Below are positions 1 through 64,000 of a stretch of DNA of 64,000 nt, one piece after another. The stretch is from an uncultured Clostridia bacterium (GTDB lineage Bacteria; Bacillota; Clostridia; Christensenellales; UBA3700): contig CANSGN010000001.1 of NCBI GenBank assembly GCA_947646415.1, positions 67,945 to 131,944 of the forward strand. The letters are read 5' to 3'. How positions within the stretch are numbered: position 1 is the first letter of the stretch; the number at the start of each line of letters is the position of its first letter. The notes under the pieces are model-generated. The model saw only the letters and a list, made by a program, of their open reading frames with translations. It was not told where the DNA came from and did no database searches. The translations under genes were made by a program, and so were the position numbers.

Positions 1-1
1 C

Positions 2-1591
2 GAGGACTTTACGGTAAAAAAGAGCCGCGCAGGTATTGAAAGATTAGTAGGTTTAATCCCAAAAGAAGCATTTGTAAAAGTTGGAAACGGGCTTGAAAAA
101 AGACCACTAGAACAAATACAAGTTGGCGACATAGTTGTAATAAAAGCTGGCGAACAAATTAGCGTGGACGGCGAAATAATAAGCGGAAAAGCATCCGTCG
201 ACCAATCGTCCGTTACAGGCGAATATGCTTTGGCTGAACTTGGCGAGGGAGACAAAGTATTTGGCGGTACTTTTAACAAATCGGGTGTTATCGAAGTTAA
301 AGTGACAAAATTGCTTGCAGATATGACAATATCTAAAATGGCAAAGCTTGTGGAAGAGGCGGAGGGAAAAAAGGCTCCTATTTCGCGAGTTGCCGACAAG
401 TGGGCAAGCATAATAGTGCCTACAGCAATAGCGCTTGCGATTTTAGTTGGTATTATAGCATTTTACGCATTTAAAGTAAGTGCCATAGAGGCAGTTATAA
501 GAACAATAACGGTATTGATTGTATTTTGTCCTTGTTCGCTTGCACTTGCAACACCTACTGCTATTGCCGCAGGATTGGGTAATTCCGCTAAAAACGGTGT
601 GCTTGTAAAAAGTGGTGCGAGCTTAGAGGTTATAAGTAAATGTGACGTAGTTTGTTTTGACAAAACAGGTACTTTGACAAAGGGCGAGATAACAGTAAGC
701 GACATTGCGGTGGATGGTATTGAGGAAAAGGAAGTTTTGCAATATGCTGCAAGCCTTGAGCTTATGTCCGAGCATCCTTTGGCAACAGCCGTGGTAAACA
801 AAGCAGGAGAAATCACATTTGACAAAGTAGACAATTTTGAAACTGTTCAAGGAGTTGGTGTAAAAGGTGTTATCAGCGGAAAAACTGTTCAAGTTATTTC
901 CTACGGCGAGTGCTTAAAATTGCAACTTAATAACAGCAAATTAAATGACAAAGCAAACGAATTTTTAAACCAAGGCAAAACAGTGGTAAGCGTAATTATC
1001 GACGGAGAGGAAAAAGGCATAATCACATTTGCAGATACAATCCGTGAAGATGCTTTTGAAGTTGTAGACAGACTTAATAAAATGGGTAAAAAGACTGTGA
1101 TGCTTACAGGCGATAACGAAAAGAGTGCAAGATTTATTGCCGAAAAATGCGGTATATCGGAAGTTAAATTCAGCTTGTTACCGGAAGAAAAATTGCAAGA
1201 GATTGAAAAAATGCAAAAAGAGGGCTTAAAAGTTTGTATGATTGGCGATGGTATTAACGATGCTCCATCACTAAAGCTAGCAGATTGCTCTATAGCAATG
1301 GGGGCGTTGGGCAGCGATATTGCTATTGAAACAGCGGATATGGCAATTTTAAACAGTGATATGAATAAAATTGTTTATTGTGTAAAACACTCAAAACGTA
1401 CCTTGTTTACTATCAAACGCAATATCATACTAGCTATGACAGTTAACTTTATCAGCATTATATTATCCTTGTTCGGTATATTTGACCCAATGACAGGTGC
1501 GATAATGCACAATGTAACTTCGGTTGCGGTAGTTTTATCTTCGGCGTTGTTGCTAATAAATAAAAAGACAAGCAAAAAAGAGGCTAAGTAA
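2..1591 (+). CDS. Heavy-metal P1B-type ATPase, C-terminal part (5' truncated by window)
   Basis: This is the C-terminal 529 residues of a metal-exporting P-type ATPase; the frame is open to the left edge, so the N-terminal metal-binding domain and first membrane helices lie outside. The order is actuator domain (VTGE near nt 216), a membrane pair with the metal-binding CPC motif (nt 527-535), the phosphorylation loop DKTGT (Asp codon at 659), the SEHP nucleotide-site motif (about nt 765), the hinge motif GDGINDAP (about nt 1243) and a final membrane pair. CPC places it in the P1B group of soft-metal pumps. The last helices carry an MHN motif of the Cd/Zn/Mn-like branch rather than the MxxSS pattern of typical CopA, so I do not assign copper. 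It is followed by a strong terminator and is the last gene of its operon. The metal specificity is inference. Confidence 0.93.
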   Translation, partial: EDFTVKKSRAGIERLVGLIPKEAFVKVGNGLEKRPLEQIQVGDIVVIKAGEQISVDGEIISGKASVDQSSVTGEYALAELGEGDKVFGGTFNKSGVIEVKVTKLLADMTISKMAKLVEEAEGKKAPISRVADKWASIIVPTAIALAILVGIIAFYAFKVSAIEAVIRTITVLIVFCPCSLALATPTAIAAGLGNSAKNGVLVKSGASLEVISKCDVVCFDKTGTLTKGEITVSDIAVDGIEEKEVLQYAASLELMSEHPLATAVVNKAGEITFDKVDNFETVQGVGVKGVISGKTVQVISYGECLKLQLNNSKLNDKANEFLNQGKTVVSVIIDGEEKGIITFADTIREDAFEVVDRLNKMGKKTVMLTGDNEKSARFIAEKCGISEVKFSLLPEEKLQEIEKMQKEGLKVCMIGDGINDAPSLKLADCSIAMGALGSDIAIETADMAILNSDMNKIVYCVKHSKRTLFTIKRNIILAMTVNFISIILSLFGIFDPMTGAIMHNVTSVAVVLSSALLLINKKTSKKEAK

Positions 1592-1612
1592 ACCGAAATT
1601 AATAAATAAACA

Positions 1613-1648
1613 AATAACCTTGGGCTAGCTAGGCTCAAGGTTATTTTT
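1613..1648 (+). terminator. Rho-independent terminator of the P-type ATPase gene
   Basis: A 10-bp perfect stem (AATAACCTTG with CAAGGTTATT) closes a short loop and runs into a T tract, 21 bp after the ATPase stop codon. Confidence 0.85.
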
Positions 1649-1773
1649 ATAAATAAATTCTCTGTAGCGTGGAATATTGTTTTAAATTGTATGTGAACAC
1701 TATATATTTAAGGATGTTATATAACAAATTGTTATTAAATTTATCTACGAAATGTAGATATTATCCTTATCTA

Positions 1774-1802
1774 TTGACTATAAAATAAATATGTAGTAAA
1801 AT
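1774..1802 (+). promoter_or_regulatory. Sigma-A promoter of the GH20 gene
   Basis: TTGACT (1774-1779), a 17-bp spacer and TAAAAT (1797-1802), 26 bp before the GH20 start. The ribosome binding site AAGGGGA at 1817-1823 fits the ATG at 1829. Confidence 0.7.
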
Positions 1803-1828
1803 ATATATAATGTAATAAGGGGATTGAT

Positions 1829-3388
1829 ATGATAAAAATTGTGCCACAAGTAAAATGCATTGAGGAAAATGATTTGCAGATTAATTTCAGCGAAATTAAC
1901 TTGCAAGGAGATTTATCTGCGTTTGCAAAAAATGATTTGCAAAGTTTTATAACTGACAAAACCGAATACTGCTGCTCGGATAAAGGATATACCATTGAAT
2001 TTAAAATTTTATCGGACGACCACTGCAAGGAGTGGTACAGTATTGATGCACAGGTTAACGGAATGACAGTATGCGCATGCACAGAGGAAGGGATTTTTAG
2101 GGCGGTTACTACATTAAAACAAATTTTATCTCAGCCGTTATGTGGTTTTACTTTGGAAGATGAACCGCAAAATTCATTTAGAGGATTTATGCTGGATGTC
2201 GGTAGATATTTTTATTCGGTTGCGGATGTTAAGACTATTATCGATTATGCGGCTTTATATAAATTCAATTATTTTCATTGGCATTTGACAGAGGACCAGG
2301 GTTGGAGGTTTGAGTCGCAAAAATATCCTAAACTAACAGAAATAGGCAGTCACCGTTCGCATACTAACTTTGGCATAAAAAAAGAGAGTGGATTTTATAC
2401 CAAATACGAGCTTAAGGAAATTGTGCAATATTGTCACGAAAGATTTATAAGGGTTATCCCCGAGATAGATATGCCGGGGCATACAATGTCGGCACTTGCT
2501 TGTTATCCAGAACTGTCTTGCTTTAACAGGAAGTTGAAAGTTTCCACGCATTGGGGTATTAAATTTGACATATTGTGTGCAGGTAAGGACTTTACTTATA
2601 CATTTTGTAAGGATATACTTGACGAGCTTTGTGAAATATTTACGGATGAGTATATTCATATAGGTGGGGACGAAGCTCTTAAAAAGCGTTGGGAGTTGTG
2701 CGAAAATTGCAATAAAAAATTAAAAGAATTAGGGCTTGACAATATGGAACAGCTACAGCTGTATTTTGCAAATTATTTGGCAGAACACCTATCTACAAAA
2801 GACAAACAAACTATTGTGTGGTATAATAAGTTTGACGAAAAAGACAAAATTGTACCTAACAAAGATATTATCTTGCAGTTTTGGGGGACGAAAAAAGATG
2901 CCGAGTTTGCAAACGTCGTAAAAAGCGGCAGAAGAGTAATAACATCTAACAGCAGTGGATACTATATTGATTTACCTTACGGGTATATTACCTTGGCCGA
3001 TTCGTATAATACGCAAGGAGTAACGGGTGTTGAAGATACAAAGACTATTTTTGGTTACGAAACTTGCCTTTGGACAGAGTATGTTAAAAATTTGAAAAAA
3101 GCTAAATTTAATATGTTTCCAAGGGTGTTTGCAATAAGTGAAGTTTTTTGGAGCGGGGAGAGCAACAAAGATTATCAAAGATTTTTGCAAAAACTCGAGT
3201 TTGAAAAACAATTTATCCGAAAGTTTGATGTAAAAGTACCTAGAAAAGGTATTTATAATCCAAATGTTATAAGAAAGTTTTTTTCGAAATTGTGGTTTGA
3301 AAAAAGACAACTCGTTTGGCAAGGACTATATTTGACTGTCGATAATTATTTGGTAAAAAGAAAAGTTAAACGGTCAAAAAAGAAATAA
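1829..3388 (+). CDS. Beta-N-acetylhexosaminidase, GH20
   Basis: This 519-residue protein is a family 20 glycoside hydrolase, which removes terminal GlcNAc or GalNAc by substrate-assisted catalysis. An N-terminal alpha/beta domain (about residues 1-105) precedes the TIM barrel, which opens with FRGFMLDVGR. The HWHLTEDQGWR segment, EIDMPGH and the catalytic pair in HIGGDE (Asp281-Glu282) are all present, so it should be active. No signal peptide is visible, so I infer a cytoplasmic enzyme acting on imported oligosaccharides or recycled cell-wall fragments. The C-terminus is lysine/arginine rich. It has its own promoter and runs into two small membrane-protein genes (19-bp gap), but nothing shows that they work with it. 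Confidence 0.93.
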   Translation: MIKIVPQVKCIEENDLQINFSEINLQGDLSAFAKNDLQSFITDKTEYCCSDKGYTIEFKILSDDHCKEWYSIDAQVNGMTVCACTEEGIFRAVTTLKQILSQPLCGFTLEDEPQNSFRGFMLDVGRYFYSVADVKTIIDYAALYKFNYFHWHLTEDQGWRFESQKYPKLTEIGSHRSHTNFGIKKESGFYTKYELKEIVQYCHERFIRVIPEIDMPGHTMSALACYPELSCFNRKLKVSTHWGIKFDILCAGKDFTYTFCKDILDELCEIFTDEYIHIGGDEALKKRWELCENCNKKLKELGLDNMEQLQLYFANYLAEHLSTKDKQTIVWYNKFDEKDKIVPNKDIILQFWGTKKDAEFANVVKSGRRVITSNSSGYYIDLPYGYITLADSYNTQGVTGVEDTKTIFGYETCLWTEYVKNLKKAKFNMFPRVFAISEVFWSGESNKDYQRFLQKLEFEKQFIRKFDVKVPRKGIYNPNVIRKFFSKLWFEKRQLVWQGLYLTVDNYLVKRKVKRSKKK

Positions 3389-3406
3389 AATTTTAAGGAG
3401 AGGAAA

Positions 3407-3979
3407 ATGAGATTCGGTTATTATAGAGGTTTAAATAAATTTTATTCGAGTATGATGGAACGTTGCATGAAATATGTAACTGATAGAAATGGTAATATTA
3501 GCGTAGATAAATTGCATAAAAACGGAAAGCTTATAATAGCTTTAAGCTTAGTAACTGTTTTTGTGGGGATTTTACTATTGGGGTTAGCATTATTGAGCTT
3601 AATAATGCTCGTGTCAAAAGACCAATATGTTTTAGGTCTGATTTTGTGTTGCATATTTTTGCTTGCAGGTGCTTTTAGTGCTAATTTTTCTCCATCTATA
3701 TTTAAAGTCGGCTTTACTTTTTATATGACTGCAAAATGTCTTGCGGATGATATTGTGATAAGCAAATGTCCGTTTTGCGGAAGAAACATAAGCGAAAATG
3801 TTAATTTTTGCGCAAAGTGCGGTGTAAAATTCAAATTGCAAACAGAGTGTAGTAATTGCGGTGTTATAAACAGTAATAACGCGAGATTTTGCAAAAAATG
3901 CGGTAATTCATTGGCTGTAAAAATAGACAACAATGCAAACGACGCAATAAAAACTGAAATTAAAAGCAGTAATGATTGA
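3407..3979 (+). CDS. Zinc-ribbon membrane protein (tandem copy 1)
   Basis: A 190-residue protein of unknown function. Two hydrophobic segments (about residues 44-70 and 77-96) are followed by two C-terminal zinc-ribbon units of the CxxCG type (CPFCG...CAKCG and CSNCG...CKKCG), so each unit should bind one zinc ion. This pattern of a membrane anchor plus a double zinc ribbon is common in Clostridia and has no established role. The ribosome binding site AAGGAGAGG precedes the ATG. The next gene starts 9 bp downstream and encodes a shorter protein of the same design, which suggests duplication and co-expression. Confidence 0.8.
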   Translation: MRFGYYRGLNKFYSSMMERCMKYVTDRNGNISVDKLHKNGKLIIALSLVTVFVGILLLGLALLSLIMLVSKDQYVLGLILCCIFLLAGAFSANFSPSIFKVGFTFYMTAKCLADDIVISKCPFCGRNISENVNFCAKCGVKFKLQTECSNCGVINSNNARFCKKCGNSLAVKIDNNANDAIKTEIKSSND

Positions 3980-3988
3980 GGTAATAAT

Positions 3989-4468
3989 ATGGATAAAAAT
4001 CAAAGTATGGACAAATATGTTTTGAGTATTGCAAAAAAAGCTAACAAATCGATTGATATAAATAAAGTAAAAGAACTTCAAAAGAAAATGACAAAAATAA
4101 GTTTGCCTATTTTATTTGTAGGTGTTATTGTTTTGGTTGTTGGACTAGTACTTATGTTTATTTTGCCACGCAAAGGGGATACAATTAATGTTTATGGTAG
4201 TATTGTTGTAATTATTGGCGCTGTTATTAACGCTATCGGAGTTTTTTATTATTTGACCGCTAAGCAACTTGATTTTGGTGGAAGCATACAAGAAAGTGTG
4301 GATACAGGAAAGCATTGCCCTAAATGTGGCGAGATTTGCAGCGAGACGGCAGATTATTGTGAAAAATGCGGCGCGAGATTGTTAAAATCAAAGCGTTGTA
4401 CAGCTTGTCACAGCCAAAATGAAGAAGATGCTGAATATTGTACTAATTGTGGTAAAAAATTAAATTGA
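3989..4468 (+). CDS. Zinc-ribbon membrane protein (tandem copy 2)
   Basis: A 159-residue relative of the preceding gene. A short charged N-terminus is followed by two membrane helices (about residues 33-56 and 68-90) and two zinc-ribbon units (CPKCG...CEKCG and CTACH...CTNCG). It sits 9 bp after copy 1 with a weak ribosome binding site, consistent with a two-gene unit. The membrane segments of the two copies differ more than the zinc ribbons, so if they are duplicates the duplication is old. Function unknown. Confidence 0.8.
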   Translation: MDKNQSMDKYVLSIAKKANKSIDINKVKELQKKMTKISLPILFVGVIVLVVGLVLMFILPRKGDTINVYGSIVVIIGAVINAIGVFYYLTAKQLDFGGSIQESVDTGKHCPKCGEICSETADYCEKCGARLLKSKRCTACHSQNEEDAEYCTNCGKKLN

Positions 4469-4672
4469 TTTTGTGCTATAAACGATATTTTAAAAAATAA
4501 TTTTTTAAATTTAAATAAATGCGATAGAAATATTAAATTACTTAAAAATTGAAAAAAATTGAATTTTTGTGAAATATATAAAATATAATTACTAATAATA
4601 GGAATAATAGATTGAGTATTAAGGTGTATTATTTTATATTAAAATTTAATTTGACTTGATTTAAGGAGATGT

Positions 4673-5260
4673 ATGGAGCGAAGAAAAATAATAGCTATAG
4701 CAGGGGATGCTAGGATTGCAGAAAATTCGGACAAATATAAAATTGCTTTTGAGGTAGGAAAAGCGCTTGTAGATAACGGATATAGGATTCAAACAGGTGG
4801 TTTAGGCGGTGTTATGAGTGCGGCTTGCCAAGGTGCAAAATCTTCCGATAAATATAAAGAGGGAGACATTATTGCATTAGTTCCATCTTTTGATATTAAC
4901 GAAGTAAACGAATTTGCGGATATCGTCATTCCTACAGGGCTTGATGTGATGCGTAATGCTCTTGTTGCAAATGCAAGTGCAGTGGTTGCAATCGGCGGTG
5001 GAGCAGGCACACTTTCCGAAATGGCTTTTGCTTGGACTTTTGGCAGGCTTATTATCGGCATAAACAATGTTGACGGGTGGAGTAGTAAACTTGCAGGCTT
5101 AAAAATTGATAGCAGAGTGCGTTATCCGGAAATTGAAAACGATATGGTATATCCTGCGACAAGTGGTAAGCAAGTTGCGGAAATATTGAATAATAATATT
5201 GATAAATATTATAGACGTCATAAAGGTATTGTTTTTGAAGACGGAATAAGGAAAAACTGA
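4673..5260 (+). CDS. LOG-like Rossmann protein (TIGR00725 type)
   Basis: This 195-residue protein resembles the TIGR00725 branch of the LOG/lysine-decarboxylase-like superfamily. The signature elements are a glycine-rich nucleotide-binding loop (GGLGGVMSAACQGAK, about residues 43-57) and a second loop, AIGGGAGTLSEMAFAW, in the second half. LOG proteins cleave nucleoside 5'-monophosphates such as cytokinin ribotides. The TIGR00725 branch lacks the PGGxGTxxE motif in its strict form, and its biochemical role is not settled. The ribosome binding site AAGGAGA is well placed before the ATG. It is followed 58 bp later by the rubredoxin gene on the same strand, so the two may be co-transcribed. Confidence 0.8.
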   Translation: MERRKIIAIAGDARIAENSDKYKIAFEVGKALVDNGYRIQTGGLGGVMSAACQGAKSSDKYKEGDIIALVPSFDINEVNEFADIVIPTGLDVMRNALVANASAVVAIGGGAGTLSEMAFAWTFGRLIIGINNVDGWSSKLAGLKIDSRVRYPEIENDMVYPATSGKQVAEILNNNIDKYYRRHKGIVFEDGIRKN

Positions 5261-5318
5261 TAATATTGCAAAAATTACACATAATAAGTTTATAAAACAA
5301 AAAAAGGTGGAAGATAAT

Positions 5319-5477
5319 TTGAAATATATTTGTAATATTTGCGGTTTTGAATATGACGAAAACTTGGGATATCCCGACGAAGGTATTGCTGCAGGCACAG
5401 AGTGGAGTAATGTGCCAGATACATTTACCTGTCCACTTTGCGGTGTAGGTAAGGAACAGTTTTCGAAAAATGAATAA
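5319..5477 (+). CDS. Rubredoxin
   Basis: A 52-residue rubredoxin that starts at TTG. The ribosome binding site AAGGTGG at 5304-5310 lies 8 bp upstream of that codon and decides the start. The protein has the two cysteine knuckles (CNICG at residues 5-9 and CPLCG at 38-42) that hold a single iron atom, together with the conserved GYPDEGI and WSNVPDTFTCP segments. The length is typical of the family. Rubredoxins are one-electron carriers in anaerobes, often serving oxygen- or peroxide-detoxifying enzymes such as rubrerythrin. No such partner is adjacent. A bidirectional terminator follows. Confidence 0.95.
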   Translation: MKYICNICGFEYDENLGYPDEGIAAGTEWSNVPDTFTCPLCGVGKEQFSKNE

Positions 5478-5523
5478 TAGATATTAAAATGTGAAAAAGC
5501 TTTCAAAAATCGATATTAATTGC

Positions 5524-5553
5524 AAAAAGTTGACTTAAACAAGTCAACTTTTT
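5524..5553. terminator. Bidirectional terminator between rubredoxin and the GLUG protein
   Basis: A perfect 13-bp stem (AAAAAGTTGACTT / AAGTCAACTTTTT) with a 4-nt loop. The A and T tracts let it act for both convergent genes. Confidence 0.85.
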
Positions 5554-5607
5554 GTTAGTTTAATATTAGAAATATTTTAACTTAATTTTAAAAATTTCTT
5601 TGTTGCA

Positions 5608-6921
5608 TTAAGCCGGATTATTTACTTTGTATTGTATATTGATTTCGCTTTCTGTATTATTTTCGGTTATTGCTCCAATATTTCTTCCTATTACGCCACC
5701 GGCATTTGTATCCTTTGTTCCGTAATGATTTGTAACTTGGTCAACACAAATATTGATATTTGCTGCATTATTATTTTTTGCACTTACGGGACCATCGCCG
5801 TTAGATATCATCCCCACAATACCGCCGATATCACGATAACCGGTTAATGTAATGTTATTAGCTGAGCAATCTTCTATCTTGCCTGAAAACATGCAGCCTA
5901 CAATACCACCGACTTTGTCCCCATTGTCAAATCCATTTGTAATCGTATTAGGAACACAAAGTATAGTTACATTTTTTGCCGAACAACCTAATATGGAAGT
6001 ATATCCATATCCCAACACTCCTCCTGCATAGTGAGTTGCTTTTATACTAGCATTTTTAACATGCACATTTATAAGTTTTGTGGATGCAGTTCTTGCTAAT
6101 ACTCCGCCGACATATTCTCCGCCGTTAATATCAACGCCATCAAGAGTAAAGTCTTTAATCTCGGTGTTTATTTGCCATTGGTCGCCAAAAAGTCCTACTC
6201 TATCGCCACTTGATATTTTCAGGTTGTAAATTGTATGATTTTCTCCGTCAAAGATGCCTGCAAACAAATTGATAGGCGCCCATTCTATATTATCCAAGTC
6301 TATATCTGCGCCAAGGGTTACGGTTTTGCCGATGTAATTATTGCCGTTGTTGACGTTGTCCCTAAATTTCCCAAGTTGCAGAGCATTGATAATAACATAT
6401 TTATCGCAAGCAGAGCAGTAAAATGTTTCCATATCATAGCTATCGGAATGTATTGCGGGAACAAAAATATCGTCTTTGTTTAAAATTTCTTTATTTGTTG
6501 TAATATCAAAATTTTTCTCGCAAAGTTTGCAGTGGTTATGCAATTTTATACCACTACAATGTGTGGTTTCTTGGGTAGAAATTTGTTCAAACAAATGATT
6601 TTCGGGATTAATTTCGATTGGTAATTGTTCCGTTTTACCGCAAGCACAGTTTCTTGTTTTCAGGCCGCTTTCTGTACAAGTAGCTTGTTTTGTGATTGTC
6701 CAATCCGAAAAAGTATGGTTGTCAGCATTAATCTCTATGATTTTTTCTTCTTTTTTGCCGCATATACAAGTTCTTTCACTAAGTCCGGTTTCCGTACAGG
6801 TTGCTGCTTTTACTTCTTTCCATTCGGAAAATGAACATTCGTGTGAACATCCTATTGTTATAAAAATAATACAAGCACAAATAATTGCAATAAATAGTAA
6901 AATAAATATTTTATGCTTCAT
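5608..6921 (-). CDS. Putative secreted or lipid-anchored protein with Cys-rich repeats and GLUG-type repeats
   Basis: A 437-residue exported protein of unknown function. The N-terminus is a hydrophobic signal segment ending at TIGC (about residue 25), which may be a lipoprotein cleavage site although position -3 is not the usual Leu. Two repeats of about 42 residues follow, each with the pattern ATCTE.G...C.CGK...INxxNHxFSDW. The second half has several GLUG-like repeats (VGGVLA, AGGVLG, VGGIVG, IGGIVG, AGGVIG), which in other bacteria build beta-helical or adhesin-like surface domains. No catalytic motif is seen. The ribosome binding site GGAGG (complement of 6928-6932) supports this start. 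It converges on rubredoxin. The cysteine-rich N-terminal repeats recall those of the LRR lipoprotein at 26306. Confidence 0.75.
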   Translation of the reverse strand: MKHKIFILLFIAIICACIIFITIGCSHECSFSEWKEVKAATCTETGLSERTCICGKKEEKIIEINADNHTFSDWTITKQATCTESGLKTRNCACGKTEQLPIEINPENHLFEQISTQETTHCSGIKLHNHCKLCEKNFDITTNKEILNKDDIFVPAIHSDSYDMETFYCSACDKYVIINALQLGKFRDNVNNGNNYIGKTVTLGADIDLDNIEWAPINLFAGIFDGENHTIYNLKISSGDRVGLFGDQWQINTEIKDFTLDGVDINGGEYVGGVLARTASTKLINVHVKNASIKATHYAGGVLGYGYTSILGCSAKNVTILCVPNTITNGFDNGDKVGGIVGCMFSGKIEDCSANNITLTGYRDIGGIVGMISNGDGPVSAKNNNAANINICVDQVTNHYGTKDTNAGGVIGRNIGAITENNTESEINIQYKVNNPA

Positions 6922-7078
6922 TAATAGCCTCCATTCAAGTTTTAACTATTTAATATGGTTTTTACTTATAAATAATACATCATTTATAAATCATAGTCAA
7001 ATAAAATATTAATTATAGCAAAAATCCAAGACAAAAAATAATTCGGAATTTTCATCCCGAATTATAATATGAATAGCT

Positions 7079-7816
7079 TTAATTTATTGTGTTATCATCT
7101 CCCAAGTTGTCTTTAGCTACTATATCTTTTGTTATTGCCGTGTTTTTGTCATTTATAGCACCGCATGCTACTTCCGCGATTTCTGAATTTTCAGTGTTTT
7201 CCTCAAAGTTTTTTACATCTTCATCTGTGGCCGTTTGATAAATAAATTTATCTAAATTAGGCTTTAATTTTTTAGCGGCGTAAGATGCAATGACCGTAAA
7301 GGTTAAATCGCCAGGTAGGAATATTAAAAACAAAGATACAAAAATTGTATAAGCGCTGACTGCTTTGCCGAAATACAAAGTTTGCAAAAGGTAAAAATAA
7401 ATCATTCCGCAAGCGTAAGCGATAAGTAAGTTAATTATATTTCCTGCAAGATAAGCCCAAAAAGTCTTCTTTTTAAAGCAGTTTATAATGATTCCACCAA
7501 CAATGGCTCCAATAAAAAATCCTATCAAATAGCCGAAAGTAGGTTGCAATACATAGGTAAATCCGCCTCCTTTAGTAAAAATAGGAATACCGATTAGTCC
7601 CATAAACAAGTAAAGACCGATTGCCAATGCGCCCCACCAAGGCCCTAACATTGAAGAAGTTAATTGCACGACAAATGTTTGCAAAGTAAATGGGATTACA
7701 GGTATTTCGAATTTGACAAACGCTCCTACTATTACAAGGCTGGTAAACACAGCAGTTAATGCAAGCATTTTTGTTTTGCTACGGTTTGCGAGATTGCTTT
7801 TAAATAATTTTGTCAT
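7079..7816 (-). CDS. bioY: Biotin transporter substrate-binding subunit BioY
   Basis: A 245-residue S-component of the ECF vitamin transporters, specific for biotin. The N-terminal half shows the BioY pattern FTLQTFVVQLTSSMLGPWWGALAIGLYLFMGLIGIPIF, here split by several membrane helices, then GGGFTYVLQPTFGYLIGF and further helices to about residue 180. The last 60 residues form an unusual hydrophilic acidic tail. No ECF ATPase genes are adjacent, so it would use the shared energising module encoded elsewhere. The ribosome binding site AGGAGC precedes the ATG. Upstream lies a close match to the BirA operator, so repression by biotin-loaded BirA is likely. No biotin synthesis genes are in the window. 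Confidence 0.95.
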   Translation of the reverse strand: MTKLFKSNLANRSKTKMLALTAVFTSLVIVGAFVKFEIPVIPFTLQTFVVQLTSSMLGPWWGALAIGLYLFMGLIGIPIFTKGGGFTYVLQPTFGYLIGFFIGAIVGGIIINCFKKKTFWAYLAGNIINLLIAYACGMIYFYLLQTLYFGKAVSAYTIFVSLFLIFLPGDLTFTVIASYAAKKLKPNLDKFIYQTATDEDVKNFEENTENSEIAEVACGAINDKNTAITKDIVAKDNLGDDNTIN

Positions 7817-7851
7817 AAGTTGCTCCTAAAATTTAGTCCATATTAGTTTAC

Positions 7852-7880
7852 GTTAACCGCTATGTCGATATTAGGTTAAC
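7852..7880 (-). promoter_or_regulatory. BirA-type biotin operator upstream of bioY
   Basis: Inverted half-sites GTTAACC (7852-7858) and GGTTAAC (7874-7880) are separated by 15 bp. This matches the known Firmicute BirA operator (TTGTTAACC, N14-15, GGTTAACAA) at the core of both halves; the outermost bases differ. It lies 36 bp upstream of the bioY start codon, where a bound repressor would block transcription. Confidence 0.8.
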
Positions 7881-7901
7881 ATAAATTTTTGCTAATGTCA
7901 A
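7873..7901 (-). promoter_or_regulatory. Possible bioY promoter overlapping the BirA operator
   Basis: On the minus strand TTGACA (complement of 7896-7901) is followed after 17 bp by the weak hexamer TAACCT (complement of 7873-7878), which lies inside the right operator half. The -35 is perfect and the -10 is poor. Confidence 0.4.
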
Positions 7902-7974
7902 ATAATTTGCAAAAAAAATTGTAAAATTTTTGTATTTTGACCACAAGAGAATTAATTCAAACAATTAGTAAAAC

Positions 7975-8003
7975 TTGACTTGTGAGGGATAATATGGTAA
8001 AAT
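7975..8003 (+). promoter_or_regulatory. Sigma-A promoter of the membrane-protein/rsmI unit
   Basis: TTGACT, a 17-bp spacer and TAAAAT. The -10 is preceded by TGG, an extended -10 element. The start codon follows 16 bp after the -10, so the leader is very short. Confidence 0.75.
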
Positions 8004-8019
8004 TTTAGCAGGAGTATAT

Positions 8020-8577
8020 ATGAAAGGGTTATTTATTTTTTTAGTAATTATTTGTATGATATTTTTTATTGCAAAACTTGTTTTAAATGTTTTGTATAAA
8101 TTAAAAAAGGATAATTACTATAACAATTTAATAGTAAAAAGTTTTAATGATTATACAATAATTGCGTATATCTTGTTACTTTATGCCTTTTCAATAAGCT
8201 TATATCTTGCAGGCGATTACAATATTGCTGAGAGTAATTTTACCCTAATAATATTAGTGCTTGCAACTGCGTTTTTTGTAGGGGAAAAAGTGTATTTATC
8301 CGTCAAAAATCGGGGTAAAATGCAAATTGAGTCCAATATTTACGAACTTAAAAGCTTGGCAGAAAAGTCGGAATATAGCGGTATATTGAGTATAGAAAAC
8401 AAAAAAGATATTGTGCTTTGCGATAAGGAAAAATTTGAAGAAATGCTTGCTGTGGAAGAATTGGCAGATTTTAATAAAATGCTAAAAAACAGATTGTATC
8501 CCGTAATAGGCTTTAACAGTTTGTGGATAGCTTTGTGCATTGTAATTTTGGTAGTCGGATTGGTAAGAGGTGCTTAA
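8020..8577 (+). CDS. Membrane protein of unknown function upstream of rsmI
   Basis: A 185-residue protein I do not recognise. It has a hydrophobic N-terminal helix (about residues 2-25), two central helices (about 47-66 and 74-95), a charged soluble stretch of about 65 residues and a C-terminal helix (about 165-183). No catalytic motif is visible. GGAG lies just upstream of the ATG. Its TAA is directly followed by the ATG of rsmI with no gap, so the two are translationally linked and share the promoter at 7975-8003. Confidence 0.7.
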   Translation: MKGLFIFLVIICMIFFIAKLVLNVLYKLKKDNYYNNLIVKSFNDYTIIAYILLLYAFSISLYLAGDYNIAESNFTLIILVLATAFFVGEKVYLSVKNRGKMQIESNIYELKSLAEKSEYSGILSIENKKDIVLCDKEKFEEMLAVEELADFNKMLKNRLYPVIGFNSLWIALCIVILVVGLVRGA

Positions 8578-9390
8578 ATGTCGGGTATTTTGTATTTGGT
8601 AGGTACTCCTATCGGAAATATGGGGGATATAACTTTAAGAGCTATCGAAACACTTAAAAGTGTTGATATGATTGCGTGTGAAGATACAAGGCATAGCGGT
8701 ATTTTGTTGCAAAAACTAGATATTAAAAAACCGCTTATAAGCTATTATTTGCACAAGGAAAGAAGTAGCGGACAAAAAATAATCGAGTTGTTAAAAGATG
8801 GCAAAAACATAGCTTTGATTACGGATGCGGGTATGCCTTGCATTTCCGACCCGGGGGCTATTTTGGTGCAAATGGCTGTGGAAAATGACATTCAATATAC
8901 TGTTGTTCCGGGTGCTACCGCTGTTACAAGCGCAATGGCTTTATCGGGTATTACAAGACGCGGTTTTTGTTTTTTGGGTTTTTTGCCCGAAAAAAATAAA
9001 GATAAAGACAACCTATTGTTGCCGTATAAAAATATTGATATCCAGTTGGTATTTTATTGTTCGCCGCATAATATCAATGACGATTTAAATTATTTGTTTG
9101 GAATTTTTGGCAGGAGAAATGTAGTCATTGTAAAAGAAATTACAAAAGTATTTGAACGTGTGGAAAGGGGAATACTTGGGGATATGCAAATCGAAGAGCC
9201 TCGCGGCGAGTATGTGGTTATAGTTGAGGGTAAAGACTTTACAAGCGATTTGTGTGATATGAGTATTGAGGAGCATTTGAAATATAATATCGAAAAGGGA
9301 ATGACAAAAAAAGATGCAATAAAAGCTACTGCATCCGAAAGAAATGTCGCAAAAGACGTTGTTTATAAAGTTGCGCTTGAGGTTTTGTAA
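8578..9390 (+). CDS. rsmI: 16S rRNA (cytidine1402-2'-O)-methyltransferase RsmI
   Basis: A 270-residue SAM-dependent methyltransferase of the tetrapyrrole-methylase fold that 2'-O-methylates C1402 of 16S rRNA in the decoding centre. The N-terminus has the signature LYLVGTPIGNMGDITLRAI. It is followed by CEDTRHSG (about residues 36-43), the SAM-binding segment ALITDAGMPCISDPG and PGATAVTSAMALSG. The length is typical. It starts immediately after the stop codon of the upstream membrane protein and ends 2 bp before the convergent gene at 9393, with no terminator between them. Confidence 0.95.
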   Translation: MSGILYLVGTPIGNMGDITLRAIETLKSVDMIACEDTRHSGILLQKLDIKKPLISYYLHKERSSGQKIIELLKDGKNIALITDAGMPCISDPGAILVQMAVENDIQYTVVPGATAVTSAMALSGITRRGFCFLGFLPEKNKDKDNLLLPYKNIDIQLVFYCSPHNINDDLNYLFGIFGRRNVVIVKEITKVFERVERGILGDMQIEEPRGEYVVIVEGKDFTSDLCDMSIEEHLKYNIEKGMTKKDAIKATASERNVAKDVVYKVALEVL

Positions 9391-9392
9391 GC

Positions 9393-9782
9393 TTATTTGC
9401 TTGATTTTTCGTGTTGACCAATTATTTTGTCATGCATTCGCATGCACTCCAATATAAATTTGGCGTTATGAGACAGTTTGTAACCCGAATAATCGGGTAA
9501 CTCTTCCGCTTTATTTGAATCTTCGGGCACTTTCTCATTTTTTTGTTGTTCGATATTTGGAATGTTGGGCTTTGATTGCATAAACGGATAATCTTGTTCC
9601 GATTGCGGATAGTGTAAAATTTGCTCTTGAGTTTCCGTTTGTTCGGTATTATCCTGTGCGTTTGAATCGGTATTTTGATAAGCAGAAAAGCTTGTTTGCT
9701 CATTGTTTTTTTGCGTAGCACTTTGCGGAAAAACAGTCGGATTATGTGTAAAAAGCCCGTTATATGTGGAAAATTTTTTCAT
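9393..9782 (-). CDS. Small Gln/Asn-rich hypothetical protein
   Basis: A 129-residue protein of low complexity, rich in Gln, Asn, Glu and Ser, with a short more ordered C-terminus (HNAKFILECMRMHDKI). No domain, signal peptide or membrane segment is visible. A ribosome binding site (AGGTG on the minus strand) lies 7 bp before the ATG, which favours this frame over an overlapping minus-strand frame at 9422-9721. It could be a clade-specific unfolded protein. Moderate confidence that it is a real gene. Confidence 0.55.
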   Translation of the reverse strand: MKKFSTYNGLFTHNPTVFPQSATQKNNEQTSFSAYQNTDSNAQDNTEQTETQEQILHYPQSEQDYPFMQSKPNIPNIEQQKNEKVPEDSNKAEELPDYSGYKLSHNAKFILECMRMHDKIIGQHEKSSK

Positions 9783-9829
9783 ATTTGCACCTATTTTTAA
9801 AAAATTGTTAAGAATTTAGTTGTAAAGTA

Positions 9830-9858
9830 TTGCTTTATTTCTTTATTTATATTATACT
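9830..9858 (+). promoter_or_regulatory. Candidate promoter of the lipoprotein gene at 9941
   Basis: TTGCTT, a 17-bp spacer and TATACT, about 80 bp before the start codon. Confidence 0.5.
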
Positions 9859-9940
9859 AATTATTGTAATTTAATATGACGGATTATATTTTTATAAATA
9901 TAGACAATTTGTCATGGTAGCATAAATTTAGGAGAATGTC

Positions 9941-11401
9941 ATGAAAAAAAGTATTAAATTTATTTTAATCACTCTATTGTTGGCAGTTGTTTTGACACTG
10001 TCTTTAGTCGGATGTACCAAAACTCCGAACTTGAAGGGCGGCGACCCAACAGCTACAACATATAACAATAATAGCTTGGTGGTTTCTCAAGGCGATTATA
10101 TTTACTATGTCAATGGTAAAATTACTTTGGATGATATTGCCGAAAAGAAAGATAATAAATATGGTAATGTAACAAAAAGCGCAATTTACAGAGCTAAAAA
10201 GGATGGTACAGAGTCTGAGGTTTTAGTTCCTCAAGTTGCTATGGATAGTAACAATGCAAATGGTATCAGTGTGCTTGGTAATTATGTTTATTTTACCTCT
10301 CCGTCTACTGCTAAAGCTAAAGACGGCACATTGCAAAAAAACAATACGGACTTTTATCGTGTGGAAATAAGCGGTAAAAAACTTAAAAAACTTGTTACTT
10401 TAGAGGGCAATTCAAATCAATATAAATTTACCGACGGAGGTTTGATTTATGTTGAAAACAGCAAACTTACTTATTTGCCTTATAAGGGTAAATCAAAAGT
10501 TATTTTAGAGTCTGCAGGAAATACTTATTTCCCTGTTACATCCACTTACACACCGGGTAAAGCAGATGCTTCTATGGCAGTATATTATACCGAAACTCCT
10601 GAAGATAATGACGGAGACCCATATAATGACATTAAGTGCGTTACTTCTACAGGCGAAGTTAAAACTATTTTGAGTGGTAAAGATAGCAAAATAACTTATA
10701 CAATCAAAAGCGTTGAGTGCGAAGCGGACGGAGCAGTTGCATTGTATTATGAAAAATCCGTTTATGATAAAGGCGACCAAACTTCTGAGGGATTGTTCGG
10801 AATTAAATTGAACAGCAGTTTTGAGAAAACTCAAGATGCCGAAAAACAATTTGCAGATAGCAGAACAATGGGCTCTGTAAGATATATCGATTTTGCTACA
10901 GGCGTATATGTGTTTGATGGGGAGGAAATGTATATTCCTAATTTTGACAGCAATGGTTTAGTTACCAAAGACGGAGCTGTTGTATACAATCTTCTTACAA
11001 ACATTACTCAATCAAGCATTTTGACTATCAGAAAGGAAGGGGATACAAACTATATCTACTATACCGATTCAAATGCACTTATGAAAGTTGCAATGGATGA
11101 AAGTTATCCTAACAATTTGGGAATGGCTGAAACAGTAATTAAGGAGAATATCGTTACCGATTATGTTAAACCTGTTCTAGACGGAAACACTTTCTACTAT
11201 ATTAATAGTGGATATTACAACTACATTTATAAAGTTGATATTTCAAATAAAGATAATAAGCACTCTATTTTAGGTGTAAGAAAAGATTCCGACAAAGCTG
11301 CTTATATCAAGCAAGTTAAGGAAATGGATGAAGAGGCAAGGGAAAAACACGATAAGCTTATTGCAGAAGATTTACCTGCTGAAGAATTGAAAAAAGATTA
11401 A
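9941..11401 (+). CDS. Lipoprotein with probable beta-propeller (DUF5050-like)
   Basis: A 486-residue lipoprotein: a basic N-terminus and hydrophobic stretch lead to the lipobox LVGC (cysteine about residue 25). The mature part has repeating segments of the form DYIYYVNG...IYRAKKDGTE and GNYVYFTSP...FYRVEISGKKLKKL, at roughly 50-residue spacing. That is the pattern of DUF5050 and related beta-propeller proteins that carry a Y-rich strand per blade. A charged helix closes the protein. The ribosome binding site AGGAG precedes the ATG. The role is unknown; surface binding or sensing is a guess. Confidence 0.78.
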   Translation: MKKSIKFILITLLLAVVLTLSLVGCTKTPNLKGGDPTATTYNNNSLVVSQGDYIYYVNGKITLDDIAEKKDNKYGNVTKSAIYRAKKDGTESEVLVPQVAMDSNNANGISVLGNYVYFTSPSTAKAKDGTLQKNNTDFYRVEISGKKLKKLVTLEGNSNQYKFTDGGLIYVENSKLTYLPYKGKSKVILESAGNTYFPVTSTYTPGKADASMAVYYTETPEDNDGDPYNDIKCVTSTGEVKTILSGKDSKITYTIKSVECEADGAVALYYEKSVYDKGDQTSEGLFGIKLNSSFEKTQDAEKQFADSRTMGSVRYIDFATGVYVFDGEEMYIPNFDSNGLVTKDGAVVYNLLTNITQSSILTIRKEGDTNYIYYTDSNALMKVAMDESYPNNLGMAETVIKENIVTDYVKPVLDGNTFYYINSGYYNYIYKVDISNKDNKHSILGVRKDSDKAAYIKQVKEMDEEAREKHDKLIAEDLPAEELKKD

Positions 11402-11412
11402 TTAAACAAATG

Positions 11413-11444
11413 TTTTGACTGCGGAAATAAAACCGCAGTCAAAA
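11413..11444 (+). other. Perfect hairpin between the lipoprotein and PAP2 genes
   Basis: A 12-bp perfect stem (TTTTGACTGCGG / CCGCAGTCAAAA) with an 8-nt loop, but no downstream T tract. It may slow transcription or protect the mRNA end rather than terminate, and it lies 9 bp before the next ribosome binding site. Confidence 0.6.
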
Positions 11445-11462
11445 TTGAATTAGGAGGTAATT

Positions 11463-12320
11463 TTGGCAGAATGGTTGAATAGGGCGTTTTATAATTTTGA
11501 TTTTGCCCTTTTGGAATTTGGTCATAACATGCACGTATCCGCGGGCGGCTTTTTTGATTGGTTTATGAAGTTTGTTACCATTTTTGGCGACGGCGGAATA
11601 ATTTTGATTTTAATTTCCTTGGGACTTATTGCGTTTAAAAAGACAAGAAAAATTGGTATAACTATGTTTGGAGCAATAGCAATAGGTGCAATAATTACCA
11701 ATCTTACTATTAAACCGTTGGTTGCAAGACCTAGACCTTTTGCGGATGAGACCTCTATTTTTCATACTTGGTGGGTAGCTGTCGGCAGTGTGCAAGAGTC
11801 GGAGTTTTCCTTTCCGTCAGGACATTCTACAGCAAGTATGGCAGCTATGATGGCGTTTTTCTTAGCAGGAAATAAAAAGTACAGTTGGACAGGATTTATC
11901 GCAGCTCTTTTGATTGGTTTTTCAAGGATATATTTGTGCGTCCACTATCCGTCGGATGTATTGTTTGGTTTTATAGTAGGTATAATAGCAGGAACCATAG
12001 CTTATTTGATAGTATGGCTTTTGTACAAATATTTAAAGGACACAAAGGTCGGAAATGTTTTGTACGATAAAGATGTTATAACATTGTATAATTATATTAA
12101 AAACAAATATTTTAATAAAAAAACAACTGTTATTGCAGAGGGTAACGATAATAGTTGCAATGTTTCCGATAATAATAGTTTAAGTTGTGATAAAGATTGC
12201 AACGAAGAAAGCTTAAATAAAAAGGATATTAAAGACAACAGTGAGGTAAATGATATTGCACAAAATAAAGGCAATATTGAGAGCGTAACTGACGTTAGTA
12301 ACATAAACGATAAAAATTAA
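11463..12320 (+). CDS. PAP2-family membrane phosphatase
   Basis: A 285-residue integral membrane phosphatase with the three PAP2 signatures in order: KPLVARPRP, the PSGH motif in FPSGHSTAS and SRIYLCVHYPSD with the catalytic histidine. Such enzymes dephosphorylate phosphatidate, phosphatidylglycerol-phosphate or undecaprenyl pyrophosphate; the substrate cannot be chosen from sequence. About five or six helices span residues 30-190. The last 90 residues form a hydrophilic Asn/Asp/Lys-rich tail of low complexity. The start is TTG, fixed by AGGAGGT at 11452-11458 with 4 bp spacing. The next gene follows after 17 bp. Confidence 0.9.
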   Translation: MAEWLNRAFYNFDFALLEFGHNMHVSAGGFFDWFMKFVTIFGDGGIILILISLGLIAFKKTRKIGITMFGAIAIGAIITNLTIKPLVARPRPFADETSIFHTWWVAVGSVQESEFSFPSGHSTASMAAMMAFFLAGNKKYSWTGFIAALLIGFSRIYLCVHYPSDVLFGFIVGIIAGTIAYLIVWLLYKYLKDTKVGNVLYDKDVITLYNYIKNKYFNKKTTVIAEGNDNSCNVSDNNSLSCDKDCNEESLNKKDIKDNSEVNDIAQNKGNIESVTDVSNINDKN

Positions 12321-12337
12321 AATATTGTGGGGAAATT

Positions 12338-13591
12338 ATGAAGAACAATCAAAAGAAAGCAAGAATTGTAATGATTGGTTTGGGTGGAAGAGGCTTTGGC
12401 TTGTTACGCCTTAACCTTGTGCGTATGCCTAATGTGGAAATCGTAGGGATATGCGATACATATCAAGATAGGATTGATGATGCGATAAACAAAGTTAAAA
12501 AAGTTTGTGGGAACACGCCTAAAGGCAGTACAAATTATAAAGACTTTTTGAATGACGAAAATGTTGATATAATAATGATTACCTGTGCGTGGGAAGGACA
12601 TATTGATATTGCAGTTGATGCAATGAATGCAGGCAAGTTTGTGGCAATGGAAGTCGGCGGTGCTTACAGCGTGGAAGATTGTTGGAGGCTTGTGGATACT
12701 TATGAAAAAACAAAAGTACCTGTAATGATGCTTGAAAACTGCTGTTATGGCGAATATGAACTTATGGCGTTGAGAATGGCAAGAGAGGGTATTTTTGGAG
12801 ATATTGTGCATTGCGAGGGCGGATATCATCATGATTTGAGGAAAGAAATTGCTTTTGGCAAAGAGAATCGCCATTACAGATTGAAAAACTATTTAGAGAG
12901 AAATTGTGAAAATTATCCTACTCACGAAATCGGACCTATTGCAAAAATATTGGAGATTAACCGAGGCAATATTTTTACTAACTTGACATCCTTTTCGTCT
13001 ACGGCAAAAGGTTTACACGAATTTATTTTAAAGAATAAGGCTGATGATAAAGAACTTTTAAATGCGGAGTTTAAGCAAGGGGATATTGTTACTACAGTCA
13101 TAGAAACTTTAAAGGGACAAACTGTGGTTATTCAGCTTGATACCACTTTACCAAGGTCATATTGCCGTGGTTTTACCATAAGGGGCACAAAAGCTATGTA
13201 CCAAGAAGATAATAATTTGGTGTTTGAGGATAATGGTGTGCACGGCAAACTTTATGAGTTTAATAGTAGACCTATTTGGAATAACGGAAAAAAATATGCT
13301 AAAAAATACGCTCATAGAATTTGGAAAAACAAAGGTGCAGTAGTAAAGGCGGGACACGGAGGTATGGATTCCCTTGTGCTTAATGCGATGGTCGAGGCAT
13401 TTTTGGAGGGGTATTATCCGCCTATAGATGTTTACGATACTGCAACTTGGATGGTTATTACCGCTTTATCCGAACAATCGATAAAAAACAATAATCAAAA
13501 GGTGGAATTCCCGGATTTTACAAGAGGTAAATGGAAAGATAGACAAGATGTTTGCTCTGGTCATTACAGCTTGGAGAGAGATGTAAAATAA
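12338..13591 (+). CDS. Gfo/Idh/MocA-family oxidoreductase, GH109-like
   Basis: A 417-residue NAD-dependent protein. The N-terminal Rossmann fold begins MIGLGGRGFGL (residues 12-22). The central part reads MEVGGAYSVEDCW, MLENCCYGEYELMALRMAREG and the NYPTHEIGPIAKI stretch, which closely recalls glycosidase family GH109. GH109 enzymes use bound NAD to cleave alpha-N-acetylgalactosaminides by a redox mechanism, and many relatives act on other alpha- or beta-linked sugars. No signal peptide is present, so the substrate would be cytoplasmic. The upstream PAP2 gene is in the same direction and only 17 bp away. A terminator follows. The family is clear; the substrate is inference. Confidence 0.85.
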   Translation: MKNNQKKARIVMIGLGGRGFGLLRLNLVRMPNVEIVGICDTYQDRIDDAINKVKKVCGNTPKGSTNYKDFLNDENVDIIMITCAWEGHIDIAVDAMNAGKFVAMEVGGAYSVEDCWRLVDTYEKTKVPVMMLENCCYGEYELMALRMAREGIFGDIVHCEGGYHHDLRKEIAFGKENRHYRLKNYLERNCENYPTHEIGPIAKILEINRGNIFTNLTSFSSTAKGLHEFILKNKADDKELLNAEFKQGDIVTTVIETLKGQTVVIQLDTTLPRSYCRGFTIRGTKAMYQEDNNLVFEDNGVHGKLYEFNSRPIWNNGKKYAKKYAHRIWKNKGAVVKAGHGGMDSLVLNAMVEAFLEGYYPPIDVYDTATWMVITALSEQSIKNNNQKVEFPDFTRGKWKDRQDVCSGHYSLERDVK

Positions 13592-13603
13592 ATTTTTAAT
13601 AAG

Positions 13604-13631
13604 TCGTTTGCATATTGTGCAAGCGATTTTT
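13604..13631 (+). terminator. Rho-independent terminator after the GH109-like gene
   Basis: A 9-bp stem (TCGTTTGCA / TGCAAGCGA, one G-U pair), 5-nt loop and five T residues. Confidence 0.85.
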
Positions 13632-13779
13632 AAATAACATAATACTATTTGTTGAAAATAACTTTTTTAAAATAATAAAGTATATTTTAATAATTGGTTA
13701 CCCAAAATGGGAATATTTAATATACTGAAAGTATAGGACTTTGTTAAAAAGTACATATTATTTTTTGAGAGGAAGTATT

Positions 13780-15780
13780 ATGGATATTAATAAATTGTGC
13801 AGCCAAGAAGAAAACAGGCTTGAAATAATACAAAAACATAAAGATAACGGGGTGTTTTTTAAAAGCACTGAGGGGGTATTTATTTCTGCCGAAACAACCA
13901 TAGGGGCAGGTAGCGTGATTGACTGCAATAATATTTTTAACGGTAAGTGCGTGATAGGAAAGGATGTTACTATCAATGACGGAAATACTTTGACAGATTG
14001 CACTTTGGGCAATAATGTTACAATTACTAAAAGTGTTGTAAATAACGCGGTTATCAAGCAAAACACTACTGTAGGGCCATGGGCTCACGTTCATACGGGA
14101 AGTGTAGTGGAAAGAGATTGCCGTATCGGTAATTTTGTGGAAATCAAAAACAGCAATATCGGCATAAATACAAAAATGGCACATTTGGCGTATATAGGCG
14201 ATAGCGACATTGGTGCAAAATGCAATATCGGATGCGGAGTTATATTTGTAAATTATGATGGTAAAAACAAACATCGCAGTGTAATAGGCAACAGTGTTTT
14301 TGTGGGTAGTAACAGCAATATTATTGCACCTATCAAAATAGAAGACAACTCTTTTATTGCCGCAGGCACAACAGTTACTATAGACCTCCCAAAAAATTGT
14401 ATGTGTATTGGCAGAAATCGGGAAGTGGTAAAAGAAAACAGGAGTAAATATCGTATGTGTGATTATGATAAAAAGTACTTTGGAACAGACGGAATACGTG
14501 GCGTTTACGGCGAAAAACTAAATGAAAAAATTGCTTATATGGTAGGTAACTTTTTGGGATATTCTGCCGACAAAGGTGTGATTTGTTTGGGACGTGACCC
14601 AAGAAAGTCGGGTGTCAATTTGTCGGAGGCTTTGATTCAGGGAGTGTTGGATAGTGACTGCGACATAATTGATTTAGGTGTGATTTCAACACCTGCCGTT
14701 GCAAACATAACAATGATGGCAGGGGCAAATTACGGCGTGGTAATTACCGCATCGCATAATCCTAGTGAGTATAACGGCATAAAAATATTTAACGATTGCG
14801 GAAGAAAGCTTTTGAATATCGAAGAAATTCAGATTGAAGAGCATATCGCAAAAGATAAACCTATTATAAGTAAAAATAAAGGAAAAGTAATATATAAAGA
14901 CGAATTGGTACAAAATTATATTGACTTTGTCTGCCAAGATTTACCCGATTTGTCCGCACTAAAAGTTGTGGTGGATTGCTCCAATGGTGCAAGTACTCAA
15001 CTTGCAAAACAAGTGTTTAGCAAACTTAATATTAAAACAAAATTTATCGGCACTGAAAATGACGGGGATAGCATTAACAAAAATTGCGGTGCATTGTATC
15101 CCGAAAAGTGTGCAAAGGAAGTCGTGGCAAGCAGTTTTGACTTGGGCTTCTGCTTTGACGGAGATGCGGATAGAATTATTGCAATAGACAATAAGGGCAA
15201 AGTAATAAGCGGAGATAAGATAATTTATGCGTTTGCAAAAGATATGAAAAACAAGGGTATTCTTGCAAACGATACTGTTGTCGGAACTGTTATGTCAAAC
15301 TACGGATTTGAAAATAATCTGTCAAAAATCGGTATTAATCTTGTCAGAACAAATGTCGGCGACCATTATGTGGTGGAAAAAATGCTTGAGAATGGGTATG
15401 TACTAGGGGGAGAAAGTTCGGGACATATCATATTAGGGGACAAAGTAACTACGGGCGACGGATTGCTTGTTGCGGCAAATTTGTGCAAACTTGTTGTGGA
15501 AAGCCATTTGCCACTTAGCAAACTTACGGATATACAGGAGTATCCTCAAATTAATATAAATATAATTACGGATAAAAAGGAAGATATTGCAAACGATAAA
15601 CAAGTGCTTGACTATGTAAGCAATTTTTCGGACAATTTAGGAGATTTCGGAAGAGCTTTTATAAGGGCAAGCGGTACGGAAAATAAGCTAAGGATAACCG
15701 TTGAGTGCGATAAGGAGAATACCGCAAACGACGTTGCAATGTCAATCAAAAAGTTTATTTCAGACAGCTACTCGTTATAA
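13780..15780 (+). CDS. Fusion of GlmU acetyltransferase domain with phosphoglucosamine mutase GlmM
   Basis: A 666-residue two-domain protein. Residues about 30-218 form a left-handed beta-helix of hexapeptide repeats that matches the C-terminal half of GlmU (glucosamine-1-phosphate N-acetyltransferase): IGNFVEIK, AHLAYIGD and VNYDGKNK are present, giving equivalents of E. coli Lys351 (K123), His363 (H135), Tyr366 (Y138), Asn377 (N149), Asn386 (N158) and Lys392 (K164). The equivalent of substrate-phosphate-binding Arg333 is His105. Residues about 230-666 are a full GlmM: FGTDGIRG, ASHNP with phosphoserine S325, DGDADR and RASGTE. The protein would convert GlcN-6-P to GlcN-1-P and then to GlcNAc-1-P. 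The uridylyltransferase half of GlmU is absent. The start is ATG 13780, with GAGAGGA at 13767-13773; the longer TTG frame has no such site. Confidence 0.93.
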   Translation: MDINKLCSQEENRLEIIQKHKDNGVFFKSTEGVFISAETTIGAGSVIDCNNIFNGKCVIGKDVTINDGNTLTDCTLGNNVTITKSVVNNAVIKQNTTVGPWAHVHTGSVVERDCRIGNFVEIKNSNIGINTKMAHLAYIGDSDIGAKCNIGCGVIFVNYDGKNKHRSVIGNSVFVGSNSNIIAPIKIEDNSFIAAGTTVTIDLPKNCMCIGRNREVVKENRSKYRMCDYDKKYFGTDGIRGVYGEKLNEKIAYMVGNFLGYSADKGVICLGRDPRKSGVNLSEALIQGVLDSDCDIIDLGVISTPAVANITMMAGANYGVVITASHNPSEYNGIKIFNDCGRKLLNIEEIQIEEHIAKDKPIISKNKGKVIYKDELVQNYIDFVCQDLPDLSALKVVVDCSNGASTQLAKQVFSKLNIKTKFIGTENDGDSINKNCGALYPEKCAKEVVASSFDLGFCFDGDADRIIAIDNKGKVISGDKIIYAFAKDMKNKGILANDTVVGTVMSNYGFENNLSKIGINLVRTNVGDHYVVEKMLENGYVLGGESSGHIILGDKVTTGDGLLVAANLCKLVVESHLPLSKLTDIQEYPQININIITDKKEDIANDKQVLDYVSNFSDNLGDFGRAFIRASGTENKLRITVECDKENTANDVAMSIKKFISDSYSL

Positions 15781-15831
15781 ATCTTAAACAAGAGTGTATT
15801 GCCAAAAATATTAAAATACTATATATTTTAC

Positions 15832-15866
15832 AAAAACATTGTACTTTTAAGGGTGCAATGTTTTTT
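15832..15866 (+). terminator. Terminator of the GlmU/GlmM fusion gene
   Basis: Stem AAAAACATTGTAC / GTGCAATGTTTTT (one G-U pair) with an 8-nt loop and a T tract. Confidence 0.8.
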
Positions 15867-15914
15867 ACATAAGCCGTTTTATGGCTGAAATTTACAAAAA
15901 TGCTTTAATTTATA

Positions 15915-15943
15915 TTGATTTTTATATAAATATATGGTAAAAT
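15915..15943 (+). promoter_or_regulatory. Promoter of lacZ
   Basis: TTGATT, a 17-bp spacer and TAAAAT, preceded by TGG; 36 bp from the -10 to the start codon. Confidence 0.65.
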
Positions 15944-15979
15944 AAATATTATATTAATAGAAAAAAAGTTGGAGGAAAT

Positions 15980-18976
15980 ATGAAGTATTCACTAAAAACT
16001 TGTAACTATTGTAATTTTGAAATTTTTGAAAAAAATAAAATGTCTGCAAGGACATATTGCATACCTTACAAGGATAAAAAACTTGCAAGCAGTGTTGACC
16101 TGCTTGAGGAAAGATATTCAAGCCAAATGGTAAAAATATTAAATGGTAATTGGGATTTTGTGTATTACGGCAAGTTGTCCGACATGCCAGACGAGTTTGA
16201 TACTGCAACTGCCAATTTTATAAAAATTCCCGTTCCCGGAGATTGGCAAAGAAATGGGATAGAAAACCCTAACTATTTAAATACAAGATATCAATTTTTT
16301 ATGAATCCGCCACATATACCGACGGATATTCCTGTGGGTGTTTATCGTACGAAAATCGATATTAAATTGCCAGATAAAACATACTTATTAAACTTTTTAG
16401 GTGTTTGTGCATGCTTTGATTTGTTTATAAACGGCGAGTTTGTAGGATACAGCGAGGGCTCGCATAATACGGCAGAGTTTGACATAACAAAATTTTTGAA
16501 AGTAGACAAAAACGAGATAATCGTAGTTGTATATAAATGGTGTAACGGTACATATCTTGAGTGTCAGGATATGTTTAGGGAAAACGGTATTTTCCGCGAT
16601 GTATTTTTGATAGAGGAAAATAAGAGCTATTTGTACGACTTTGGGTACAGCACCAAATACATAATTGACAAAGAGTATCATATAAATTTTGATTTTACTG
16701 TTGCAAATCCTACAGCAGATAGCTCGGTAACATTTGAACTTTACGATGCGGAGGATAAACTTTTGCTTACCGAAACTTTATTGGGAGCACAAGGCAACAA
16801 AGTTATAGATATTAAAAACGTTCATGAGTGGAGTGCGGAAATACCGTATTTGTATAAATTGCTTGTTACTTACTCAGACGGCAAAAACTCTGTTTACTTT
16901 AGAAGATTTGTTGGTTTTAAGCATGTGGAGATTGACGGAAATGTATTTTGGCTTAACAATCAACCAATCAAATTAAAAGGTATCAACCATCATGAATCGC
17001 ACCCTAAAAACGGATATGTGGTTACACCTGAATTTTTGCTTAACGATATTAAACTTATTAAATCATATAACTGCAATGCAGTTAGGTTGTCGCACTATCC
17101 GCATGACCCGTTGTTTTTGATGCTTTGCGACAAAATCGGTTTGTATGCGGTAGACGAGATGGATTTGGAGGCTCACGGCACTTATCGAAATCCGATGTAT
17201 CAAAGGTTTGGGCTTATAAGCCATAACGCTAAATGGACAAATCACTTTTTGGATAGAGCAAAGCGTATGTATTACAAATCGCGTAACTGTGCAAGCGTGG
17301 TAATGTGGTCGCTTGGTAATGAAGCAGGTGGATATTTGTGCCAAGACGAGTGCTACAGATTTTTAAAATCGGTATCCAATCTTCCTGTGCATTACGAAAA
17401 TGCTATACATACAAAAAGATTTTGCTATGATGTAGTAGGACATTTTTATCCTAGCCATGCGCACTTAGAGTCAATGGCAAACAAGACAATAAAAGACAAA
17501 AGGTTTTTGCAAAAGCCATATTTGATGACAGAGTATTCGCATGCAATGGGTATGGGACCGGGCGGACTTGAAAGATATACTCAGTTGGTGCTTGATAACA
17601 AGAATTTTTTGGGTGGATTTATTTGGGAGTTTTGTGACCATATAGTAGATAATCCAGAACATAAATTTAGATACACTTACGGCGGAGATTATAACGAGCC
17701 TAAGCATGACGGAAACTTTTGTGTGGATGGAATGTTTTTCCCTGATAGAACACCAAGCACAGGTGCTTTGAACATGCGTGAGTGTTACAGACCATATCGA
17801 GCAAGACTAAACGGCAATAAGTTGGAAATTTGGAATACAAATTACTTTAAAAGCACAAAAGGTGTGCAATTAGAGTGGAAATTGCTTAGAAATGGCGAAA
17901 GTATGCAAGATGGCAATTTTGAAATAAATGTTCCTGCAAGGGAAATTGTTTGTTACGATATTTTGTATAAGTTGCCTAGGGATATGTCAGAGTATACCTT
18001 GATTGTTACCTATATGGAAAATGGGGAGTACATAGCAAGCGAACAATTTGAAGTAACACCGTTTATTCCTGTAAAACCTATGTTTAACCCTCCTAAATTT
18101 GACATTGCGGATGGGGTACTGACTGCAACCTGTGACGACGGCAAATTGGTTGTAAACAGTAAAACAGGCGAAATAGAAAGCTACAATATCGGTGGAGTGG
18201 AATATATTAACGAGAACAATGCTTTGGGATTTAAAGGCTTGTTACCTAATATGTACAGAACACCTATCGATAATGACAGGTTTATTAAAATCGGTTGGGC
18301 TGTTTTGGGTATGCTTAAGGCAAAACCTAAACATAAAAACACTATTTTTGATATAAATAACGGTCTAAAGATTATAAGCAAATATGCAGTTTGCGGATAC
18401 GGAAAAATAGCAAACGTAATCGTAACTATTGCTGTGGACGAAAACCTTGAATTGCATATCACTGCAAAAGCTACAAAAGGCTTTAAACTTTTATTCTATA
18501 ATGACATTGTAAGGTTTGGACTAACACTTGAAATGCCATCTGCATTTAACAAAGTAGAGTATTTTGGCAGAGGCGAACGAGAGACTTTGGCAGACTTTAA
18601 CGAACACGGTAAGTTTGGTATTTATAAAGTTGATGTGGACGATATGGCAGAAAAATACATAATGCCGCAGGAGTCCGGTAACAGGAGCGATTGCAGATGG
18701 GCGAAAGTTACGGATAGTAACGGTAATGGTTTGATGTTTAATCTTGTTTCCCATCCGTTTAACTTTAATGCAAATCCTTATACAAGATATCAAATGGAAA
18801 ATGCAAAACATCGTGAAGAAATTGGAAAAGCAGATACAACTTGCGTACAAATCGACGGATTTATGCGTGGTAGCGGTAGTCAAAGCTGTGGTCCTCAACC
18901 TGAAAAATTTGCAAGACCTAATTTAAGCAAGCCGCTTGAGTTTGACTTTATTATCAGTCCTATACGCGAAAAATAA
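15980..18976 (+). CDS. lacZ: Beta-galactosidase, GH2 (LacZ type)
   Basis: A 998-residue enzyme with full LacZ architecture, close to the 1024 residues of E. coli LacZ. It has a jelly-roll sugar-binding domain (about 60-200), an immunoglobulin-like domain, a TIM barrel (about 320-600) and a C-terminal beta-galactosidase small-chain domain (about 690-995). The acid/base glutamate is E448 in WSLGNEAGG and the nucleophile E518 in TEYSHAMG. KGINHHESHPKNG and RLSHYPHDP are also present. No signal peptide is seen, so it should hydrolyse imported lactose or other beta-galactosides in the cytoplasm. It is a single-gene unit with its own promoter, GGAGG ribosome binding site and terminator. No permease or local regulator is adjacent on the same strand. 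Confidence 0.95.
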   Translation: MKYSLKTCNYCNFEIFEKNKMSARTYCIPYKDKKLASSVDLLEERYSSQMVKILNGNWDFVYYGKLSDMPDEFDTATANFIKIPVPGDWQRNGIENPNYLNTRYQFFMNPPHIPTDIPVGVYRTKIDIKLPDKTYLLNFLGVCACFDLFINGEFVGYSEGSHNTAEFDITKFLKVDKNEIIVVVYKWCNGTYLECQDMFRENGIFRDVFLIEENKSYLYDFGYSTKYIIDKEYHINFDFTVANPTADSSVTFELYDAEDKLLLTETLLGAQGNKVIDIKNVHEWSAEIPYLYKLLVTYSDGKNSVYFRRFVGFKHVEIDGNVFWLNNQPIKLKGINHHESHPKNGYVVTPEFLLNDIKLIKSYNCNAVRLSHYPHDPLFLMLCDKIGLYAVDEMDLEAHGTYRNPMYQRFGLISHNAKWTNHFLDRAKRMYYKSRNCASVVMWSLGNEAGGYLCQDECYRFLKSVSNLPVHYENAIHTKRFCYDVVGHFYPSHAHLESMANKTIKDKRFLQKPYLMTEYSHAMGMGPGGLERYTQLVLDNKNFLGGFIWEFCDHIVDNPEHKFRYTYGGDYNEPKHDGNFCVDGMFFPDRTPSTGALNMRECYRPYRARLNGNKLEIWNTNYFKSTKGVQLEWKLLRNGESMQDGNFEINVPAREIVCYDILYKLPRDMSEYTLIVTYMENGEYIASEQFEVTPFIPVKPMFNPPKFDIADGVLTATCDDGKLVVNSKTGEIESYNIGGVEYINENNALGFKGLLPNMYRTPIDNDRFIKIGWAVLGMLKAKPKHKNTIFDINNGLKIISKYAVCGYGKIANVIVTIAVDENLELHITAKATKGFKLLFYNDIVRFGLTLEMPSAFNKVEYFGRGERETLADFNEHGKFGIYKVDVDDMAEKYIMPQESGNRSDCRWAKVTDSNGNGLMFNLVSHPFNFNANPYTRYQMENAKHREEIGKADTTCVQIDGFMRGSGSQSCGPQPEKFARPNLSKPLEFDFIISPIREK

Positions 18977-18980
18977 TTAT

Positions 18981-19014
18981 AAAAATGCCTAAGTAAATGC
19001 TTAGGCATTTTTTT
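18981..19014 (+). terminator. Terminator of lacZ
   Basis: Stem AAAATGCCTAAG / CTTAGGCATTTT, 6-nt loop and seven T residues, 5 bp after the stop codon. Confidence 0.9.
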
Positions 19015-19030
19015 GCAAACTATAAAACAA

Positions 19031-19058
19031 AAATACAGCATAATGTATGCTGTATTTT
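19031..19058 (-). terminator. Terminator of the XRE gene
   Basis: Stem AAATACAGCATA / TATGCTGTATTT with a 3-nt loop. On the minus strand the hairpin runs into a T-rich tract and lies 49 bp after the XRE stop codon. Confidence 0.75.
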
Positions 19059-19106
19059 GATTTTTAATTAAATTTTAACATTTCAAAAGAAAACAATCAT
19101 TACCTA

Positions 19107-19409
19107 TTAGATAGGAAAATCGTTTTTAAGTTTATATTCCGCCTCTTTCTTTTTATGATAATACTCTAGGGTAAGATTTTTAAGTTCGGTATATCTGTCA
19201 GGGTCATTGTTCGCATCGTAACCTAAAAGTTGGTCAACGCTAACGCTGAAAGCGTCAGCCAATCTGCAAACTATAACAAGCTCCGGCTCACTGTCTCCCT
19301 TTTCATAATGAGAAATAGTCCTTTGAGAAATTTTAACCAATTCCGCTAAATCTGCTTGAGATAATTTAAGCGATTTACGTATTTTTTTTAAATTATTACT
19401 GAAGTTCAT
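19107..19409 (-). CDS. XRE-family transcriptional regulator
   Basis: A 100-residue DNA-binding protein. Residues 5-62 form a Cro/CI-type helix-turn-helix domain (LKKIRKSLKLSQADLAELV, then SQRTISHYEKGDSEPEL and LADAFSVSVDQLLGY). The remaining residues form a charged helix that may mediate dimerisation. The ribosome binding site is G-rich (GGGGG) before the ATG. The gene has a near-consensus promoter and faces away from the gerA operon, so it could regulate the neighbouring germination genes or its own expression; no clear shared operator was found. Its targets are unknown. Confidence 0.88.
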   Translation of the reverse strand: MNFSNNLKKIRKSLKLSQADLAELVKISQRTISHYEKGDSEPELVIVCRLADAFSVSVDQLLGYDANNDPDRYTELKNLTLEYYHKKKEAEYKLKNDFPI

Positions 19410-19434
19410 AAGCAGCCCCCGTTTAATATGTTAA

Positions 19435-19463
19435 ATTATATCACATTTGATTATAATTGACAA
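19435..19463 (-). promoter_or_regulatory. Promoter of the XRE regulator gene
   Basis: On the minus strand TTGTCA (complement of 19458-19463), a 17-bp spacer and TATAAT (complement of 19435-19440). Confidence 0.75.
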
Positions 19464-19624
19464 GTGCTTTTTGATAAATATTTTATGAAAATTTACAAAT
19501 CTTGCACAAATCATATATATTTTTATAAACTTTGCATAAATTTTACTTTAATTATGCTCCGATATGAAATTTCTAATTCATTATTTTAGGTATAAAAGTA
19601 AAAAAATTTAGTAATAATTGAAAT

Positions 19625-21265
19625 ATGATTAATTATAAAAATGATAGGGAAAAACTGAATACAGCATTTAAGGGGTCGAAAGATATATTTATGCTTGATA
19701 CTACTGCTTTGGGAAGAGCAGCGGTATTGTGTTTTATCGACGGTATGACGGGGAAAGAACTTATTGACAGAAATGTCATTGAGCCGTTGAAAAAATGCGA
19801 TATAAATTTTAGTGAAAAACAGTCTGAAAGGTTTAACAGCACTATAAAAAACATTGATTGCATAGATATTACGGATATTTTGCAAGAAGATGGCGTAAGT
19901 CAATTTAACGACTACTATAATAGCGATGTGATAAATGTCAATGCCGAAAACTCATTGGATGAAGATAATGATAACTATTTGATAAGAGAACAAAATTCGG
20001 TAAAATTGGAACAGACGAAAGTTATTACAGCCGATTTGATAAACAAAATCATATATATATCCGACCCGATTATTGTTTGCGAAACATTTGAGGAAATGGT
20101 AAGCAAAATAGTAAGCGGTGATATAGGACTTATGATTGACGGGGCGGAAAATTATTTTGTTTTGTCGCTTAGGGACTATAAAATAAGAGGAATAACCGAG
20201 CCTCCCGTATCCACAGTGCTTCGCGGTCCGCGTGAAGGTTTTGTGGAAGATATGAAAACCAATATGACAATGCTTAGGCGAAGATTTAAAACGCCTGATT
20301 TGGTTTTCGATTTGATGCAAATAGGTAAATATTCGGGGACTCAAATTGCCATTGCCTATGTTGACGGCATTGCTGACCCAAAGATTGTACAAGAGATAAA
20401 AAAAAGAATATCAGAGATAAGCTGTGACGGAATTATCGACAGCTCGTATATTGCAACTTATATAGAGGATAATAAATACTCGTTATTCAGTCAAGTTGGC
20501 AGTGCGGAAAAACCTGATATAGTAGCGGGCAAAATGCTTGAGGGGAGGGTTGCTATTATTTGCGACGGGTCGCCTACAGTTTTGACATTGCCATTTGTAT
20601 TGTTTGAGCATTTTCAGTCAAACGAGGACTACTATATAAAAAGCTATCGTGCATCGGCTACAAGAATTTTAAGAGTTATCGCTATGATAATTGCAATAAG
20701 CTTACCGGCTGCTTATGTGGCACTGCAAGAGTTTCAATATCACATGTTCCCGCTAAAATTGTTGGTTGTGATAATGAATAGTTTGCAAGGTGTACCTTTA
20801 ACTCCTACCATAGAAATGATATTTTTGCTCTTGGTATTTGAAATTTTGAACGAGGCAAGCGTGCGTATGCCGCGTTATGTGGGAACGGCACTCTCGATAG
20901 TGGGGGCAATAGTACTCGGAGAATCCGCGGTCAGTGCGGGACTTCTTTCCGTACCGACCTTGCTTGTTACAGCTATGTCTACTATAGGACTTTACTGCGT
21001 GCCTGACGAAGTAGATGCAGGCAGCATTTTGAGGACACTTTTTGTAGGTGTTGCAGGTGTGCTTGGAATATTCGGATTGATATTGGCGGTATTTGCACTA
21101 TTTGCCTATATGGTAGGTTTAAAAAACTTCGGCACAAGCTATATGGCACCTTTCTCGCCAATGCTTATCAGTGATATGCAAGACGGAATTACAAAAGATA
21201 ATTTGATTGATATGAAAAAAAGACCGTTCACTATCCCTACTTCAAACAGGGTTAGAGCAAAATAA
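19625..21265 (+). CDS. gerAA: Spore germination protein GerAA (GerA family)
   Basis: A 546-residue A-subunit of a GerA-type germinant receptor in the spore inner membrane. A long soluble N-terminal region (about 1-340) contains the typical ARVDGIADP-like element (here AYVDGIADPKIV), EDNKYSLFSQVGSAEKPD and GRVAIICDGSPTVLTLP. Membrane helices follow, with SYRASATRILR, FEILNEASVRMP and IVLGESAV. The annotated ATG has no convincing ribosome binding site; translation from it may be weak or the true start may differ slightly. It heads a three-gene operon with the B and C subunits, which is good evidence that the organism forms endospores. The germinant cannot be read from sequence. Confidence 0.93.
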   Translation: MINYKNDREKLNTAFKGSKDIFMLDTTALGRAAVLCFIDGMTGKELIDRNVIEPLKKCDINFSEKQSERFNSTIKNIDCIDITDILQEDGVSQFNDYYNSDVINVNAENSLDEDNDNYLIREQNSVKLEQTKVITADLINKIIYISDPIIVCETFEEMVSKIVSGDIGLMIDGAENYFVLSLRDYKIRGITEPPVSTVLRGPREGFVEDMKTNMTMLRRRFKTPDLVFDLMQIGKYSGTQIAIAYVDGIADPKIVQEIKKRISEISCDGIIDSSYIATYIEDNKYSLFSQVGSAEKPDIVAGKMLEGRVAIICDGSPTVLTLPFVLFEHFQSNEDYYIKSYRASATRILRVIAMIIAISLPAAYVALQEFQYHMFPLKLLVVIMNSLQGVPLTPTIEMIFLLLVFEILNEASVRMPRYVGTALSIVGAIVLGESAVSAGLLSVPTLLVTAMSTIGLYCVPDEVDAGSILRTLFVGVAGVLGIFGLILAVFALFAYMVGLKNFGTSYMAPFSPMLISDMQDGITKDNLIDMKKRPFTIPTSNRVRAK

Positions 21266-21298
21266 AGTTTGACACAAAGCAGTGTTTAAAAGGCAAAA

Positions 21299-22381
21299 AT
21301 GGAAAAATCATTAAATAATTATGTTCACGACAATGTGATATACTCAAATCAATTTGCTATCATAGCTTTTATAGTTATGATAGTCTTTAAGATTGCAAAC
21401 TTGCCGTCTTATATGTATCAAACGGCGGGGCGAGATGCTTGGATAGTTATCGGTATACTAATGGCAATAGAAGCGGCAATGTTTTTTGTTGTTTTATATA
21501 TAACAAAAAGGGTAAATTTGCTTGCGGATAACAATAAATGGCTTTATATTTTTCATGCTTTTATGTATGTATATGCAATGATTAGATTGACGGTTTTATA
21601 CTCCGGCTTAATAACTTACACCTCGTCGAGTTTGTTTGACCAAGGCAGAATCGATTTTATAATATTAGCGTTTGCATTGGTAATTCCTTATATCGCAAGT
21701 AAAGGCGGCAACTCGGTTGCAAGGCTATTTGAGATGTTGTTTTATTTTGTCATGGCAATTTTGCTAGTAATGATTTTGACACCTAGCTTTAAAGCGGATT
21801 TTAGCGAATTAACCCCGATTTTCGGCGAAAATAATCCAAAATTAGTTAATAGTTTTATCGATTATTCCGTTTGGTTTGGAGATTATGTTCCATTGCTTTA
21901 TTTTACAGTAAAAAACAACAAAAACAAAATTATCGATAAGGCATCCGTACCTGTCGCGGTAATAAGTGCGACAATCGGCATAGTGGTTTTTTATATAGCC
22001 TTTATTGCTGTATACGGCGAGGCAGGTGGACTTGTTAGCTTTGCTTTTAACCGTATGTCTGTGTTCAATACACTTAGTGAATTGCTAGGAGCAACAAACT
22101 TCCTAAGTATTTTGGTTTGGATGATAATGTCTATACTACAAATTACAATGATTTTTTTGACTGCATGTAATGCGTTGATGTGTATTATTAAAAATAGAAT
22201 ACTTGCTATAGTGGTAAATACCTTGGTTATTTCTGCGCTACAATGGTTTTTTATCAAAAACTTGGAGACTGCACATAATTTTGCAATAGGCTATGTTAAA
22301 TATTTTGTAATAGTTTGTGCTTTTGCAATACCAATCGCTATGGCTATTTATGCTAAGTTATGTGCAAAGGGGAAAATATGA
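21299..22381 (+). CDS. gerAB: Spore germination protein GerAB (amino-acid permease-like)
   Basis: A 360-residue integral membrane protein of the APC-fold spore germination family, with about ten helices. It is the B-subunit of the germinant receptor and is thought to hold the germinant-binding pocket. It lies 33 bp after gerAA; its TGA overlaps the ATG of the C-subunit (ATGA), showing translational coupling. Family features include the N-terminal QFAIIAFIVMIVFKIANLP segment, the central SFKADFSELTPIFGENN loop and a typical length. No strong ribosome binding site is visible before its ATG. Confidence 0.9.
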   Translation: MEKSLNNYVHDNVIYSNQFAIIAFIVMIVFKIANLPSYMYQTAGRDAWIVIGILMAIEAAMFFVVLYITKRVNLLADNNKWLYIFHAFMYVYAMIRLTVLYSGLITYTSSSLFDQGRIDFIILAFALVIPYIASKGGNSVARLFEMLFYFVMAILLVMILTPSFKADFSELTPIFGENNPKLVNSFIDYSVWFGDYVPLLYFTVKNNKNKIIDKASVPVAVISATIGIVVFYIAFIAVYGEAGGLVSFAFNRMSVFNTLSELLGATNFLSILVWMIMSILQITMIFLTACNALMCIIKNRILAIVVNTLVISALQWFFIKNLETAHNFAIGYVKYFVIVCAFAIPIAMAIYAKLCAKGKI

Positions 22382-23508
22382 AAAAGTTTTTAACATCAAA
22401 GTGGGTAATAATATTGACAGTACTAATTCTGTTGGTAGTATTTAATGCCTTGGTTTTTAATGTAAGTGTGGTAAATAGAAATATAGTAGTAGGATTGGGA
22501 CTTGATTTTGACGGGACGGAATATACATTGCATACTCAAGTGGTATTGCCTAAAAACGGAGGGGTTGCAAGTGGTGGCGGTAATAATTATATTACTCTTA
22601 AAACTAATGCACAAAATATCGATATTGCGATTGATAAAATCGAAAAAGAGCAAGGTGTAATTTTATCTCTTGCTCAAGCTGCTATATTGGTATTGGGTAA
22701 AAATATGGTAGAGTCAGGCGATTTGACTTTGGTTGAAGCCTTTTTTATGGATGACAGAGTACATGACAACTTGCTATTAGTAATGGCGGAAGATAAAGCG
22801 GAAGATGTTATGAATGCGACGGTTGCAGCGGGGGAAGTGGCAAGCTTGCAGTTGGTAAGGCAATTAAGCCCGACAAAAGCACCGCTTGGCGTATCTACAA
22901 TTACAATGCAAGAGTATATTCGAAATGCTAAAAATAGTAATAAAATCAATTATATGCCAATGATTAGTGTGGAAAAAACAGAACCGTCAACCGACCAATC
23001 AAAGGAGAATGAGGATGAGGCAGATAAATTTTTGATTACACAATCGGCTTTGCTGGATAACAATGGTTTGCAGTGCCTATTGGATTTGGATATGACACAA
23101 ACATTCAGTTTGGTAAAAAAAAGCTTGCAAGATGGTGTAATAAAAGTTGAGGGGGAAGACTTTTTTAGCGTTCATTTGGTGGAAAGTAAGACAAACTTGA
23201 GTTATGACTTAGATTTAATGGAATGTAAAGTAAAGATAAAAATAAAAACAATCCGCACTGATGCTCAATATATCAATGGTAAGGCTTCATTTAAATTGAG
23301 CGACGAAGAACAAGAAAGATTAAAGCAATCTTTAAATACTAGGGTAAAGGCGTTATATGAGTATGCAAAAGCGCAAAAAGTAGATGCTTTTAGTATAGTA
23401 GATGGCTTTAAAAAGAAATATCCTAAAAAATCAAGCCAAATAATGGCTGACGACTTTTTGGACAATATTAATTTAAAAGTGGAAGTAACAATAACTCAAG
23501 TAGAGTAA
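22378..23508 (+). CDS. gerAC: Spore germination protein GerAC (Ger(x)C family) lacking a lipobox
   Basis: A 376-residue C-subunit of the germinant receptor. After an N-terminal hydrophobic helix (about residues 9-30) come the family hallmark NIVVGLGLDFDG, a LAQAAILVLGKNM segment in the first domain and the C-terminal domain ending in KKYPKKSSQIMADDFLDNINLKVEV. Family members are normally lipoproteins with a cysteine at the end of the signal peptide. Here there is no cysteine in or near the hydrophobic segment, so an uncleaved membrane helix is likely. The start is ATG 22378, which overlaps the gerAB stop and is preceded by AAGGGGA; a start 18 bp upstream is possible but less supported. A terminator follows. 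Confidence 0.9.
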   Translation: MKKFLTSKWVIILTVLILLVVFNALVFNVSVVNRNIVVGLGLDFDGTEYTLHTQVVLPKNGGVASGGGNNYITLKTNAQNIDIAIDKIEKEQGVILSLAQAAILVLGKNMVESGDLTLVEAFFMDDRVHDNLLLVMAEDKAEDVMNATVAAGEVASLQLVRQLSPTKAPLGVSTITMQEYIRNAKNSNKINYMPMISVEKTEPSTDQSKENEDEADKFLITQSALLDNNGLQCLLDLDMTQTFSLVKKSLQDGVIKVEGEDFFSVHLVESKTNLSYDLDLMECKVKIKIKTIRTDAQYINGKASFKLSDEEQERLKQSLNTRVKALYEYAKAQKVDAFSIVDGFKKKYPKKSSQIMADDFLDNINLKVEVTITQVE

Positions 23509-23531
23509 CGGAATTTTGATAAAATTTGATT

Positions 23532-23569
23532 AGAGTAAGTTGTATTTTGAGCAATTTACTCTATTTTTT
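23532..23569 (+). terminator. Terminator of the gerA operon
   Basis: An 11-bp stem (AGAGTAAGTTG / CAATTTACTCT, one G-U pair), 9-nt loop and a T tract, 24 bp after gerAC. Confidence 0.85.
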
Positions 23570-23621
23570 GCTATTTAAATGATTATAATAATATATAAAA
23601 TAAAAAAGTTTACTTTATGAC

Positions 23622-23650
23622 TTGTTATTTTTGTTTAAATTTGCTACAAT
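23622..23650 (+). promoter_or_regulatory. Promoter of ktrB-ktrA
   Basis: TTGTTA, a 17-bp spacer and TACAAT; the leader to the ATG is about 40 nt. Confidence 0.65.
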
Positions 23651-23697
23651 AGGTATGTAACATTGTTGTTATCAATCTAATATATTTGGCTGAGGAT

Positions 23698-25074
23698 ATG
23701 GCACTAGATAAAAAGAAATATAAAATTTTAACCCCTGTCAGGGTAATAGCTATCGGTTTTGCACTTATAATTTTTGTAGGGGCATTTTTCCTTAGTTTGC
23801 CTATTGCACATAATGACGGACAGTGGTTTTCTTTTATGGATTCCCTTTTTACCTCTACATCGGCGGTTTGTGTTACAGGTTTGATTGTTGTAGATACTGC
23901 GGCACACTTTAATTTGTTTGGGCAAATGGTCATATTGCTTTTGATTCAAATAGGCGGATTGGGAGTAATGACGGCAACAACCTTGTTGTTTTTGATGATG
24001 CGAAAACGTATTACTTTAAAAAATCGTCTAATGTTGCAGGAAGCTCTTAGCGAGGATAGACTTCAAGGAATAGTCAAATCTATAAAAATGATTTTGATTT
24101 TAACTTTTTCCATTGAAGCGGTCGGAGCACTTATTTTAATGTGCAGTTTTATCCCTGCTTATGGCGGATATGGTATTTGGGTAAGTATTTTTATATCGGT
24201 TTCCGCTTTTTGCAATGCGGGGTTTGATATTTTGGGAGTAGTAGGTGGCAATCAATTTGGCTCGCTTACAGGGTTTGCGGAAAATGCGTTTGTTTGTTTA
24301 CCTGTAATGGCGCTTATTGTAATCGGCGGTATCGGTTTTATGGTGCTTATAGATATTGGCGATAGAGCGTTTAAAAAGAAAAAGAAATTGTTCCCGCATA
24401 CAAAAATGGTGTTAATCATAACGGCTGTTTTGATAGTATTCGGTTGGGCTGCATTTATGGCGACAGAGTGGAACGGCGTTTTAAAAGATATGAGCGTAGG
24501 TGGCAAAATTCTTGCAGCTTTGTTCCAATCGGTTACACCTAGGACGGCAGGTTTTGAAACTGTGTCACAGGCGGCACTTACACCTGTATCGTATATGCTT
24601 ACAATAATTTTAATGTTTATAGGTGCTTCACCGTCCTCAACGGGTGGCGGTGTAAAAACGACGACTTTGGCAGTGTTGTTGCTTACCGGTATAAGGACTT
24701 TGCAAGGGGAAAGAGATGTCAATTTGGGAAGAACAAAAATTAACCCTAATTCGATTAAAAGAGCTATAACGATTATTATGTTTGCAATTTTAATAATAAT
24801 GTTAAATACCATTTTAATATTGATTTTCGAAGGGAATGTTCACAATAGTGCAGCAAATGTACAAAATGTTTTGTTTGAAGTTACTAGTGCTTTTTCTACT
24901 GTAGGACTTACAATGGGTATAACATCCAAGCTATGCGTTGCAAGTAAATTGCTATTGTGCTTGACAATGTTTATAGGAAGAGTCGGAACACTTACAATAG
25001 GTTTTTCTATTGCAAAACGTAAAAAAATTAATGATAAAATCGAATACACCGATGCTAAAATATTGATTGGTTAG
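23698..25074 (+). CDS. ktrB: Potassium uptake channel subunit KtrB (TrkH family)
   Basis: A 458-residue K+ translocating subunit made of four M1-P-M2 repeats. The four filter regions are visible: TSAVCVTGL, SVSAFCNAGFD, TPRTAGFET and TSAFSTVGL. Each keeps the single glycine typical of Trk/Ktr proteins. The STGGG segment between repeats three and four is also present (SSTGGGVKTTT). The start is uncertain: the ATG at 23698 has GAGG only 2 bp away, and a TTG at 23686 would add four residues. The regulatory partner KtrA follows 8 bp downstream, giving a complete Ktr system for osmotic and pH homeostasis. Confidence 0.94.
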   Translation: MALDKKKYKILTPVRVIAIGFALIIFVGAFFLSLPIAHNDGQWFSFMDSLFTSTSAVCVTGLIVVDTAAHFNLFGQMVILLLIQIGGLGVMTATTLLFLMMRKRITLKNRLMLQEALSEDRLQGIVKSIKMILILTFSIEAVGALILMCSFIPAYGGYGIWVSIFISVSAFCNAGFDILGVVGGNQFGSLTGFAENAFVCLPVMALIVIGGIGFMVLIDIGDRAFKKKKKLFPHTKMVLIITAVLIVFGWAAFMATEWNGVLKDMSVGGKILAALFQSVTPRTAGFETVSQAALTPVSYMLTIILMFIGASPSSTGGGVKTTTLAVLLLTGIRTLQGERDVNLGRTKINPNSIKRAITIIMFAILIIMLNTILILIFEGNVHNSAANVQNVLFEVTSAFSTVGLTMGITSKLCVASKLLLCLTMFIGRVGTLTIGFSIAKRKKINDKIEYTDAKILIG

Positions 25075-25082
25075 GAGGAAAT

Positions 25083-25763
25083 ATGGCTATCGTAAAAAAG
25101 GAAATGTCGGAGTTTGCCGTTATCGGACTTGGTAAATTCGGCAGCGCTATCGCAAGAGAATTGCATGAAATGGGCAAGCAAGTGCTTGTTGTTGACATTG
25201 ACGAGGACAAAGTAAATGCTGTCAGTGATTATGCTACTCATGCTGTTATTGCCGATGCGTCGGATGAACAGGCTATTCAAGCAATAGGCATAAGCAATTT
25301 TGATGCCGTTATAATTTGTATGGGTAAAAATATGCAAGCGAGCATACTTACAACATTGATTTGTAAGGAGCAAGGTGCATCATTTATAGTTGCGAAAGCA
25401 AGCGGAAGAAAGCATAAGGAAGTGCTAAACAAAATAGGCGCGGATTTGGTTGTGGAGCCAGAAGAAGAAATGGCACAAAAAATGGCTGTACGACTTGTTA
25501 CTCCGCATTTGAATGATATAATGGTGCTTGACAATTACTTTACCATAGCAGAGGCAGAAGTACCTCAAAAGTGGGAGGACAAAACACTTATAGAAATCGA
25601 TATGCGTAGGAAATTCGGCGTGACCTTGCTTGTAATCAAAAATGGGGGCAAAGTTACCTCAAGTCCAAGCGGTGATACTTATTTGAGAAAAGGCGACACC
25701 ATAGTAATAGGCGGAGACACCGCAAGTGTAGATAAGTTTATTGATAAACTTGCAATGATGTGA
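25083..25763 (+). CDS. ktrA: Potassium uptake regulatory subunit KtrA (TrkA family)
   Basis: A 226-residue cytoplasmic RCK protein that gates KtrB. Residues about 8-130 are the TrkA-N Rossmann domain with the dinucleotide loop IGLGKFGSA and the acidic residue at the end of strand two (VVDIDEDK). Residues about 140-225 are the TrkA-C domain. Family members bind ATP/ADP or NAD(H), and TrkA-C binds cyclic di-AMP in Firmicutes. AGGAGG lies directly upstream (25073-25078), overlapping the ktrB stop codon. Confidence 0.95.
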   Translation: MAIVKKEMSEFAVIGLGKFGSAIARELHEMGKQVLVVDIDEDKVNAVSDYATHAVIADASDEQAIQAIGISNFDAVIICMGKNMQASILTTLICKEQGASFIVAKASGRKHKEVLNKIGADLVVEPEEEMAQKMAVRLVTPHLNDIMVLDNYFTIAEAEVPQKWEDKTLIEIDMRRKFGVTLLVIKNGGKVTSSPSGDTYLRKGDTIVIGGDTASVDKFIDKLAMM

Positions 25764-25852
25764 TAAGTATTAAATTTTTTAGCTGTAAGATTATTATGTA
25801 TTTTATATATAATATAAATATAAGAATAAATTTTTTTAAATGATTATAAAAC

Positions 25853-25882
25853 AAAAAGACTGCAAATATTTGCAGTCTTTTT
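25853..25882. terminator. Bidirectional terminator between ktrA and the XRE gene
   Basis: A near-perfect palindrome (AAAAAGACTGCAA / TTGCAGTCTTTTT) that can serve both convergent genes. Confidence 0.85.
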
Positions 25883-25953
25883 GTTGTTTTCTATTTATTA
25901 TTTTGTGATAAAAGTATGATAGCTTTTAATCTTAATAATTAGAAATTTATATA

Positions 25954-26184
25954 TTAATTATTGTTTACCTTATAATCATTTATACAAAGTATATCAGAGG
26001 GGTCTAAATCGAGTATCATACATAAGTTTGCAAAAGTATCCAAAGCAGGCATAATGTCGCCTTTTACATAATGCGAAACAGTTTGTTGCCTTATGTTAAG
26101 AAGTTGCCCAATATTAGTTTGCGTCATCCCCGATTGTTTTATTGCTTCGGCTAATTTCTCCTGAATATCTTGTAATGTAATCAT
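25954..26184 (-). CDS. XRE-family repressor divergent from the LRR lipoprotein
   Basis: A 76-residue Cro/CI-type protein consisting of little more than a helix-turn-helix domain (IQEKLAEAIKQSGMTQTNIGQLLNIR, here broken by turns, then QQTVSHYVKGDIMPALDTFANLC and LDLDPSDILCI). The open frame extends upstream to 26385, but the start is set at the ATG 26184 by AGGAG (complement of 26191-26195); the extension would run through the operator region and has no ribosome binding site. It is divergent from the LRR lipoprotein gene, with three related inverted repeats between them, which is the layout of an autoregulated repressor controlling its neighbour. There is no cleavage or ligand-sensing domain, so the inducing signal is unknown. 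Confidence 0.88.
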   Translation of the reverse strand: MITLQDIQEKLAEAIKQSGMTQTNIGQLLNIRQQTVSHYVKGDIMPALDTFANLCMILDLDPSDILCINDYKVNNN

Positions 26185-26206
26185 ATATGCTCCTATTGAA
26201 ATTATT

Positions 26207-26289
26207 TTACCATTAATAAGCGTATTTATACTTGACATACGCTTATCAAGCGTAGTATAATAAAAAGAAATTACGCTTAATAAGCGTAA
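26207..26289. promoter_or_regulatory. Array of three operators for the XRE repressor
   Basis: Three related inverted repeats. O3 (26271-26289) is the perfect 19-bp palindrome TTACGCTTAATAAGCGTAA. O2 (26238-26254) is TACGCTTATCAAGCGTA. O1 (26207-26225) matches O3 at 16 of 19 positions. The centres are 30 and 34 bp apart, about three helical turns. O2 lies between the -35 and -10 of the rightward promoter and O3 just downstream of its -10. O1 overlaps a likely extended -10 of the repressor gene on the minus strand (TGG then TAAAAT, complement of 26204-26209). Confidence 0.82.
26232..26261 (+). promoter_or_regulatory. Promoter of the LRR lipoprotein gene
   Basis: A perfect TTGACA and a perfect TATAAT separated by 18 bp that contain operator O2. 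AAGGAG at 26293-26298 is the ribosome binding site. Confidence 0.9.
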
Positions 26290-26305
26290 ATGTAAGGAGT
26301 GGCAA

Positions 26306-28876
26306 ATGAGTAAGAGTAGATTTTTTATTGTGTTTACCGCAATAGTTTTAATTTTCGGAATGTGCATGGTTTTATCATCCTGCAAATTCGATGAGCAAAA
26401 TCACGCTCACGATTGGGAAACGGAATGGACAAGTGACGATATTAATCATTGGCACAAATGTAAGGGGTGTGATGAAATAAAAGACAATGCAAATCACTCT
26501 TTTGAAAACGGAGTGTGTATTTGTGGTAGGACAGATAGCAGTAGTGGAGGCGAAACTCCAAGTAATGTTACTCTAAGTTATTCTTTGAGCGAAGATGAAA
26601 GCTACGCTATTTGTAATGGATTTGCAGAAAACTCTGTACAAAGTCAAACTATTAATATTGATAGTGCATATTTGGGAAAGCCGGTAAAAGAAATAGCAAA
26701 TAAAGCTTTTTATGCAAAAACTAAAATAACTAACGTAGTAATACCTGCAAGCGTAGAAACTATTGGAGAATATGCTTTTCAGAATACTAACCTAGTGTCA
26801 ATAAATCTTTCTAATAATGTAAAAACTATTAAAAAGGCTGCCTTTGCAAAGACAAAAATCAATTCTGTTATAATACCAGAAAGTGTAACTGAATTAGGTA
26901 CACAAGTATTTTGGCAGTGTACTGAATTGGAAAGTGCAAAAATAAGTGACAATGTTACGGATTTAAAAACATATTTGTTTTATGAATGTGGAAAATTAAG
27001 CAAGGTAAATATTCCTGCAAAAGCAACGGCTATTGGTAGTACGGCTTTTGCTAAAACAGCTCTAACGGACATTAATATTACAGGAAATGTAACTAGCATT
27101 GGAGATTATGCATTTCAAGATTGTAGTAAATTGAAAAATGTGACATTGCAGGATGGCATTGAAAAAATTGGTGCTTACGCTTTTTACCAATGCGCAGTTG
27201 AAAAAATAGTTATTCCTAGTACGGTAAAAACAATGGGGACAAATATATTTTGGAAATGTTCAAATTTACAACAAGCAACTATAAATAGCGAGATTGTCGG
27301 CGATAAAATGTTTAAGGATTGTGCTTTGCTTGTAGATGTAACGATTAGTGGAAACACGAAGTCTATTGGTGAATATGCTTTTCAGTCTTGTACAGCAATT
27401 TATGAAATGATTTTACCAGCTAATGTTACTATGGTTGCAAAAAATTCATTTTATAATCTTTATAACTTGACTTTGCGTTGTGAGTTAGCTATTGAAGATA
27501 TAACAAACTTATCTTCTAATGGAAATTGTGATATTATACCAAATTATAAAACGAACGACGTTGATAAATATGGCTATGCTTATATGGTTTTTGATAATGT
27601 TAAATATATGATAAAGGTTGGTAACAATGGAACTGCAAAAGTGGCAAGGGGACAAGCTCCTATTTTCGAAGATGTTGTAATCGTAGATACCATAAATTAT
27701 AAGGATAAAACATACCCTGTAACTTATGTAGATATGTATGCTTTTAGTAGAAATAATACTATAAAAAGTATTACAATGGGTAATAATATTGACACCATAG
27801 AGATTGGTGCTTTCCAAAATTGTAGTAATCTTGAAAATGTGACTTTTAATGATGGGCTTCGTCAAATTAGGAATTATGCTTTTAAGCAATGTATTTCAAT
27901 TAAAAGTCTAAGAATACCTGCAAGTGTAACAACCATTGCGGATAGAATAAATAGTGCTTTTGAAGATTGTAGAGCAATAGAAAATATTACTGTTGATAGC
28001 AATAATGAAAATTTTAGTAGTGAAGGTAATTGTATTATGAATAAAGATGGCACTACTATTATTTTCGGTTTTGGTAGCACACAGATACCTTCAAGTGCCG
28101 AAAGGATAAGACAATATGCATTTCGAGGTAATTACAATAAAGATAAAATTGTTTTGCCAACTAATATTATTTATGTTGAAAGTAGAGCATTTTTTGGATG
28201 GCGTGGCTTGACAATTTGTTCGGAACTCCCAGCAAAGCCCGAAAATGGTTTTGTGGCAGAATGGAATATAGTATTGGAAGATGTTAAAGCTCCTGTAATT
28301 TGGAATTGCAATAATTCAAATATAGACGAAGATGGTTATGAATATACGAATTTTGGTGGAGTTAGATATGCACTAAAAGATAACGAAGCTATTGTAGTAA
28401 ACCAATTTAATAATTTGGAGGGGGAAATTGATATACCAGAAAGTATACTATATAATAATAAAACATATTTTGTTAATAAAATAAATGCTTATTCATTTTA
28501 TTACAATATTGGGAGTATGACAAAAGTATCTATAAATGGTATAAAAACTTTAGTTGAAAATGCTTTTTATTATTGTACTGATATGTATGAAGTCACTTTA
28601 AATGGAGTACAAGTTTTAGAGACAAGAGCATTTAATAATACGTCTGAAATAAGAAAGATTACTATATCAAAAGATTTGAATGAAATTGGTTATAGAGCCT
28701 TTAATTGGTGTTATGATTTAGAAACTATTGTTTTTGAAGGTACAAAAGAAGAATGGAATGCTATAAATAAAGACGCAGAGTGGTATAGTTCTAATACAGG
28801 AAGTACTTCCCCTAGTAAAACTTTTGTTATTCAATGTACAGATGGTAAACTAGATAAAAAAGGTAATGCAATTTAA
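26306..28876 (+). CDS. BspA-like leucine-rich-repeat lipoprotein
   Basis: An 856-residue exported protein. The signal peptide ends at the lipobox LSSC (cysteine about residue 26). A short Cys/His-rich segment (HDWETEWTSDDINHW, CKGC, CICG) follows. The rest is mostly BspA/TpLRR-type repeats of about 23 residues with the core pattern IP.SV..IG.YAF..C..L..V.L, in at least three blocks separated by spacers that contain DEDGYEYTNFGGVRYAL-like inserts. Proteins of this type bind host or bacterial surfaces, or are expanded in gut bacteria and protists without known roles. It has the strongest-looking promoter in the window, and that promoter is embedded in repressor operators, so expression is probably switched. 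A terminator follows. Confidence 0.9.
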   Translation: MSKSRFFIVFTAIVLIFGMCMVLSSCKFDEQNHAHDWETEWTSDDINHWHKCKGCDEIKDNANHSFENGVCICGRTDSSSGGETPSNVTLSYSLSEDESYAICNGFAENSVQSQTINIDSAYLGKPVKEIANKAFYAKTKITNVVIPASVETIGEYAFQNTNLVSINLSNNVKTIKKAAFAKTKINSVIIPESVTELGTQVFWQCTELESAKISDNVTDLKTYLFYECGKLSKVNIPAKATAIGSTAFAKTALTDINITGNVTSIGDYAFQDCSKLKNVTLQDGIEKIGAYAFYQCAVEKIVIPSTVKTMGTNIFWKCSNLQQATINSEIVGDKMFKDCALLVDVTISGNTKSIGEYAFQSCTAIYEMILPANVTMVAKNSFYNLYNLTLRCELAIEDITNLSSNGNCDIIPNYKTNDVDKYGYAYMVFDNVKYMIKVGNNGTAKVARGQAPIFEDVVIVDTINYKDKTYPVTYVDMYAFSRNNTIKSITMGNNIDTIEIGAFQNCSNLENVTFNDGLRQIRNYAFKQCISIKSLRIPASVTTIADRINSAFEDCRAIENITVDSNNENFSSEGNCIMNKDGTTIIFGFGSTQIPSSAERIRQYAFRGNYNKDKIVLPTNIIYVESRAFFGWRGLTICSELPAKPENGFVAEWNIVLEDVKAPVIWNCNNSNIDEDGYEYTNFGGVRYALKDNEAIVVNQFNNLEGEIDIPESILYNNKTYFVNKINAYSFYYNIGSMTKVSINGIKTLVENAFYYCTDMYEVTLNGVQVLETRAFNNTSEIRKITISKDLNEIGYRAFNWCYDLETIVFEGTKEEWNAINKDAEWYSSNTGSTSPSKTFVIQCTDGKLDKKGNAI

Positions 28877-28898
28877 ATTTAAAATGAGTTTATAAAAA

Positions 28899-28932
28899 TA
28901 AAATCTCGGTTGTTATACAATCGAGATTTTTT
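28899..28932. terminator. Bidirectional terminator between the LRR lipoprotein and tag
   Basis: Stem AAAATCTCGGTTG / CAATCGAGATTTT with one mismatch, and T tracts on both strands. Confidence 0.85.
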
Positions 28933-28975
28933 ATGAAATTTTATTTGATATTTAGCATACGGGAAAATAAAATTG

Positions 28976-29548
28976 TTAATCATTCCATTTAGGATTATGT
29001 GATAGTATTTGCGTGTAAACAGGGCAGTCCTCTTTATGTGCACCTTTTAAGTATCCTATGCTTGTTAAAAATTCTCCAACAATTTCGCCACCGACAAATT
29101 TAAAATGCTTTTTAAATAGTTTTACCCATTCGGCTTTTGACAAAGGATGATTGTACTCAAGCCATTTTTCAAAACTGCCATACTCTTTTTGCAATTCCAC
29201 AATTACTTTTGCATTGTAAATAACGGCGTTTATTTTAAGTCTGTTTCTAATAATGCCACTGTCGCTTAGCAAACGGTTAATGTCGTTGTCGGTGTAGTTT
29301 GCGATTGTTTTAATATCAAAATTGTCAAACGCATTGCGGAAATTGTCTTGTTTTTTAAGAATAGTTGTCCAAGACAGCCCCGCTTGATTGATTTCCAAAA
29401 TAAGTCTGCCAAACAATTCGTTGTCGTTATGAATGGGAAATCCGTATTGAGTATCATGATATTTTTTGTTTAAATCTTTTTCAAGACTATCCGACATATT
29501 GATTATATAATCGCAATAGGAGTTTATTATCGGTGTGTTATCAGCCAT
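28976..29548 (-). CDS. tag: DNA-3-methyladenine glycosylase I (Tag family)
   Basis: A 190-residue base-excision enzyme that removes 3-methyladenine from alkylated DNA. The family core is clear: YHDTQYGFPIHNDNELF, QAGLSWTTILKKQDNFR, GIIRNRLKI and KHFKFVGGEIV. The zinc-snap ligands of Tag appear conserved (Cys12, the His of YHD, and His/Cys in AHKEDCP), although the N-terminus differs from the usual MxRCxW and is longer. The ribosome binding site AAGGAT precedes the ATG. The start lies 9 bp after the stop of serS on the same strand, so it is probably the last gene of a leuS-serS-tag unit, an unusual coupling with tRNA charging. Confidence 0.9.
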   Translation of the reverse strand: MADNTPIINSYCDYIINMSDSLEKDLNKKYHDTQYGFPIHNDNELFGRLILEINQAGLSWTTILKKQDNFRNAFDNFDIKTIANYTDNDINRLLSDSGIIRNRLKINAVIYNAKVIVELQKEYGSFEKWLEYNHPLSKAEWVKLFKKHFKFVGGEIVGEFLTSIGYLKGAHKEDCPVYTQILSHNPKWND

Positions 29549-29557
29549 TTTTTATCC

Positions 29558-30820
29558 TTATTTTATAATGTCAGTACCTATATACTTGCGTAAAACTTCA
29601 GGTACGGTTACCGAGCCGTCTTCGTTTTGGAAGTTTTCGATAACGGCAGCAGTAGTTCTGCCGATAGCAAGACCGCTACCATTTAAAGTGTGTACAAATC
29701 TGGTTTTCTTGTCTGCATCACGGAACTTTATATTTGCACGTCTTGCTTGGAAGTCTACATAATTCGAGCAAGAAGAAATTTCTACATATCTGTTATAACT
29801 TGGCATCCAAACCTCTATATCGTAAGTTTTTGCAGAGCCAAAGCCTAGGTCGCCTGTGCATAGAGTAACAACCCTGTAAGGAAGATTTAATAATTGTAAA
29901 ATCTTTTCCGCACAATTTGTAAGTTCTTCAAGTTCTTCAAAACTGTTATCTGGGTGCGCAAATTTAACAAGCTCCACTTTGTTAAATTGATGTTGTCTTA
30001 TAAGTCCTCTTGTATCACGTCCTGCCGAGCCCGCCTCGCCACGGAAACATGCAGTATATGCGCAGTATTTGATAGGAAGTTGTTTTTCATCAAGTATTTC
30101 GCCTCTGTGTAAGTTAGTTACAGGAACTTCCGCAGTAGGTACCAAATAAAAATCTGTGCCTTTAACAGCGTACATATCTTCCTCAAACTTAGGTAATTGA
30201 CCTGTGCCAATCATGCTGTCGCGGTTAACCATGAAAGGAGGGAATACCTCGGTATAATTTGATTGTGCGTGAGTGTCAAGCATAAAGTTCATTATTGCAC
30301 GCTCAAGCTTTGCACCCCAATTTTTATAAACTGTAAACCTTGCGCCTGTAATTTTACCCGCTCTTTCCCAATCGAACAAATTTAAATCCAAGCCCAAATC
30401 CCAATGTGCTTTTGGCTCAAAGTTAAACTTCGTAGGCTCTCCGAATCTTCTAACTTCCACATTATCGTCGCTGTCGCTGCCATAAGGCACGCTTTCATCA
30501 GGGATATTAGGTATAGCAAGCATTAATTCGTTAAGCTTTTCAAGCACAGCGTTTAACTCATCGTCATATTGTTTGATTTCCTCTCCAAGCTCTTTCATTT
30601 CGGCAATTTTGCTGTCGGCGTTGCCTTTGTTTTTCTTTATCTCGGCAATTTCCTTGGAAACAGCATTTTTGGTAGCTTTAAGAGTCTCTACTTTTTTGAT
30701 AAGTTTAACTCTTTTTTCTGCAAGCGGCGCAACTTCTCCGATAGGGGATTTGCCACTACGGTGTGACAATTTTTCGGTCACATAATCTATATTTTCGCAT
30801 ACATATTTTAAATCTAACAT
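29558..30820 (-). CDS. serS: Seryl-tRNA synthetase
   Basis: A 420-residue class II aminoacyl-tRNA synthetase of normal length. The N-terminal coiled-coil arm (about residues 25-105, rich in Lys/Glu) binds tRNA-Ser. The catalytic domain has motif 2 ([21 protein letters not shown]) and motif 3 ([16 protein letters not shown]), both intact. GGAGAA precedes the ATG. It lies 100 bp downstream of leuS; that gap has a weak hairpin (ATTATC / GATAAT) and no T-box leader. Confidence 0.97.
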
Positions 30821-30920
30821 TGTTTATTCTCCTTGACAAATAAATGTGGTTTAATTATTTATTTTTTAAATTATCGCTTGAAAATCGGCAGTAATTGATA
30901 ATAACTGCAAATTTATGTTA

Positions 30921-33347
30921 TTATTTAACTACTAGGTTAACCAATCTTTTTGGAATTACGATTTCTTTAACGATAGTTTTGCCTTCAAGTTGCTTTTTGA
31001 TAATATCACTGTTCTTTGCAATTTCAATAATAGTTTTGTTGTCGCTATCAGCAGGAACAACTATTTTATCGCGGTTTTTGCTGTTGATTTGAACGGCAAG
31101 TTCATATTCATCCTTAACCAAATATTTTGTTTCGGCAGTAGGGTAGTTTTTGTTCAAGACTGAGCCTTTTTCGCCAATTTGCTCGTGTAATTCTTCCGCA
31201 AAGCAAGGTGTAAACGGTGCAAGCAACAATATCAATTTGTAGCAAGCGTCTTGGAATACTTTGTAGTTTTTATCTTCGACTTGCTCGTATTTATAAAGTG
31301 CGTTTACAAGCTCCATAATCCTTGCAATAGCTGTATTAAAGCTGAATATTTCGGTATCCGCAGTAACTTTTTGTATTGTAGAGTTTAGCACAAAAAGCAA
31401 TTCCTTATCTTGTTTTGTAAGTTCCTTATCTACCGCTTTATTGCTGTATGCGGATTTTACTATTCTTTCCACCCTGTCCATAAATTTGGTAATGGATTCT
31501 ATACCATTCTCATTCCAAGGGCCGCCCTCTATATAACTAAAACCGAACATTAAGTATAGTCTGAAAGCATCCGAGCCGACTTTGCAAATTATGTCATCAG
31601 GACTTACAACATTGCCTCTTGATTTACTCATTTTAAAGCCGTCCGGTCCAAGGATAGTGCCTTGGTGTACAAGGGAAGTGAAAGGCTCGTCAAACTTCAA
31701 ATAGCCAAGGTCTCTCAAAGCTTTTGTGAAAAATCTTGCATATAAAAGGTGCATACAAGCGTGTTCGGCACCGCCGATGTATTTATCTACAGGCAACATT
31801 TTATTGATAATTTCCGGGTCAAAAGCCTGTTTGTTGTTTTTGCTGTCCGGATATCTCAAATAATACCAAGAGGAGCAAACAAATGTATCCAATGTGTCCT
31901 CGTCACGTTTTGCAGGTCTGCCACATACAGGACAAACAGTATTGATATATTCGTCACATTTTGCAAGCGGAGATTTGCCGTCCGGCGTAAAGTTTACATT
32001 GTAAGGCAACTCGACAGGTAATTGGTCTTCCGGTACAGGCACATCACCGCAATGTTCGCAGTGAATGATAGGGATAGGACAACCCCAATATCTTTGACGT
32101 GAAACCAACCAATCACGCAAACGGTAGTTTACTTTTTTACCGCCTTTACCCATTTTTTCAAGCCTATCCAAAATAGCAATTATTGCTTGCTCGGAAGTCA
32201 AGCCGTTATCCTCGTCGCTGTTTACCAATACGCCGTATTCACAATAAGGTAAATCGTCATTGCCGTTTGGATTACTTATAACCCTAGTAATAGGTAAGTT
32301 GTATTTTGTCGCAAAAGCAAAGTCCCTTTCGTCATGAGACGGTACACCCATAACTGCACCCGTACCATAGCTGTAAAGCACATAGTCCGCTATCCAAATA
32401 GGCACTTTTTTGTTATTGATAGGGTTAATTGCATACGCTCCTATAAATACACCCGTTTTTTCTCTTGTCGAACTCATTCTGTCAATTTCGCTGACTTTTG
32501 AACACATATCTTTGTAATTTTCAACAGCTTTTTTGCAATCTTCTGTTGTAAGCTTATTTACAAGCGGATGCTCAGGGGATAAAACCACATAAGATACACC
32601 ATGCAATGTATCTGCTCTTGTAGTAAATACGCGGAAATTACCTCCGTTTTCCAATGCAAATTCAACTTCGCCACCCACAGATTTTCCTATCCAATTTTTT
32701 TGCATAGCAATAGTTTTTGCAGGCCAATCAAGTTTGTCAAGGTCTTGCAATAATTCCTCGGCATATTGTGTGATTTTAAAAAACCATTGAGTAAGGTTTT
32801 TCCTTATAACAGTAGTTTTGCATCTTTCGCAACTGCCATCCAAAACTTGCTCGTTTGCAAGCACTGTTTGACAAGACGGACACCAATTTACAGGTGCTTC
32901 CTTTCTGTAAGCCAAGCCGTTTTTATAAAGTTGTAGGAAAATCCACTGTGTCCAACGGTAATAATCGGGAGTACAAGTTTTGATTTCGTAATCCCAATCA
33001 AACGAGCCGTTGATTTTTTTAAGTTGTTCTTCCATTGTTTCTATATTTTTCAGAGTGCTATCTTTTGGATGAATACCTGTTTTGATTGCATAGTTTTCGG
33101 CAGGCAGACCGAAAGCATCGAAGCCCATTGGCTCAAAAACTTCGTAGCCTTGCATACGTTTGAATTTTGCAAAGCTGTCAGCAGGTCCGTAGTTATACCA
33201 ATGTCCTGCGTGTAATTTGGCTGCGGAAGGATAAGAAAACATTTCAAGTACATAGTATTTTTTGTCTATCCTTGATTTGTCAAAACTGTAAAGTTTGTCT
33301 TTCTCCCATTTGTCACGCCATTTTTGTTCTACTTGTAACATATCCAT
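30921..33347 (-). CDS. leuS: Leucyl-tRNA synthetase
   Basis: An 808-residue class I synthetase with the bacterial LeuS layout. The HIGH-like motif is [11 protein letters not shown], followed by [24 protein letters not shown], the zinc-binding knuckle NWCPSC...CERC, the editing domain with the T-rich TTRADTLHG segment, a second zinc knuckle [10 protein letters not shown] and KMSKSRGN. Two consecutive possible starts (M1 and M3) exist; the first fits the GGAGTG ribosome binding site. The gene has a candidate sigma-A promoter about 190 bp upstream and no recognisable T-box, which is the common leucine-dependent control in Firmicutes. It heads the leuS-serS-tag unit. Confidence 0.97.
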
Positions 33348-33536
33348 AATTATTACACTCCAAATATAATATTTTATTTGTCAAATTAATTTAAAAAGCA
33401 ACTTTTTAGCTATTGTATTTTTGTTGTGATTGGTATAATTGTAAAAACAAGTTATGTCCAATCGTTTTGTCATAAATTGATTGTAAAAAACAATTTATAA
33501 AAACAAAAAACTGTCCGCTAAAATTAAGTTAATATA

Positions 33537-33565
33537 ATTTTAATACAAGATATATTAATTGTCAA
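33537..33565 (-). promoter_or_regulatory. Candidate leuS promoter
   Basis: On the minus strand TTGACA (complement of 33560-33565), a 17-bp spacer and TAAAAT (complement of 33537-33542). Confidence 0.7.
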
Positions 33566-33697
33566 GTATTACGCTTTTTAAATATTATTATTTATATAAA
33601 TTATATTTTTTACATAAAACCGCCTGCTCTGTATACATGTCTTTTAATTAAGTCATAATTATGCTATAAGATTTATTTCCTATAGTTTTTAATCGTC

Positions 33698-33726
33698 TTG
33701 ACTAATTTAAAGTTTTGGTGTATAAT
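33698..33726 (+). promoter_or_regulatory. Promoter of the acyltransferase operon
   Basis: TTGACT, a 17-bp spacer and a perfect TATAAT, with GG just upstream; AGGTG at 33737-33741 is the ribosome binding site. Confidence 0.85.
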
Positions 33727-33746
33727 AACTACGTATAGGTGCAAAT

Positions 33747-35048
33747 ATGAAAAAAATAAAAAATACCGAAGAATGGTTTAAACTTGACAATGCATCCAAA
33801 ATATATCCGTCCAGCGGTACAGCTAGATGGAATGCTGTTTATCGCGTTTGTGCGGTTATGAAAGAGCGTGTGGATAGGGAAGTTTTGCAACAAGCTTTGG
33901 ATGTGGTTATTGAAAGATTTCCATCTTACAATGTTATTTTGCGCAGAGGATTCTTTTGGTACTTTTTGCAAGGTGCTACGCTAAAACCTGTAGTAACGCG
34001 TGAAAAAGATTATCCTTGCAGAAAATTTGATATTATGAACAGAGAGCCGTTATTTAGAGTAATGTATTCGGGTAATAGGATAATGGCGGAGTTTTCGCAT
34101 TGCTTGAGTGACGGAAATGCTAGTACTAATTTTTTGAATACATTAATATTGAAGTATTTGCATTTGCTTGGCAAAAAGGTGGATAGAGGTCCGCTTTTGC
34201 ACTATCACGATGCACCTAAAGAGGAGGAGTTTGAGGATAGTTACAGCAGATATTACGATCCTAAAGGCAGTAAGTCGTTGCCGGAGAATTACAGTGCATA
34301 TCATTTGCAAGGCGCAAAAGAACTTAAGGGTGTGGTAAATGTTACTCACGGCGAAGTTGCTACCGACAAATTGCTTGAACTTAGCCATAGCGCAGGCGTG
34401 ACGCTAAATGAATATATTATAGGGATTTTGGCATACTGCCTTTACAATAAAAGGAAATACGATGCCGTAAATAAAAATTCAAAAAGACCTATTTCCGTAC
34501 AGTATTCAGTTGATTTAAGACATTATTTTCCGTCATCCACACTTAGGATGTTTTCGGGCTTTGTAAATACTCTTTTAAAAGAAACATCGGCAAAGGATAT
34601 GACTTTTGAGGAAATTTTGCAGGCTATGGCAACTGAGAGTCGAGAAAGAAGCAAGAAAGAAAATTTCCAAAACTTTATAAACAGTAATTTTTCATTGGAA
34701 CGTAATTGGATAATAAGAGCGGTGCCGCTTTCTATAAAAAATATCATTATGAAAATTGCCTATTACAACCAAGCGGATAGAGTAAGCAGTTTGATAGTAA
34801 CAAATATGGGAAAAATGAATGTCCCTAAGGAATTTGCGGAGTACATTGACAGGTACGAGCTTATAATCGGACCGCAAAAATACAATAATTCCACTATGAC
34901 AATAAGCAGTTTTAACAATAAAACGGTGTTTACTTTTGTAAAAACAATCAAAAATTCTTATTTGGAAAGGGAGTTTTTTAGGTTTTTACAAGAAAAAGGC
35001 TTGGAAATATTCGTAAGTGGTAATAACGGAGGACGTAAAAATGATTGA
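33747..35048 (+). CDS. Condensation-fold acyltransferase (alcohol acetyltransferase-like)
   Basis: A 433-residue protein of the CoA-dependent acyltransferase / NRPS condensation superfamily. The catalytic HxxxDG motif is present as SHCLSDG (about residues 116-122), and the family's N-terminal R-x-P-S-Y segment (ERFPSYNVILRRG) precedes it. Related clostridial proteins are annotated as alcohol acetyltransferases or COG4908 proteins; the acyl donor and acceptor are not predictable. There are no NRPS carrier or adenylation genes nearby. The gene overlaps by 8 bp the start of a zinc-ribbon membrane protein, so the two are tightly coupled and may form a membrane-associated pair. Confidence 0.8.
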   Translation: MKKIKNTEEWFKLDNASKIYPSSGTARWNAVYRVCAVMKERVDREVLQQALDVVIERFPSYNVILRRGFFWYFLQGATLKPVVTREKDYPCRKFDIMNREPLFRVMYSGNRIMAEFSHCLSDGNASTNFLNTLILKYLHLLGKKVDRGPLLHYHDAPKEEEFEDSYSRYYDPKGSKSLPENYSAYHLQGAKELKGVVNVTHGEVATDKLLELSHSAGVTLNEYIIGILAYCLYNKRKYDAVNKNSKRPISVQYSVDLRHYFPSSTLRMFSGFVNTLLKETSAKDMTFEEILQAMATESRERSKKENFQNFINSNFSLERNWIIRAVPLSIKNIIMKIAYYNQADRVSSLIVTNMGKMNVPKEFAEYIDRYELIIGPQKYNNSTMTISSFNNKTVFTFVKTIKNSYLEREFFRFLQEKGLEIFVSGNNGGRKND

Positions 35049-35748
35049 TAAATGTCCTAGATGCAATGTAAAAGTTGACAGTAATTTGAGTAATTGCCCT
35101 TTATGCGGCTCGTATATTGAACGCGAAGAGCAAACTGATATTGTAAAAGACGGGATTAACTATGGCTATCCCAAGGTCGGCAAAAGCCTTGTTGTAAGGG
35201 AAATTGCTTTTAGAGTTGTACTTTATGCGTGTTTGATTTCCATAGGCATTAGCTTTTTGGTAAATTTTTTGGCAGCCAATGAAATATTTTGGGCATACCA
35301 TGTTTTATTCGGTTGGGGTATTTTTTGGTGTACTATCGGTAGGAGTTTGTTTTTCCATTTGGATATGAGAAAGCAGATTTTTTGGTACAGCGTTTTTGCC
35401 TCGGTAATTTGTTATTACATTCAAACAATGATATACGGCACTTTTGAGGTAACGGAAGCTCAAAATTGGGCTTTGGTTTGGGCAACCCCTGCATTTTTGC
35501 TTGGTGGCATAGCAGTACTTTTTGTGTATATGCTTATAGAGTATAAAGATTGGGTAAGATTGACAATGCCGCTTACTGCTATGTGTTTGGTTACTGCAAT
35601 ACCGGCGATTATCTCCAGCGCAATGTACAAACAAGTACATTTTATGATTTATATTTGCCTTGCAGTGGGTGTGATTACCTTGTTAATGTTGATGATTTTA
35701 GGAAGAGAAAAATACTTTTTGGAACTAAAAAAGAAATTCTTTTTATAA
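35041..35748 (+). CDS. Zinc-ribbon six-helix membrane protein (DUF6320-like)
   Basis: A 235-residue protein with an N-terminal zinc ribbon (CPRC at residues 4-7 and CPLCG at about 20-24) and about six membrane helices (residues 58-230). This resembles DUF6320 proteins of Clostridia, which I recall as neighbours of alcohol-acetyltransferase-like genes; the family assignment is from memory. The start is the ATG at 35041, preceded by GGAGG at 35028-35032; a GTG 24 bp upstream in the same frame lacks such a site. It overlaps the end of the acyltransferase gene. Function unknown. Confidence 0.72.
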   Translation: MIDKCPRCNVKVDSNLSNCPLCGSYIEREEQTDIVKDGINYGYPKVGKSLVVREIAFRVVLYACLISIGISFLVNFLAANEIFWAYHVLFGWGIFWCTIGRSLFFHLDMRKQIFWYSVFASVICYYIQTMIYGTFEVTEAQNWALVWATPAFLLGGIAVLFVYMLIEYKDWVRLTMPLTAMCLVTAIPAIISSAMYKQVHFMIYICLAVGVITLLMLMILGREKYFLELKKKFFL

Positions 35749-35766
35749 GCTTTAAGCGGAGCGTTT

Positions 35767-36006
35767 ATGAAAAAACTTACTTATACAATATTCATAGTGT
35801 TATTATTGATTTTGGCAAATGTTTGCACTGTTTTTGCAGATAGCGGAGTTTCCAATGTCAATATTACTTTTATTGTTTTGACATGTATTTTAGCACCCGC
35901 ATTGTTAGGTGTGATTGTATATTATGCGCTAAAAGCCAAAAAAGTAAAAAATAGCAAAGCAGAAGAAAAAGATATTAAGATAATAAGAGATTATGATAAT
36001 AAATAA
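35767..36006 (+). CDS. Small two-helix membrane protein
   Basis: A 79-residue protein with an N-terminal signal-like helix (residues 4-24, ending near VFADS), a second helix (about 33-55) and a short charged C-terminus. No motif is recognised. The ribosome binding site is weak (AAGCGGAGCG). Its end overlaps the start of maf by 14 bp, so it appears to be co-transcribed with the maf/mreB-like genes. The role is unknown. Confidence 0.65.
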   Translation: MKKLTYTIFIVLLLILANVCTVFADSGVSNVNITFIVLTCILAPALLGVIVYYALKAKKVKNSKAEEKDIKIIRDYDNK

Positions 36007-36556
36007 AAAATTGATATTGGCATCCAAATCGCCGCGAAGATATGACCTTTTAAGTCCGCATTTTTTGCAAACTCAAGTGGTTACGAAAAATGTTGAGGAG
36101 TGTTGTAGCGAAACTTCGCCCGATACAATCGTACAAGAGTTATCAAAACTGAAACTTTCGGATTTATACAAAGAATATCCTAATGATATAGTTGTTGCAG
36201 GGGATACGATAGTATGGTTTGACGGGAAAGTTTACGGCAAACCGAAAGATAAAAAAGATGCTTTTAAAATGCTTAAAGAATTATCCGGGAACTGCCATCA
36301 AGTTTATAGCGGGTTTGCAGTAAGCTATAAGGGTAAAGTAGTTGCAGGTTATGACAAAAGCGATATAATTTTTAAAAACTTGTCGGATAATGATATAAAC
36401 AGCTATATCCAAAATTACTGTCCGCTTGACAAGGCGGGTAGTTACGGGATACAGGATGGAGTTGTGGTGGAAAGCTTTAGCGGAGATATAAATACCGTTA
36501 TAGGGTTGCCTGTGGATAAAATATTGAAAGTATGTAAGGAGTTGATAAACTTATGA
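35993..36556 (+). CDS. maf: Maf-family nucleoside triphosphate pyrophosphatase
   Basis: A 187-residue house-cleaning pyrophosphatase of the Maf/YhdE type that hydrolyses dTTP, UTP or modified nucleotides to monophosphates. The hallmark motifs are ASKSPRRYDLL (residues 8-18), VVAGDTIVWFDG with the catalytic Asp, and GKP...YSGFAV. It starts inside the preceding small gene and its last codons overlap the mreB-like start (ATGA), typical of the conserved maf-mreB locus of Firmicutes. radC, which is often between them, is missing. Confidence 0.93.
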   Translation: MIINKKLILASKSPRRYDLLSPHFLQTQVVTKNVEECCSETSPDTIVQELSKLKLSDLYKEYPNDIVVAGDTIVWFDGKVYGKPKDKKDAFKMLKELSGNCHQVYSGFAVSYKGKVVAGYDKSDIIFKNLSDNDINSYIQNYCPLDKAGSYGIQDGVVVESFSGDINTVIGLPVDKILKVCKELINL

Positions 36557-37557
36557 ATAAGATTTGTTTAAGTGTGGATATTGGTAGTAAAAATATTGTG
36601 ATTGCAGGTATGGAGTCGCAAATTTTACTCAATGAGCCTTGTGTGGTTGCAACTGCCAATTTAAACAGCAAATTTGAAAATGTAGCCTGCGGAGTGGAAG
36701 CGCTTACATATTACAGGAATGCAAGCAATAACGCACAATTAATCTATCCTATCAAAAACGGCGTGGTGGATAACGAGGTTGCATTTGTATATTTGCTAAA
36801 AACTTTTATAAACAGATTAGCTCCAAAGAAATTTTTAAAAAACTATGTGAGCGTAATTGCAAACGTTTCTTGTGGACTTACCAATATCGAAAAACGCATG
36901 ATAGAGGAATCTTTTTACAAAGCAGGAGTAAAAGAGGTTGTTATAGTGGAATCCCCACTTTCCATAAAAGCTATCAATAACGATAAAGTTATGTTGTTGG
37001 TAAATATCGGCAGTAGCAATACCGAGATAGCAGTTGTTACCGACGATGGTATTGTAAACGGCTGTTCGATAAACGTTGGCGGAGACGATATTGATTACGC
37101 AATAGTGGATTATATCAGTGATAAATACAAATTAATAATCAGCAAAGGCAGCAGCGAAGATATCAAATTAGGGCTTGCTACGTTGGAAGAAAATGACCTT
37201 TCTACAATTACAATCAAAGGTAAAACAGTGCTACAAAACACTAAAAACGAGGTAAAAATAACCGCAACTGAATTAAGACCGCTTGTGCAAAGCGCAATAG
37301 ATAAAATTGTAGAAGTAGTTGCATCCGTTTGTATGATGATTCCTAAAACCTATCTTTACATTATCGAACAAAACGGTTTGTATTTGGCAGGTGGCACAAG
37401 CAAGTTGTCAGGGCTTGCAAATTATTTAAAAGATAGGTTGTTTTTGGATATAAAAATTTTGGACGAGCCTGAGTTTGCGGTTGCAGAGGGCGGAAGCAAG
37501 TTCTTTTATGACAAAGGTAAACTTGCAAGAATGTTGAGCATAGATAATTTGAATTAA
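36553..37557 (+). CDS. Divergent MreB-like actin-family protein
   Basis: A 334-residue actin-fold protein at the chromosomal position of mreB. MreB-like landmarks are YPIKNGVVDN, NIEKRMIEESFYKAGVKEVVIVESPLS, the IGSSNTEIAVV phosphate-2 loop, NVGGDDIDYAI and AGGTSKLSGLANYL. Canonical catalytic positions are altered: the VDIGGGT aspartate is Asn (LVNIGSSNT), IEEP reads VESP and the first phosphate loop is SVDIGSKNIV. It may bind nucleotide without normal hydrolysis. mreC and mreD, which normally follow mreB, are absent; a terminator comes next. It could be a cell-shape or division scaffold, or a diverged paralogue with the canonical MreB elsewhere. Confidence 0.78.
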   Translation: MNKICLSVDIGSKNIVIAGMESQILLNEPCVVATANLNSKFENVACGVEALTYYRNASNNAQLIYPIKNGVVDNEVAFVYLLKTFINRLAPKKFLKNYVSVIANVSCGLTNIEKRMIEESFYKAGVKEVVIVESPLSIKAINNDKVMLLVNIGSSNTEIAVVTDDGIVNGCSINVGGDDIDYAIVDYISDKYKLIISKGSSEDIKLGLATLEENDLSTITIKGKTVLQNTKNEVKITATELRPLVQSAIDKIVEVVASVCMMIPKTYLYIIEQNGLYLAGGTSKLSGLANYLKDRLFLDIKILDEPEFAVAEGGSKFFYDKGKLARMLSIDNLN

Positions 37558-37867
37558 TTTATAAATATAACAACAAAACACTCCGAAAATCGGGGTGTTT
37601 TTTGATTTTACTGTATGTATAATTGTGCAATTATTAGTTTTTAAGTATAATAATTTTTCATATTGAAAATCAAAAATTTAAAAACATTAAATGATTAAAT
37701 AAAAAGTAAAATTTTACGGCTATTATTAATAGGTGGATTTGTGTAGACTATTAAAAAATTTTTGACAATAGATAACAAAAACGGAAAATAAACTGCAAAA
37801 AGTATTAAAACAAGAAGTTATATTTATTGTATAATGACAAAGTAGTATTTATAAAATAGAGGTGCTT
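37558..37867 (+). other. Intergenic region between the mreB-like gene and minD
   Basis: 310 bp with one strong terminator (37575-37603). The rest is AT-rich with no credible gene. A TATAAT at 37830-37835 is the best candidate -10 for minD, but no good -35 is spaced correctly. Confidence 0.6.
37575..37603 (+). terminator. Terminator of the maf/mreB-like operon
   Basis: Stem AAAACACTCCGA / TCGGGGTGTTTT (one G-U pair), 3-nt loop and a T tract, 17 bp after the stop codon. Confidence 0.9.
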
Positions 37868-38659
37868 ATGGCAAGGGTAATTGTAGTAACCTCCGGCAAA
37901 GGCGGGGTAGGCAAAACGACGTGTACGGCAAGTATAGGAGCTATGCTTGCTTTTCGCGGTAAAAGGGTACTTTTAATAGACGGAGACATAGGACTTAACA
38001 ACTTGGATGTGCTTGTGGGGATAGATGACAAAGTTGTTTACGATATGGCAGATGTAATAAGTGGGCGTTGTAGGATAAAACAAGCATTGGTGTCAAGCCC
38101 GGATATACCGAATATGTATGTCTTGCCGTCGCAAAATGCTTATAACAGCGATAGCATAAGTATGAAAGATTTTAGAGGGCTTATTACAAAATTGAGTGAC
38201 GGTTTTGATTTTATCTTTATTGACAGCCCTGCGGGTATTGACAAAGGCTTTCATAGAGCGGTAAGTCCAAGTACCGAAGCATTGGTAGTTGCAACCCCCA
38301 ATGTTTCCTCACTTCGAGATGCGGATAAAGTAATAAGTATTTTGCATAATTATAAGTTGAACGGAATCAATTTGATTGTAAATAGGATTCGCGGAGATAT
38401 GATTATAAATGGCGAAATGATGTCTGTTTTGGAAATATCCAAACTTTTGGGTGTTTCGCCTATCGGTGTTATACCCGAAGATGACAAAATTCATATATTT
38501 TCGGAGCTTGGAAAGATAGGTCGAGGAGAATGTCTTGCCATGCGTTCTTTTGAGTGTGTAGCGGATAACTTTATCACAGGCAGACGCAGACTTTATGACC
38601 CTACCGCACAGTATCGCGGAATGGTGGGAAAATTAAAAATGATGCTAAAAAGGGCATAA
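37868..38659 (+). CDS. minD: Septum-site determining ATPase MinD
   Basis: A 263-residue ParA/MinD-family ATPase. The deviant Walker A is SGKGGVGKTT (residues about 9-18), followed by LLIDGDIGLNNLDVL and the Walker B segment FIFIDSPAGID. The C-terminal amphipathic helix (YRGMVGKLKMMLKRA) is the membrane-targeting sequence. It would recruit and be recycled by MinE, whose gene starts 11 bp downstream. The start is taken at ATG 37868 with AGAGG at 37858-37862; a GTG 6 bp upstream would overlap that site. No minC is present here. Confidence 0.95.
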   Translation: MARVIVVTSGKGGVGKTTCTASIGAMLAFRGKRVLLIDGDIGLNNLDVLVGIDDKVVYDMADVISGRCRIKQALVSSPDIPNMYVLPSQNAYNSDSISMKDFRGLITKLSDGFDFIFIDSPAGIDKGFHRAVSPSTEALVVATPNVSSLRDADKVISILHNYKLNGINLIVNRIRGDMIINGEMMSVLEISKLLGVSPIGVIPEDDKIHIFSELGKIGRGECLAMRSFECVADNFITGRRRLYDPTAQYRGMVGKLKMMLKRA

Positions 38660-38670
38660 GCGGAGTAAGT

Positions 38671-38922
38671 ATGTTTAATCAAAATTACAAAACGGGATAT
38701 TCGATTAGTTCGGAAAGATTATCTCAAATTTTAAAAAAAGATAAATTACAAATGCCTATTATGATTGAGGATTCTTTAAAAAAAGAAATACTAAAAGTAA
38801 TTTCGGGCTATATGAATATAAAAGCTGTTAATAGCGATTTGCGGATAGAAGTGCAAAACGACGGAAAAATTTTGATAAGTTTCGACGCCTTGGCGGACGG
38901 CATAAAGGCCAATGTCCAATAA
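38671..38922 (+). CDS. minE: Cell-division topological specificity factor MinE
   Basis: An 83-residue MinE. Residues about 14-27 (SSERLSQILKKDKL) match the MinD-contacting helix, and LKKEILKVISGYMNIKAVNSDLRIEVQ matches the dimeric topological-specificity domain. It is coupled to minD, so the organism probably uses an oscillating MinDE system, as in Clostridia, rather than the DivIVA-tethered system of Bacillus. The ribosome binding site (AGCGGAG) is moderate. Confidence 0.88.
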   Translation: MFNQNYKTGYSISSERLSQILKKDKLQMPIMIEDSLKKEILKVISGYMNIKAVNSDLRIEVQNDGKILISFDALADGIKANVQ

Positions 38923-39050
38923 ATAAGTAAGTAATATAACTATATAAATAAATTGAATAAAATTTTATCAACAAAAAATTTCGTATGGTGGAATAAAACA
39001 AAAAATACTCGCATAAGTTATCTTAGTAAACTAATTGGAGAGTGTGTTTT

Positions 39051-39302
39051 ATGAAATATGACGATTACGAAAAAGTTGAGTGCAATAACTATCCAAACGA
39101 AAATATTACAGTCGAACTTGGCAAAAGACCTAAAAAGTTAAAAGGTTTGAAAGGTTTTGACGGCAAAAAAGCCTTTGATGTGGCTTATACTGCTGCTATT
39201 TTCGGTGCTGCATTTGCAGTGATTATGCTTATCTCAAGTGTTATTACCCTTGCTAGCAGCGGCAATTTGGCGCAAACTTTTTTGAATATATTCGGTAGAT
39301 AA
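39051..39302 (+). CDS. Small single-helix membrane protein at the spoIVFA position
   Basis: An 83-residue protein with a charged N-terminal half (about residues 1-45, with a KRPKKLKGLKGFDGKKAF basic stretch) and one membrane helix (about 47-69). It ends 3 bp before the SpoIVFB-like protease gene, the place SpoIVFA occupies in Bacillus. SpoIVFA also has one membrane helix but carries a large extracellular LytM domain that is missing here. I therefore do not call it SpoIVFA; a shortened partner of the protease is a plausible inference. The ATG at 39051 has GGAGAG about 8 bp upstream; a GTG 9 bp earlier is an alternative. Confidence 0.7.
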   Translation: MKYDDYEKVECNNYPNENITVELGKRPKKLKGLKGFDGKKAFDVAYTAAIFGAAFAVIMLISSVITLASSGNLAQTFLNIFGR

Positions 39303-39305
39303 AAT

Positions 39306-40139
39306 TTGTTTGGTTACAAATTAACAATACACCCATTGTATTTTTGTCTTTGCCTATACTATATCGTAATAGGCAAAGCTTGGATGTTTTTTAGCTGTTT
39401 TGTGACCGTGTTGCTACACGAGATAGCACACAGCATAGCAGGCAAAAAATATGGGTACCAAATGGCTAAAATAGTTTTAATGCCTTACGGGGCAATGATT
39501 TACGGCGGTGAAAAATTTAATCGCAAGGAAGGCATAGCAATAGCACTTGCAGGACCTCTTTGCAATGGAATTTTAGCGCTGATAACTGTTGCCGTATGGT
39601 GGTTGTTGCCTGTATCCTATGCCTATACTCAAGATTTTTTAAACAGCAATCTTACACTGATGTGTTTCAATTTGCTCCCTTGTTTCCCATTGGATGGTTC
39701 AAGGGTGGTATTGAGCTTGTGTAAAGATAAAATAAAAGCACTTAAAATTCTTAAAATTATAGGGATAGTTTTAAGCGGACTTATTATTGCTGCGGGTATA
39801 GGAACGCTATTTGTAACTATGAATATTTCTATTATAAATATTGGGGTATTTTTGTTAATAGGGGCGATTTTCGGCGGGCAAAAGGAAGAATATAGTTGTA
39901 TTGCAGGTAGGTTGTCATTTGTGAAAAATTATAAAAAAGGTGTTTTGGCAAGAGATGTTTATATAAGTTGCGAAACCAAAGTTTTTGAGCTGTTCAGGTA
40001 CCTCAACAGAGATTATCTTACGACATTTATCGTTGTGGACGAAAAAGGGCAAGACTTATCTGTAATTGACGAGGATAGATTGCATGGCATTATGGAAAAA
40101 TTTGACCATAAATTGACTTTGCGAGAAGTGTTGATTTAG
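39306..40139 (+). CDS. spoIVFB: SpoIVFB-like M50 intramembrane metalloprotease
   Basis: A 277-residue site-2-type protease. The zinc motif HExxH is HEIAH (about residues 38-42), and the third ligand is in LLPCFPLDGSR. Membrane helices fill about residues 10-190, and a short CBS-like regulatory domain forms the C-terminus (residues about 215-275), as in SpoIVFB. SpoIVFB cleaves pro-sigma-K in the mother cell and is controlled by SpoIVFA and BofA. The position between min genes and rng/rplU agrees with the Bacillus and Clostridium neighbourhood. The start is TTG, 3 bp after the preceding stop, with a poor ribosome binding site, suggesting translational coupling. Confidence 0.88.
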   Translation: MFGYKLTIHPLYFCLCLYYIVIGKAWMFFSCFVTVLLHEIAHSIAGKKYGYQMAKIVLMPYGAMIYGGEKFNRKEGIAIALAGPLCNGILALITVAVWWLLPVSYAYTQDFLNSNLTLMCFNLLPCFPLDGSRVVLSLCKDKIKALKILKIIGIVLSGLIIAAGIGTLFVTMNISIINIGVFLLIGAIFGGQKEEYSCIAGRLSFVKNYKKGVLARDVYISCETKVFELFRYLNRDYLTTFIVVDEKGQDLSVIDEDRLHGIMEKFDHKLTLREVLI

Positions 40140-40172
40140 CATTACAAAATATAAAAATCTAATTAATTTTTA

Positions 40173-40205
40173 GGCTATGAGCGGTTTGCTTTTTAGCCGT
40201 TTTTT
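40173..40205 (+). terminator. Probable terminator of the min/spoIVFB operon
   Basis: Outer stem GGCTA / TAGCC encloses a small inner hairpin (AGC / GCT) and is followed by GTTTTTT. Confidence 0.55.
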
Positions 40206-40293
40206 ATTGTATTCAAATATAATTATGTGGTTTTGCTTAAAATAACTCAAAATCAAAACATTGCCGTTAGTTTTAATATTTTATTAATAATAC

Positions 40294-40322
40294 TTGAAAA
40301 TTAAATTTATATATGATATACT
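40294..40322 (+). promoter_or_regulatory. Promoter of the ROK kinase gene
   Basis: TTGAAA, a 17-bp spacer and TATACT, 45 bp before the ATG. Confidence 0.7.
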
Positions 40323-40367
40323 ATCTTTGTAAAAAATTATCTATTGATTAAATTTTTGAGGTGTCTT

Positions 40368-41312
40368 ATGATTTATGTAGGTGTAGATGTCGGCGGAATG
40401 AGCATTAAAATAGGGCTTGTCAGCAGTGATGGTAAAATTTTGCTTTCCAAAGCATTTGCTACAGAGCAAGAAAAAGGTTTTAAAAGTATGTTCGCAAGAA
40501 CGGCTGATATGATAAACGAGTTGATTGCTGAGGGTGGTTATTCTCTTATTGATTTGGGCGGTATTGGTATTGGTATTCCCGGTACTGTTGACAGCAAAAA
40601 GGGTATGATTGTTTCCGCTGTAAATATCGGTTGCAAAAATGAGAATTTGGTGGCAGAAATGTCACAATATTTCAATGTTCCTATTGCTGTTGGTAACGAT
40701 GCAAATATGGCAGCACTTGGCGAACAAAGATTCGGTGCGGGTAAAGGTCACGAAAATGTTGTAATGGTAACATTGGGTACAGGTATCGGCGGCGGCATTA
40801 TCATTGACGGTAAACTTTATGAGGGTAACGGCGGTGCAGGTGGCGAAGTAGGACATCAAATTATCCGTATAGACGGCGAAAAATGTAATTGCGGTAGGCT
40901 TGGATGTTGGGAAAGATATGCATCTGCAACAGGACTTATCAATCAAACTAAGCACGCTATGGCGGAAAATGCAAACAGTCTTATGCATAAAATTGCAAAT
41001 GAAAACGGCGGAGTTGACGGCAGAACTGCATTTTTGGCAATGGATGCGGGCGACCAAGCTGGTAAAGAAGTTTGCGAACAATACATACATTATTTGACCG
41101 AGGGACTTTTGAATTTGGGATACATTTTGCATCCTGAAGTGTTTATAATAGGCGGAGGCATTTCTCACGAGGGTAAAAATGTAATGGAACCGTTAAGACA
41201 AAAGCTTAATGAAAGTTTGGAACTAAGCGGTATGCTGCCTTATATCGAGGTTGTTCAAGCAAGCCTTGGCAATAGCGCAGGTATAATCGGTGCGGCTGCT
41301 TTGGTAATGTAA
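40368..41312 (+). CDS. ROK-family sugar kinase (glucokinase-like)
   Basis: A 314-residue kinase with the ROK layout. The ATP loop is VDVGGMSIKIGLV, followed by GIGIPGTVD, the catalytic Asp in NDANMAALGE, GTGIGGGIII and the zinc-binding CNCGRLGCWE motif with the preceding GEVGH histidine. These features fit bacterial ROK glucokinases; N-acetylglucosamine or allose kinases cannot be excluded. There is no helix-turn-helix, so it is an enzyme rather than a ROK repressor. The start is ATG 40368 with GAGGTG upstream. It has its own promoter, separate from the flanking conserved operons. Confidence 0.92.
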   Translation: MIYVGVDVGGMSIKIGLVSSDGKILLSKAFATEQEKGFKSMFARTADMINELIAEGGYSLIDLGGIGIGIPGTVDSKKGMIVSAVNIGCKNENLVAEMSQYFNVPIAVGNDANMAALGEQRFGAGKGHENVVMVTLGTGIGGGIIIDGKLYEGNGGAGGEVGHQIIRIDGEKCNCGRLGCWERYASATGLINQTKHAMAENANSLMHKIANENGGVDGRTAFLAMDAGDQAGKEVCEQYIHYLTEGLLNLGYILHPEVFIIGGGISHEGKNVMEPLRQKLNESLELSGMLPYIEVVQASLGNSAGIIGAAALVM

Positions 41313-41322
41313 TTTTAACGTT

Positions 41323-41345
41323 AATACCGATTTTTAATCGGTATT
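41323..41345 (+). terminator. Hairpin after the ROK kinase gene
   Basis: A perfect 10-bp stem (AATACCGATT / AATCGGTATT) with a 3-nt loop; the downstream T tract is broken (TAATCATTTT), so termination may be partial. It lies 15 bp before the next start codon. Confidence 0.6.
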
Positions 41346-41360
41346 TAATCATTTTGTAGT

Positions 41361-43154
41361 ATGGATAATAAACTTAAAGAGATACTTTTAAAGGTGGAAA
41401 AACCCGCACGTTATGTCGGTGGGGAATTTAATATGCCGGATATGAACAAACCTTGCTCAACAAGGTTGTGTTTATGTTTTCCGGAAATTTACGAAATAGG
41501 TATGAGTAATATCGGAGTAAGGATATTGTACCATTTATTAAATGATATGCAGGGTATAGTTTGTGAGCGTTGTTTTGCACCTTTTGTGGATATGGGGGAA
41601 CAATTAAAAACGAACGATATCCCGCTTTTTTCTGTTGATAGCGGCAAACCATTATCGGGATTTGATATTGTAGGAATGTCAATCGGTTACGAACTTTTAT
41701 ATACAAATGTTTTGTATATGTTGGATTTGGCGGGCATACCTTTTAGGGCAAAGGATAGACAAAATGGCAATTATCCAATTTTGATTGCAGGCGGACCTTG
41801 TGTGGTAAACCCCGAGCCTTTTGCGGAGATATTCGATGCGATAATGATTGGGGAAGGGGAAAAGAATTTAAAGGAATTTACTCTTTTATATGACGAGTGT
41901 AAAAAACAGGGAATTTCAAAAAGTGAGTTTTTGGAAAAAGCCGCTTGTTTAGACGGGGTGTACATTCCGTCCAAAACATATCCTGTGGTAAAAAATGGTA
42001 AAATAACAGGATTTACGTGCAGTGTAAAAAAGGCAGTAGTGCAAGATTTGGATAAGGAATATTTCCCTACAAAAATACTTGTGCCTAATATTGAGATTAC
42101 ACACGACAGAGCGGTGTTGGAACTTTATAGAGGTTGCAATAACGGTTGTAGATTTTGTCAAGCGTGTTTTTATTATCGCCCAATTAGAAGCAGAAGATTG
42201 CAAACTTTGTTGGAGCAAGGTAAGCAACTTGTGGATAGTACGGGTTATAGTGAACTTTCCTTATCAAGTTTGTCAACAAGTGATTATGAATCGTTGCACG
42301 AGTTGATTTGCGGACTGAAAGCGGATGTTTGTAATGGTAATGTTCGACTTGCTATGCCATCATTAAGGCTTGATAGTTATAAGTCGGAATATATGGGCAG
42401 TGGCAGACTTGGCTCGCTTACTTTTGCACCTGAAGCGGGAAGTCAAAGGTTGCGTAATGTAATAAATAAAAACATTACGGATGAAAATATAAAAAATACA
42501 ATAAAAAGTGCGTTGGAGTACGGCTATACAGGTTTTAAATTGTACTTTATGATTGGCTTGCCAACGGAAACTATTGAAGATTTGCAAGGTATTGTCGATA
42601 TTGTTTTGCTTATTAAAGATATGGCAAAAGTTTACGGCAAAAGCAAACGCCCTGTTCAAATTACTGTTTCGACAAGCGTTTTTATACCAAAACCGCTTAC
42701 ACCTTTTCAATGGGAAAGGCAAATTGATGAACAAGAAATGCTTGCAAAACAAAGGTTTTTGATTGATAATCTTCATATTAAAAATGTGCGGTATAATTGG
42801 CACAGTGCGGATAGCAGTATAATCGAAGCGGTTTTTTCACGCGGGGATAGGCGATTGCTTGATGTCATTGAGCAAGCGTATGCTTTGGGTTGTAAGTTTG
42901 ACGGTTGGAGCGAAAGGTTTGATTTTGATAAATGGAAACAAGCTTTTGATAATGCGGGAATAAATATGAGTGATTACACTCGTGAATGGGAAGAGGACGA
43001 AATACTTCCTTGGGATTTTGTCGAACACGGGGTAACAAAAAAATATTTGCTTAGCGAAAAGCATAAGGCATACGACGGAGTTGTGACAAAGGCTTGCGGT
43101 AAAAACTCGTGTACCGGTTGCGGGGCAAACAAATTGGGACGGTGCTATTCATGA
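41361..43154 (+). CDS. Radical SAM protein of the TIGR03960 family
   Basis: A 597-residue protein with an N-terminal B12-binding-like domain (about 1-190) and a radical SAM core. The [4Fe-4S] cluster motif CNNGCRFC (CxxxCxxC, residues about 259-266) is intact and is followed by QACFYYRPIRSR. The family is encoded with its TIGR03936 partner near rng and rplU in many Firmicutes and is presumed to modify RNA or a ribosomal component, but its reaction is not established. A C-terminal cysteine cluster (CGKNSCTGCGANKLGRC) resembles a further metal site. There is no clear ribosome binding site before the ATG. Its stop overlaps the next start (ATGA). Confidence 0.9.
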   Translation: MDNKLKEILLKVEKPARYVGGEFNMPDMNKPCSTRLCLCFPEIYEIGMSNIGVRILYHLLNDMQGIVCERCFAPFVDMGEQLKTNDIPLFSVDSGKPLSGFDIVGMSIGYELLYTNVLYMLDLAGIPFRAKDRQNGNYPILIAGGPCVVNPEPFAEIFDAIMIGEGEKNLKEFTLLYDECKKQGISKSEFLEKAACLDGVYIPSKTYPVVKNGKITGFTCSVKKAVVQDLDKEYFPTKILVPNIEITHDRAVLELYRGCNNGCRFCQACFYYRPIRSRRLQTLLEQGKQLVDSTGYSELSLSSLSTSDYESLHELICGLKADVCNGNVRLAMPSLRLDSYKSEYMGSGRLGSLTFAPEAGSQRLRNVINKNITDENIKNTIKSALEYGYTGFKLYFMIGLPTETIEDLQGIVDIVLLIKDMAKVYGKSKRPVQITVSTSVFIPKPLTPFQWERQIDEQEMLAKQRFLIDNLHIKNVRYNWHSADSSIIEAVFSRGDRRLLDVIEQAYALGCKFDGWSERFDFDKWKQAFDNAGINMSDYTREWEEDEILPWDFVEHGVTKKYLLSEKHKAYDGVVTKACGKNSCTGCGANKLGRCYS

Positions 43155-43813
43155 AAGTAATCGAGCACATTAAAAAAGGAAATATTAGCTATGTTTCCCA
43201 CATAGATAGTATGCGTGTTTTGCAACGTACATTGATTAGGGCAAATATAAATGTCAAGTTGTCCGAAGGGTTTAATCCTCATCCCGTTACATATACTTCC
43301 CATCCGTTACCTTTAGGGGTGGAAAGCGAGCAGGAATTTTTTGTGATTGCAAATGACGATATGTCGGCAGAGCAAGTTTTAAATGCTTTTAACAACAATA
43401 TACCTAGCGGAATGCTTGCAGTAAAATGTTATGACTGTATAAAAAATCCTAACTTTGCCAAAAATGTAAATTATTGCGAATATCTGGTCAAAGGTAATTT
43501 TTTGCAGTATAAAAAAGAAATCGAAATTTTGCAAAACGAAAAAAGTTGGGTAATCAAATTCGATTTTAAGGGTACGGAAAAAGAACAGGATATTGCTCCT
43601 CTTATTCACAGCTTAAAAGTGGTTAATAAAGGGTTAGTTATGATTATTGCTACAGGTAACCCTAATTTAAGACCGGATAGAGTTGTTTCAGCTATATGTG
43701 ATAAATTGGTTTTACCACAAAAGGCGTTTAATATAGTACGTACCAAACAATTAGTAATAAATAATGATAAAATTTTGACAGCGGAAGAGTTTTTGCAGGA
43801 GTATATCAAATGA
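43151..43813 (+). CDS. Radical-SAM-linked protein, TIGR03936/DUF2344
   Basis: A 220-residue protein of the DUF2344 (TIGR03936) family. The family core YVSHIDSMRVLQRTLIRA, GFNPHP and SHPLPLGVESEQEF lies in the first 80 residues. In some bacteria this domain is fused to the C-terminus of the TIGR03960 radical SAM protein; here the two are separate but translationally coupled (ATGA overlap), so they very likely form one complex. The start codon overlaps rng's upstream partner in the same way at the other end (ATGA at 43810). Confidence 0.88.
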   Translation: MKVIEHIKKGNISYVSHIDSMRVLQRTLIRANINVKLSEGFNPHPVTYTSHPLPLGVESEQEFFVIANDDMSAEQVLNAFNNNIPSGMLAVKCYDCIKNPNFAKNVNYCEYLVKGNFLQYKKEIEILQNEKSWVIKFDFKGTEKEQDIAPLIHSLKVVNKGLVMIIATGNPNLRPDRVVSAICDKLVLPQKAFNIVRTKQLVINNDKILTAEEFLQEYIK

Positions 43814-45309
43814 AAAATTTAATTATCGATACTCATATTACAGGTACACGGGTTTGCGTTGTGGAAAACGGAAACTTGACTGATTTTGCGATTGAAAAAA
43901 CAAATTCTGAAAAATTGGTAGGCAATATTTATAAGGGAAAAGTTGTAAATGTGCTAAAAGGTATGCAAGCTGTTTTTGTTGATATCGGTTTGGAAAAGAA
44001 CGGCTTTTTGTATGGCGGAGATATTTGCGTAGACGGAAAAATGATATCGCATAACGGAACTAATGCACCTGACAAATTGCCTTTGAAAGTCGGCGATATA
44101 ATAATGTGCCAAGTGTTAAAGGAGCAATTCGATACAAAAGGTCCAAGGCTAACAATGAATATTTCGCTACCAAGCAGAGTTATCGTTATGGAGCCTTTTG
44201 TGGATTACATTGCTATTTCAAGGAAAATCGATAACGAGGATGAAAGGGCAAGATTAGAGAGTTTGGTTTGCAAAAATCGTTCGGATAAGAGTGGTTATAT
44301 TGTAAGGACAGAGGCTGAAACTTGCAGCGAGGAGGAAATCCTTACTAATATGCAAGAGCTTAATGAAAAATGGCAAAAAATCAAAAAAGATTATTTAACT
44401 TGTCCTAAATGTTCGTTAGTTCACAGCGAGGGCGACCTTGTAATACGCGCGGTAAGAGACTTTATGCGGGGCGATATCGATAAAATAATCGTCAACGATA
44501 TGGGTATATGCAAAATGTTGGAGTCAGAGTTTTCGTACGTTTTCGGTAAGAAAAAAGATATGTTCGAAGTTTATAACGGCTCGGATACTTTGACAAACCA
44601 TTATAACTTAAATCCTCAAATCGATAAGCTTTTAAAAAGGGAAGTAATGTTGTCAAACGGCGCATATCTTGTGATTGACAAAACGGAAGCTTTAACGGTT
44701 ATTGATGTAAATACCGGTAAATATGTAGGGGATAAAAACTTGGAAGAAACAGTTTTTATAACCAATAAAATTGCAGCTATTGAAATTGCAAGACAAATAA
44801 GGCTTAGAAATTTGGGCGGAATTATCATTGTCGATTTTATCGATATGAATAATGACGAACATAAAGACGAAGTTTTGAAAATTTTGGAACAAGAACTTAA
44901 AAAAGATAGGCTTAAATGTACTTTGGTAGGTATGACCGATTTGGGACTTGTTCAAATTACCCGTAAAAAGATGCGTAGCAGAGTTATGGATACAATGCTT
45001 CAAATTTGTCCTTATTGCGGCGGAGATGCTTATGTTCATTCGCCTGAGCATATTATTATGCGTATACGTGACTATTTGTACGAAATATTTAAAGATGATA
45101 GTATTTTGGCAGTTAAACTTACTGTGAATCCTATTATTTTTAGCAAAATGTTTTCGTTAAACTTGTTTGAAAAAGAACTTGCAACCGTGTGGGAAAATAT
45201 TCGTATTTATCTTATCCCAGACCCTCTATATCATATCGAAAAGTTTAGTTGTGAAAGGATGCGCTCGGGTATTATCGAACTTCCGGACAATGCAAAGCTG
45301 TTGTATTGA
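43810..45309 (+). CDS. rng: Ribonuclease G/E family endoribonuclease
   Basis: A 499-residue RNase G-like enzyme. The S1 RNA-binding domain is at about residues 36-120, followed by LPSRVIVMEP, the catalytic DNase-I-like part with the two metal-binding Asp residues in VIDVNTGKYVG and IIVDFIDM, and the zinc-link CPYCGG. There is no long C-terminal scaffold as in E. coli RNase E. It processes or decays rRNA and mRNA. It is coupled by ATGA overlap to the TIGR03936 gene and lies just upstream of rplU-prp-rpmA, as in other Clostridia. Confidence 0.95.
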   Translation: MKNLIIDTHITGTRVCVVENGNLTDFAIEKTNSEKLVGNIYKGKVVNVLKGMQAVFVDIGLEKNGFLYGGDICVDGKMISHNGTNAPDKLPLKVGDIIMCQVLKEQFDTKGPRLTMNISLPSRVIVMEPFVDYIAISRKIDNEDERARLESLVCKNRSDKSGYIVRTEAETCSEEEILTNMQELNEKWQKIKKDYLTCPKCSLVHSEGDLVIRAVRDFMRGDIDKIIVNDMGICKMLESEFSYVFGKKKDMFEVYNGSDTLTNHYNLNPQIDKLLKREVMLSNGAYLVIDKTEALTVIDVNTGKYVGDKNLEETVFITNKIAAIEIARQIRLRNLGGIIIVDFIDMNNDEHKDEVLKILEQELKKDRLKCTLVGMTDLGLVQITRKKMRSRVMDTMLQICPYCGGDAYVHSPEHIIMRIRDYLYEIFKDDSILAVKLTVNPIIFSKMFSLNLFEKELATVWENIRIYLIPDPLYHIEKFSCERMRSGIIELPDNAKLLY

Positions 45310-45426
45310 TTATTATAACTGTTTAGATAGTTGATTAAATAATAATATTGTTTAAACAAATGAATTTTTAAATAAACTGTCAAAAATCGGCACTATTTTA
45401 TTTGTTGAATTTTAAATTTACAATAC

Positions 45427-45462
45427 AAGCACGTAGATATTGCGACTATCTATGTGCTTTTT
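45427..45462 (+). terminator. Terminator of the radical SAM-rng operon
   Basis: Stem AAGCACGTAGATA / TATCTATGTGCTT (one G-U pair), 7-nt loop and a T tract. Confidence 0.85.
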
Positions 45463-45625
45463 GATTAGCTATTTTGCAAGCAAATAAATGTTAATTTATT
45501 GTATTTTTATTAGGATATGAAAACCAAATTTTAGGTTTAATAGCAAAATATTTATAGATTGCTATAAAATCTAAATTGATATATTATAAAAATTAAACAA
45601 ATTTTAAATAAACTTTAAATATTGT

Positions 45626-45654
45626 TTGACAAAAAGTAAAATTTATGGTAAATT
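45626..45654 (+). promoter_or_regulatory. Promoter of rplU-prp-rpmA
   Basis: A perfect TTGACA, a 17-bp spacer and TAAATT preceded by TGG (extended -10). Confidence 0.82.
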
Positions 45655-45660
45655 TGTTGT

Positions 45661-45743
45661 AGCCGCATAATAAGGGCCCTAAGTATGCTGTCGTGGCATC
45701 CCCGATTTTGTTTAGCGAGACTGGGTAGAGGAGGTAAAGTGTA
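45661..45743 (+). promoter_or_regulatory. Putative ribosomal protein L21 leader (autoregulatory RNA)
   Basis: The mRNA leader of about 83 nt before rplU is much richer in G and C than other intergenic DNA here. It contains GGGCCC (45674-45679), a small hairpin ATGCTG / TGGCAT, and CCCC...TGGG that can pair before the GAGGAGG ribosome binding site. L21 leaders at this position are known in Firmicutes (Rfam L21_leader). I assign it from position and composition, not from a model search. Confidence 0.55.
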
Positions 45744-46049
45744 ATGTACGCAATCGTTTTAACAGGTGGTAAGCAATACAAAGTTGAGCAAGATACAATC
45801 ATTAAAGTTGAAAAACTTGATGCAAACGTTGGAGACAGTGTTGAACTTGATGTATTGATGATTTCCGATAACGGTGCAGTGAAAGTTGGCAATGATATTA
45901 AAAAAGCTGTTGTTAAAGCTGAAGTTATAGCTCAAGATAAAGCAAAGAAAATTAACATTTTCAAATATAAAGCTAAAAAGAATATCAGAAAACGTCAAGG
46001 TCATCGTCAACCGTTTACGGCTCTTAAGATTACTGCTATAGAGGCTTAA
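45744..46049 (+). CDS. rplU: 50S ribosomal protein L21
   Basis: A 101-residue L21 with the family features YAIVLTGGKQYKVEQ at the N-terminus and the basic KAKKNIRKRQGHRQPFTALKI segment at the C-terminus, which contacts 23S rRNA. GAGGAGG precedes the ATG. First gene of the rplU-prp-rpmA operon; the following gene starts 3 bp later. Confidence 0.97.
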   Translation: MYAIVLTGGKQYKVEQDTIIKVEKLDANVGDSVELDVLMISDNGAVKVGNDIKKAVVKAEVIAQDKAKKINIFKYKAKKNIRKRQGHRQPFTALKITAIEA

Positions 46050-46052
46050 TCA

Positions 46053-46382
46053 ATGACAAGTGTTAAAGTTGTAAAACAAAATGATAGCATTACCGAAGTA
46101 ACTTGTGATGGACATACCGGATATGGTGTCAGCGGAGAAGATATTGTTTGCAGTGCGTTATCGTCAATCGTGCAAACGGCTATGCTAGGAGTACTTAGCG
46201 TTGCAGGTGTAAATATGCAGTTTGACAGGTGTGACGAGGAAGGTTATTTAAAGTTTACTATACCAAATAACATTACTCAAAAACAACGCGAGATTTGCGA
46301 TAATATTTTAGATACTATGTTGTTAGGTATTTCGGATTTGTATCAAGGTTTTTCGGATTTTATTGAATTGGAGGTACAATAA
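46053..46382 (+). CDS. prp: Ribosomal-processing cysteine protease Prp
   Basis: A 109-residue cysteine protease (YsxB family). The catalytic His is in DGHTGYG (residues about 19-25) and the catalytic Cys in DIVCSALS (about residue 33). Prp removes the N-terminal extension of ribosomal protein L27 and is essential in Staphylococcus aureus. The gene sits between rplU and rpmA, and the L27 encoded next carries a matching leader with the cleavage pattern, so enzyme and substrate are co-expressed. Confidence 0.95.
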
Positions 46383-46383
46383 T

Positions 46384-46662
46384 ATGTTTATTAATATACA
46401 ATTATTCGCTCATAAGAAAGGTGTAGGTAGTTCAAGGAATGGTCGTGACAGCGAGGCTAAGAGATTAGGCGTTAAACGTGCGGACGGTCAATTTGTTAAA
46501 GCCGGTAATATATTGGTTAGACAAAGAGGAACTAAATTCCACCCAGGAATGAATGTTAGCATCGGTAAAGATGATACATTGTTTGCTCTTGTTGACGGAA
46601 TAGTTAGATTTGAAAGAAAAGGTAAGGATGATAAACAAGTTAGTGTTTATGCAGAAAAGTAA
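46384..46662 (+). CDS. rpmA: 50S ribosomal protein L27 with Prp-cleavable leader
   Basis: A 92-residue L27. Residues 1-8 (MFINIQLF) form an N-terminal extension before AHKKGVGSS, the usual mature start. This corresponds to the Prp cleavage pattern FF/AxKKG of Firmicutes, with LF in place of FF. The mature N-terminus reaches the peptidyl-transferase centre, so removal is needed for function. The ATG at 46384 is preceded by GGAGG (46370-46374); a TTG 21 bp upstream would destroy the leader pattern. A strong terminator follows. obg, the usual next gene, is absent. Confidence 0.96.
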
Positions 46663-46675
46663 TAATACTTAAATA

Positions 46676-46707
46676 AAAAGCAAGTGCTTTTAAGCACTTG
46701 CTTTTTT
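46676..46707 (+). terminator. Terminator of rplU-prp-rpmA
   Basis: Stem AAAAGCAAGTGC / GCACTTGCTTTT, 6-nt loop and a T tract. Confidence 0.92.
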
Positions 46708-46900
46708 GTTTGCACTGATAGAATTAATGTTTTTATATTGTATAAATAAATTTTAGCACATATTGATAGTATGTATTAGTTAGCGCAATAATTTCTTAAA
46801 TCTGTTTTTATGCCTTACGCTTAAATTCACAATAAATATATTTGTTAGTCAATTAATTTCTAATATTATAAAGCAATGATATACTATGGATAATAAAAAT

Positions 46901-46939
46901 ACACCTCGAAACATTGTGTTTCGGGGTGTTGCTTTTTGT
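46901..46939 (+). terminator. Orphan terminator-like hairpin
   Basis: A 13-bp stem (ACACCTCGAAACA / TGTTTCGGGGTGT, one G-U pair) with a 3-nt loop and TGCTTTTTG after it. No gene lies between it and the rpmA terminator 190 bp upstream, so it may end a small RNA or be a relic of a lost gene. Confidence 0.65.
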
Positions 46940-46945
46940 GTAAAG

Positions 46946-47026
46946 TTTAAGGTAGGCAAAACGTGGCGTTCACTGCAATAATCCTATCAAAAATCGGGAC
47001 TATTGGGTTTGAAATTTTGCCTTAAA
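46946..47026 (+). other. Potential structured RNA element
   Basis: TTTAAGG(TA)GGCAAAA at 46946-46961 can pair with TTTTGCCTTAAA at 47015-47026, giving 12 pairs with a bulge. Inside, CAATA (46976-46980) pairs with TATTG (47001-47005) and TCC with GGA, leaving a loop with TCAAAAATCGG. Direction and function are unknown. Confidence 0.4.
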
Positions 47027-47038
47027 TGTAAAGTTTGG

Positions 47039-47216
47039 GTACATGGAATAAGTATATCTATGTACATATTATATGTATATTTTAAACTAAAATGTAAGAT
47101 AATGTCAACGTTATAATAAAGGTTTTGTAAACTCTTTACTTTAAGCATACAAAAAATATATATTCAAACTCAAAAAATATTCGATTTTGTACATAGATAT
47201 ACTTATTCTATGTAAG
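47039..47216. repeat. Inverted repeat pair upstream of the dockerin protein
   Basis: Arms at 47039-47066 and 47189-47216 are inverted copies (about 25 of 27 bases match), sharing the core AATAAGTATATCTATGTAC. They are 122 bp apart; the second arm ends 8 bp before the GGAGG ribosome binding site. Each arm is itself partly palindromic (TACAT...ATGTA). They could be paired operators for a dimeric regulator or the ends of a small mobile element. Confidence 0.75.
47125..47153 (+). promoter_or_regulatory. Candidate promoter of the dockerin protein gene
   Basis: TTGTAA, a 17-bp spacer and TACAAA, located between the two inverted-repeat arms. Confidence 0.5.
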
Positions 47217-47235
47217 TGAAATTGGAGGTTTTATT

Positions 47236-50200
47236 ATGGCAAAGATAATAAAAAGAGCGGGAATGATATTTTTTGTGTCAGTAATATCTTGTCTAATAGC
47301 TTTGGGTTGTGTACTTACAATGCAAGTTGCGGAAAGTAGCAATAACGGTATTGTAAATGCAGACACACAAAATAACATTTATACTAGCCAAAATAACGAA
47401 GAAGATAAAACGAATTTTGATAGTACAACAGGCACGAATTACGATATGCCAAATGCGGAAAATGTGTTTGTATTGGATTGCGATTGCCAAGACGGCGAGC
47501 CGTGTACATGTGGTAAAATGGCTAAAATATGGCAAAATGCTATGGATTATTCCTCTATTCACAACAGCATTGTAAAAGTAGTACTTGAAAAAGATTGGAT
47601 AGCAATGGATGTTGAAAATAAAAATCATACTGCTTTTGGAGTATCAGGTAGCGGATTTGATGGCGGAAGAATTCAAATCAATGCTGATTGCAAAGTTATT
47701 TTTGATTTAAATGGAAAAACAGTAAATAGGAGACTAACCGAAGAAACTGCGAACACTACAGGCACTTGCTTTGTTTTAAGAGGAGAGTTGTATTTAATAG
47801 ACAGTTGTTATGACAGTAATCAAGTTAATGCAGTTTATGAACAAAACTTTAATAGTAATGATTGTTCTACCCTTATTACCGAATGGAACAAAATGAATAT
47901 AGGTAAAATCACAGGCGGATCAAGAGGTGGCGAAACCAACGGTTGGTTTGGCGGTGGAATTGTTGGCGATAGCAAGTCAAAACTATTTATGTATGGTGGA
48001 ATGATTATAGACAATTATGCTCTTGAAGGTGGTGGTGTTCATACAAATGGAGATTTTTATATGTATGACGGCATTATTGCAAACAACAAATCTGGTAATG
48101 TAGGTGGCGGTATAGCTGCTTATAGGTATTCTACCGTTAGCAATATCGTTATTTGTGGTGGATATGTAGTTGCCAATACCGCAGTTGAAGGCGGTGGAGG
48201 TGTTTATGTTCATGCCAAAGGTGAGTTTAACGGAGGAGTTATTGGTAACAACACATTGATAAACAAAAATGCAACAGGCGGCGGAGTTTATGTTGGTGCT
48301 TACGCTAATTTGGTAATTAACGAGATAGATATTCGCAGCAATCATATAGGTACTGAATTGGGGAATGAAAATCAAAATGGCGGTGGCATTAGCTGTGCGG
48401 GAAAAATGCAGCTAAACGGCGGCCGAATACGCGATAATTCTGCGACACATGGTGGCGGAATAATTTTGACAGGAAAAGCAAACGTAACAATCAACGACTG
48501 CATTATAAGCGGTAACTATGTATCCGTAAAAGAGACAGGCAGAGGCGGTGCAATTTACATAAATTCATCCAATGTAAGATTGTTTTTATTGGGTGGTAGC
48601 ATAACTAAAACAGCTTACAGCACAGATAATGCAGCTTATTTAGGCGTTTATTGCGACGAGTCGGTTACTCCTGATTTATATATTGGAGGCTCTGTAGTTT
48701 GTATTGTGAAAAACTCAAGTAGTAAAAAGGTGGTAAGCGGATTCTTTTTATATAATAATCAATATGTAAAAATTCTTGAGGATTTACAGCAAACATATAG
48801 CGGTGCTCAAATATGCTTTTATGTGCCAGATAAAAGCAGAACTACTCCACTTGCAACAAATTATATCTGGAATAGTGCTAAACCAAGTAATTTTGTTTTT
48901 GCGGCAAATGGAAGTAACTTATACGACTTAAGTGTTAACGGAAAAAAAGAATTAGTTTTGTCTACTGCAATAACCGCTGTAGATACTAAATGGGAAATTG
49001 TAAAAATAGAAGATGAAAATACGGAAGTAGTATTTAGCGGAACGACTATGGATATCGCACATCTTGAGTATTCGCCTATTGGTTATCATGTAAGGTGTTA
49101 TAATGCTTCAACAAATGCCATTTTATCATTCTATTGTTACGGCGTAGGCAGTATGAAAGATGAATTTATTATAAGTGAAGTAGGGAAGTATACCTTTTTT
49201 TATGAAGGTGGTGCAGGTAAATTGAGAAGTTACTTTAACTTTACAATATTGCCTGCGGAAGTAGATATAAAATGGGAAAGCTCGGAGCTGGTATATAACG
49301 GTGGCAGTCAAAAGCCGACAGCATATATAGCCGAAGACCCTAACTGTAAGGTAACAGTAATAGGCGAGCAAATAAACAGCGGTAGCGGATATGTAGCAAC
49401 TGCAACAGGGTTGAGTAACAAAAACTATAAGATAAATACTTCAACAATGAACAAAATGTTTAGCATATCAAAAGCCAAGTTGGAAAAGCCAAAGGGCAGT
49501 GGCACATTTGAGTATGACGGAAGCGAAAAAGAATATATCCCAAACGGCTATAATAATGTGACAATGAATATAACAGGTAATAAAGCTACAGCAGTGGGTA
49601 ATTACAATGCAACAGTATCACTAAAAGATAAGTATAACTATGTGTGGAATGACGGAGGAGTGGAAGATATAGTACTACCATACTCAGTAACATTGACCCC
49701 ACCTGTAGACGATGATGATAGTGAGTATAAGTTTATCTATATAGATAATGATGACGGAAAGCAAGTAAGAAAGACATACAAGCAAGGCGGCTTGGTACAC
49801 GGTATAAACGATGGCGGAGTTAATGGCGGAAAATTGGTACTAGGCAATGTAAAGCCGAACACAAGTGTAAAAAGCTTTATACAAACCTTAGGATTTGAAC
49901 AAAGCAAAATAACAATAAAGGATAGCAAGGGAAAGGATATATTTAAGGACGGAACCCCTGTTGATGCAAGTAAGTTTGATAACGGCAAAGAGCTAGCAGT
50001 AGGAACAGGCTGGAGTGTAGAGTACCAAAACAACGGAAATACGGAGACAATCTATATATCGGTACTAGGCGACGTAAACGGAGACGGTAGGATAAGCGCA
50101 AGCGATTGTGCATATTTAAGACAAATAGCAAGTGACAATGCATTGTACGAAAGCTTGAGCGTGGAAAAGATGTTAGCAAGTATGGTAATAAACAAAGGCA

Positions 50201-50274
50201 ACGTGACAAGTGCGGATGCGGAAATAGTAAGGAATGTTGTAGATAAATTACTTACAATGGACTTATTCTTTTAA
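47236..50274 (+). CDS. Large beta-helix surface protein with C-terminal dockerin-like domain
   Basis: A 1012-residue exported protein. Residues 1-35 form a signal sequence. A Cys-rich segment (CDCQDGEPCTCGK) follows. Residues about 230-470 contain many G-G-G-V/I repeats typical of a right-handed parallel beta-helix of the pectate-lyase/adhesin kind. Residues about 675-830 carry two MBG-like units (VDIKWESSELVYNG and a GTFEYDGSEKEYIPNGY unit). The C-terminus has a dockerin-type calcium loop DVNGDGRISASD (D946 onward) and a second, degenerate loop in which most acidic residues are lost. No catalytic motif is seen. Binding to a cohesin is unproven. The 3' third of the gene uses more ATA and AGA-type codons than the first part, suggesting a module of different origin. 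Confidence 0.85.
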   Translation: MAKIIKRAGMIFFVSVISCLIALGCVLTMQVAESSNNGIVNADTQNNIYTSQNNEEDKTNFDSTTGTNYDMPNAENVFVLDCDCQDGEPCTCGKMAKIWQNAMDYSSIHNSIVKVVLEKDWIAMDVENKNHTAFGVSGSGFDGGRIQINADCKVIFDLNGKTVNRRLTEETANTTGTCFVLRGELYLIDSCYDSNQVNAVYEQNFNSNDCSTLITEWNKMNIGKITGGSRGGETNGWFGGGIVGDSKSKLFMYGGMIIDNYALEGGGVHTNGDFYMYDGIIANNKSGNVGGGIAAYRYSTVSNIVICGGYVVANTAVEGGGGVYVHAKGEFNGGVIGNNTLINKNATGGGVYVGAYANLVINEIDIRSNHIGTELGNENQNGGGISCAGKMQLNGGRIRDNSATHGGGIILTGKANVTINDCIISGNYVSVKETGRGGAIYINSSNVRLFLLGGSITKTAYSTDNAAYLGVYCDESVTPDLYIGGSVVCIVKNSSSKKVVSGFFLYNNQYVKILEDLQQTYSGAQICFYVPDKSRTTPLATNYIWNSAKPSNFVFAANGSNLYDLSVNGKKELVLSTAITAVDTKWEIVKIEDENTEVVFSGTTMDIAHLEYSPIGYHVRCYNASTNAILSFYCYGVGSMKDEFIISEVGKYTFFYEGGAGKLRSYFNFTILPAEVDIKWESSELVYNGGSQKPTAYIAEDPNCKVTVIGEQINSGSGYVATATGLSNKNYKINTSTMNKMFSISKAKLEKPKGSGTFEYDGSEKEYIPNGYNNVTMNITGNKATAVGNYNATVSLKDKYNYVWNDGGVEDIVLPYSVTLTPPVDDDDSEYKFIYIDNDDGKQVRKTYKQGGLVHGINDGGVNGGKLVLGNVKPNTSVKSFIQTLGFEQSKITIKDSKGKDIFKDGTPVDASKFDNGKELAVGTGWSVEYQNNGNTETIYISVLGDVNGDGRISASDCAYLRQIASDNALYESLSVEKMLASMVINKGNVTSADAEIVRNVVDKLLTMDLFF

Positions 50275-50284
50275 TAAAACAAAT

Positions 50285-50312
50285 AAAAAAGCTCGAAAAA
50301 TCGAGCTTTTTT
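50285..50312 (+). terminator. Terminator of the dockerin protein gene
   Basis: A perfect 12-bp stem (AAAAAAGCTCGA / TCGAGCTTTTTT) with a 4-nt loop; it could also serve the convergent dinB gene. Confidence 0.92.
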
Positions 50313-50420
50313 ATTTGTCATATATTAGTGAAATTAAGACTAATCGAACAATAAGAAAAATTTAATAAGTTGTATAACAAAAAGTTTTACGATTATTTTT
50401 TGTCTGCTTAAATGCTATAA

Positions 50421-51647
50421 TTATTTTTTAAACGGTTGAAATTCCTTATCTATCAATCCGTCGCATAATTCTTCGTGTTTTGCAACAATACCTGATTTTA
50501 CGATAGTTTGTCCGTACTTTGCGCGAATTTTGTCTATTGATTTATCTAAATCCTCGCGCTTGGTGTGCGGTTTGTCAAAAAAGCTTGCTTGCCTTACTTC
50601 GCTAGGAGAAAGTTTATATGTGTACACTCCAAGCTGACGTATTGGCGGAGCCTTTTTGAAATCGTGTAATGATACCAGCAAATTCATTGCTTCCTCCGCA
50701 ATGTCTTGGGCGTTGCAGGTGGAATATCCTAAGAGGTTGTTTTTGTGCGTTCCGTCCAAAGAACAATATCGTATGCTTATTCCGATACCATTTGCGATAA
50801 GCTTGTGTTTTCGAAGTCTTATTGCAACCATTTCCGCAAGAGATGTTATGACTGCCTCCGCTTCGCTAAGATTTGTGACATCAAATGGTGTTGTAGTGCT
50901 GTTACCTACACTTTCGGGTACATGTTTGTCATCGGCTAAGCGAATTTCCTCTGTTTCTATGCCGTTTGCATAATCATGCAATTTTTTGCCGTTTATGCCG
51001 ATATATTGTTGCAGTGTTTTTTCGTCGTATATTGCAAGGTCTCCAATAGTATTAATGCTTAGTTTTTTAAAAAGTTTTGCGGTTTTTCGCCCTACCATCA
51101 GCAAATCGGAAACAGGAAGTCCCCAAATTATATCTTTATAATTATTTTCGTCAATTACTGTAACTGCATCAGGCTTTTTGTAGTCGGAGCCAAGTTTTGC
51201 AAATATTTTGGTAAAAGATACGCCAACGGAAATAGTTATTCCCAATTCCTTTTTCACCTGTTCGCGCAATGTATTTGCTATTTGTTCGCCACTGCCAAAT
51301 AGTTTTGTTGATTGCGTGCAGTCCAGCCAACATTCGTCAATGCCGAAAGATTCCACTCTATCCGTATATTCGCTGTATAAAGCAAAAAGGCGATTGCTTA
51401 TTGCTACGTACTCGTCATAATGAGGCGGTACAAAAACGATATCCGGACATTTTTGCTTGGACTGCCAAATCGGCTCGCCCGTTTTTACGCCTGCTTTTTT
51501 TGCGGCTTCGGATTTCGCAAGCACAATACCATGCCGTTTTTCGGGGTTTCCGCAAACGGCAACAGGTTTATCTTTTAATTCCGGATTTAACATAATTTCT
51601 ACCGATGCGTAAAAGTTGTTTGCATCGCAGTGAAGAATAGTTGGCAT
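50421..51647 (-). CDS. dinB: DNA polymerase IV (Y-family, DinB)
   Basis: A 408-residue translesion polymerase. The palm has the catalytic acidic residues in HCDANNFYASVE (residues about 6-17) and FGIDECWLD; the helix-hairpin-helix region and the little-finger domain (about 230-345) follow. The steric-gate position is Phe/Tyr in NNFYASVE, as in DinB. The C-terminus (LCDGLIDKEFQPFKK) does not have a clear clamp-binding motif. The ATG has only a weak AAAGGTATAT ribosome binding site. No LexA-like operator is visible upstream, so SOS control is not supported. It is convergent with the dockerin gene. Confidence 0.94.
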   Translation of the reverse strand: MPTILHCDANNFYASVEIMLNPELKDKPVAVCGNPEKRHGIVLAKSEAAKKAGVKTGEPIWQSKQKCPDIVFVPPHYDEYVAISNRLFALYSEYTDRVESFGIDECWLDCTQSTKLFGSGEQIANTLREQVKKELGITISVGVSFTKIFAKLGSDYKKPDAVTVIDENNYKDIIWGLPVSDLLMVGRKTAKLFKKLSINTIGDLAIYDEKTLQQYIGINGKKLHDYANGIETEEIRLADDKHVPESVGNSTTTPFDVTNLSEAEAVITSLAEMVAIRLRKHKLIANGIGISIRYCSLDGTHKNNLLGYSTCNAQDIAEEAMNLLVSLHDFKKAPPIRQLGVYTYKLSPSEVRQASFFDKPHTKREDLDKSIDKIRAKYGQTIVKSGIVAKHEELCDGLIDKEFQPFKK

Positions 51648-52226
51648 ATATACCTTTTTTTAAACTTATAACAATATGTTATTTGCAATACAATTTTATA
51701 GTGAGTGATTTTAATAATTTAATTTAAAATCGTTTATTTTGCAAAATAAAGCTTTTTAAATAAAAAGCTTTTTGATTGTTAACTATAGTATATCGCATTT
51801 TTTATTAAAATACAAGTGTGCGTGCTATATATATTTTTAATAGCTTATTTTTGTATTAAATGAATATGCGCATGTTTTATAAAATGCAAAAATCTTCGCA
51901 AAGTAGAATAATTGAGATATTTCGACAAATTTAGCAAAAATACTGCTATATTTATCTGCACACTGTAGATAAATGCTAATTTTTGACAATACCACTTGCT
52001 TTATTAAATAATATAGTGTATACTATAATAAATAATAATACGGCAAAACTTTTAATTTAATTTTGCGTGTGATATAGATTGCTGCTATATTGGGCATAAA
52101 ATTAAATAAACGGTAATGTATTAACAAAAAACAAAATATAATAGTTGTGATATAATTTTAATTGTTGTTATAATCGTTTGAATATTTATTGGGGCGATTT
52201 ATTTAAAAATTATAACGGAGATAGAA
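51648..52226. other. Intergenic region between divergent dinB and galU
   Basis: 579 bp of very AT-rich DNA without a credible gene. Features seen are a low-GC hairpin AAGCTTTTT / AAAAAGCTT (51749-51773), an isolated TTGACA (51983-51988) followed by only a weak -10, a dyad TATAGT / ACTATA (52012-52027), and the galU promoter listed separately. I see no conserved leader RNA. Confidence 0.6.
52145..52174 (+). promoter_or_regulatory. Candidate galU promoter
   Basis: TTGTGA, an 18-bp spacer and TATAAT. An overlapping alternative is the extended -10 TGATATAAT at 52148-52156. Confidence 0.5.
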
Positions 52227-53105
52227 ATGAAAAAAGTTACTAAGGCTGTAATACCTTGCGCAGGTTTCGGTACACGTTTTTTGCCAATTACAAAGGCTGT
52301 ACCAAAGGAAATGTTGCCAATCGTAGATACGCCTTCTTTGGATATTATTGTAGATGAATGTATAAATAGCGGTATTACGGATATTTTGATAGTATTGGGC
52401 AAAAATAAAAAATGTATAGAGGATTTTTATGATTATGCACCTGAACTTGAAAAAATCTTGTCAAAAGCAGGTAAAGCCGCTCAAATAAAAGTTATTAATA
52501 ATTTGGCAGATAAAGCAAATTATTTTTATTGCAGACAAAAGGAAATGAATGGCTCTGCCATGGCAGTACTTGCGGCAGAAGCATTTGTGGGTAGTGACCC
52601 GTTTGCCGTAGTATACGGAGATGATATAGTTTTTAACGGAGATAAATTGCCTGCAATCGGCCAAATGATTGAGGCTTATTACACGACCGGTAAAAGTATT
52701 TTAGGAGTGCAAGAGGTTGAGGCTAAGGAAGCAATCAAATATGGCGCTGTAATAAAAGGTCAGCAAAAAGGCAGATATTGCGAAATGAAAGGCGTAATTG
52801 AAAAACCTGCTTTGGAGGATTTGCCGTCAACATTGGTGTCCTTAGGCAGATATGTGCTTACTCCCGATGTTTTTGATTATATCAGAAACACTAAACCAGC
52901 AAAGAATGGGGAAATTTATTTGACGGATACAATCAACGATATGGCAAAGTCAGTTGGTGTTTATTCGTATGAATTTGAGGGTAGAAGATACGATACCGGG
53001 GACAAATTCGGATATTTGCAAGCCAATATCGAGTACGGCTTGAGGAATAACGAGATTGGCGAAAGTCTTGCAAAATATATAAAAGAACTTGCAAAGAACT
53101 TATAA
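52227..53105 (+). CDS. galU: UTP-glucose-1-phosphate uridylyltransferase GalU
   Basis: A 292-residue nucleotidyltransferase that makes UDP-glucose from UTP and glucose-1-phosphate. The nucleotide-binding signature is AVIPCAGFGTRFLPITKAVPKEMLPI (here split between residues 7-32), with KEMLP and PFAVVYGDD downstream and GVIEKP, FEGRRYDTGDKFGYL near the C-terminus. The length is typical of the GalU/YngB type. UDP-glucose would feed surface polysaccharide and glycolipid synthesis. The ribosome binding site (GGAGAT) is present. It is not a substitute for the missing uridylyltransferase half of GlmU on family grounds. Confidence 0.95.
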   Translation: MKKVTKAVIPCAGFGTRFLPITKAVPKEMLPIVDTPSLDIIVDECINSGITDILIVLGKNKKCIEDFYDYAPELEKILSKAGKAAQIKVINNLADKANYFYCRQKEMNGSAMAVLAAEAFVGSDPFAVVYGDDIVFNGDKLPAIGQMIEAYYTTGKSILGVQEVEAKEAIKYGAVIKGQQKGRYCEMKGVIEKPALEDLPSTLVSLGRYVLTPDVFDYIRNTKPAKNGEIYLTDTINDMAKSVGVYSYEFEGRRYDTGDKFGYLQANIEYGLRNNEIGESLAKYIKELAKNL

Positions 53106-53227
53106 AATAAAAATTGTAATATAATGTCTATTAAAAAATAGGCATAATAGAGTTTTTGTTAGTAAAAAGTTGTTAAAAATATAATTAGATTAAATGTAGT
53201 GATAAACTTAGGTTGAAGGAGTTTTGG

Positions 53228-53680
53228 ATGTTTGGTATTTTATGTGCGATTGCAACTGAAACTATTATTGGAATAGTTGCAATTATTGTTATAATTTTGT
53301 CTGTTGGTATAATTGTGGCAACTGCTGTCAGAAATTATTTGTTGCATAAAAAGATGATTGCCGAAAATGGCGGAGACGAAAGCTTTATAAACAATGACGA
53401 GGCGCAGGAAATAGACGAAAATAACGAAAATGTAGATGATGTCCAGGAGAATATGGCTGAGATTACCGCTCAAGACGAAGTGAATGCTGCGGAAATTGAT
53501 ATAGACGATGTAAAAAGCGAATTTGCAGACGGCGAAGCAGAAGAGTTTGGAGAAGTTCAACAAATAGTATTTGCAAATGAAACAGATAACGATATCAATG
53601 TTGCATCCGACGATATTAAAGGTGCGGAAATAGCAGATAATTCAATGGAAGAGTTGGAAGAAAAATTAGCAAATAAATAA
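53228..53680 (+). CDS. Membrane-anchored acidic protein of unknown function
   Basis: A 150-residue protein with one N-terminal hydrophobic helix (about residues 10-34) followed by a short basic stretch and a long acidic, Glu/Asp/Asn-rich tail of low complexity. No domain is recognised. The start is ATG 53228, because AAGGAG at 53216-53221 lies 6 bp upstream; a TTG start at 53213 would overlap that site. The tail is probably cytoplasmic and disordered. It lies downstream of galU with a 122-bp gap and is followed by a strong terminator. Confidence 0.68.
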   Translation: MFGILCAIATETIIGIVAIIVIILSVGIIVATAVRNYLLHKKMIAENGGDESFINNDEAQEIDENNENVDDVQENMAEITAQDEVNAAEIDIDDVKSEFADGEAEEFGEVQQIVFANETDNDINVASDDIKGAEIADNSMEELEEKLANK

Positions 53681-53707
53681 CAAATTGTTATAAAGTATGA
53701 AATTATA

Positions 53708-53743
53708 AAACAAACTGCGATAAAATGCAGTTTGTTTTTTTTT
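53708..53743 (+). terminator. Terminator of the acidic membrane protein gene
   Basis: Stem AAACAAACTGC / GCAGTTTGTTT, 8-nt loop and nine T residues in all. Confidence 0.9.
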
Positions 53744-54125
53744 GCAAAAAAAAGACAAGCTATTTATGTTGATAAGCATGTTTGGAATAACTGTAGTAAA
53801 TGAATTTAAGAATATGAAAAATAGTCCGCCTTATTCTTCATAATGTGGAAAAAAATGTGCAAAAAGAATAATACTTGTTGAAGATGCTTGATTTTATTAT
53901 GGATATTATCGTATCTGCATTGTGTAGATTAATTGTGTTATAGTTTATAAATCAGGATGTTATGTTTTTTTTGTGCTGTAAAATAATCGGCAATAACATT
54001 GCTTCAATTATATTTGATATTACATTTTGACAATTTTTTTGCAGCCAAATATGGGCTATAGGAAAGCAATAAGGGTAATTTACCAAAAATTGTTGGGGAA
54101 AATAAAATAAATGAGACTTTTTCTA

Positions 54126-54154
54126 TTGACAATGACGATAAAAATTGCTAGAAT
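54126..54154 (+). promoter_or_regulatory. Promoter of the lactate/malate dehydrogenase gene
   Basis: A perfect TTGACA, a 17-bp spacer and TAGAAT; the leader to the ATG at 54271 is about 110 nt. GGAGG at 54261-54265 fits the start. Confidence 0.8.
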
Positions 54155-54270
54155 ACTAATGTACACTATATTATAGATAAAATATTTATTATAAATATAT
54201 AGGCGATATAAAATAAAATTCGTTAACAATAAAACAAAATATATAATTGCATAGAAATACGGAGGTTACT

Positions 54271-55218
54271 ATGAACAGAAAAATTACGATTATTGGTGCA
54301 GGTAGTGTTGGAGCGTCTATTGCTTATACTGCTGTAGTAAAAGGTGTTGCAAGCGAAATAGTGCTTATCGACATCAACAAGGACAAAACATTGGGAGAGG
54401 CTATGGATATCCGTCAAGGTATTCCGTTTTGCACACCATGTGATATTTATGCAGGAGATTATCCGGATGCAGAGGGAAGTGACATTGTCGTTATTACTTC
54501 GGGTATTCCAAGAAAACCGGGTCAATCACGTATTGATTTAACTCAAACAAATGTAAACATTATCAAAGATATTGCTAAAAATATCGTTCCTTATGCAAAG
54601 GACGCTTTATATGTTATCGTAAGTAACCCCGTAGATATAATGACTTATGTGTTTACAAAAGTTTCGGGTATTCCAGAGGAAAGAGTTTTCGGCTCGGGTA
54701 CTTTGCTTGATACTTCAAGATTGCGTTCAAGTTTGGCAGACCACTTGGCTGTAAGTCAAAAGAGTATTCATGCTTATGTTTTGGGCGAGCATGGCGACAG
54801 TTCGTTTGTGCCTTGGTCTATCGCTCAAGTTGGTTGCGTAAATTTGGTTGACTACAAAAACAAGTTTAGTTGCAAAGACCAAAAAGAGTTTGACTTTGAC
54901 AAACAAGAAATCGAAACTTATATGAAAAAATCTGGCGGTATGATTATTCAAAGAAAAGGTGCAACATTTTACGCTATCGCAATTAGTGTTTGCCATTTGT
55001 TGGAGTGTATTTTCTCTCAAAGCAACACTGCAATGACTGTATCTTCGATGATGCACGGCGAATACGGCATAGAAGACGTATGCTTGAGCATTCCGTTTAT
55101 CGTAGGACCGGATGGTATTTGCGGTAAGATTTTGCCGGATTTGACACAAGAAGAAATCGAGAAGTTGCATAACAGTGCAAATATGCTAAAGAGTGTTATT
55201 GCTCAAATCGAAATTTGA
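54271..55218 (+). CDS. Lactate/malate dehydrogenase family protein with malate-type specificity residue
   Basis: A 315-residue NAD-dependent 2-hydroxyacid dehydrogenase. The N-terminal Rossmann loop is IGAGSVGAS (residues 8-16) with an Asp after strand two (VLIDINK). The catalytic pair is present: Asp147/Arg150 (LLDTSRLR) and His174 in LGEHGDSSF. The fold markers (GEHGD) are those of the LDH branch. The residue equivalent to LDH position 102, Gln in lactate and Arg in malate dehydrogenases, is Arg81 in SGIPRKPGQSR, so oxaloacetate/malate is the more likely substrate pair. It directly precedes the Hdr-Flx-fumarate reductase cluster, which supports a role in the malate-to-succinate branch. The start is ATG 54271, with GGAGG upstream; an earlier TTG overlaps that site. 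Confidence 0.9.
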   Translation: MNRKITIIGAGSVGASIAYTAVVKGVASEIVLIDINKDKTLGEAMDIRQGIPFCTPCDIYAGDYPDAEGSDIVVITSGIPRKPGQSRIDLTQTNVNIIKDIAKNIVPYAKDALYVIVSNPVDIMTYVFTKVSGIPEERVFGSGTLLDTSRLRSSLADHLAVSQKSIHAYVLGEHGDSSFVPWSIAQVGCVNLVDYKNKFSCKDQKEFDFDKQEIETYMKKSGGMIIQRKGATFYAIAISVCHLLECIFSQSNTAMTVSSMMHGEYGIEDVCLSIPFIVGPDGICGKILPDLTQEEIEKLHNSANMLKSVIAQIEI

Positions 55219-55354
55219 TAGTATATTTTGTGGCCTGTAATTAATAAGTTTGAGTGAAACAAAAATTTTTGAATTTTGTTTTAAAATATTGCAAATCGTA
55301 TTTAATATTTGCAAACAAAAATCAGTTTAAGATTTTATTATCAGTGGAGGTAAT

Positions 55355-56137
55355 ATGATTTATAGTTATTATCCTGGCTGTACCTTAAAGACAAAAGCTA
55401 AAGAGCTTGACATTTATGCACGTAAGTCGCTTGAAGCTTTGGGTATAGAGATTGAGGAGCTTGATAATTGGCAATGTTGCGGAGGAGTTTATCCTTTGGC
55501 AAAAGACGAAATCGCTACTAAATTGTCATCAATCAGAACATTAAATCAAGCAAAAGAGCTTGGTCGTCCGCTTTTGACATTATGTTCTGCTTGCCATCAT
55601 GTTTTGACTCGTGTCAATAATGATATGAAGACAAACGGCGATATAAATATGCGTGCAAACAATTATTGCGCATTTGACGAGCCTTACAACGGCGAAACCC
55701 AAGTAATTCACTTTTTGACATTGCTTAAAGAGGTTGTCGGTTTTGATAATTTGGCAAAAAAAGTCGTTAACCCTTTAAAAGGTCGCAAAATTGGTGCTTA
55801 CTATGGTTGCTTACTTTTAAGACCTAGTAATGAACTTGCTTTTGACGACCCTGAAAATCCTTCTATATTGGAAGATTTTATAAAGGCATTGGGTGCGACG
55901 CCTGTAGTATATCCGTTCCGTAACGAATGTTGCGGCGGTTACATATCGGTAACAAATAAAAGCCAAGCAACCAAAAATGTAGATAAAATTGTTGCATCCG
56001 CAAAATATAAGGGCTGTGAACAATTAATAACAGCTTGCCCGCTTTGCATGTACAATTTGAATGAAAATGCAGGTGCGGATAAAATTGAAGTTAAATACTT
56101 TACGGAGCTTTTAGCGGAAGCTTTGGGCGTAAAGTAA
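55355..56137 (+). CDS. hdrB: Heterodisulfide reductase subunit B homologue (HdrB)
   Basis: A 260-residue HdrB with two complete CCG domains. The first has C9, C41-C42 and C77/C80; the second has C152, C192-C193 and C228/C231. In methanogen HdrB these hold two non-cubane [4Fe-4S] clusters that cleave the CoM-S-S-CoB disulfide. Bacteria lack those thiols, so the physiological disulfide or acceptor is unknown. GGAGG lies 4 bp before the ATG. It is the first of seven closely spaced genes on one strand ending with flxA. The gap of 136 bp to the upstream dehydrogenase contains no obvious terminator. Confidence 0.92.
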   Translation: MIYSYYPGCTLKTKAKELDIYARKSLEALGIEIEELDNWQCCGGVYPLAKDEIATKLSSIRTLNQAKELGRPLLTLCSACHHVLTRVNNDMKTNGDINMRANNYCAFDEPYNGETQVIHFLTLLKEVVGFDNLAKKVVNPLKGRKIGAYYGCLLLRPSNELAFDDPENPSILEDFIKALGATPVVYPFRNECCGGYISVTNKSQATKNVDKIVASAKYKGCEQLITACPLCMYNLNENAGADKIEVKYFTELLAEALGVK

Positions 56138-56147
56138 GGAGGGCGAA

Positions 56148-56537
56148 ATGAAAAAAGATATGGAACTTGCAAATGAAGTGATTCGTATCAGCGGTGCAAA
56201 CCCTATCAGATGTATGAAATGCGGTAAATGCTCTGCATCCTGTCCTTCATTTAATGAGATGGAATATGCCCCACACAAGTTTGTGGATATGGTTGTACAC
56301 GGCAGAATAGAAGAACTTATGGAAAGCAAATCGATTTTTCACTGTTTGAGCTGTTTTGCGTGCGTGGAAAGATGCCCTAGAGGAGTTGAGCCTGCCAAAA
56401 TCGTTGAGGCTATCAGAGTGGTAAAACAAAGACAAATCGGCGAGAATTATTTGGATGCAAATGATATTCCTGCTATTGTTGACGAGCAAATTCCACAACA
56501 AGCATTGGTAAGTGCTTTTAGGAAATTCAAGAAGTAA
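56148..56537 (+). CDS. hdrC: Heterodisulfide reductase subunit C homologue (HdrC)
   Basis: A 129-residue iron-sulfur protein with two [4Fe-4S] motifs: C22, C25, C28, C32 and C66, C69, C72, C76 (CMKCGKCSASCP and CLSCFACVERCP). It has the length and fold pattern of HdrC, which passes electrons from HdrA to HdrB. Unlike the energy-coupling DsrK/HdrE-type systems there is no membrane segment, so the complex should be soluble. It lies 10 bp after hdrB with AAGGAGGG upstream. Confidence 0.92.
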   Translation: MKKDMELANEVIRISGANPIRCMKCGKCSASCPSFNEMEYAPHKFVDMVVHGRIEELMESKSIFHCLSCFACVERCPRGVEPAKIVEAIRVVKQRQIGENYLDANDIPAIVDEQIPQQALVSAFRKFKK

Positions 56538-56550
56538 GGAGAGAACAAAA

Positions 56551-58539
56551 GTGCTAAAGATAGGTGTATTTGTATGTTGGTGCGGTAGCAATATTGCAGC
56601 AACTGTAGATGTAAAACAAGTTGTCGAAGCGGTTAAGTTGCAACAAGGTGTTGTTTTTGCAACAGATTACCAATATATGTGCTCGGAAGCAGGACAACTT
56701 ATTATGCGTAATGCGATAGAAGAATATAAACTTGACGGTGTGGTTATTTGTTCATGTTCTCCAAGAATGCACGAGGCTACATTCCGTAAAAATGCGGAAA
56801 GAGCAGGTCTTAACCCATTTATGGTTGAGATTGCAAACATTCGTGAACATTGTTCTTGGATACATAAGGATGTGGAAGAAGGCACTATCAAGGCGATTGC
56901 ACTTGCAAATGCTGCGATTGCAAAAGTTAAATTGAATGCTCCGCTTATCAGTGGCGAGAGCGGTGTTACAAAAAGAGCGTTGGTTATCGGCGGTGGTATT
57001 GCCGGTATTCAAACTGCACTTGATATTGCGGAGGCCGGTTTCCAAGTAGATATCGTGGAAAAAAGTCCTACAATCGGCGGTAACATGGCAAAGCTTGACA
57101 AGACTTTCCCTACACTTGACTGTTCGGCTTGTATCTTGACCCCTAAAATGGTGGATGCAGCTGCTAATCCTAATATAGAGTTGCTTACGTACAGTGAAGT
57201 GGAAAAAGTAAGCGGTTTCGTAGGTAATTTTAAGGCTACAATCCGTAAAAAAGCAAGATATATCAATACAGATTTGTGTACAGGTTGCGGAGACTGTATG
57301 TCAAAGTGTCCGTCCAAAAAAGGCAAGAACGAGTTTAACTGCGGTTTAAATAACAGACCTGCTATTTACATTCCTTTTGCTCAAGCAATACCTAATGTTG
57401 CTGTTATCGACCCTGTACAATGTATAAAAATAACAAAGGATAAATGCGGATTATGTCAAACTGTATGTTCGGCTAAGGCTATCGACTATAAGCAACAAGA
57501 CGAGATAATCGAAAGAGAGTATGGTGCAATCGTTGCTGCTACAGGTTATAAGCCAATCAAGCTTGATAAGTTTGACGAGTATGGTTATAGCCAAAGCAAG
57601 GATGTTATAACAAGTTTGGAGCTTGAAAGATTGATGAACGCTGCAGGTCCTACAGGTGGAAAACTTGTTAAACCAAGCGACGGCTCTCATCCTCATACAA
57701 TTACTTTCATTCAATGTGTTGGCTCAAGAGACATAAGCGGCAGAGGTAAATGCTATTGCTCTAAAATTTGCTGCATGTACACTGCTAAACACGCAATGCT
57801 TATCCGTGATAAATACCCTGACGTAAACGTAAACGTATTTTATATTGATGTGCGTACTCCTGGTAAAAACTATGACGAGTTTTATCGCAGAGCGGTTGAA
57901 GAATATAATGTAAATTACATAAAAGGTCAAGTTGGTAAAGTATACGAAAGCGACGGACACCTTGTATTGCAAGCAAGCGATTTGCTAAACAATGAGCAAA
58001 TTTTGGTAAACAGCGATATGGTTGTTTTGGCTACTGCAATCGAGGCTGACGAGTCCGCTAAAAAGGTAGCATCAATGCTTACTGCAAGTATTGATACAAA
58101 CAATTTCTTGACCGAAGCTCATGCTAAGTTAAGACCGGTAGAAAGCCCTACAGCAGGTATATTCCTATCCGGTGTTTGCCAAGGTCCAAAAGATATCCCT
58201 GAGACAGTATCTCAAGCAAGTGCTTGTGCTGCTAAGGTTATCGGACTTTTGAGCAAAGCTAAATTGGTTACAAATCCTTGTGTTGCTCACAGTGACGAAT
58301 TGTTGTGTAACGGTTGCTCAAACTGTGCAAATGTTTGTCCTTACGGTGCAATCGGGTATGAAACTAAACTTATTAACGACCACGGAATCAGAGAGAACAG
58401 AAGAGTTGCCGTTGTTAACCCTGCTTTGTGTCAAGGTTGTGGTGCTTGTACGGTTGCTTGTCCATCCGGTGCTATGGATTTGTTTGGTTTCTCAAATAGT
58501 CAAATTATGGCGGAGGTAGAAGCAATATGCAAGAAGTAA
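56551..58539 (+). CDS. hdrA: Heterodisulfide reductase subunit A homologue (HdrA), electron-bifurcating flavoprotein
   Basis: A 662-residue HdrA. The N-terminal domain has GVFVCWCGSNIAATVDV with its cluster-ligating cysteine. The FAD-binding thioredoxin-reductase-like domain has VIGGGIAGIQTALDIA and IGGNMAKLDKTFP, then the HdrA signature LDCSACILTPKMV. An inserted ferredoxin-like part has CTGCGDCMSKCP and CGLCQTVC. The C-terminal ferredoxin has CNGCSNCANVCP and CQGCGACTVACP. In characterised complexes the HdrA flavin bifurcates electrons between HdrBC and ferredoxin. The start is GTG 56551, preceded by TAAGGAG (56535-56541); the longer frame starting inside hdrC is not supported. Its end overlaps flxD by 13 bp. 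Confidence 0.95.
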   Translation: MLKIGVFVCWCGSNIAATVDVKQVVEAVKLQQGVVFATDYQYMCSEAGQLIMRNAIEEYKLDGVVICSCSPRMHEATFRKNAERAGLNPFMVEIANIREHCSWIHKDVEEGTIKAIALANAAIAKVKLNAPLISGESGVTKRALVIGGGIAGIQTALDIAEAGFQVDIVEKSPTIGGNMAKLDKTFPTLDCSACILTPKMVDAAANPNIELLTYSEVEKVSGFVGNFKATIRKKARYINTDLCTGCGDCMSKCPSKKGKNEFNCGLNNRPAIYIPFAQAIPNVAVIDPVQCIKITKDKCGLCQTVCSAKAIDYKQQDEIIEREYGAIVAATGYKPIKLDKFDEYGYSQSKDVITSLELERLMNAAGPTGGKLVKPSDGSHPHTITFIQCVGSRDISGRGKCYCSKICCMYTAKHAMLIRDKYPDVNVNVFYIDVRTPGKNYDEFYRRAVEEYNVNYIKGQVGKVYESDGHLVLQASDLLNNEQILVNSDMVVLATAIEADESAKKVASMLTASIDTNNFLTEAHAKLRPVESPTAGIFLSGVCQGPKDIPETVSQASACAAKVIGLLSKAKLVTNPCVAHSDELLCNGCSNCANVCPYGAIGYETKLINDHGIRENRRVAVVNPALCQGCGACTVACPSGAMDLFGFSNSQIMAEVEAICKK

Positions 58540-58964
58540 AAGATTTTAAACCTACGATAGTAGCGTTTTGTTGCAACTGGTGCAGTTATGCGGGTGCGGA
58601 CCTAGCCGGTTCAAGCAGATTGTCATATCCTGCGGATGTAAAAATTATAAGAGTACCTTGTTCCGGTCGTGTAAACCCAATGTTCATACTTAAAGCTTTT
58701 GAAAGAGGTGCAGACGGTGTTATTATTTGCGGTTGTCATCCGGGAGATTGCCATTACAGCACAGGTAATTATTACACAAGAAGAAGACTTGCACTTTTGT
58801 ACAGTATGTTAGATTATATGGGTATCGAAAGAGGTCGTACACGTGTGGAATGGGTATCTGCGGCAGAAGGTGTTAAATTTTCTACAGTTATGAACAAGTT
58901 CGTTGAAGACATTAGGGCTTTGGGCGAATGTGTTAAATTAGGAGATATAAGATGCAAGGATTAG
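58527..58964 (+). CDS. flxD: FlxD / MvhD-type iron-sulfur electron-transfer subunit
   Basis: A 145-residue FlpD/MvhD-family protein holding a [2Fe-2S] cluster. Visible ligands are in FCCNWCSYAGAD, PCSGRVN and CGCHPGDCHY. In methanogens MvhD connects a hydrogenase to HdrA; in the FlxABCD-HdrABC complex of sulfate reducers FlxD connects the NADH-oxidising FlxABC part. No hydrogenase genes are present, and flxCBA follow, so the second role fits. It overlaps both hdrA (13 bp) and flxC (13 bp), a strong sign of stoichiometric co-translation. Confidence 0.92.
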   Translation: MQEVKDFKPTIVAFCCNWCSYAGADLAGSSRLSYPADVKIIRVPCSGRVNPMFILKAFERGADGVIICGCHPGDCHYSTGNYYTRRRLALLYSMLDYMGIERGRTRVEWVSAAEGVKFSTVMNKFVEDIRALGECVKLGDIRCKD

Positions 58965-59932
58965 AATTGAAATTAAAAGAAAGATTACAAAAACTTTTGG
59001 ATGACGGCACTGTAGACTGTGTTATCGGATGGACAAAAGGCGAATTTATTTATGATGTAACTCCTGCAATCTTTACAAAGGAAAGTGGACTTGACGGCTT
59101 TGTTTACAATAGTTTTTGCGGGGCTAATTTGAGCAAGTATTTGGTTTCGCAAATTACAAGCGATAAAAAATTTGCCGTGATTTTAAAGCCTTGCGATACA
59201 TACAGCATGAATCAACTTATTACCGAACACAGAGTAAATAGGGAAAATATTTATATTATCGGTGTAGGTTGCAGCGGTCATATAGACATTGACAAAGTTA
59301 AAGCACAAGGGGTAAGCGGTATTACCAATGTTATAGATAATGATAATAATATAATTATTAATAGCATTTACGGCGACAGCAAAATCGAAAAAGCAAGTGT
59401 GTTGCTTTCCAAATGTCAATCTTGCAAGGGCTCGGAACTTAAAATATCCGATGAAATTATAGGCGAGGGGATTAAAACTCCTACTTGCGATGAAAGATTT
59501 GACGGCGTTAAAAAGCTTGAGGCTATGACAGCGGAGGAAAGATTTGCTTTTTGGAAATCCGAGCTTTCAAAGTGCATAAGGTGTAATGCTTGCCGTAATA
59601 TTTGCCCTGCTTGTACTTGTCGTACTTGTGTGTTTGACAATGCAAGAAGCAATGTAGCTGCAAAGGCAAACGCTACCGAGTTTGAAGAAAAAATGTTTCA
59701 TATTATAAGAGCATTCCACGTTGCAGGAAGATGTACAGACTGCGGCGAGTGCTCAAGAGTATGTCCTCAAAGTATTCCGCTACACTTGTTGAATAGAAAG
59801 TTTATCAAGGATATCAACGAGTTTTACGGGGATTATCAAGCAGGCGAAGAGTCAAATCAACGCAATCCGCTTGTAAACTTTACGGAAAGCGATATCGAGG
59901 CTACTGTTATAAGCGATAAGGAGGGTAAATAA
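58952..59932 (+). CDS. flxC: FlxC-like iron-sulfur protein
   Basis: A 326-residue protein. The N-terminal part (about 1-160) resembles the FrhB/FdhB-type fold with conserved cysteines (KPCDTYS, GVGCSGH and SKCQSC). The C-terminal part has two [4Fe-4S] motifs, C208/C211/C214/C218 and C261/C264/C267/C271, with further cysteines right after the first. It is named by position and similarity to FlxC of the Flx-Hdr complexes; F420-reducing activity is not implied. The ATG lies within the end of flxD. The C-terminal 40 residues are acidic. Confidence 0.82.
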   Translation: MQGLELKLKERLQKLLDDGTVDCVIGWTKGEFIYDVTPAIFTKESGLDGFVYNSFCGANLSKYLVSQITSDKKFAVILKPCDTYSMNQLITEHRVNRENIYIIGVGCSGHIDIDKVKAQGVSGITNVIDNDNNIIINSIYGDSKIEKASVLLSKCQSCKGSELKISDEIIGEGIKTPTCDERFDGVKKLEAMTAEERFAFWKSELSKCIRCNACRNICPACTCRTCVFDNARSNVAAKANATEFEEKMFHIIRAFHVAGRCTDCGECSRVCPQSIPLHLLNRKFIKDINEFYGDYQAGEESNQRNPLVNFTESDIEATVISDKEGK

Positions 59933-60951
59933 TGAAAAAATTAGCGTTATCTAACCTTAATAGTTTATACAATGCTATTAATGATAAAATGAAGTTATAT
60001 TTGCCTATCGAAAATAACGGCGCAGTTAATTTTGGCGAGTACAGCGATGGAGCAAATGTTAACCTTAATAAAATGACAATAAAAAGTGCAAAAGATGCGT
60101 TTTTCCCTCAATGCGAAGATTTGTCTAACTTTAAAAAGGAGGGCAAACATATTATCGTAGAACAAGGGGAACTTGTTTCCGAAAACTTTGTTATCTTTGG
60201 TGTAAGGGCTTGCGATGTAAGAGCTTTTCATATCTTGGATACAGTATTTTTGGAAGGATATCTTGATACTTTTTATGAGGCAAGACGTAAACATGGTATT
60301 GTGATTTCGTTAAGTTGCAATAAGCCTGAAGAAAGCTGTTTTTGCTCCAACTTTGGTATTGACCCGGCTGAGCCTAAGGGCGATGTGGAAAGTTACATAA
60401 CAGACGGATATATGTATTTTAATCCTGTTACTCAAAAAGGTGCGGAGTTTATGGCACAATTTGATAGCTTGTTCGAAAATAGCGACGATAAAGCTGTTAA
60501 AGAGTTGCAAGTAAAAATAGGTGATATAGTAGGAAAATTACCTCTTTCCAATTTGCCTTTAAACGAGTTTGGCGGAGATAAGTTGGATGCTTTGTTCAAC
60601 AGACCTGAATGGCAAGGTTTATCCGAAAGCTGTATAGGTTGCGGTACTTGTACTTATGTATGTCCTACCTGTCAATGTTACGATGTTAAAGACTATAAGA
60701 CAAATACAGGCGTAAAAAGGTTCCGTTGTTGGGACTCTTGTATGAGAAAAGACTTTACAATGATGGCACATGGTACAAACAGACCAAGCCATTTGCAAAG
60801 ATTCCGTCAAAGGTTTATGCACAAGCTTGTATATCATCCTGCAAACCACAATGGCGAGTTTTCTTGTGTAGGTTGCGGAAGATGTGTGGCAAAATGTCCT
60901 GTTTCAATGAATATCGTAAAAGTTATGAAGACTTTGGGAGGTAATAAATAA
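59932..60951 (+). CDS. flxB: FlxB-like iron-sulfur protein (AsrA/hydrogenase beta-type)
   Basis: A 339-residue protein of the 4Fe-4S dicluster family that includes anaerobic sulfite reductase subunit A and sulfhydrogenase beta subunits. The N-terminal domain (about 1-200) holds GVRACDVRAFHILD and CFCSNFGIDPAEPKGD. The C-terminal clusters use C234/C237/C240/C244 and C312/C315/C318/C322. It mediates electron flow between the flavin subunit FlxA and FlxC/D. Start and stop codons overlap with both neighbours (TAATG), so the set is tightly coupled. No sulfite reductase catalytic subunit (asrC) is present, which argues against an Asr system. Confidence 0.85.
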   Translation: MKKLALSNLNSLYNAINDKMKLYLPIENNGAVNFGEYSDGANVNLNKMTIKSAKDAFFPQCEDLSNFKKEGKHIIVEQGELVSENFVIFGVRACDVRAFHILDTVFLEGYLDTFYEARRKHGIVISLSCNKPEESCFCSNFGIDPAEPKGDVESYITDGYMYFNPVTQKGAEFMAQFDSLFENSDDKAVKELQVKIGDIVGKLPLSNLPLNEFGGDKLDALFNRPEWQGLSESCIGCGTCTYVCPTCQCYDVKDYKTNTGVKRFRCWDSCMRKDFTMMAHGTNRPSHLQRFRQRFMHKLVYHPANHNGEFSCVGCGRCVAKCPVSMNIVKVMKTLGGNK

Positions 60952-61787
60952 TGAGTGAAATTATAAAAGACGAATTAGTACCTCATGTTGCAAAAGTTAT
61001 AAGCGTACGTACGGATACAAATGATGTTAAAACATTTGGAGTTGTAGGTATTGATGGTGGTATTATGTTTGACCACAGACCGGGTCAATGTGCAATGGTA
61101 TCTATACCCGGTGTCGGGGAGGCAATGTTCTCGATTACTTCATCTCCTACAAATAATCAGTTTAAAGAGTTTTCTATCAAAAGATGCGGTATTTTGACCG
61201 AGGCTATTCATCAGCTTGAGGTTGGGGACGAAATTACAGTTCGCGGACCTTACGGAAAGCCTTTCCCTGTAGACGATGCTTTTGCTAAAAAGAATTTGCT
61301 TTTTATTGCAGGCGGTATTGGTATCGCTCCATTGCGTTCGGTAATAAACTATGTAAGAGCAAACAGAGATAACTACGGTCATGTTGATGTGCTTTACGGT
61401 GCAAGAAGCTCTGGCGATTTGGTTGATTACGAAGAAATGACTAAAGAATGGGCTAACGATAAAGACTTTAATGTTTATGTTACTATTGACAGACCGGAGG
61501 ATAGTTGGGGCGGACATGTAGGTTTTGTTCCTGCATATTTAAAAGAGTTGGCTTTTGACAATAACCGTACAGCTGTTATCTGCGGACCTCCTATTATGAT
61601 AAAGTTTGTACTTCAAGGTTTGATTGAAATGGGATTTGATAAAACTCAAGTTTACACTACACTTGAACTTAAAATGAAGTGCGGTATCGGCAAATGCGGA
61701 AGATGTAATATTGGCTCAAAGTTTGTTTGCAAAGACGGACCTGTGTTCAGATGCGACGAAATTGACGAACTTCCGAACGAATATTAA
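60951..61787 (+). CDS. flxA: FlxA: FAD/NAD(P)-binding oxidoreductase subunit
   Basis: A 278-residue ferredoxin-reductase-type protein of the AsrB/sulfhydrogenase gamma group. The FAD site is RPGQCAM (residues 43-49) and RGPYGKPF; the NAD(P) site is AGGIGIAPLRS (120-130) and CGPPIM (211-216). A C-terminal [2Fe-2S] domain uses C244, C249, C252 and C260 (CGIGKCGRC). It is the NADH entry point of the Flx-Hdr complex. It is the last gene of the hdrBCA-flxDCBA set. The 261-bp gap after it contains a leader with hairpins rather than a clear terminator. Confidence 0.92.
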   Translation: MSEIIKDELVPHVAKVISVRTDTNDVKTFGVVGIDGGIMFDHRPGQCAMVSIPGVGEAMFSITSSPTNNQFKEFSIKRCGILTEAIHQLEVGDEITVRGPYGKPFPVDDAFAKKNLLFIAGGIGIAPLRSVINYVRANRDNYGHVDVLYGARSSGDLVDYEEMTKEWANDKDFNVYVTIDRPEDSWGGHVGFVPAYLKELAFDNNRTAVICGPPIMIKFVLQGLIEMGFDKTQVYTTLELKMKCGIGKCGRCNIGSKFVCKDGPVFRCDEIDELPNEY

Positions 61788-61939
61788 TACATTTATTTGA
61801 TATATTAAAATGAAGAGTTTAAATTTGTTTTAGTTTTAAGATTAAAAACAGTTTATAAAACTTGAAATTTTAACAACTTAAATCAAGGAAAAAAATAAAA
61901 TTAAATATAAAATATCCGCCCAAAATACAGCGCATTTAA

Positions 61940-62011
61940 AACTTGCGTTTGGTCGGAAAAAACGCAAGTTCGGCTAAAAAGTGTCGATTTTTGAAAAGAA
62001 AATCTCGCCGA
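61940..62011 (+). promoter_or_regulatory. Possible structured RNA leader of the fumarate reductase genes
   Basis: A perfect 10-bp stem (AACTTGCGTT 61940-61949 / AACGCAAGTT 61961-61970) is directly followed by TCGGC (61970-61974), which can pair with GCCGA (62007-62011) around a second hairpin (GATTTT / AAAATC, 61986-62004). The loop GGTCGG could alternatively pair with the same GCCGA. It lacks a T tract and lies 37 bp before the start of the next gene. No known riboswitch class is recognised. Confidence 0.5.
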
Positions 62012-62048
62012 TAGGTCGCAATTAGCGGAGAAAAAAGAGGATGATATT

Positions 62049-62726
62049 ATGAATGAAATGGTAAATATTTACATAATGGGTAAGTTGTACAGTGTACCGG
62101 CAGAGCTTACAATTATGAATGCTATGGAATATGCTGGGTACAAACATATTCGCGGTTGTGGATGCAGAGCAGGTTTTTGCGGTGCTTGTGCCACAATTTA
62201 CAGAATTGCAGGAGAAAGTGAATTGAAGTTTGCTTTGGCTTGCCAAACTAAGGTTGAAAATAATATGTATATTGCAAATATCCCTTATTTTCCAACTCAA
62301 AAGGCTCAATATGACATTAACGAGATTAAGCCAACCGAGCAAATTATGATGCAATTATATCCTGAAATATACAGTTGTATCGGTTGCAATGCTTGTACTA
62401 AAGCTTGCCCTCAAAACTTGAAAGTTATGCAATATATTGCTTACGCTCAAAGAGCTGAATTTGCAAAATGTGCGGAAGAGTCTTTTGACTGCGTATCTTG
62501 CGGTATGTGCTCAAACAGATGCCCTGCAGGTATTTCTCATAGACTTGTTTCATTGCTTGCAAGACGTCTTAATGGTAAGTACATTATGCCAAAGAGTGAG
62601 CATTTGGAAAAGAGAGTAAACGATATTTTAAACGGCGAATATCTTGATATGCTTGAGAAAATCGCAAATAAGCCTTTAGCCGAAATTGAAGAGCTTTACA
62701 ATAACCGTGATATGGAACAAAAATAA
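62049..62726 (+). CDS. Fumarate-reductase/TfrB-like iron-sulfur subunit
   Basis: A 225-residue protein laid out like SdhB/FrdB. A [2Fe-2S] domain (C39, C44, C47, C65) is followed by two dicluster ferredoxin motifs: C110/C113/C116/C120 and C148/C151/C154/C158. In classical FrdB the clusters include a [3Fe-4S] centre where one cysteine is replaced; here all four cysteines are present in both motifs, as in TfrB of methanogens. Unlike TfrB there is no C-terminal HdrB-like CCG domain, but a separate HdrB is encoded in the same island. No membrane-anchor subunit gene is found next to it so far. GAGG lies 8 bp before the ATG. Confidence 0.85.
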   Translation: MNEMVNIYIMGKLYSVPAELTIMNAMEYAGYKHIRGCGCRAGFCGACATIYRIAGESELKFALACQTKVENNMYIANIPYFPTQKAQYDINEIKPTEQIMMQLYPEIYSCIGCNACTKACPQNLKVMQYIAYAQRAEFAKCAEESFDCVSCGMCSNRCPAGISHRLVSLLARRLNGKYIMPKSEHLEKRVNDILNGEYLDMLEKIANKPLAEIEELYNNRDMEQK

Positions 62727-62738
62727 GGAGAGTGGCGT

Positions 62739-64000
62739 ATGTATACTGATGAAATGTTAGAATCTATGAAGAAAGTTGAACTTTCTCGTAAGGCAAGAAT
62801 AGGACAAGTTCCAAGACGTATGACTGCGGAAGAAAAAGATATTCTTCTTGCGGAAAATCATCCCGACTATATTGAAAGTGCGTTCACAACCCTTAGCGTT
62901 GGTGCAAACAAAGGTCAAAAAGTACCTTGTGCTTTGGCAGACTTATTACAAGGCAAAAGCCGTGTTTTGGGCAAGAAAATCGACCTTAAAAAGCCTAAGT
63001 ACGAGTCAGATGTGTTGATTATCGGTGGCGGTGGCTCAGGTGCGAGTGCTGCAATCGAGGCTTACAATGCAGGTTGTAAAGTTGTTATGGTAACAAAACT
63101 TAGAATCGGCGATGCAAACACAATGATGGCAGAGGGTGGTATTCAAGCTGCTGATAAGGAAAATGACAGCCCTGCTACTCACTATTTGGATGCTTTCGGT
63201 GGCGGACACTTTACAAACAAACCTGAACTTTTGAAAAAGTTGGTTTACAAAGCACCTGAGGCTATAAAATGGCTTAACGATATGGGTGTAATGTTTGATA
63301 AAGACGAAAACGGCGTAATGGCTACTACTCCGGGCGGCGGTACTTCAAGAAACAGAATGCACGCTTGTGCAGACTATTCCGGTGCGGAGATTATGCGTGT
63401 TTTGCGTGACGAAGTTTGGAATGACAATATCGAGGTTGTAGAGTTTACTTCCGCAATCGAAATTTTGAAAGACGACAACGGTAATGCTGCAGGTGCTATT
63501 TTGTTAAATATGGAAACAGGCGAGGTTACTGTTGCAAAAGCAAAAACAGTTGTTATTTGTACAGGTGGTGCGGGTAGACTTCACTATCAAGATTTCCCAA
63601 CTTCAAACCACTATGGTGCAACTGCAGACGGTTTGGTTTTGGCATACAGAGCAGGTGCGGTTTTACGTGATGCGGACTCTATCCAATATCATCCAACAGG
63701 CGTTGCTTATCCTGCACAAATGCGTGGTGCTTTGGTTACTGAAAAGGTAAGAAGTATCGGTGCAATGCTTGTAAATGTAAACGGCGAGGCGTTTATGAAT
63801 CCGCTTGAGTGCCGTGACGTTACAGCATCTTCTATCATTCGTGAGTGCAGACGCGGTAATGGTGTAAAAACTCCTCTTGGCGAAGCAATTTGGCTTGATA
63901 GCCCGATGATTGATATGATTCATGGCGAAGGTTACCTTGAAAAGAAATTACCGGGAATGTTAAGAATGTATCAAAAAATGGGTATTGATATGAGAAAAGA
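62739..64000 (+). CDS. Fumarate reductase-type flavoprotein, N-terminal part (cut by window end)
   Basis: The frame is open to the right edge and gives 420 residues. An unusual N-terminal extension of about 90 residues precedes the FAD Rossmann loop DVLIIGGGGSGASAA (residues 91-105). Next come MAEGGIQAA (130-138), SRNRMHACADYSG, QYHPTG and the segment GALVTEKVRSIGAML, whose Arg corresponds to the catalytic proton-shuttle arginine of fumarate reductases. The histidine that carries covalent FAD in E. coli FrdA (SHTVAAEGG) is Asn127 here (ANTMMAEGG), so FAD should be bound non-covalently. AAGGAG lies upstream with a 12-bp gap to the iron-sulfur gene. Succinate dehydrogenase or aspartate oxidase activity cannot be excluded, but the partner and context favour fumarate reduction. 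Confidence 0.88.
   Translation, partial: MYTDEMLESMKKVELSRKARIGQVPRRMTAEEKDILLAENHPDYIESAFTTLSVGANKGQKVPCALADLLQGKSRVLGKKIDLKKPKYESDVLIIGGGGSGASAAIEAYNAGCKVVMVTKLRIGDANTMMAEGGIQAADKENDSPATHYLDAFGGGHFTNKPELLKKLVYKAPEAIKWLNDMGVMFDKDENGVMATTPGGGTSRNRMHACADYSGAEIMRVLRDEVWNDNIEVVEFTSAIEILKDDNGNAAGAILLNMETGEVTVAKAKTVVICTGGAGRLHYQDFPTSNHYGATADGLVLAYRAGAVLRDADSIQYHPTGVAYPAQMRGALVTEKVRSIGAMLVNVNGEAFMNPLECRDVTASSIIRECRRGNGVKTPLGEAIWLDSPMIDMIHGEGYLEKKLPGMLRMYQKMGIDMRK

Follow-up and report, generated by a model that had tools for sequence, protein, structure and literature searches.

The window, by which we mean the whole stretch of 64,000 nucleotides that was analysed, contains on its forward strand a frame that is open without any stop from TTG 13741 to 15780. 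Its likely start is ATG 13780, with GAGAGGAA immediately upstream, which gives a single gene of 666 codons (13780-15780, plus strand). The encoded protein of 666 aa joins the acetyltransferase (AcT) beta-helix of GlmU, lacking the uridylyltransferase domain, to a complete phosphoglucosamine mutase GlmM. This architecture had been proposed in an earlier note, which had also placed the gene correctly to the base, and it is confirmed by the open frame together with matches to TIGR01173, TIGR01455 and Pfam. The host genome, G000, is a gut-type clostridial draft of 1.73 Mb in 31 contigs that is 96.5% complete.

Genes for a GH20 hexosaminidase (1829-3388), a GH109-type NAD-dependent glycosidase (12338-13591) and a GH2 beta-galactosidase (15980-18976) lie near the fusion gene and suggest the use of host amino sugars. 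At 19625-23508 a gene for a GerA-type spore germination protein is followed by two GerB- and GerC-looking genes, in a genome of 1.7 Mb.

Domain architecture and active-site residues

The AcT domain, a left-handed beta-helix, comprises residues 13-223 (13816-14448, plus strand). In the NCBIfam profile search it corresponds to positions 236-448 of the 452 of TIGR01173 (glmU) with 228-230 bits, the cut-off for the full-length family being 366.85, and it is further identified by PDB GlmU chains 4aaw and 1hm0 and by its ligand residues. The match begins at profile position 236-237, and the uridylyltransferase domain with its LAAGxGTRM motif is absent from the protein. The domain is preceded and partly overlapped by an N-terminal helix (13807-13854, plus strand; ENRLEIIQKHKDNGVF), predicted at residues 10-23 in the fold model and homologous to the interdomain linker helix of GlmU, as seen in the phmmer alignment to RRRINHKHMVNGVSF of S. 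pneumoniae GlmU. Since the opening residues ENRLEIIQKHKDNGV align with this interdomain helix, the AcT half descends from a GlmU whose first domain has disappeared; the helix is, by this alignment, a remnant of the bifunctional enzyme.

A short linker, residues 224-231 (14449-14472, plus strand), leads to the complete GlmM, residues 232-666 (14473-15777, plus strand), which is likewise recognized by PDB GlmM chains. TIGR01455 (glmM) is its best-scoring family, with residues 234-661 matching profile positions 1-441 of 442; the score of 430.5 bits stays slightly below the curated cut-off of 447.55. All four PGM/PMM Pfam domains were found. Around the junction (14440-14457) the sequence AGGAG at 14440 stands 10 bases ahead of an ATG at 14455 that is in frame and could be a leftover glmM start site or an internal start for GlmM alone; L014 is the only other fusion with an ATG at this codon. 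The AlphaFold model (mean pLDDT 77.7, 12 sequences) has the order helix, left-handed beta-helix, an unstructured tail plus linker of low confidence (residues 194-231) and GlmM fold, the latter superposing on S. aureus GlmM 6gyz with a TM-score of 0.91 (Foldseek).

The GlmM half was scrutinized for the catalytic serine loop (S/T)ASHNP, the metal loop DGDxDR, the sugar loop GGExSGH and the phosphate loop R(A/P)SGTE, and contains all four, as TASHNP, DGDADR, GGESSGH and RASGTE. For the AcT half we used E. coli residue roles and numbering, aligned through S. pneumoniae GlmU. Nine of the ten positions checked are kept (K351, H363, Y366, N377, N386, K392, S405, A423 and R440), and these nine are retained in every member of clade A, the group of fusions to which that of the window belongs. 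The exception is R333, a phosphate-contact ligand, at which the fusion has His108; histidine is found here in the whole of clade A and in the unfused relative L125, arginine in the other fusions. The substitution in this clade and L125 would fit a scenario in which activity is confined to the GlmM half, with the AcT half reduced to a structural or altered remnant and acetylation done otherwise. We consider this improbable, as the other nine ligand and catalytic positions are retained throughout the clade, the beta-helix is well conserved and a GlmU profile search identified no other GlmU-type AcT in the genome. Both activities are instead expected from the residues present, with AcT kinetics or specificity perhaps altered by the change from arginine to histidine.

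Distribution and origins of the fused gene

Fused homologues with 41-54% identity occur in some 20 independent assemblies. In the family the two genes are more often separate and adjacent, which might speak for a sequencing error or assembly join, an outcome that the earlier note had named as refuting the fusion. Because the same fusion, with conserved linkers, is carried by homologues in many independent assemblies, such an artefact is refuted, and we attach next to no probability to it. Public records with the fusion bear the names Christensenella sp. UBA3700, UBA1782 and uncultured Clostridia; no earlier description of a GlmM-GlmU fusion was found in the open-access literature searched.

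The comparison covered 46 genomes of the family and 396 of the order, mostly metagenome drafts. Within the family 13 genomes have the fused gene, 30 have AcT and glmM as separate neighbours on the same strand and three have neither. L013-L017 and L019 are likewise fused homologues. GlmM and AcT matches are both absent from the drafts of G010 (same genus as G000, 95% complete), G043 and G045, as a result of either gene loss or an assembly gap. GlmU above the curated cut-off was found in none of the 46 family genomes, the same search identifying it in nine of 14 control genomes. In the order only 48 of 396 genomes have GlmU above cut-off, most others having an AcT alone or an AcT behind a degenerate first domain. 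LAAGxGTR is kept by none of the N-terminally extended proteins examined outside true GlmU, several of which retain a remnant such as YSDTPL. Degenerate uridylyltransferase domains without LAAGxGTR precede the AcT of L197-L203, L024, L165 and L187, some with YSDTPL or YSDMPL. Judging from these sequences, most members of the order have either lost the uridylyltransferase of GlmU or keep it in degenerate form.

Four forms of the fusion were observed. Clade A (about 670-690 aa) occurs in genera g1 and g6 and in one genome each from families f3 and f24, clade B (632 aa) in part of genus g5, and a third form of 620 aa is represented by L019 of G288. The fourth has the reverse order GlmM-AcT (661-665 aa) and is found in five genomes of the f24 genus g49 (L163, L164, L175-L177). 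The clade A fusions outside the family are L124 of G277 (f24) and L123 of G047 (f3); relatives in the genus of G277 carry separate genes in the opposite order. The presence of clade A in f3 and f24 suggests horizontal transfer, or else is due to binning error.

Changes between the fused and the separate state number at least four on the GlmM tree and three on the AcT tree, and the hypothesis that A and B, the main forward clades, go back to one fusion event is rejected (AU p 8.7e-7). On this phylogenetic reading the genes must have fused independently three times or more, in one case in the reverse order. We claim three origins and not four because the placement of L019/G288, on a long branch, is unsure.

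What the gene pair looked like before fusion may be seen in the relative L125 of G137, which is of the pre-fusion type: its AcT ends in GRSKYKKI and a stop, followed by GGAGCATTT and then by a glmM that starts at the ATG with SKNKKYFGTDG. The fused junction ENRSKY...KKYFGTDG matches these two ends. Such relatives suggest a course in which loss of the GlmU uridylyltransferase domain would have left an operon pair AcT-glmM, from which the fused gene would have emerged once the intervening stop codon was removed. Some apparent fusions were discarded. Both matches at first seemed to fall in one 651-aa frame in G005, where the genes are actually separate and 45 bases apart, and the matches interrupted by one stop in G137, G081, G207, G085 and G115 are in-frame neighbours.

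Candidates for the last step of UDP-GlcNAc synthesis

The earlier note had proposed genome searches for a second glmM and for an intact bifunctional glmU, and neither gene turned up. A PGM-family search of G000 identified a single other member, a 606-aa frame on contig 16, and no second glmM; beyond the fusion the GlmU profile yields only weak nucleotidyltransferase and acetyltransferase matches and no bifunctional GlmU. By these searches, the fusion is the sole GlmM and the sole GlmU-type AcT of this 96.5%-complete genome. The requirement for a separate pyrophosphorylase, which the note had deduced from the architecture, holds, G000 having no intact glmU.

The PF00483 proteins of G000 are an adjacent GlgC/GlgD-like pair, a GalU homologue encoded in the window and, on contig 6, an RmlA/HddC-like protein of 253 aa. 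No UDPGP/UAP pyrophosphorylase (PF01704) was found in G000. The search as such works in the order, where 48 of 396 genomes have a match; by profile search, a eukaryotic-type UDPGP as replacement pyrophosphorylase was ruled out for the family.

The GalU homologue (52227-53105, plus strand) is in our view the best candidate for the UDP-GlcNAc pyrophosphorylase, an assignment that we make tentatively and to which we would give not quite an even chance. Where canonical GalU has the motif GLGHA it has GSAMA (from residue 109), with serine in place of leucine. Serine or threonine replaces this leucine in all 34 GalU copies from genomes without GlmU (that of the window and 33 others); the leucine is kept in all four GalU from members of the order that have GlmU, and GLGHA is also found in the solved PDB GalU chains displayed. 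In the profile alignment the position falls on the Ser/Thr of GlmU (GSGHA/GTGHA). Taking the motifs as a guide, we take L89 of RmlA to be the same position. The RmlA substitution L89T has been reported to widen sugar-1-phosphate tolerance (review, PMC9415975). As leucine gave way to Ser/Thr just once on the tree, the correlation with the loss of GlmU may rest on one event.

Two 98%-complete genomes with the same fusion, G042 and G044, have GlgC, GlgD and GalU as their only PF00483 proteins. In G207 (L018) AcT, glmM, glmS and galU follow one another in an operon, each about 10 bases from the next. The reverse-fusion genomes checked, G093 and G198, have two GalU-like genes each. GalU cannot serve everywhere, since G288 and G095 (family f28; 0.8-0.9 Mb; 98-100% complete) have AcT and GlmM without any PF00483 protein, and also without UDPGP.

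Two other enzymes have to be weighed. The step could be performed by the RmlA/HddC/GMPP-like protein of contig 6 (G000:C6:74583-75290), which with 69 bits is the best GlmU-N-like match in the genome and has orthologues in most of genera g1, g2, g4 and g5. It was the first candidate for the pyrophosphorylase and lost ground because it is absent from g3 and g6, the latter of which nevertheless has the same fusion. Moreover, its closest solved relatives are sugar-1-phosphate nucleotidyltransferases of other specificities, and its genomic neighbours vary and include none from the pathway, so we regard it as an unlikely solution.

The other is a uridyltransferase of the GlmR (YvcK) type, promoted from accessory to main enzyme. 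GlmR/YvcK is an accessory uridyltransferase in Listeria, B. subtilis and S. aureus, and its orthologues, widespread in Firmicutes, form UDP-GlcNAc from UTP and GlcNAc-1-P in vitro (PMC10128056). Such an enzyme would also account for the relatives without any PF00483 protein. However, a motif scan covering roughly 0.5 Mb of G000 yielded nothing resembling GlmR, and we consider this route doubtful.

With the GalU homologue as the preferred candidate, a split UDP-GlcNAc pathway can be envisaged for much of the order: the GlmU uridylyltransferase was lost, the AcT was paired and then repeatedly fused with GlmM in both orders, and a GalU homologue with one residue changed to the GlmU state acts as pyrophosphorylase. 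We put this forward as a possible scenario that falls somewhat short of an even chance.

Proposed function and comparison with known systems

The fusion very probably arose from an AcT-glmM pair and catalyses, as one bifunctional enzyme, two successive reactions on the way to UDP-GlcNAc, a judgement that leaves the GalU part aside. The GlmM half would convert GlcN-6-P to GlcN-1-P, which the AcT half would acetylate with acetyl-CoA to GlcNAc-1-P; the last step, from GlcNAc-1-P and UTP, would be performed by a separate enzyme. The AcT beta-helix probably keeps the trimer of GlmU, with the GlmM domains, normally dimeric, held around it. The main gain would probably be fixed stoichiometry and co-localisation, possibly with some transfer or channelling of GlcN-1-P. 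That fusion has occurred in both domain orders suggests that being together matters more than exact geometry.

Bacteria cannot build their wall without making UDP-GlcNAc, and GlmU is widely regarded both as the invariable final enzyme of this synthesis and as a drug target. The present order is mostly without the GlmU uridylyltransferase, and in it the two preceding steps appear to have become joined on at least three occasions and in both domain orders. Nature thus provides an experiment on what drives the fusion of consecutive enzymes, be it dosage, co-localisation or channelling. It also poses the question of how these bacteria complete UDP-GlcNAc, for which the single residue of GalU provides a concrete hypothesis.

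Among known systems, GlmR/YvcK shows that UDP-GlcNAc can be made outside GlmU in Firmicutes (PMC10128056); it belongs to an unrelated family and is no part of the AcT-GlmM fusion. With the C-terminal AcT of bifunctional GlmU (TIGR01173) the fusion shares beta-helix, linker helix and active-site residues, at about 38-49% identity to the AcT domains of GlmU from other Firmicutes. Unlike GlmU, it lacks the uridylyltransferase, has GlmM joined instead and has histidine for Arg333. Compared with GlmM (TIGR01455) it holds the whole protein with all motifs, at about 38% identity to the solved Bacillus and Staphylococcus enzymes, but differs from the usual GlmM by the extra N-terminal AcT of about 225 residues and by GGESSGH in place of the usual GGEQSGH. 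A phosphohexomutase is joined to a beta-helix within a single polypeptide also in the NTP-transferase/hexapeptide/phosphomannomutase fusions of the GMPP-PMM type, which thus form a precedent and in which the beta-helix belongs to the nucleotidyltransferase and not to a GlmU acetyltransferase.
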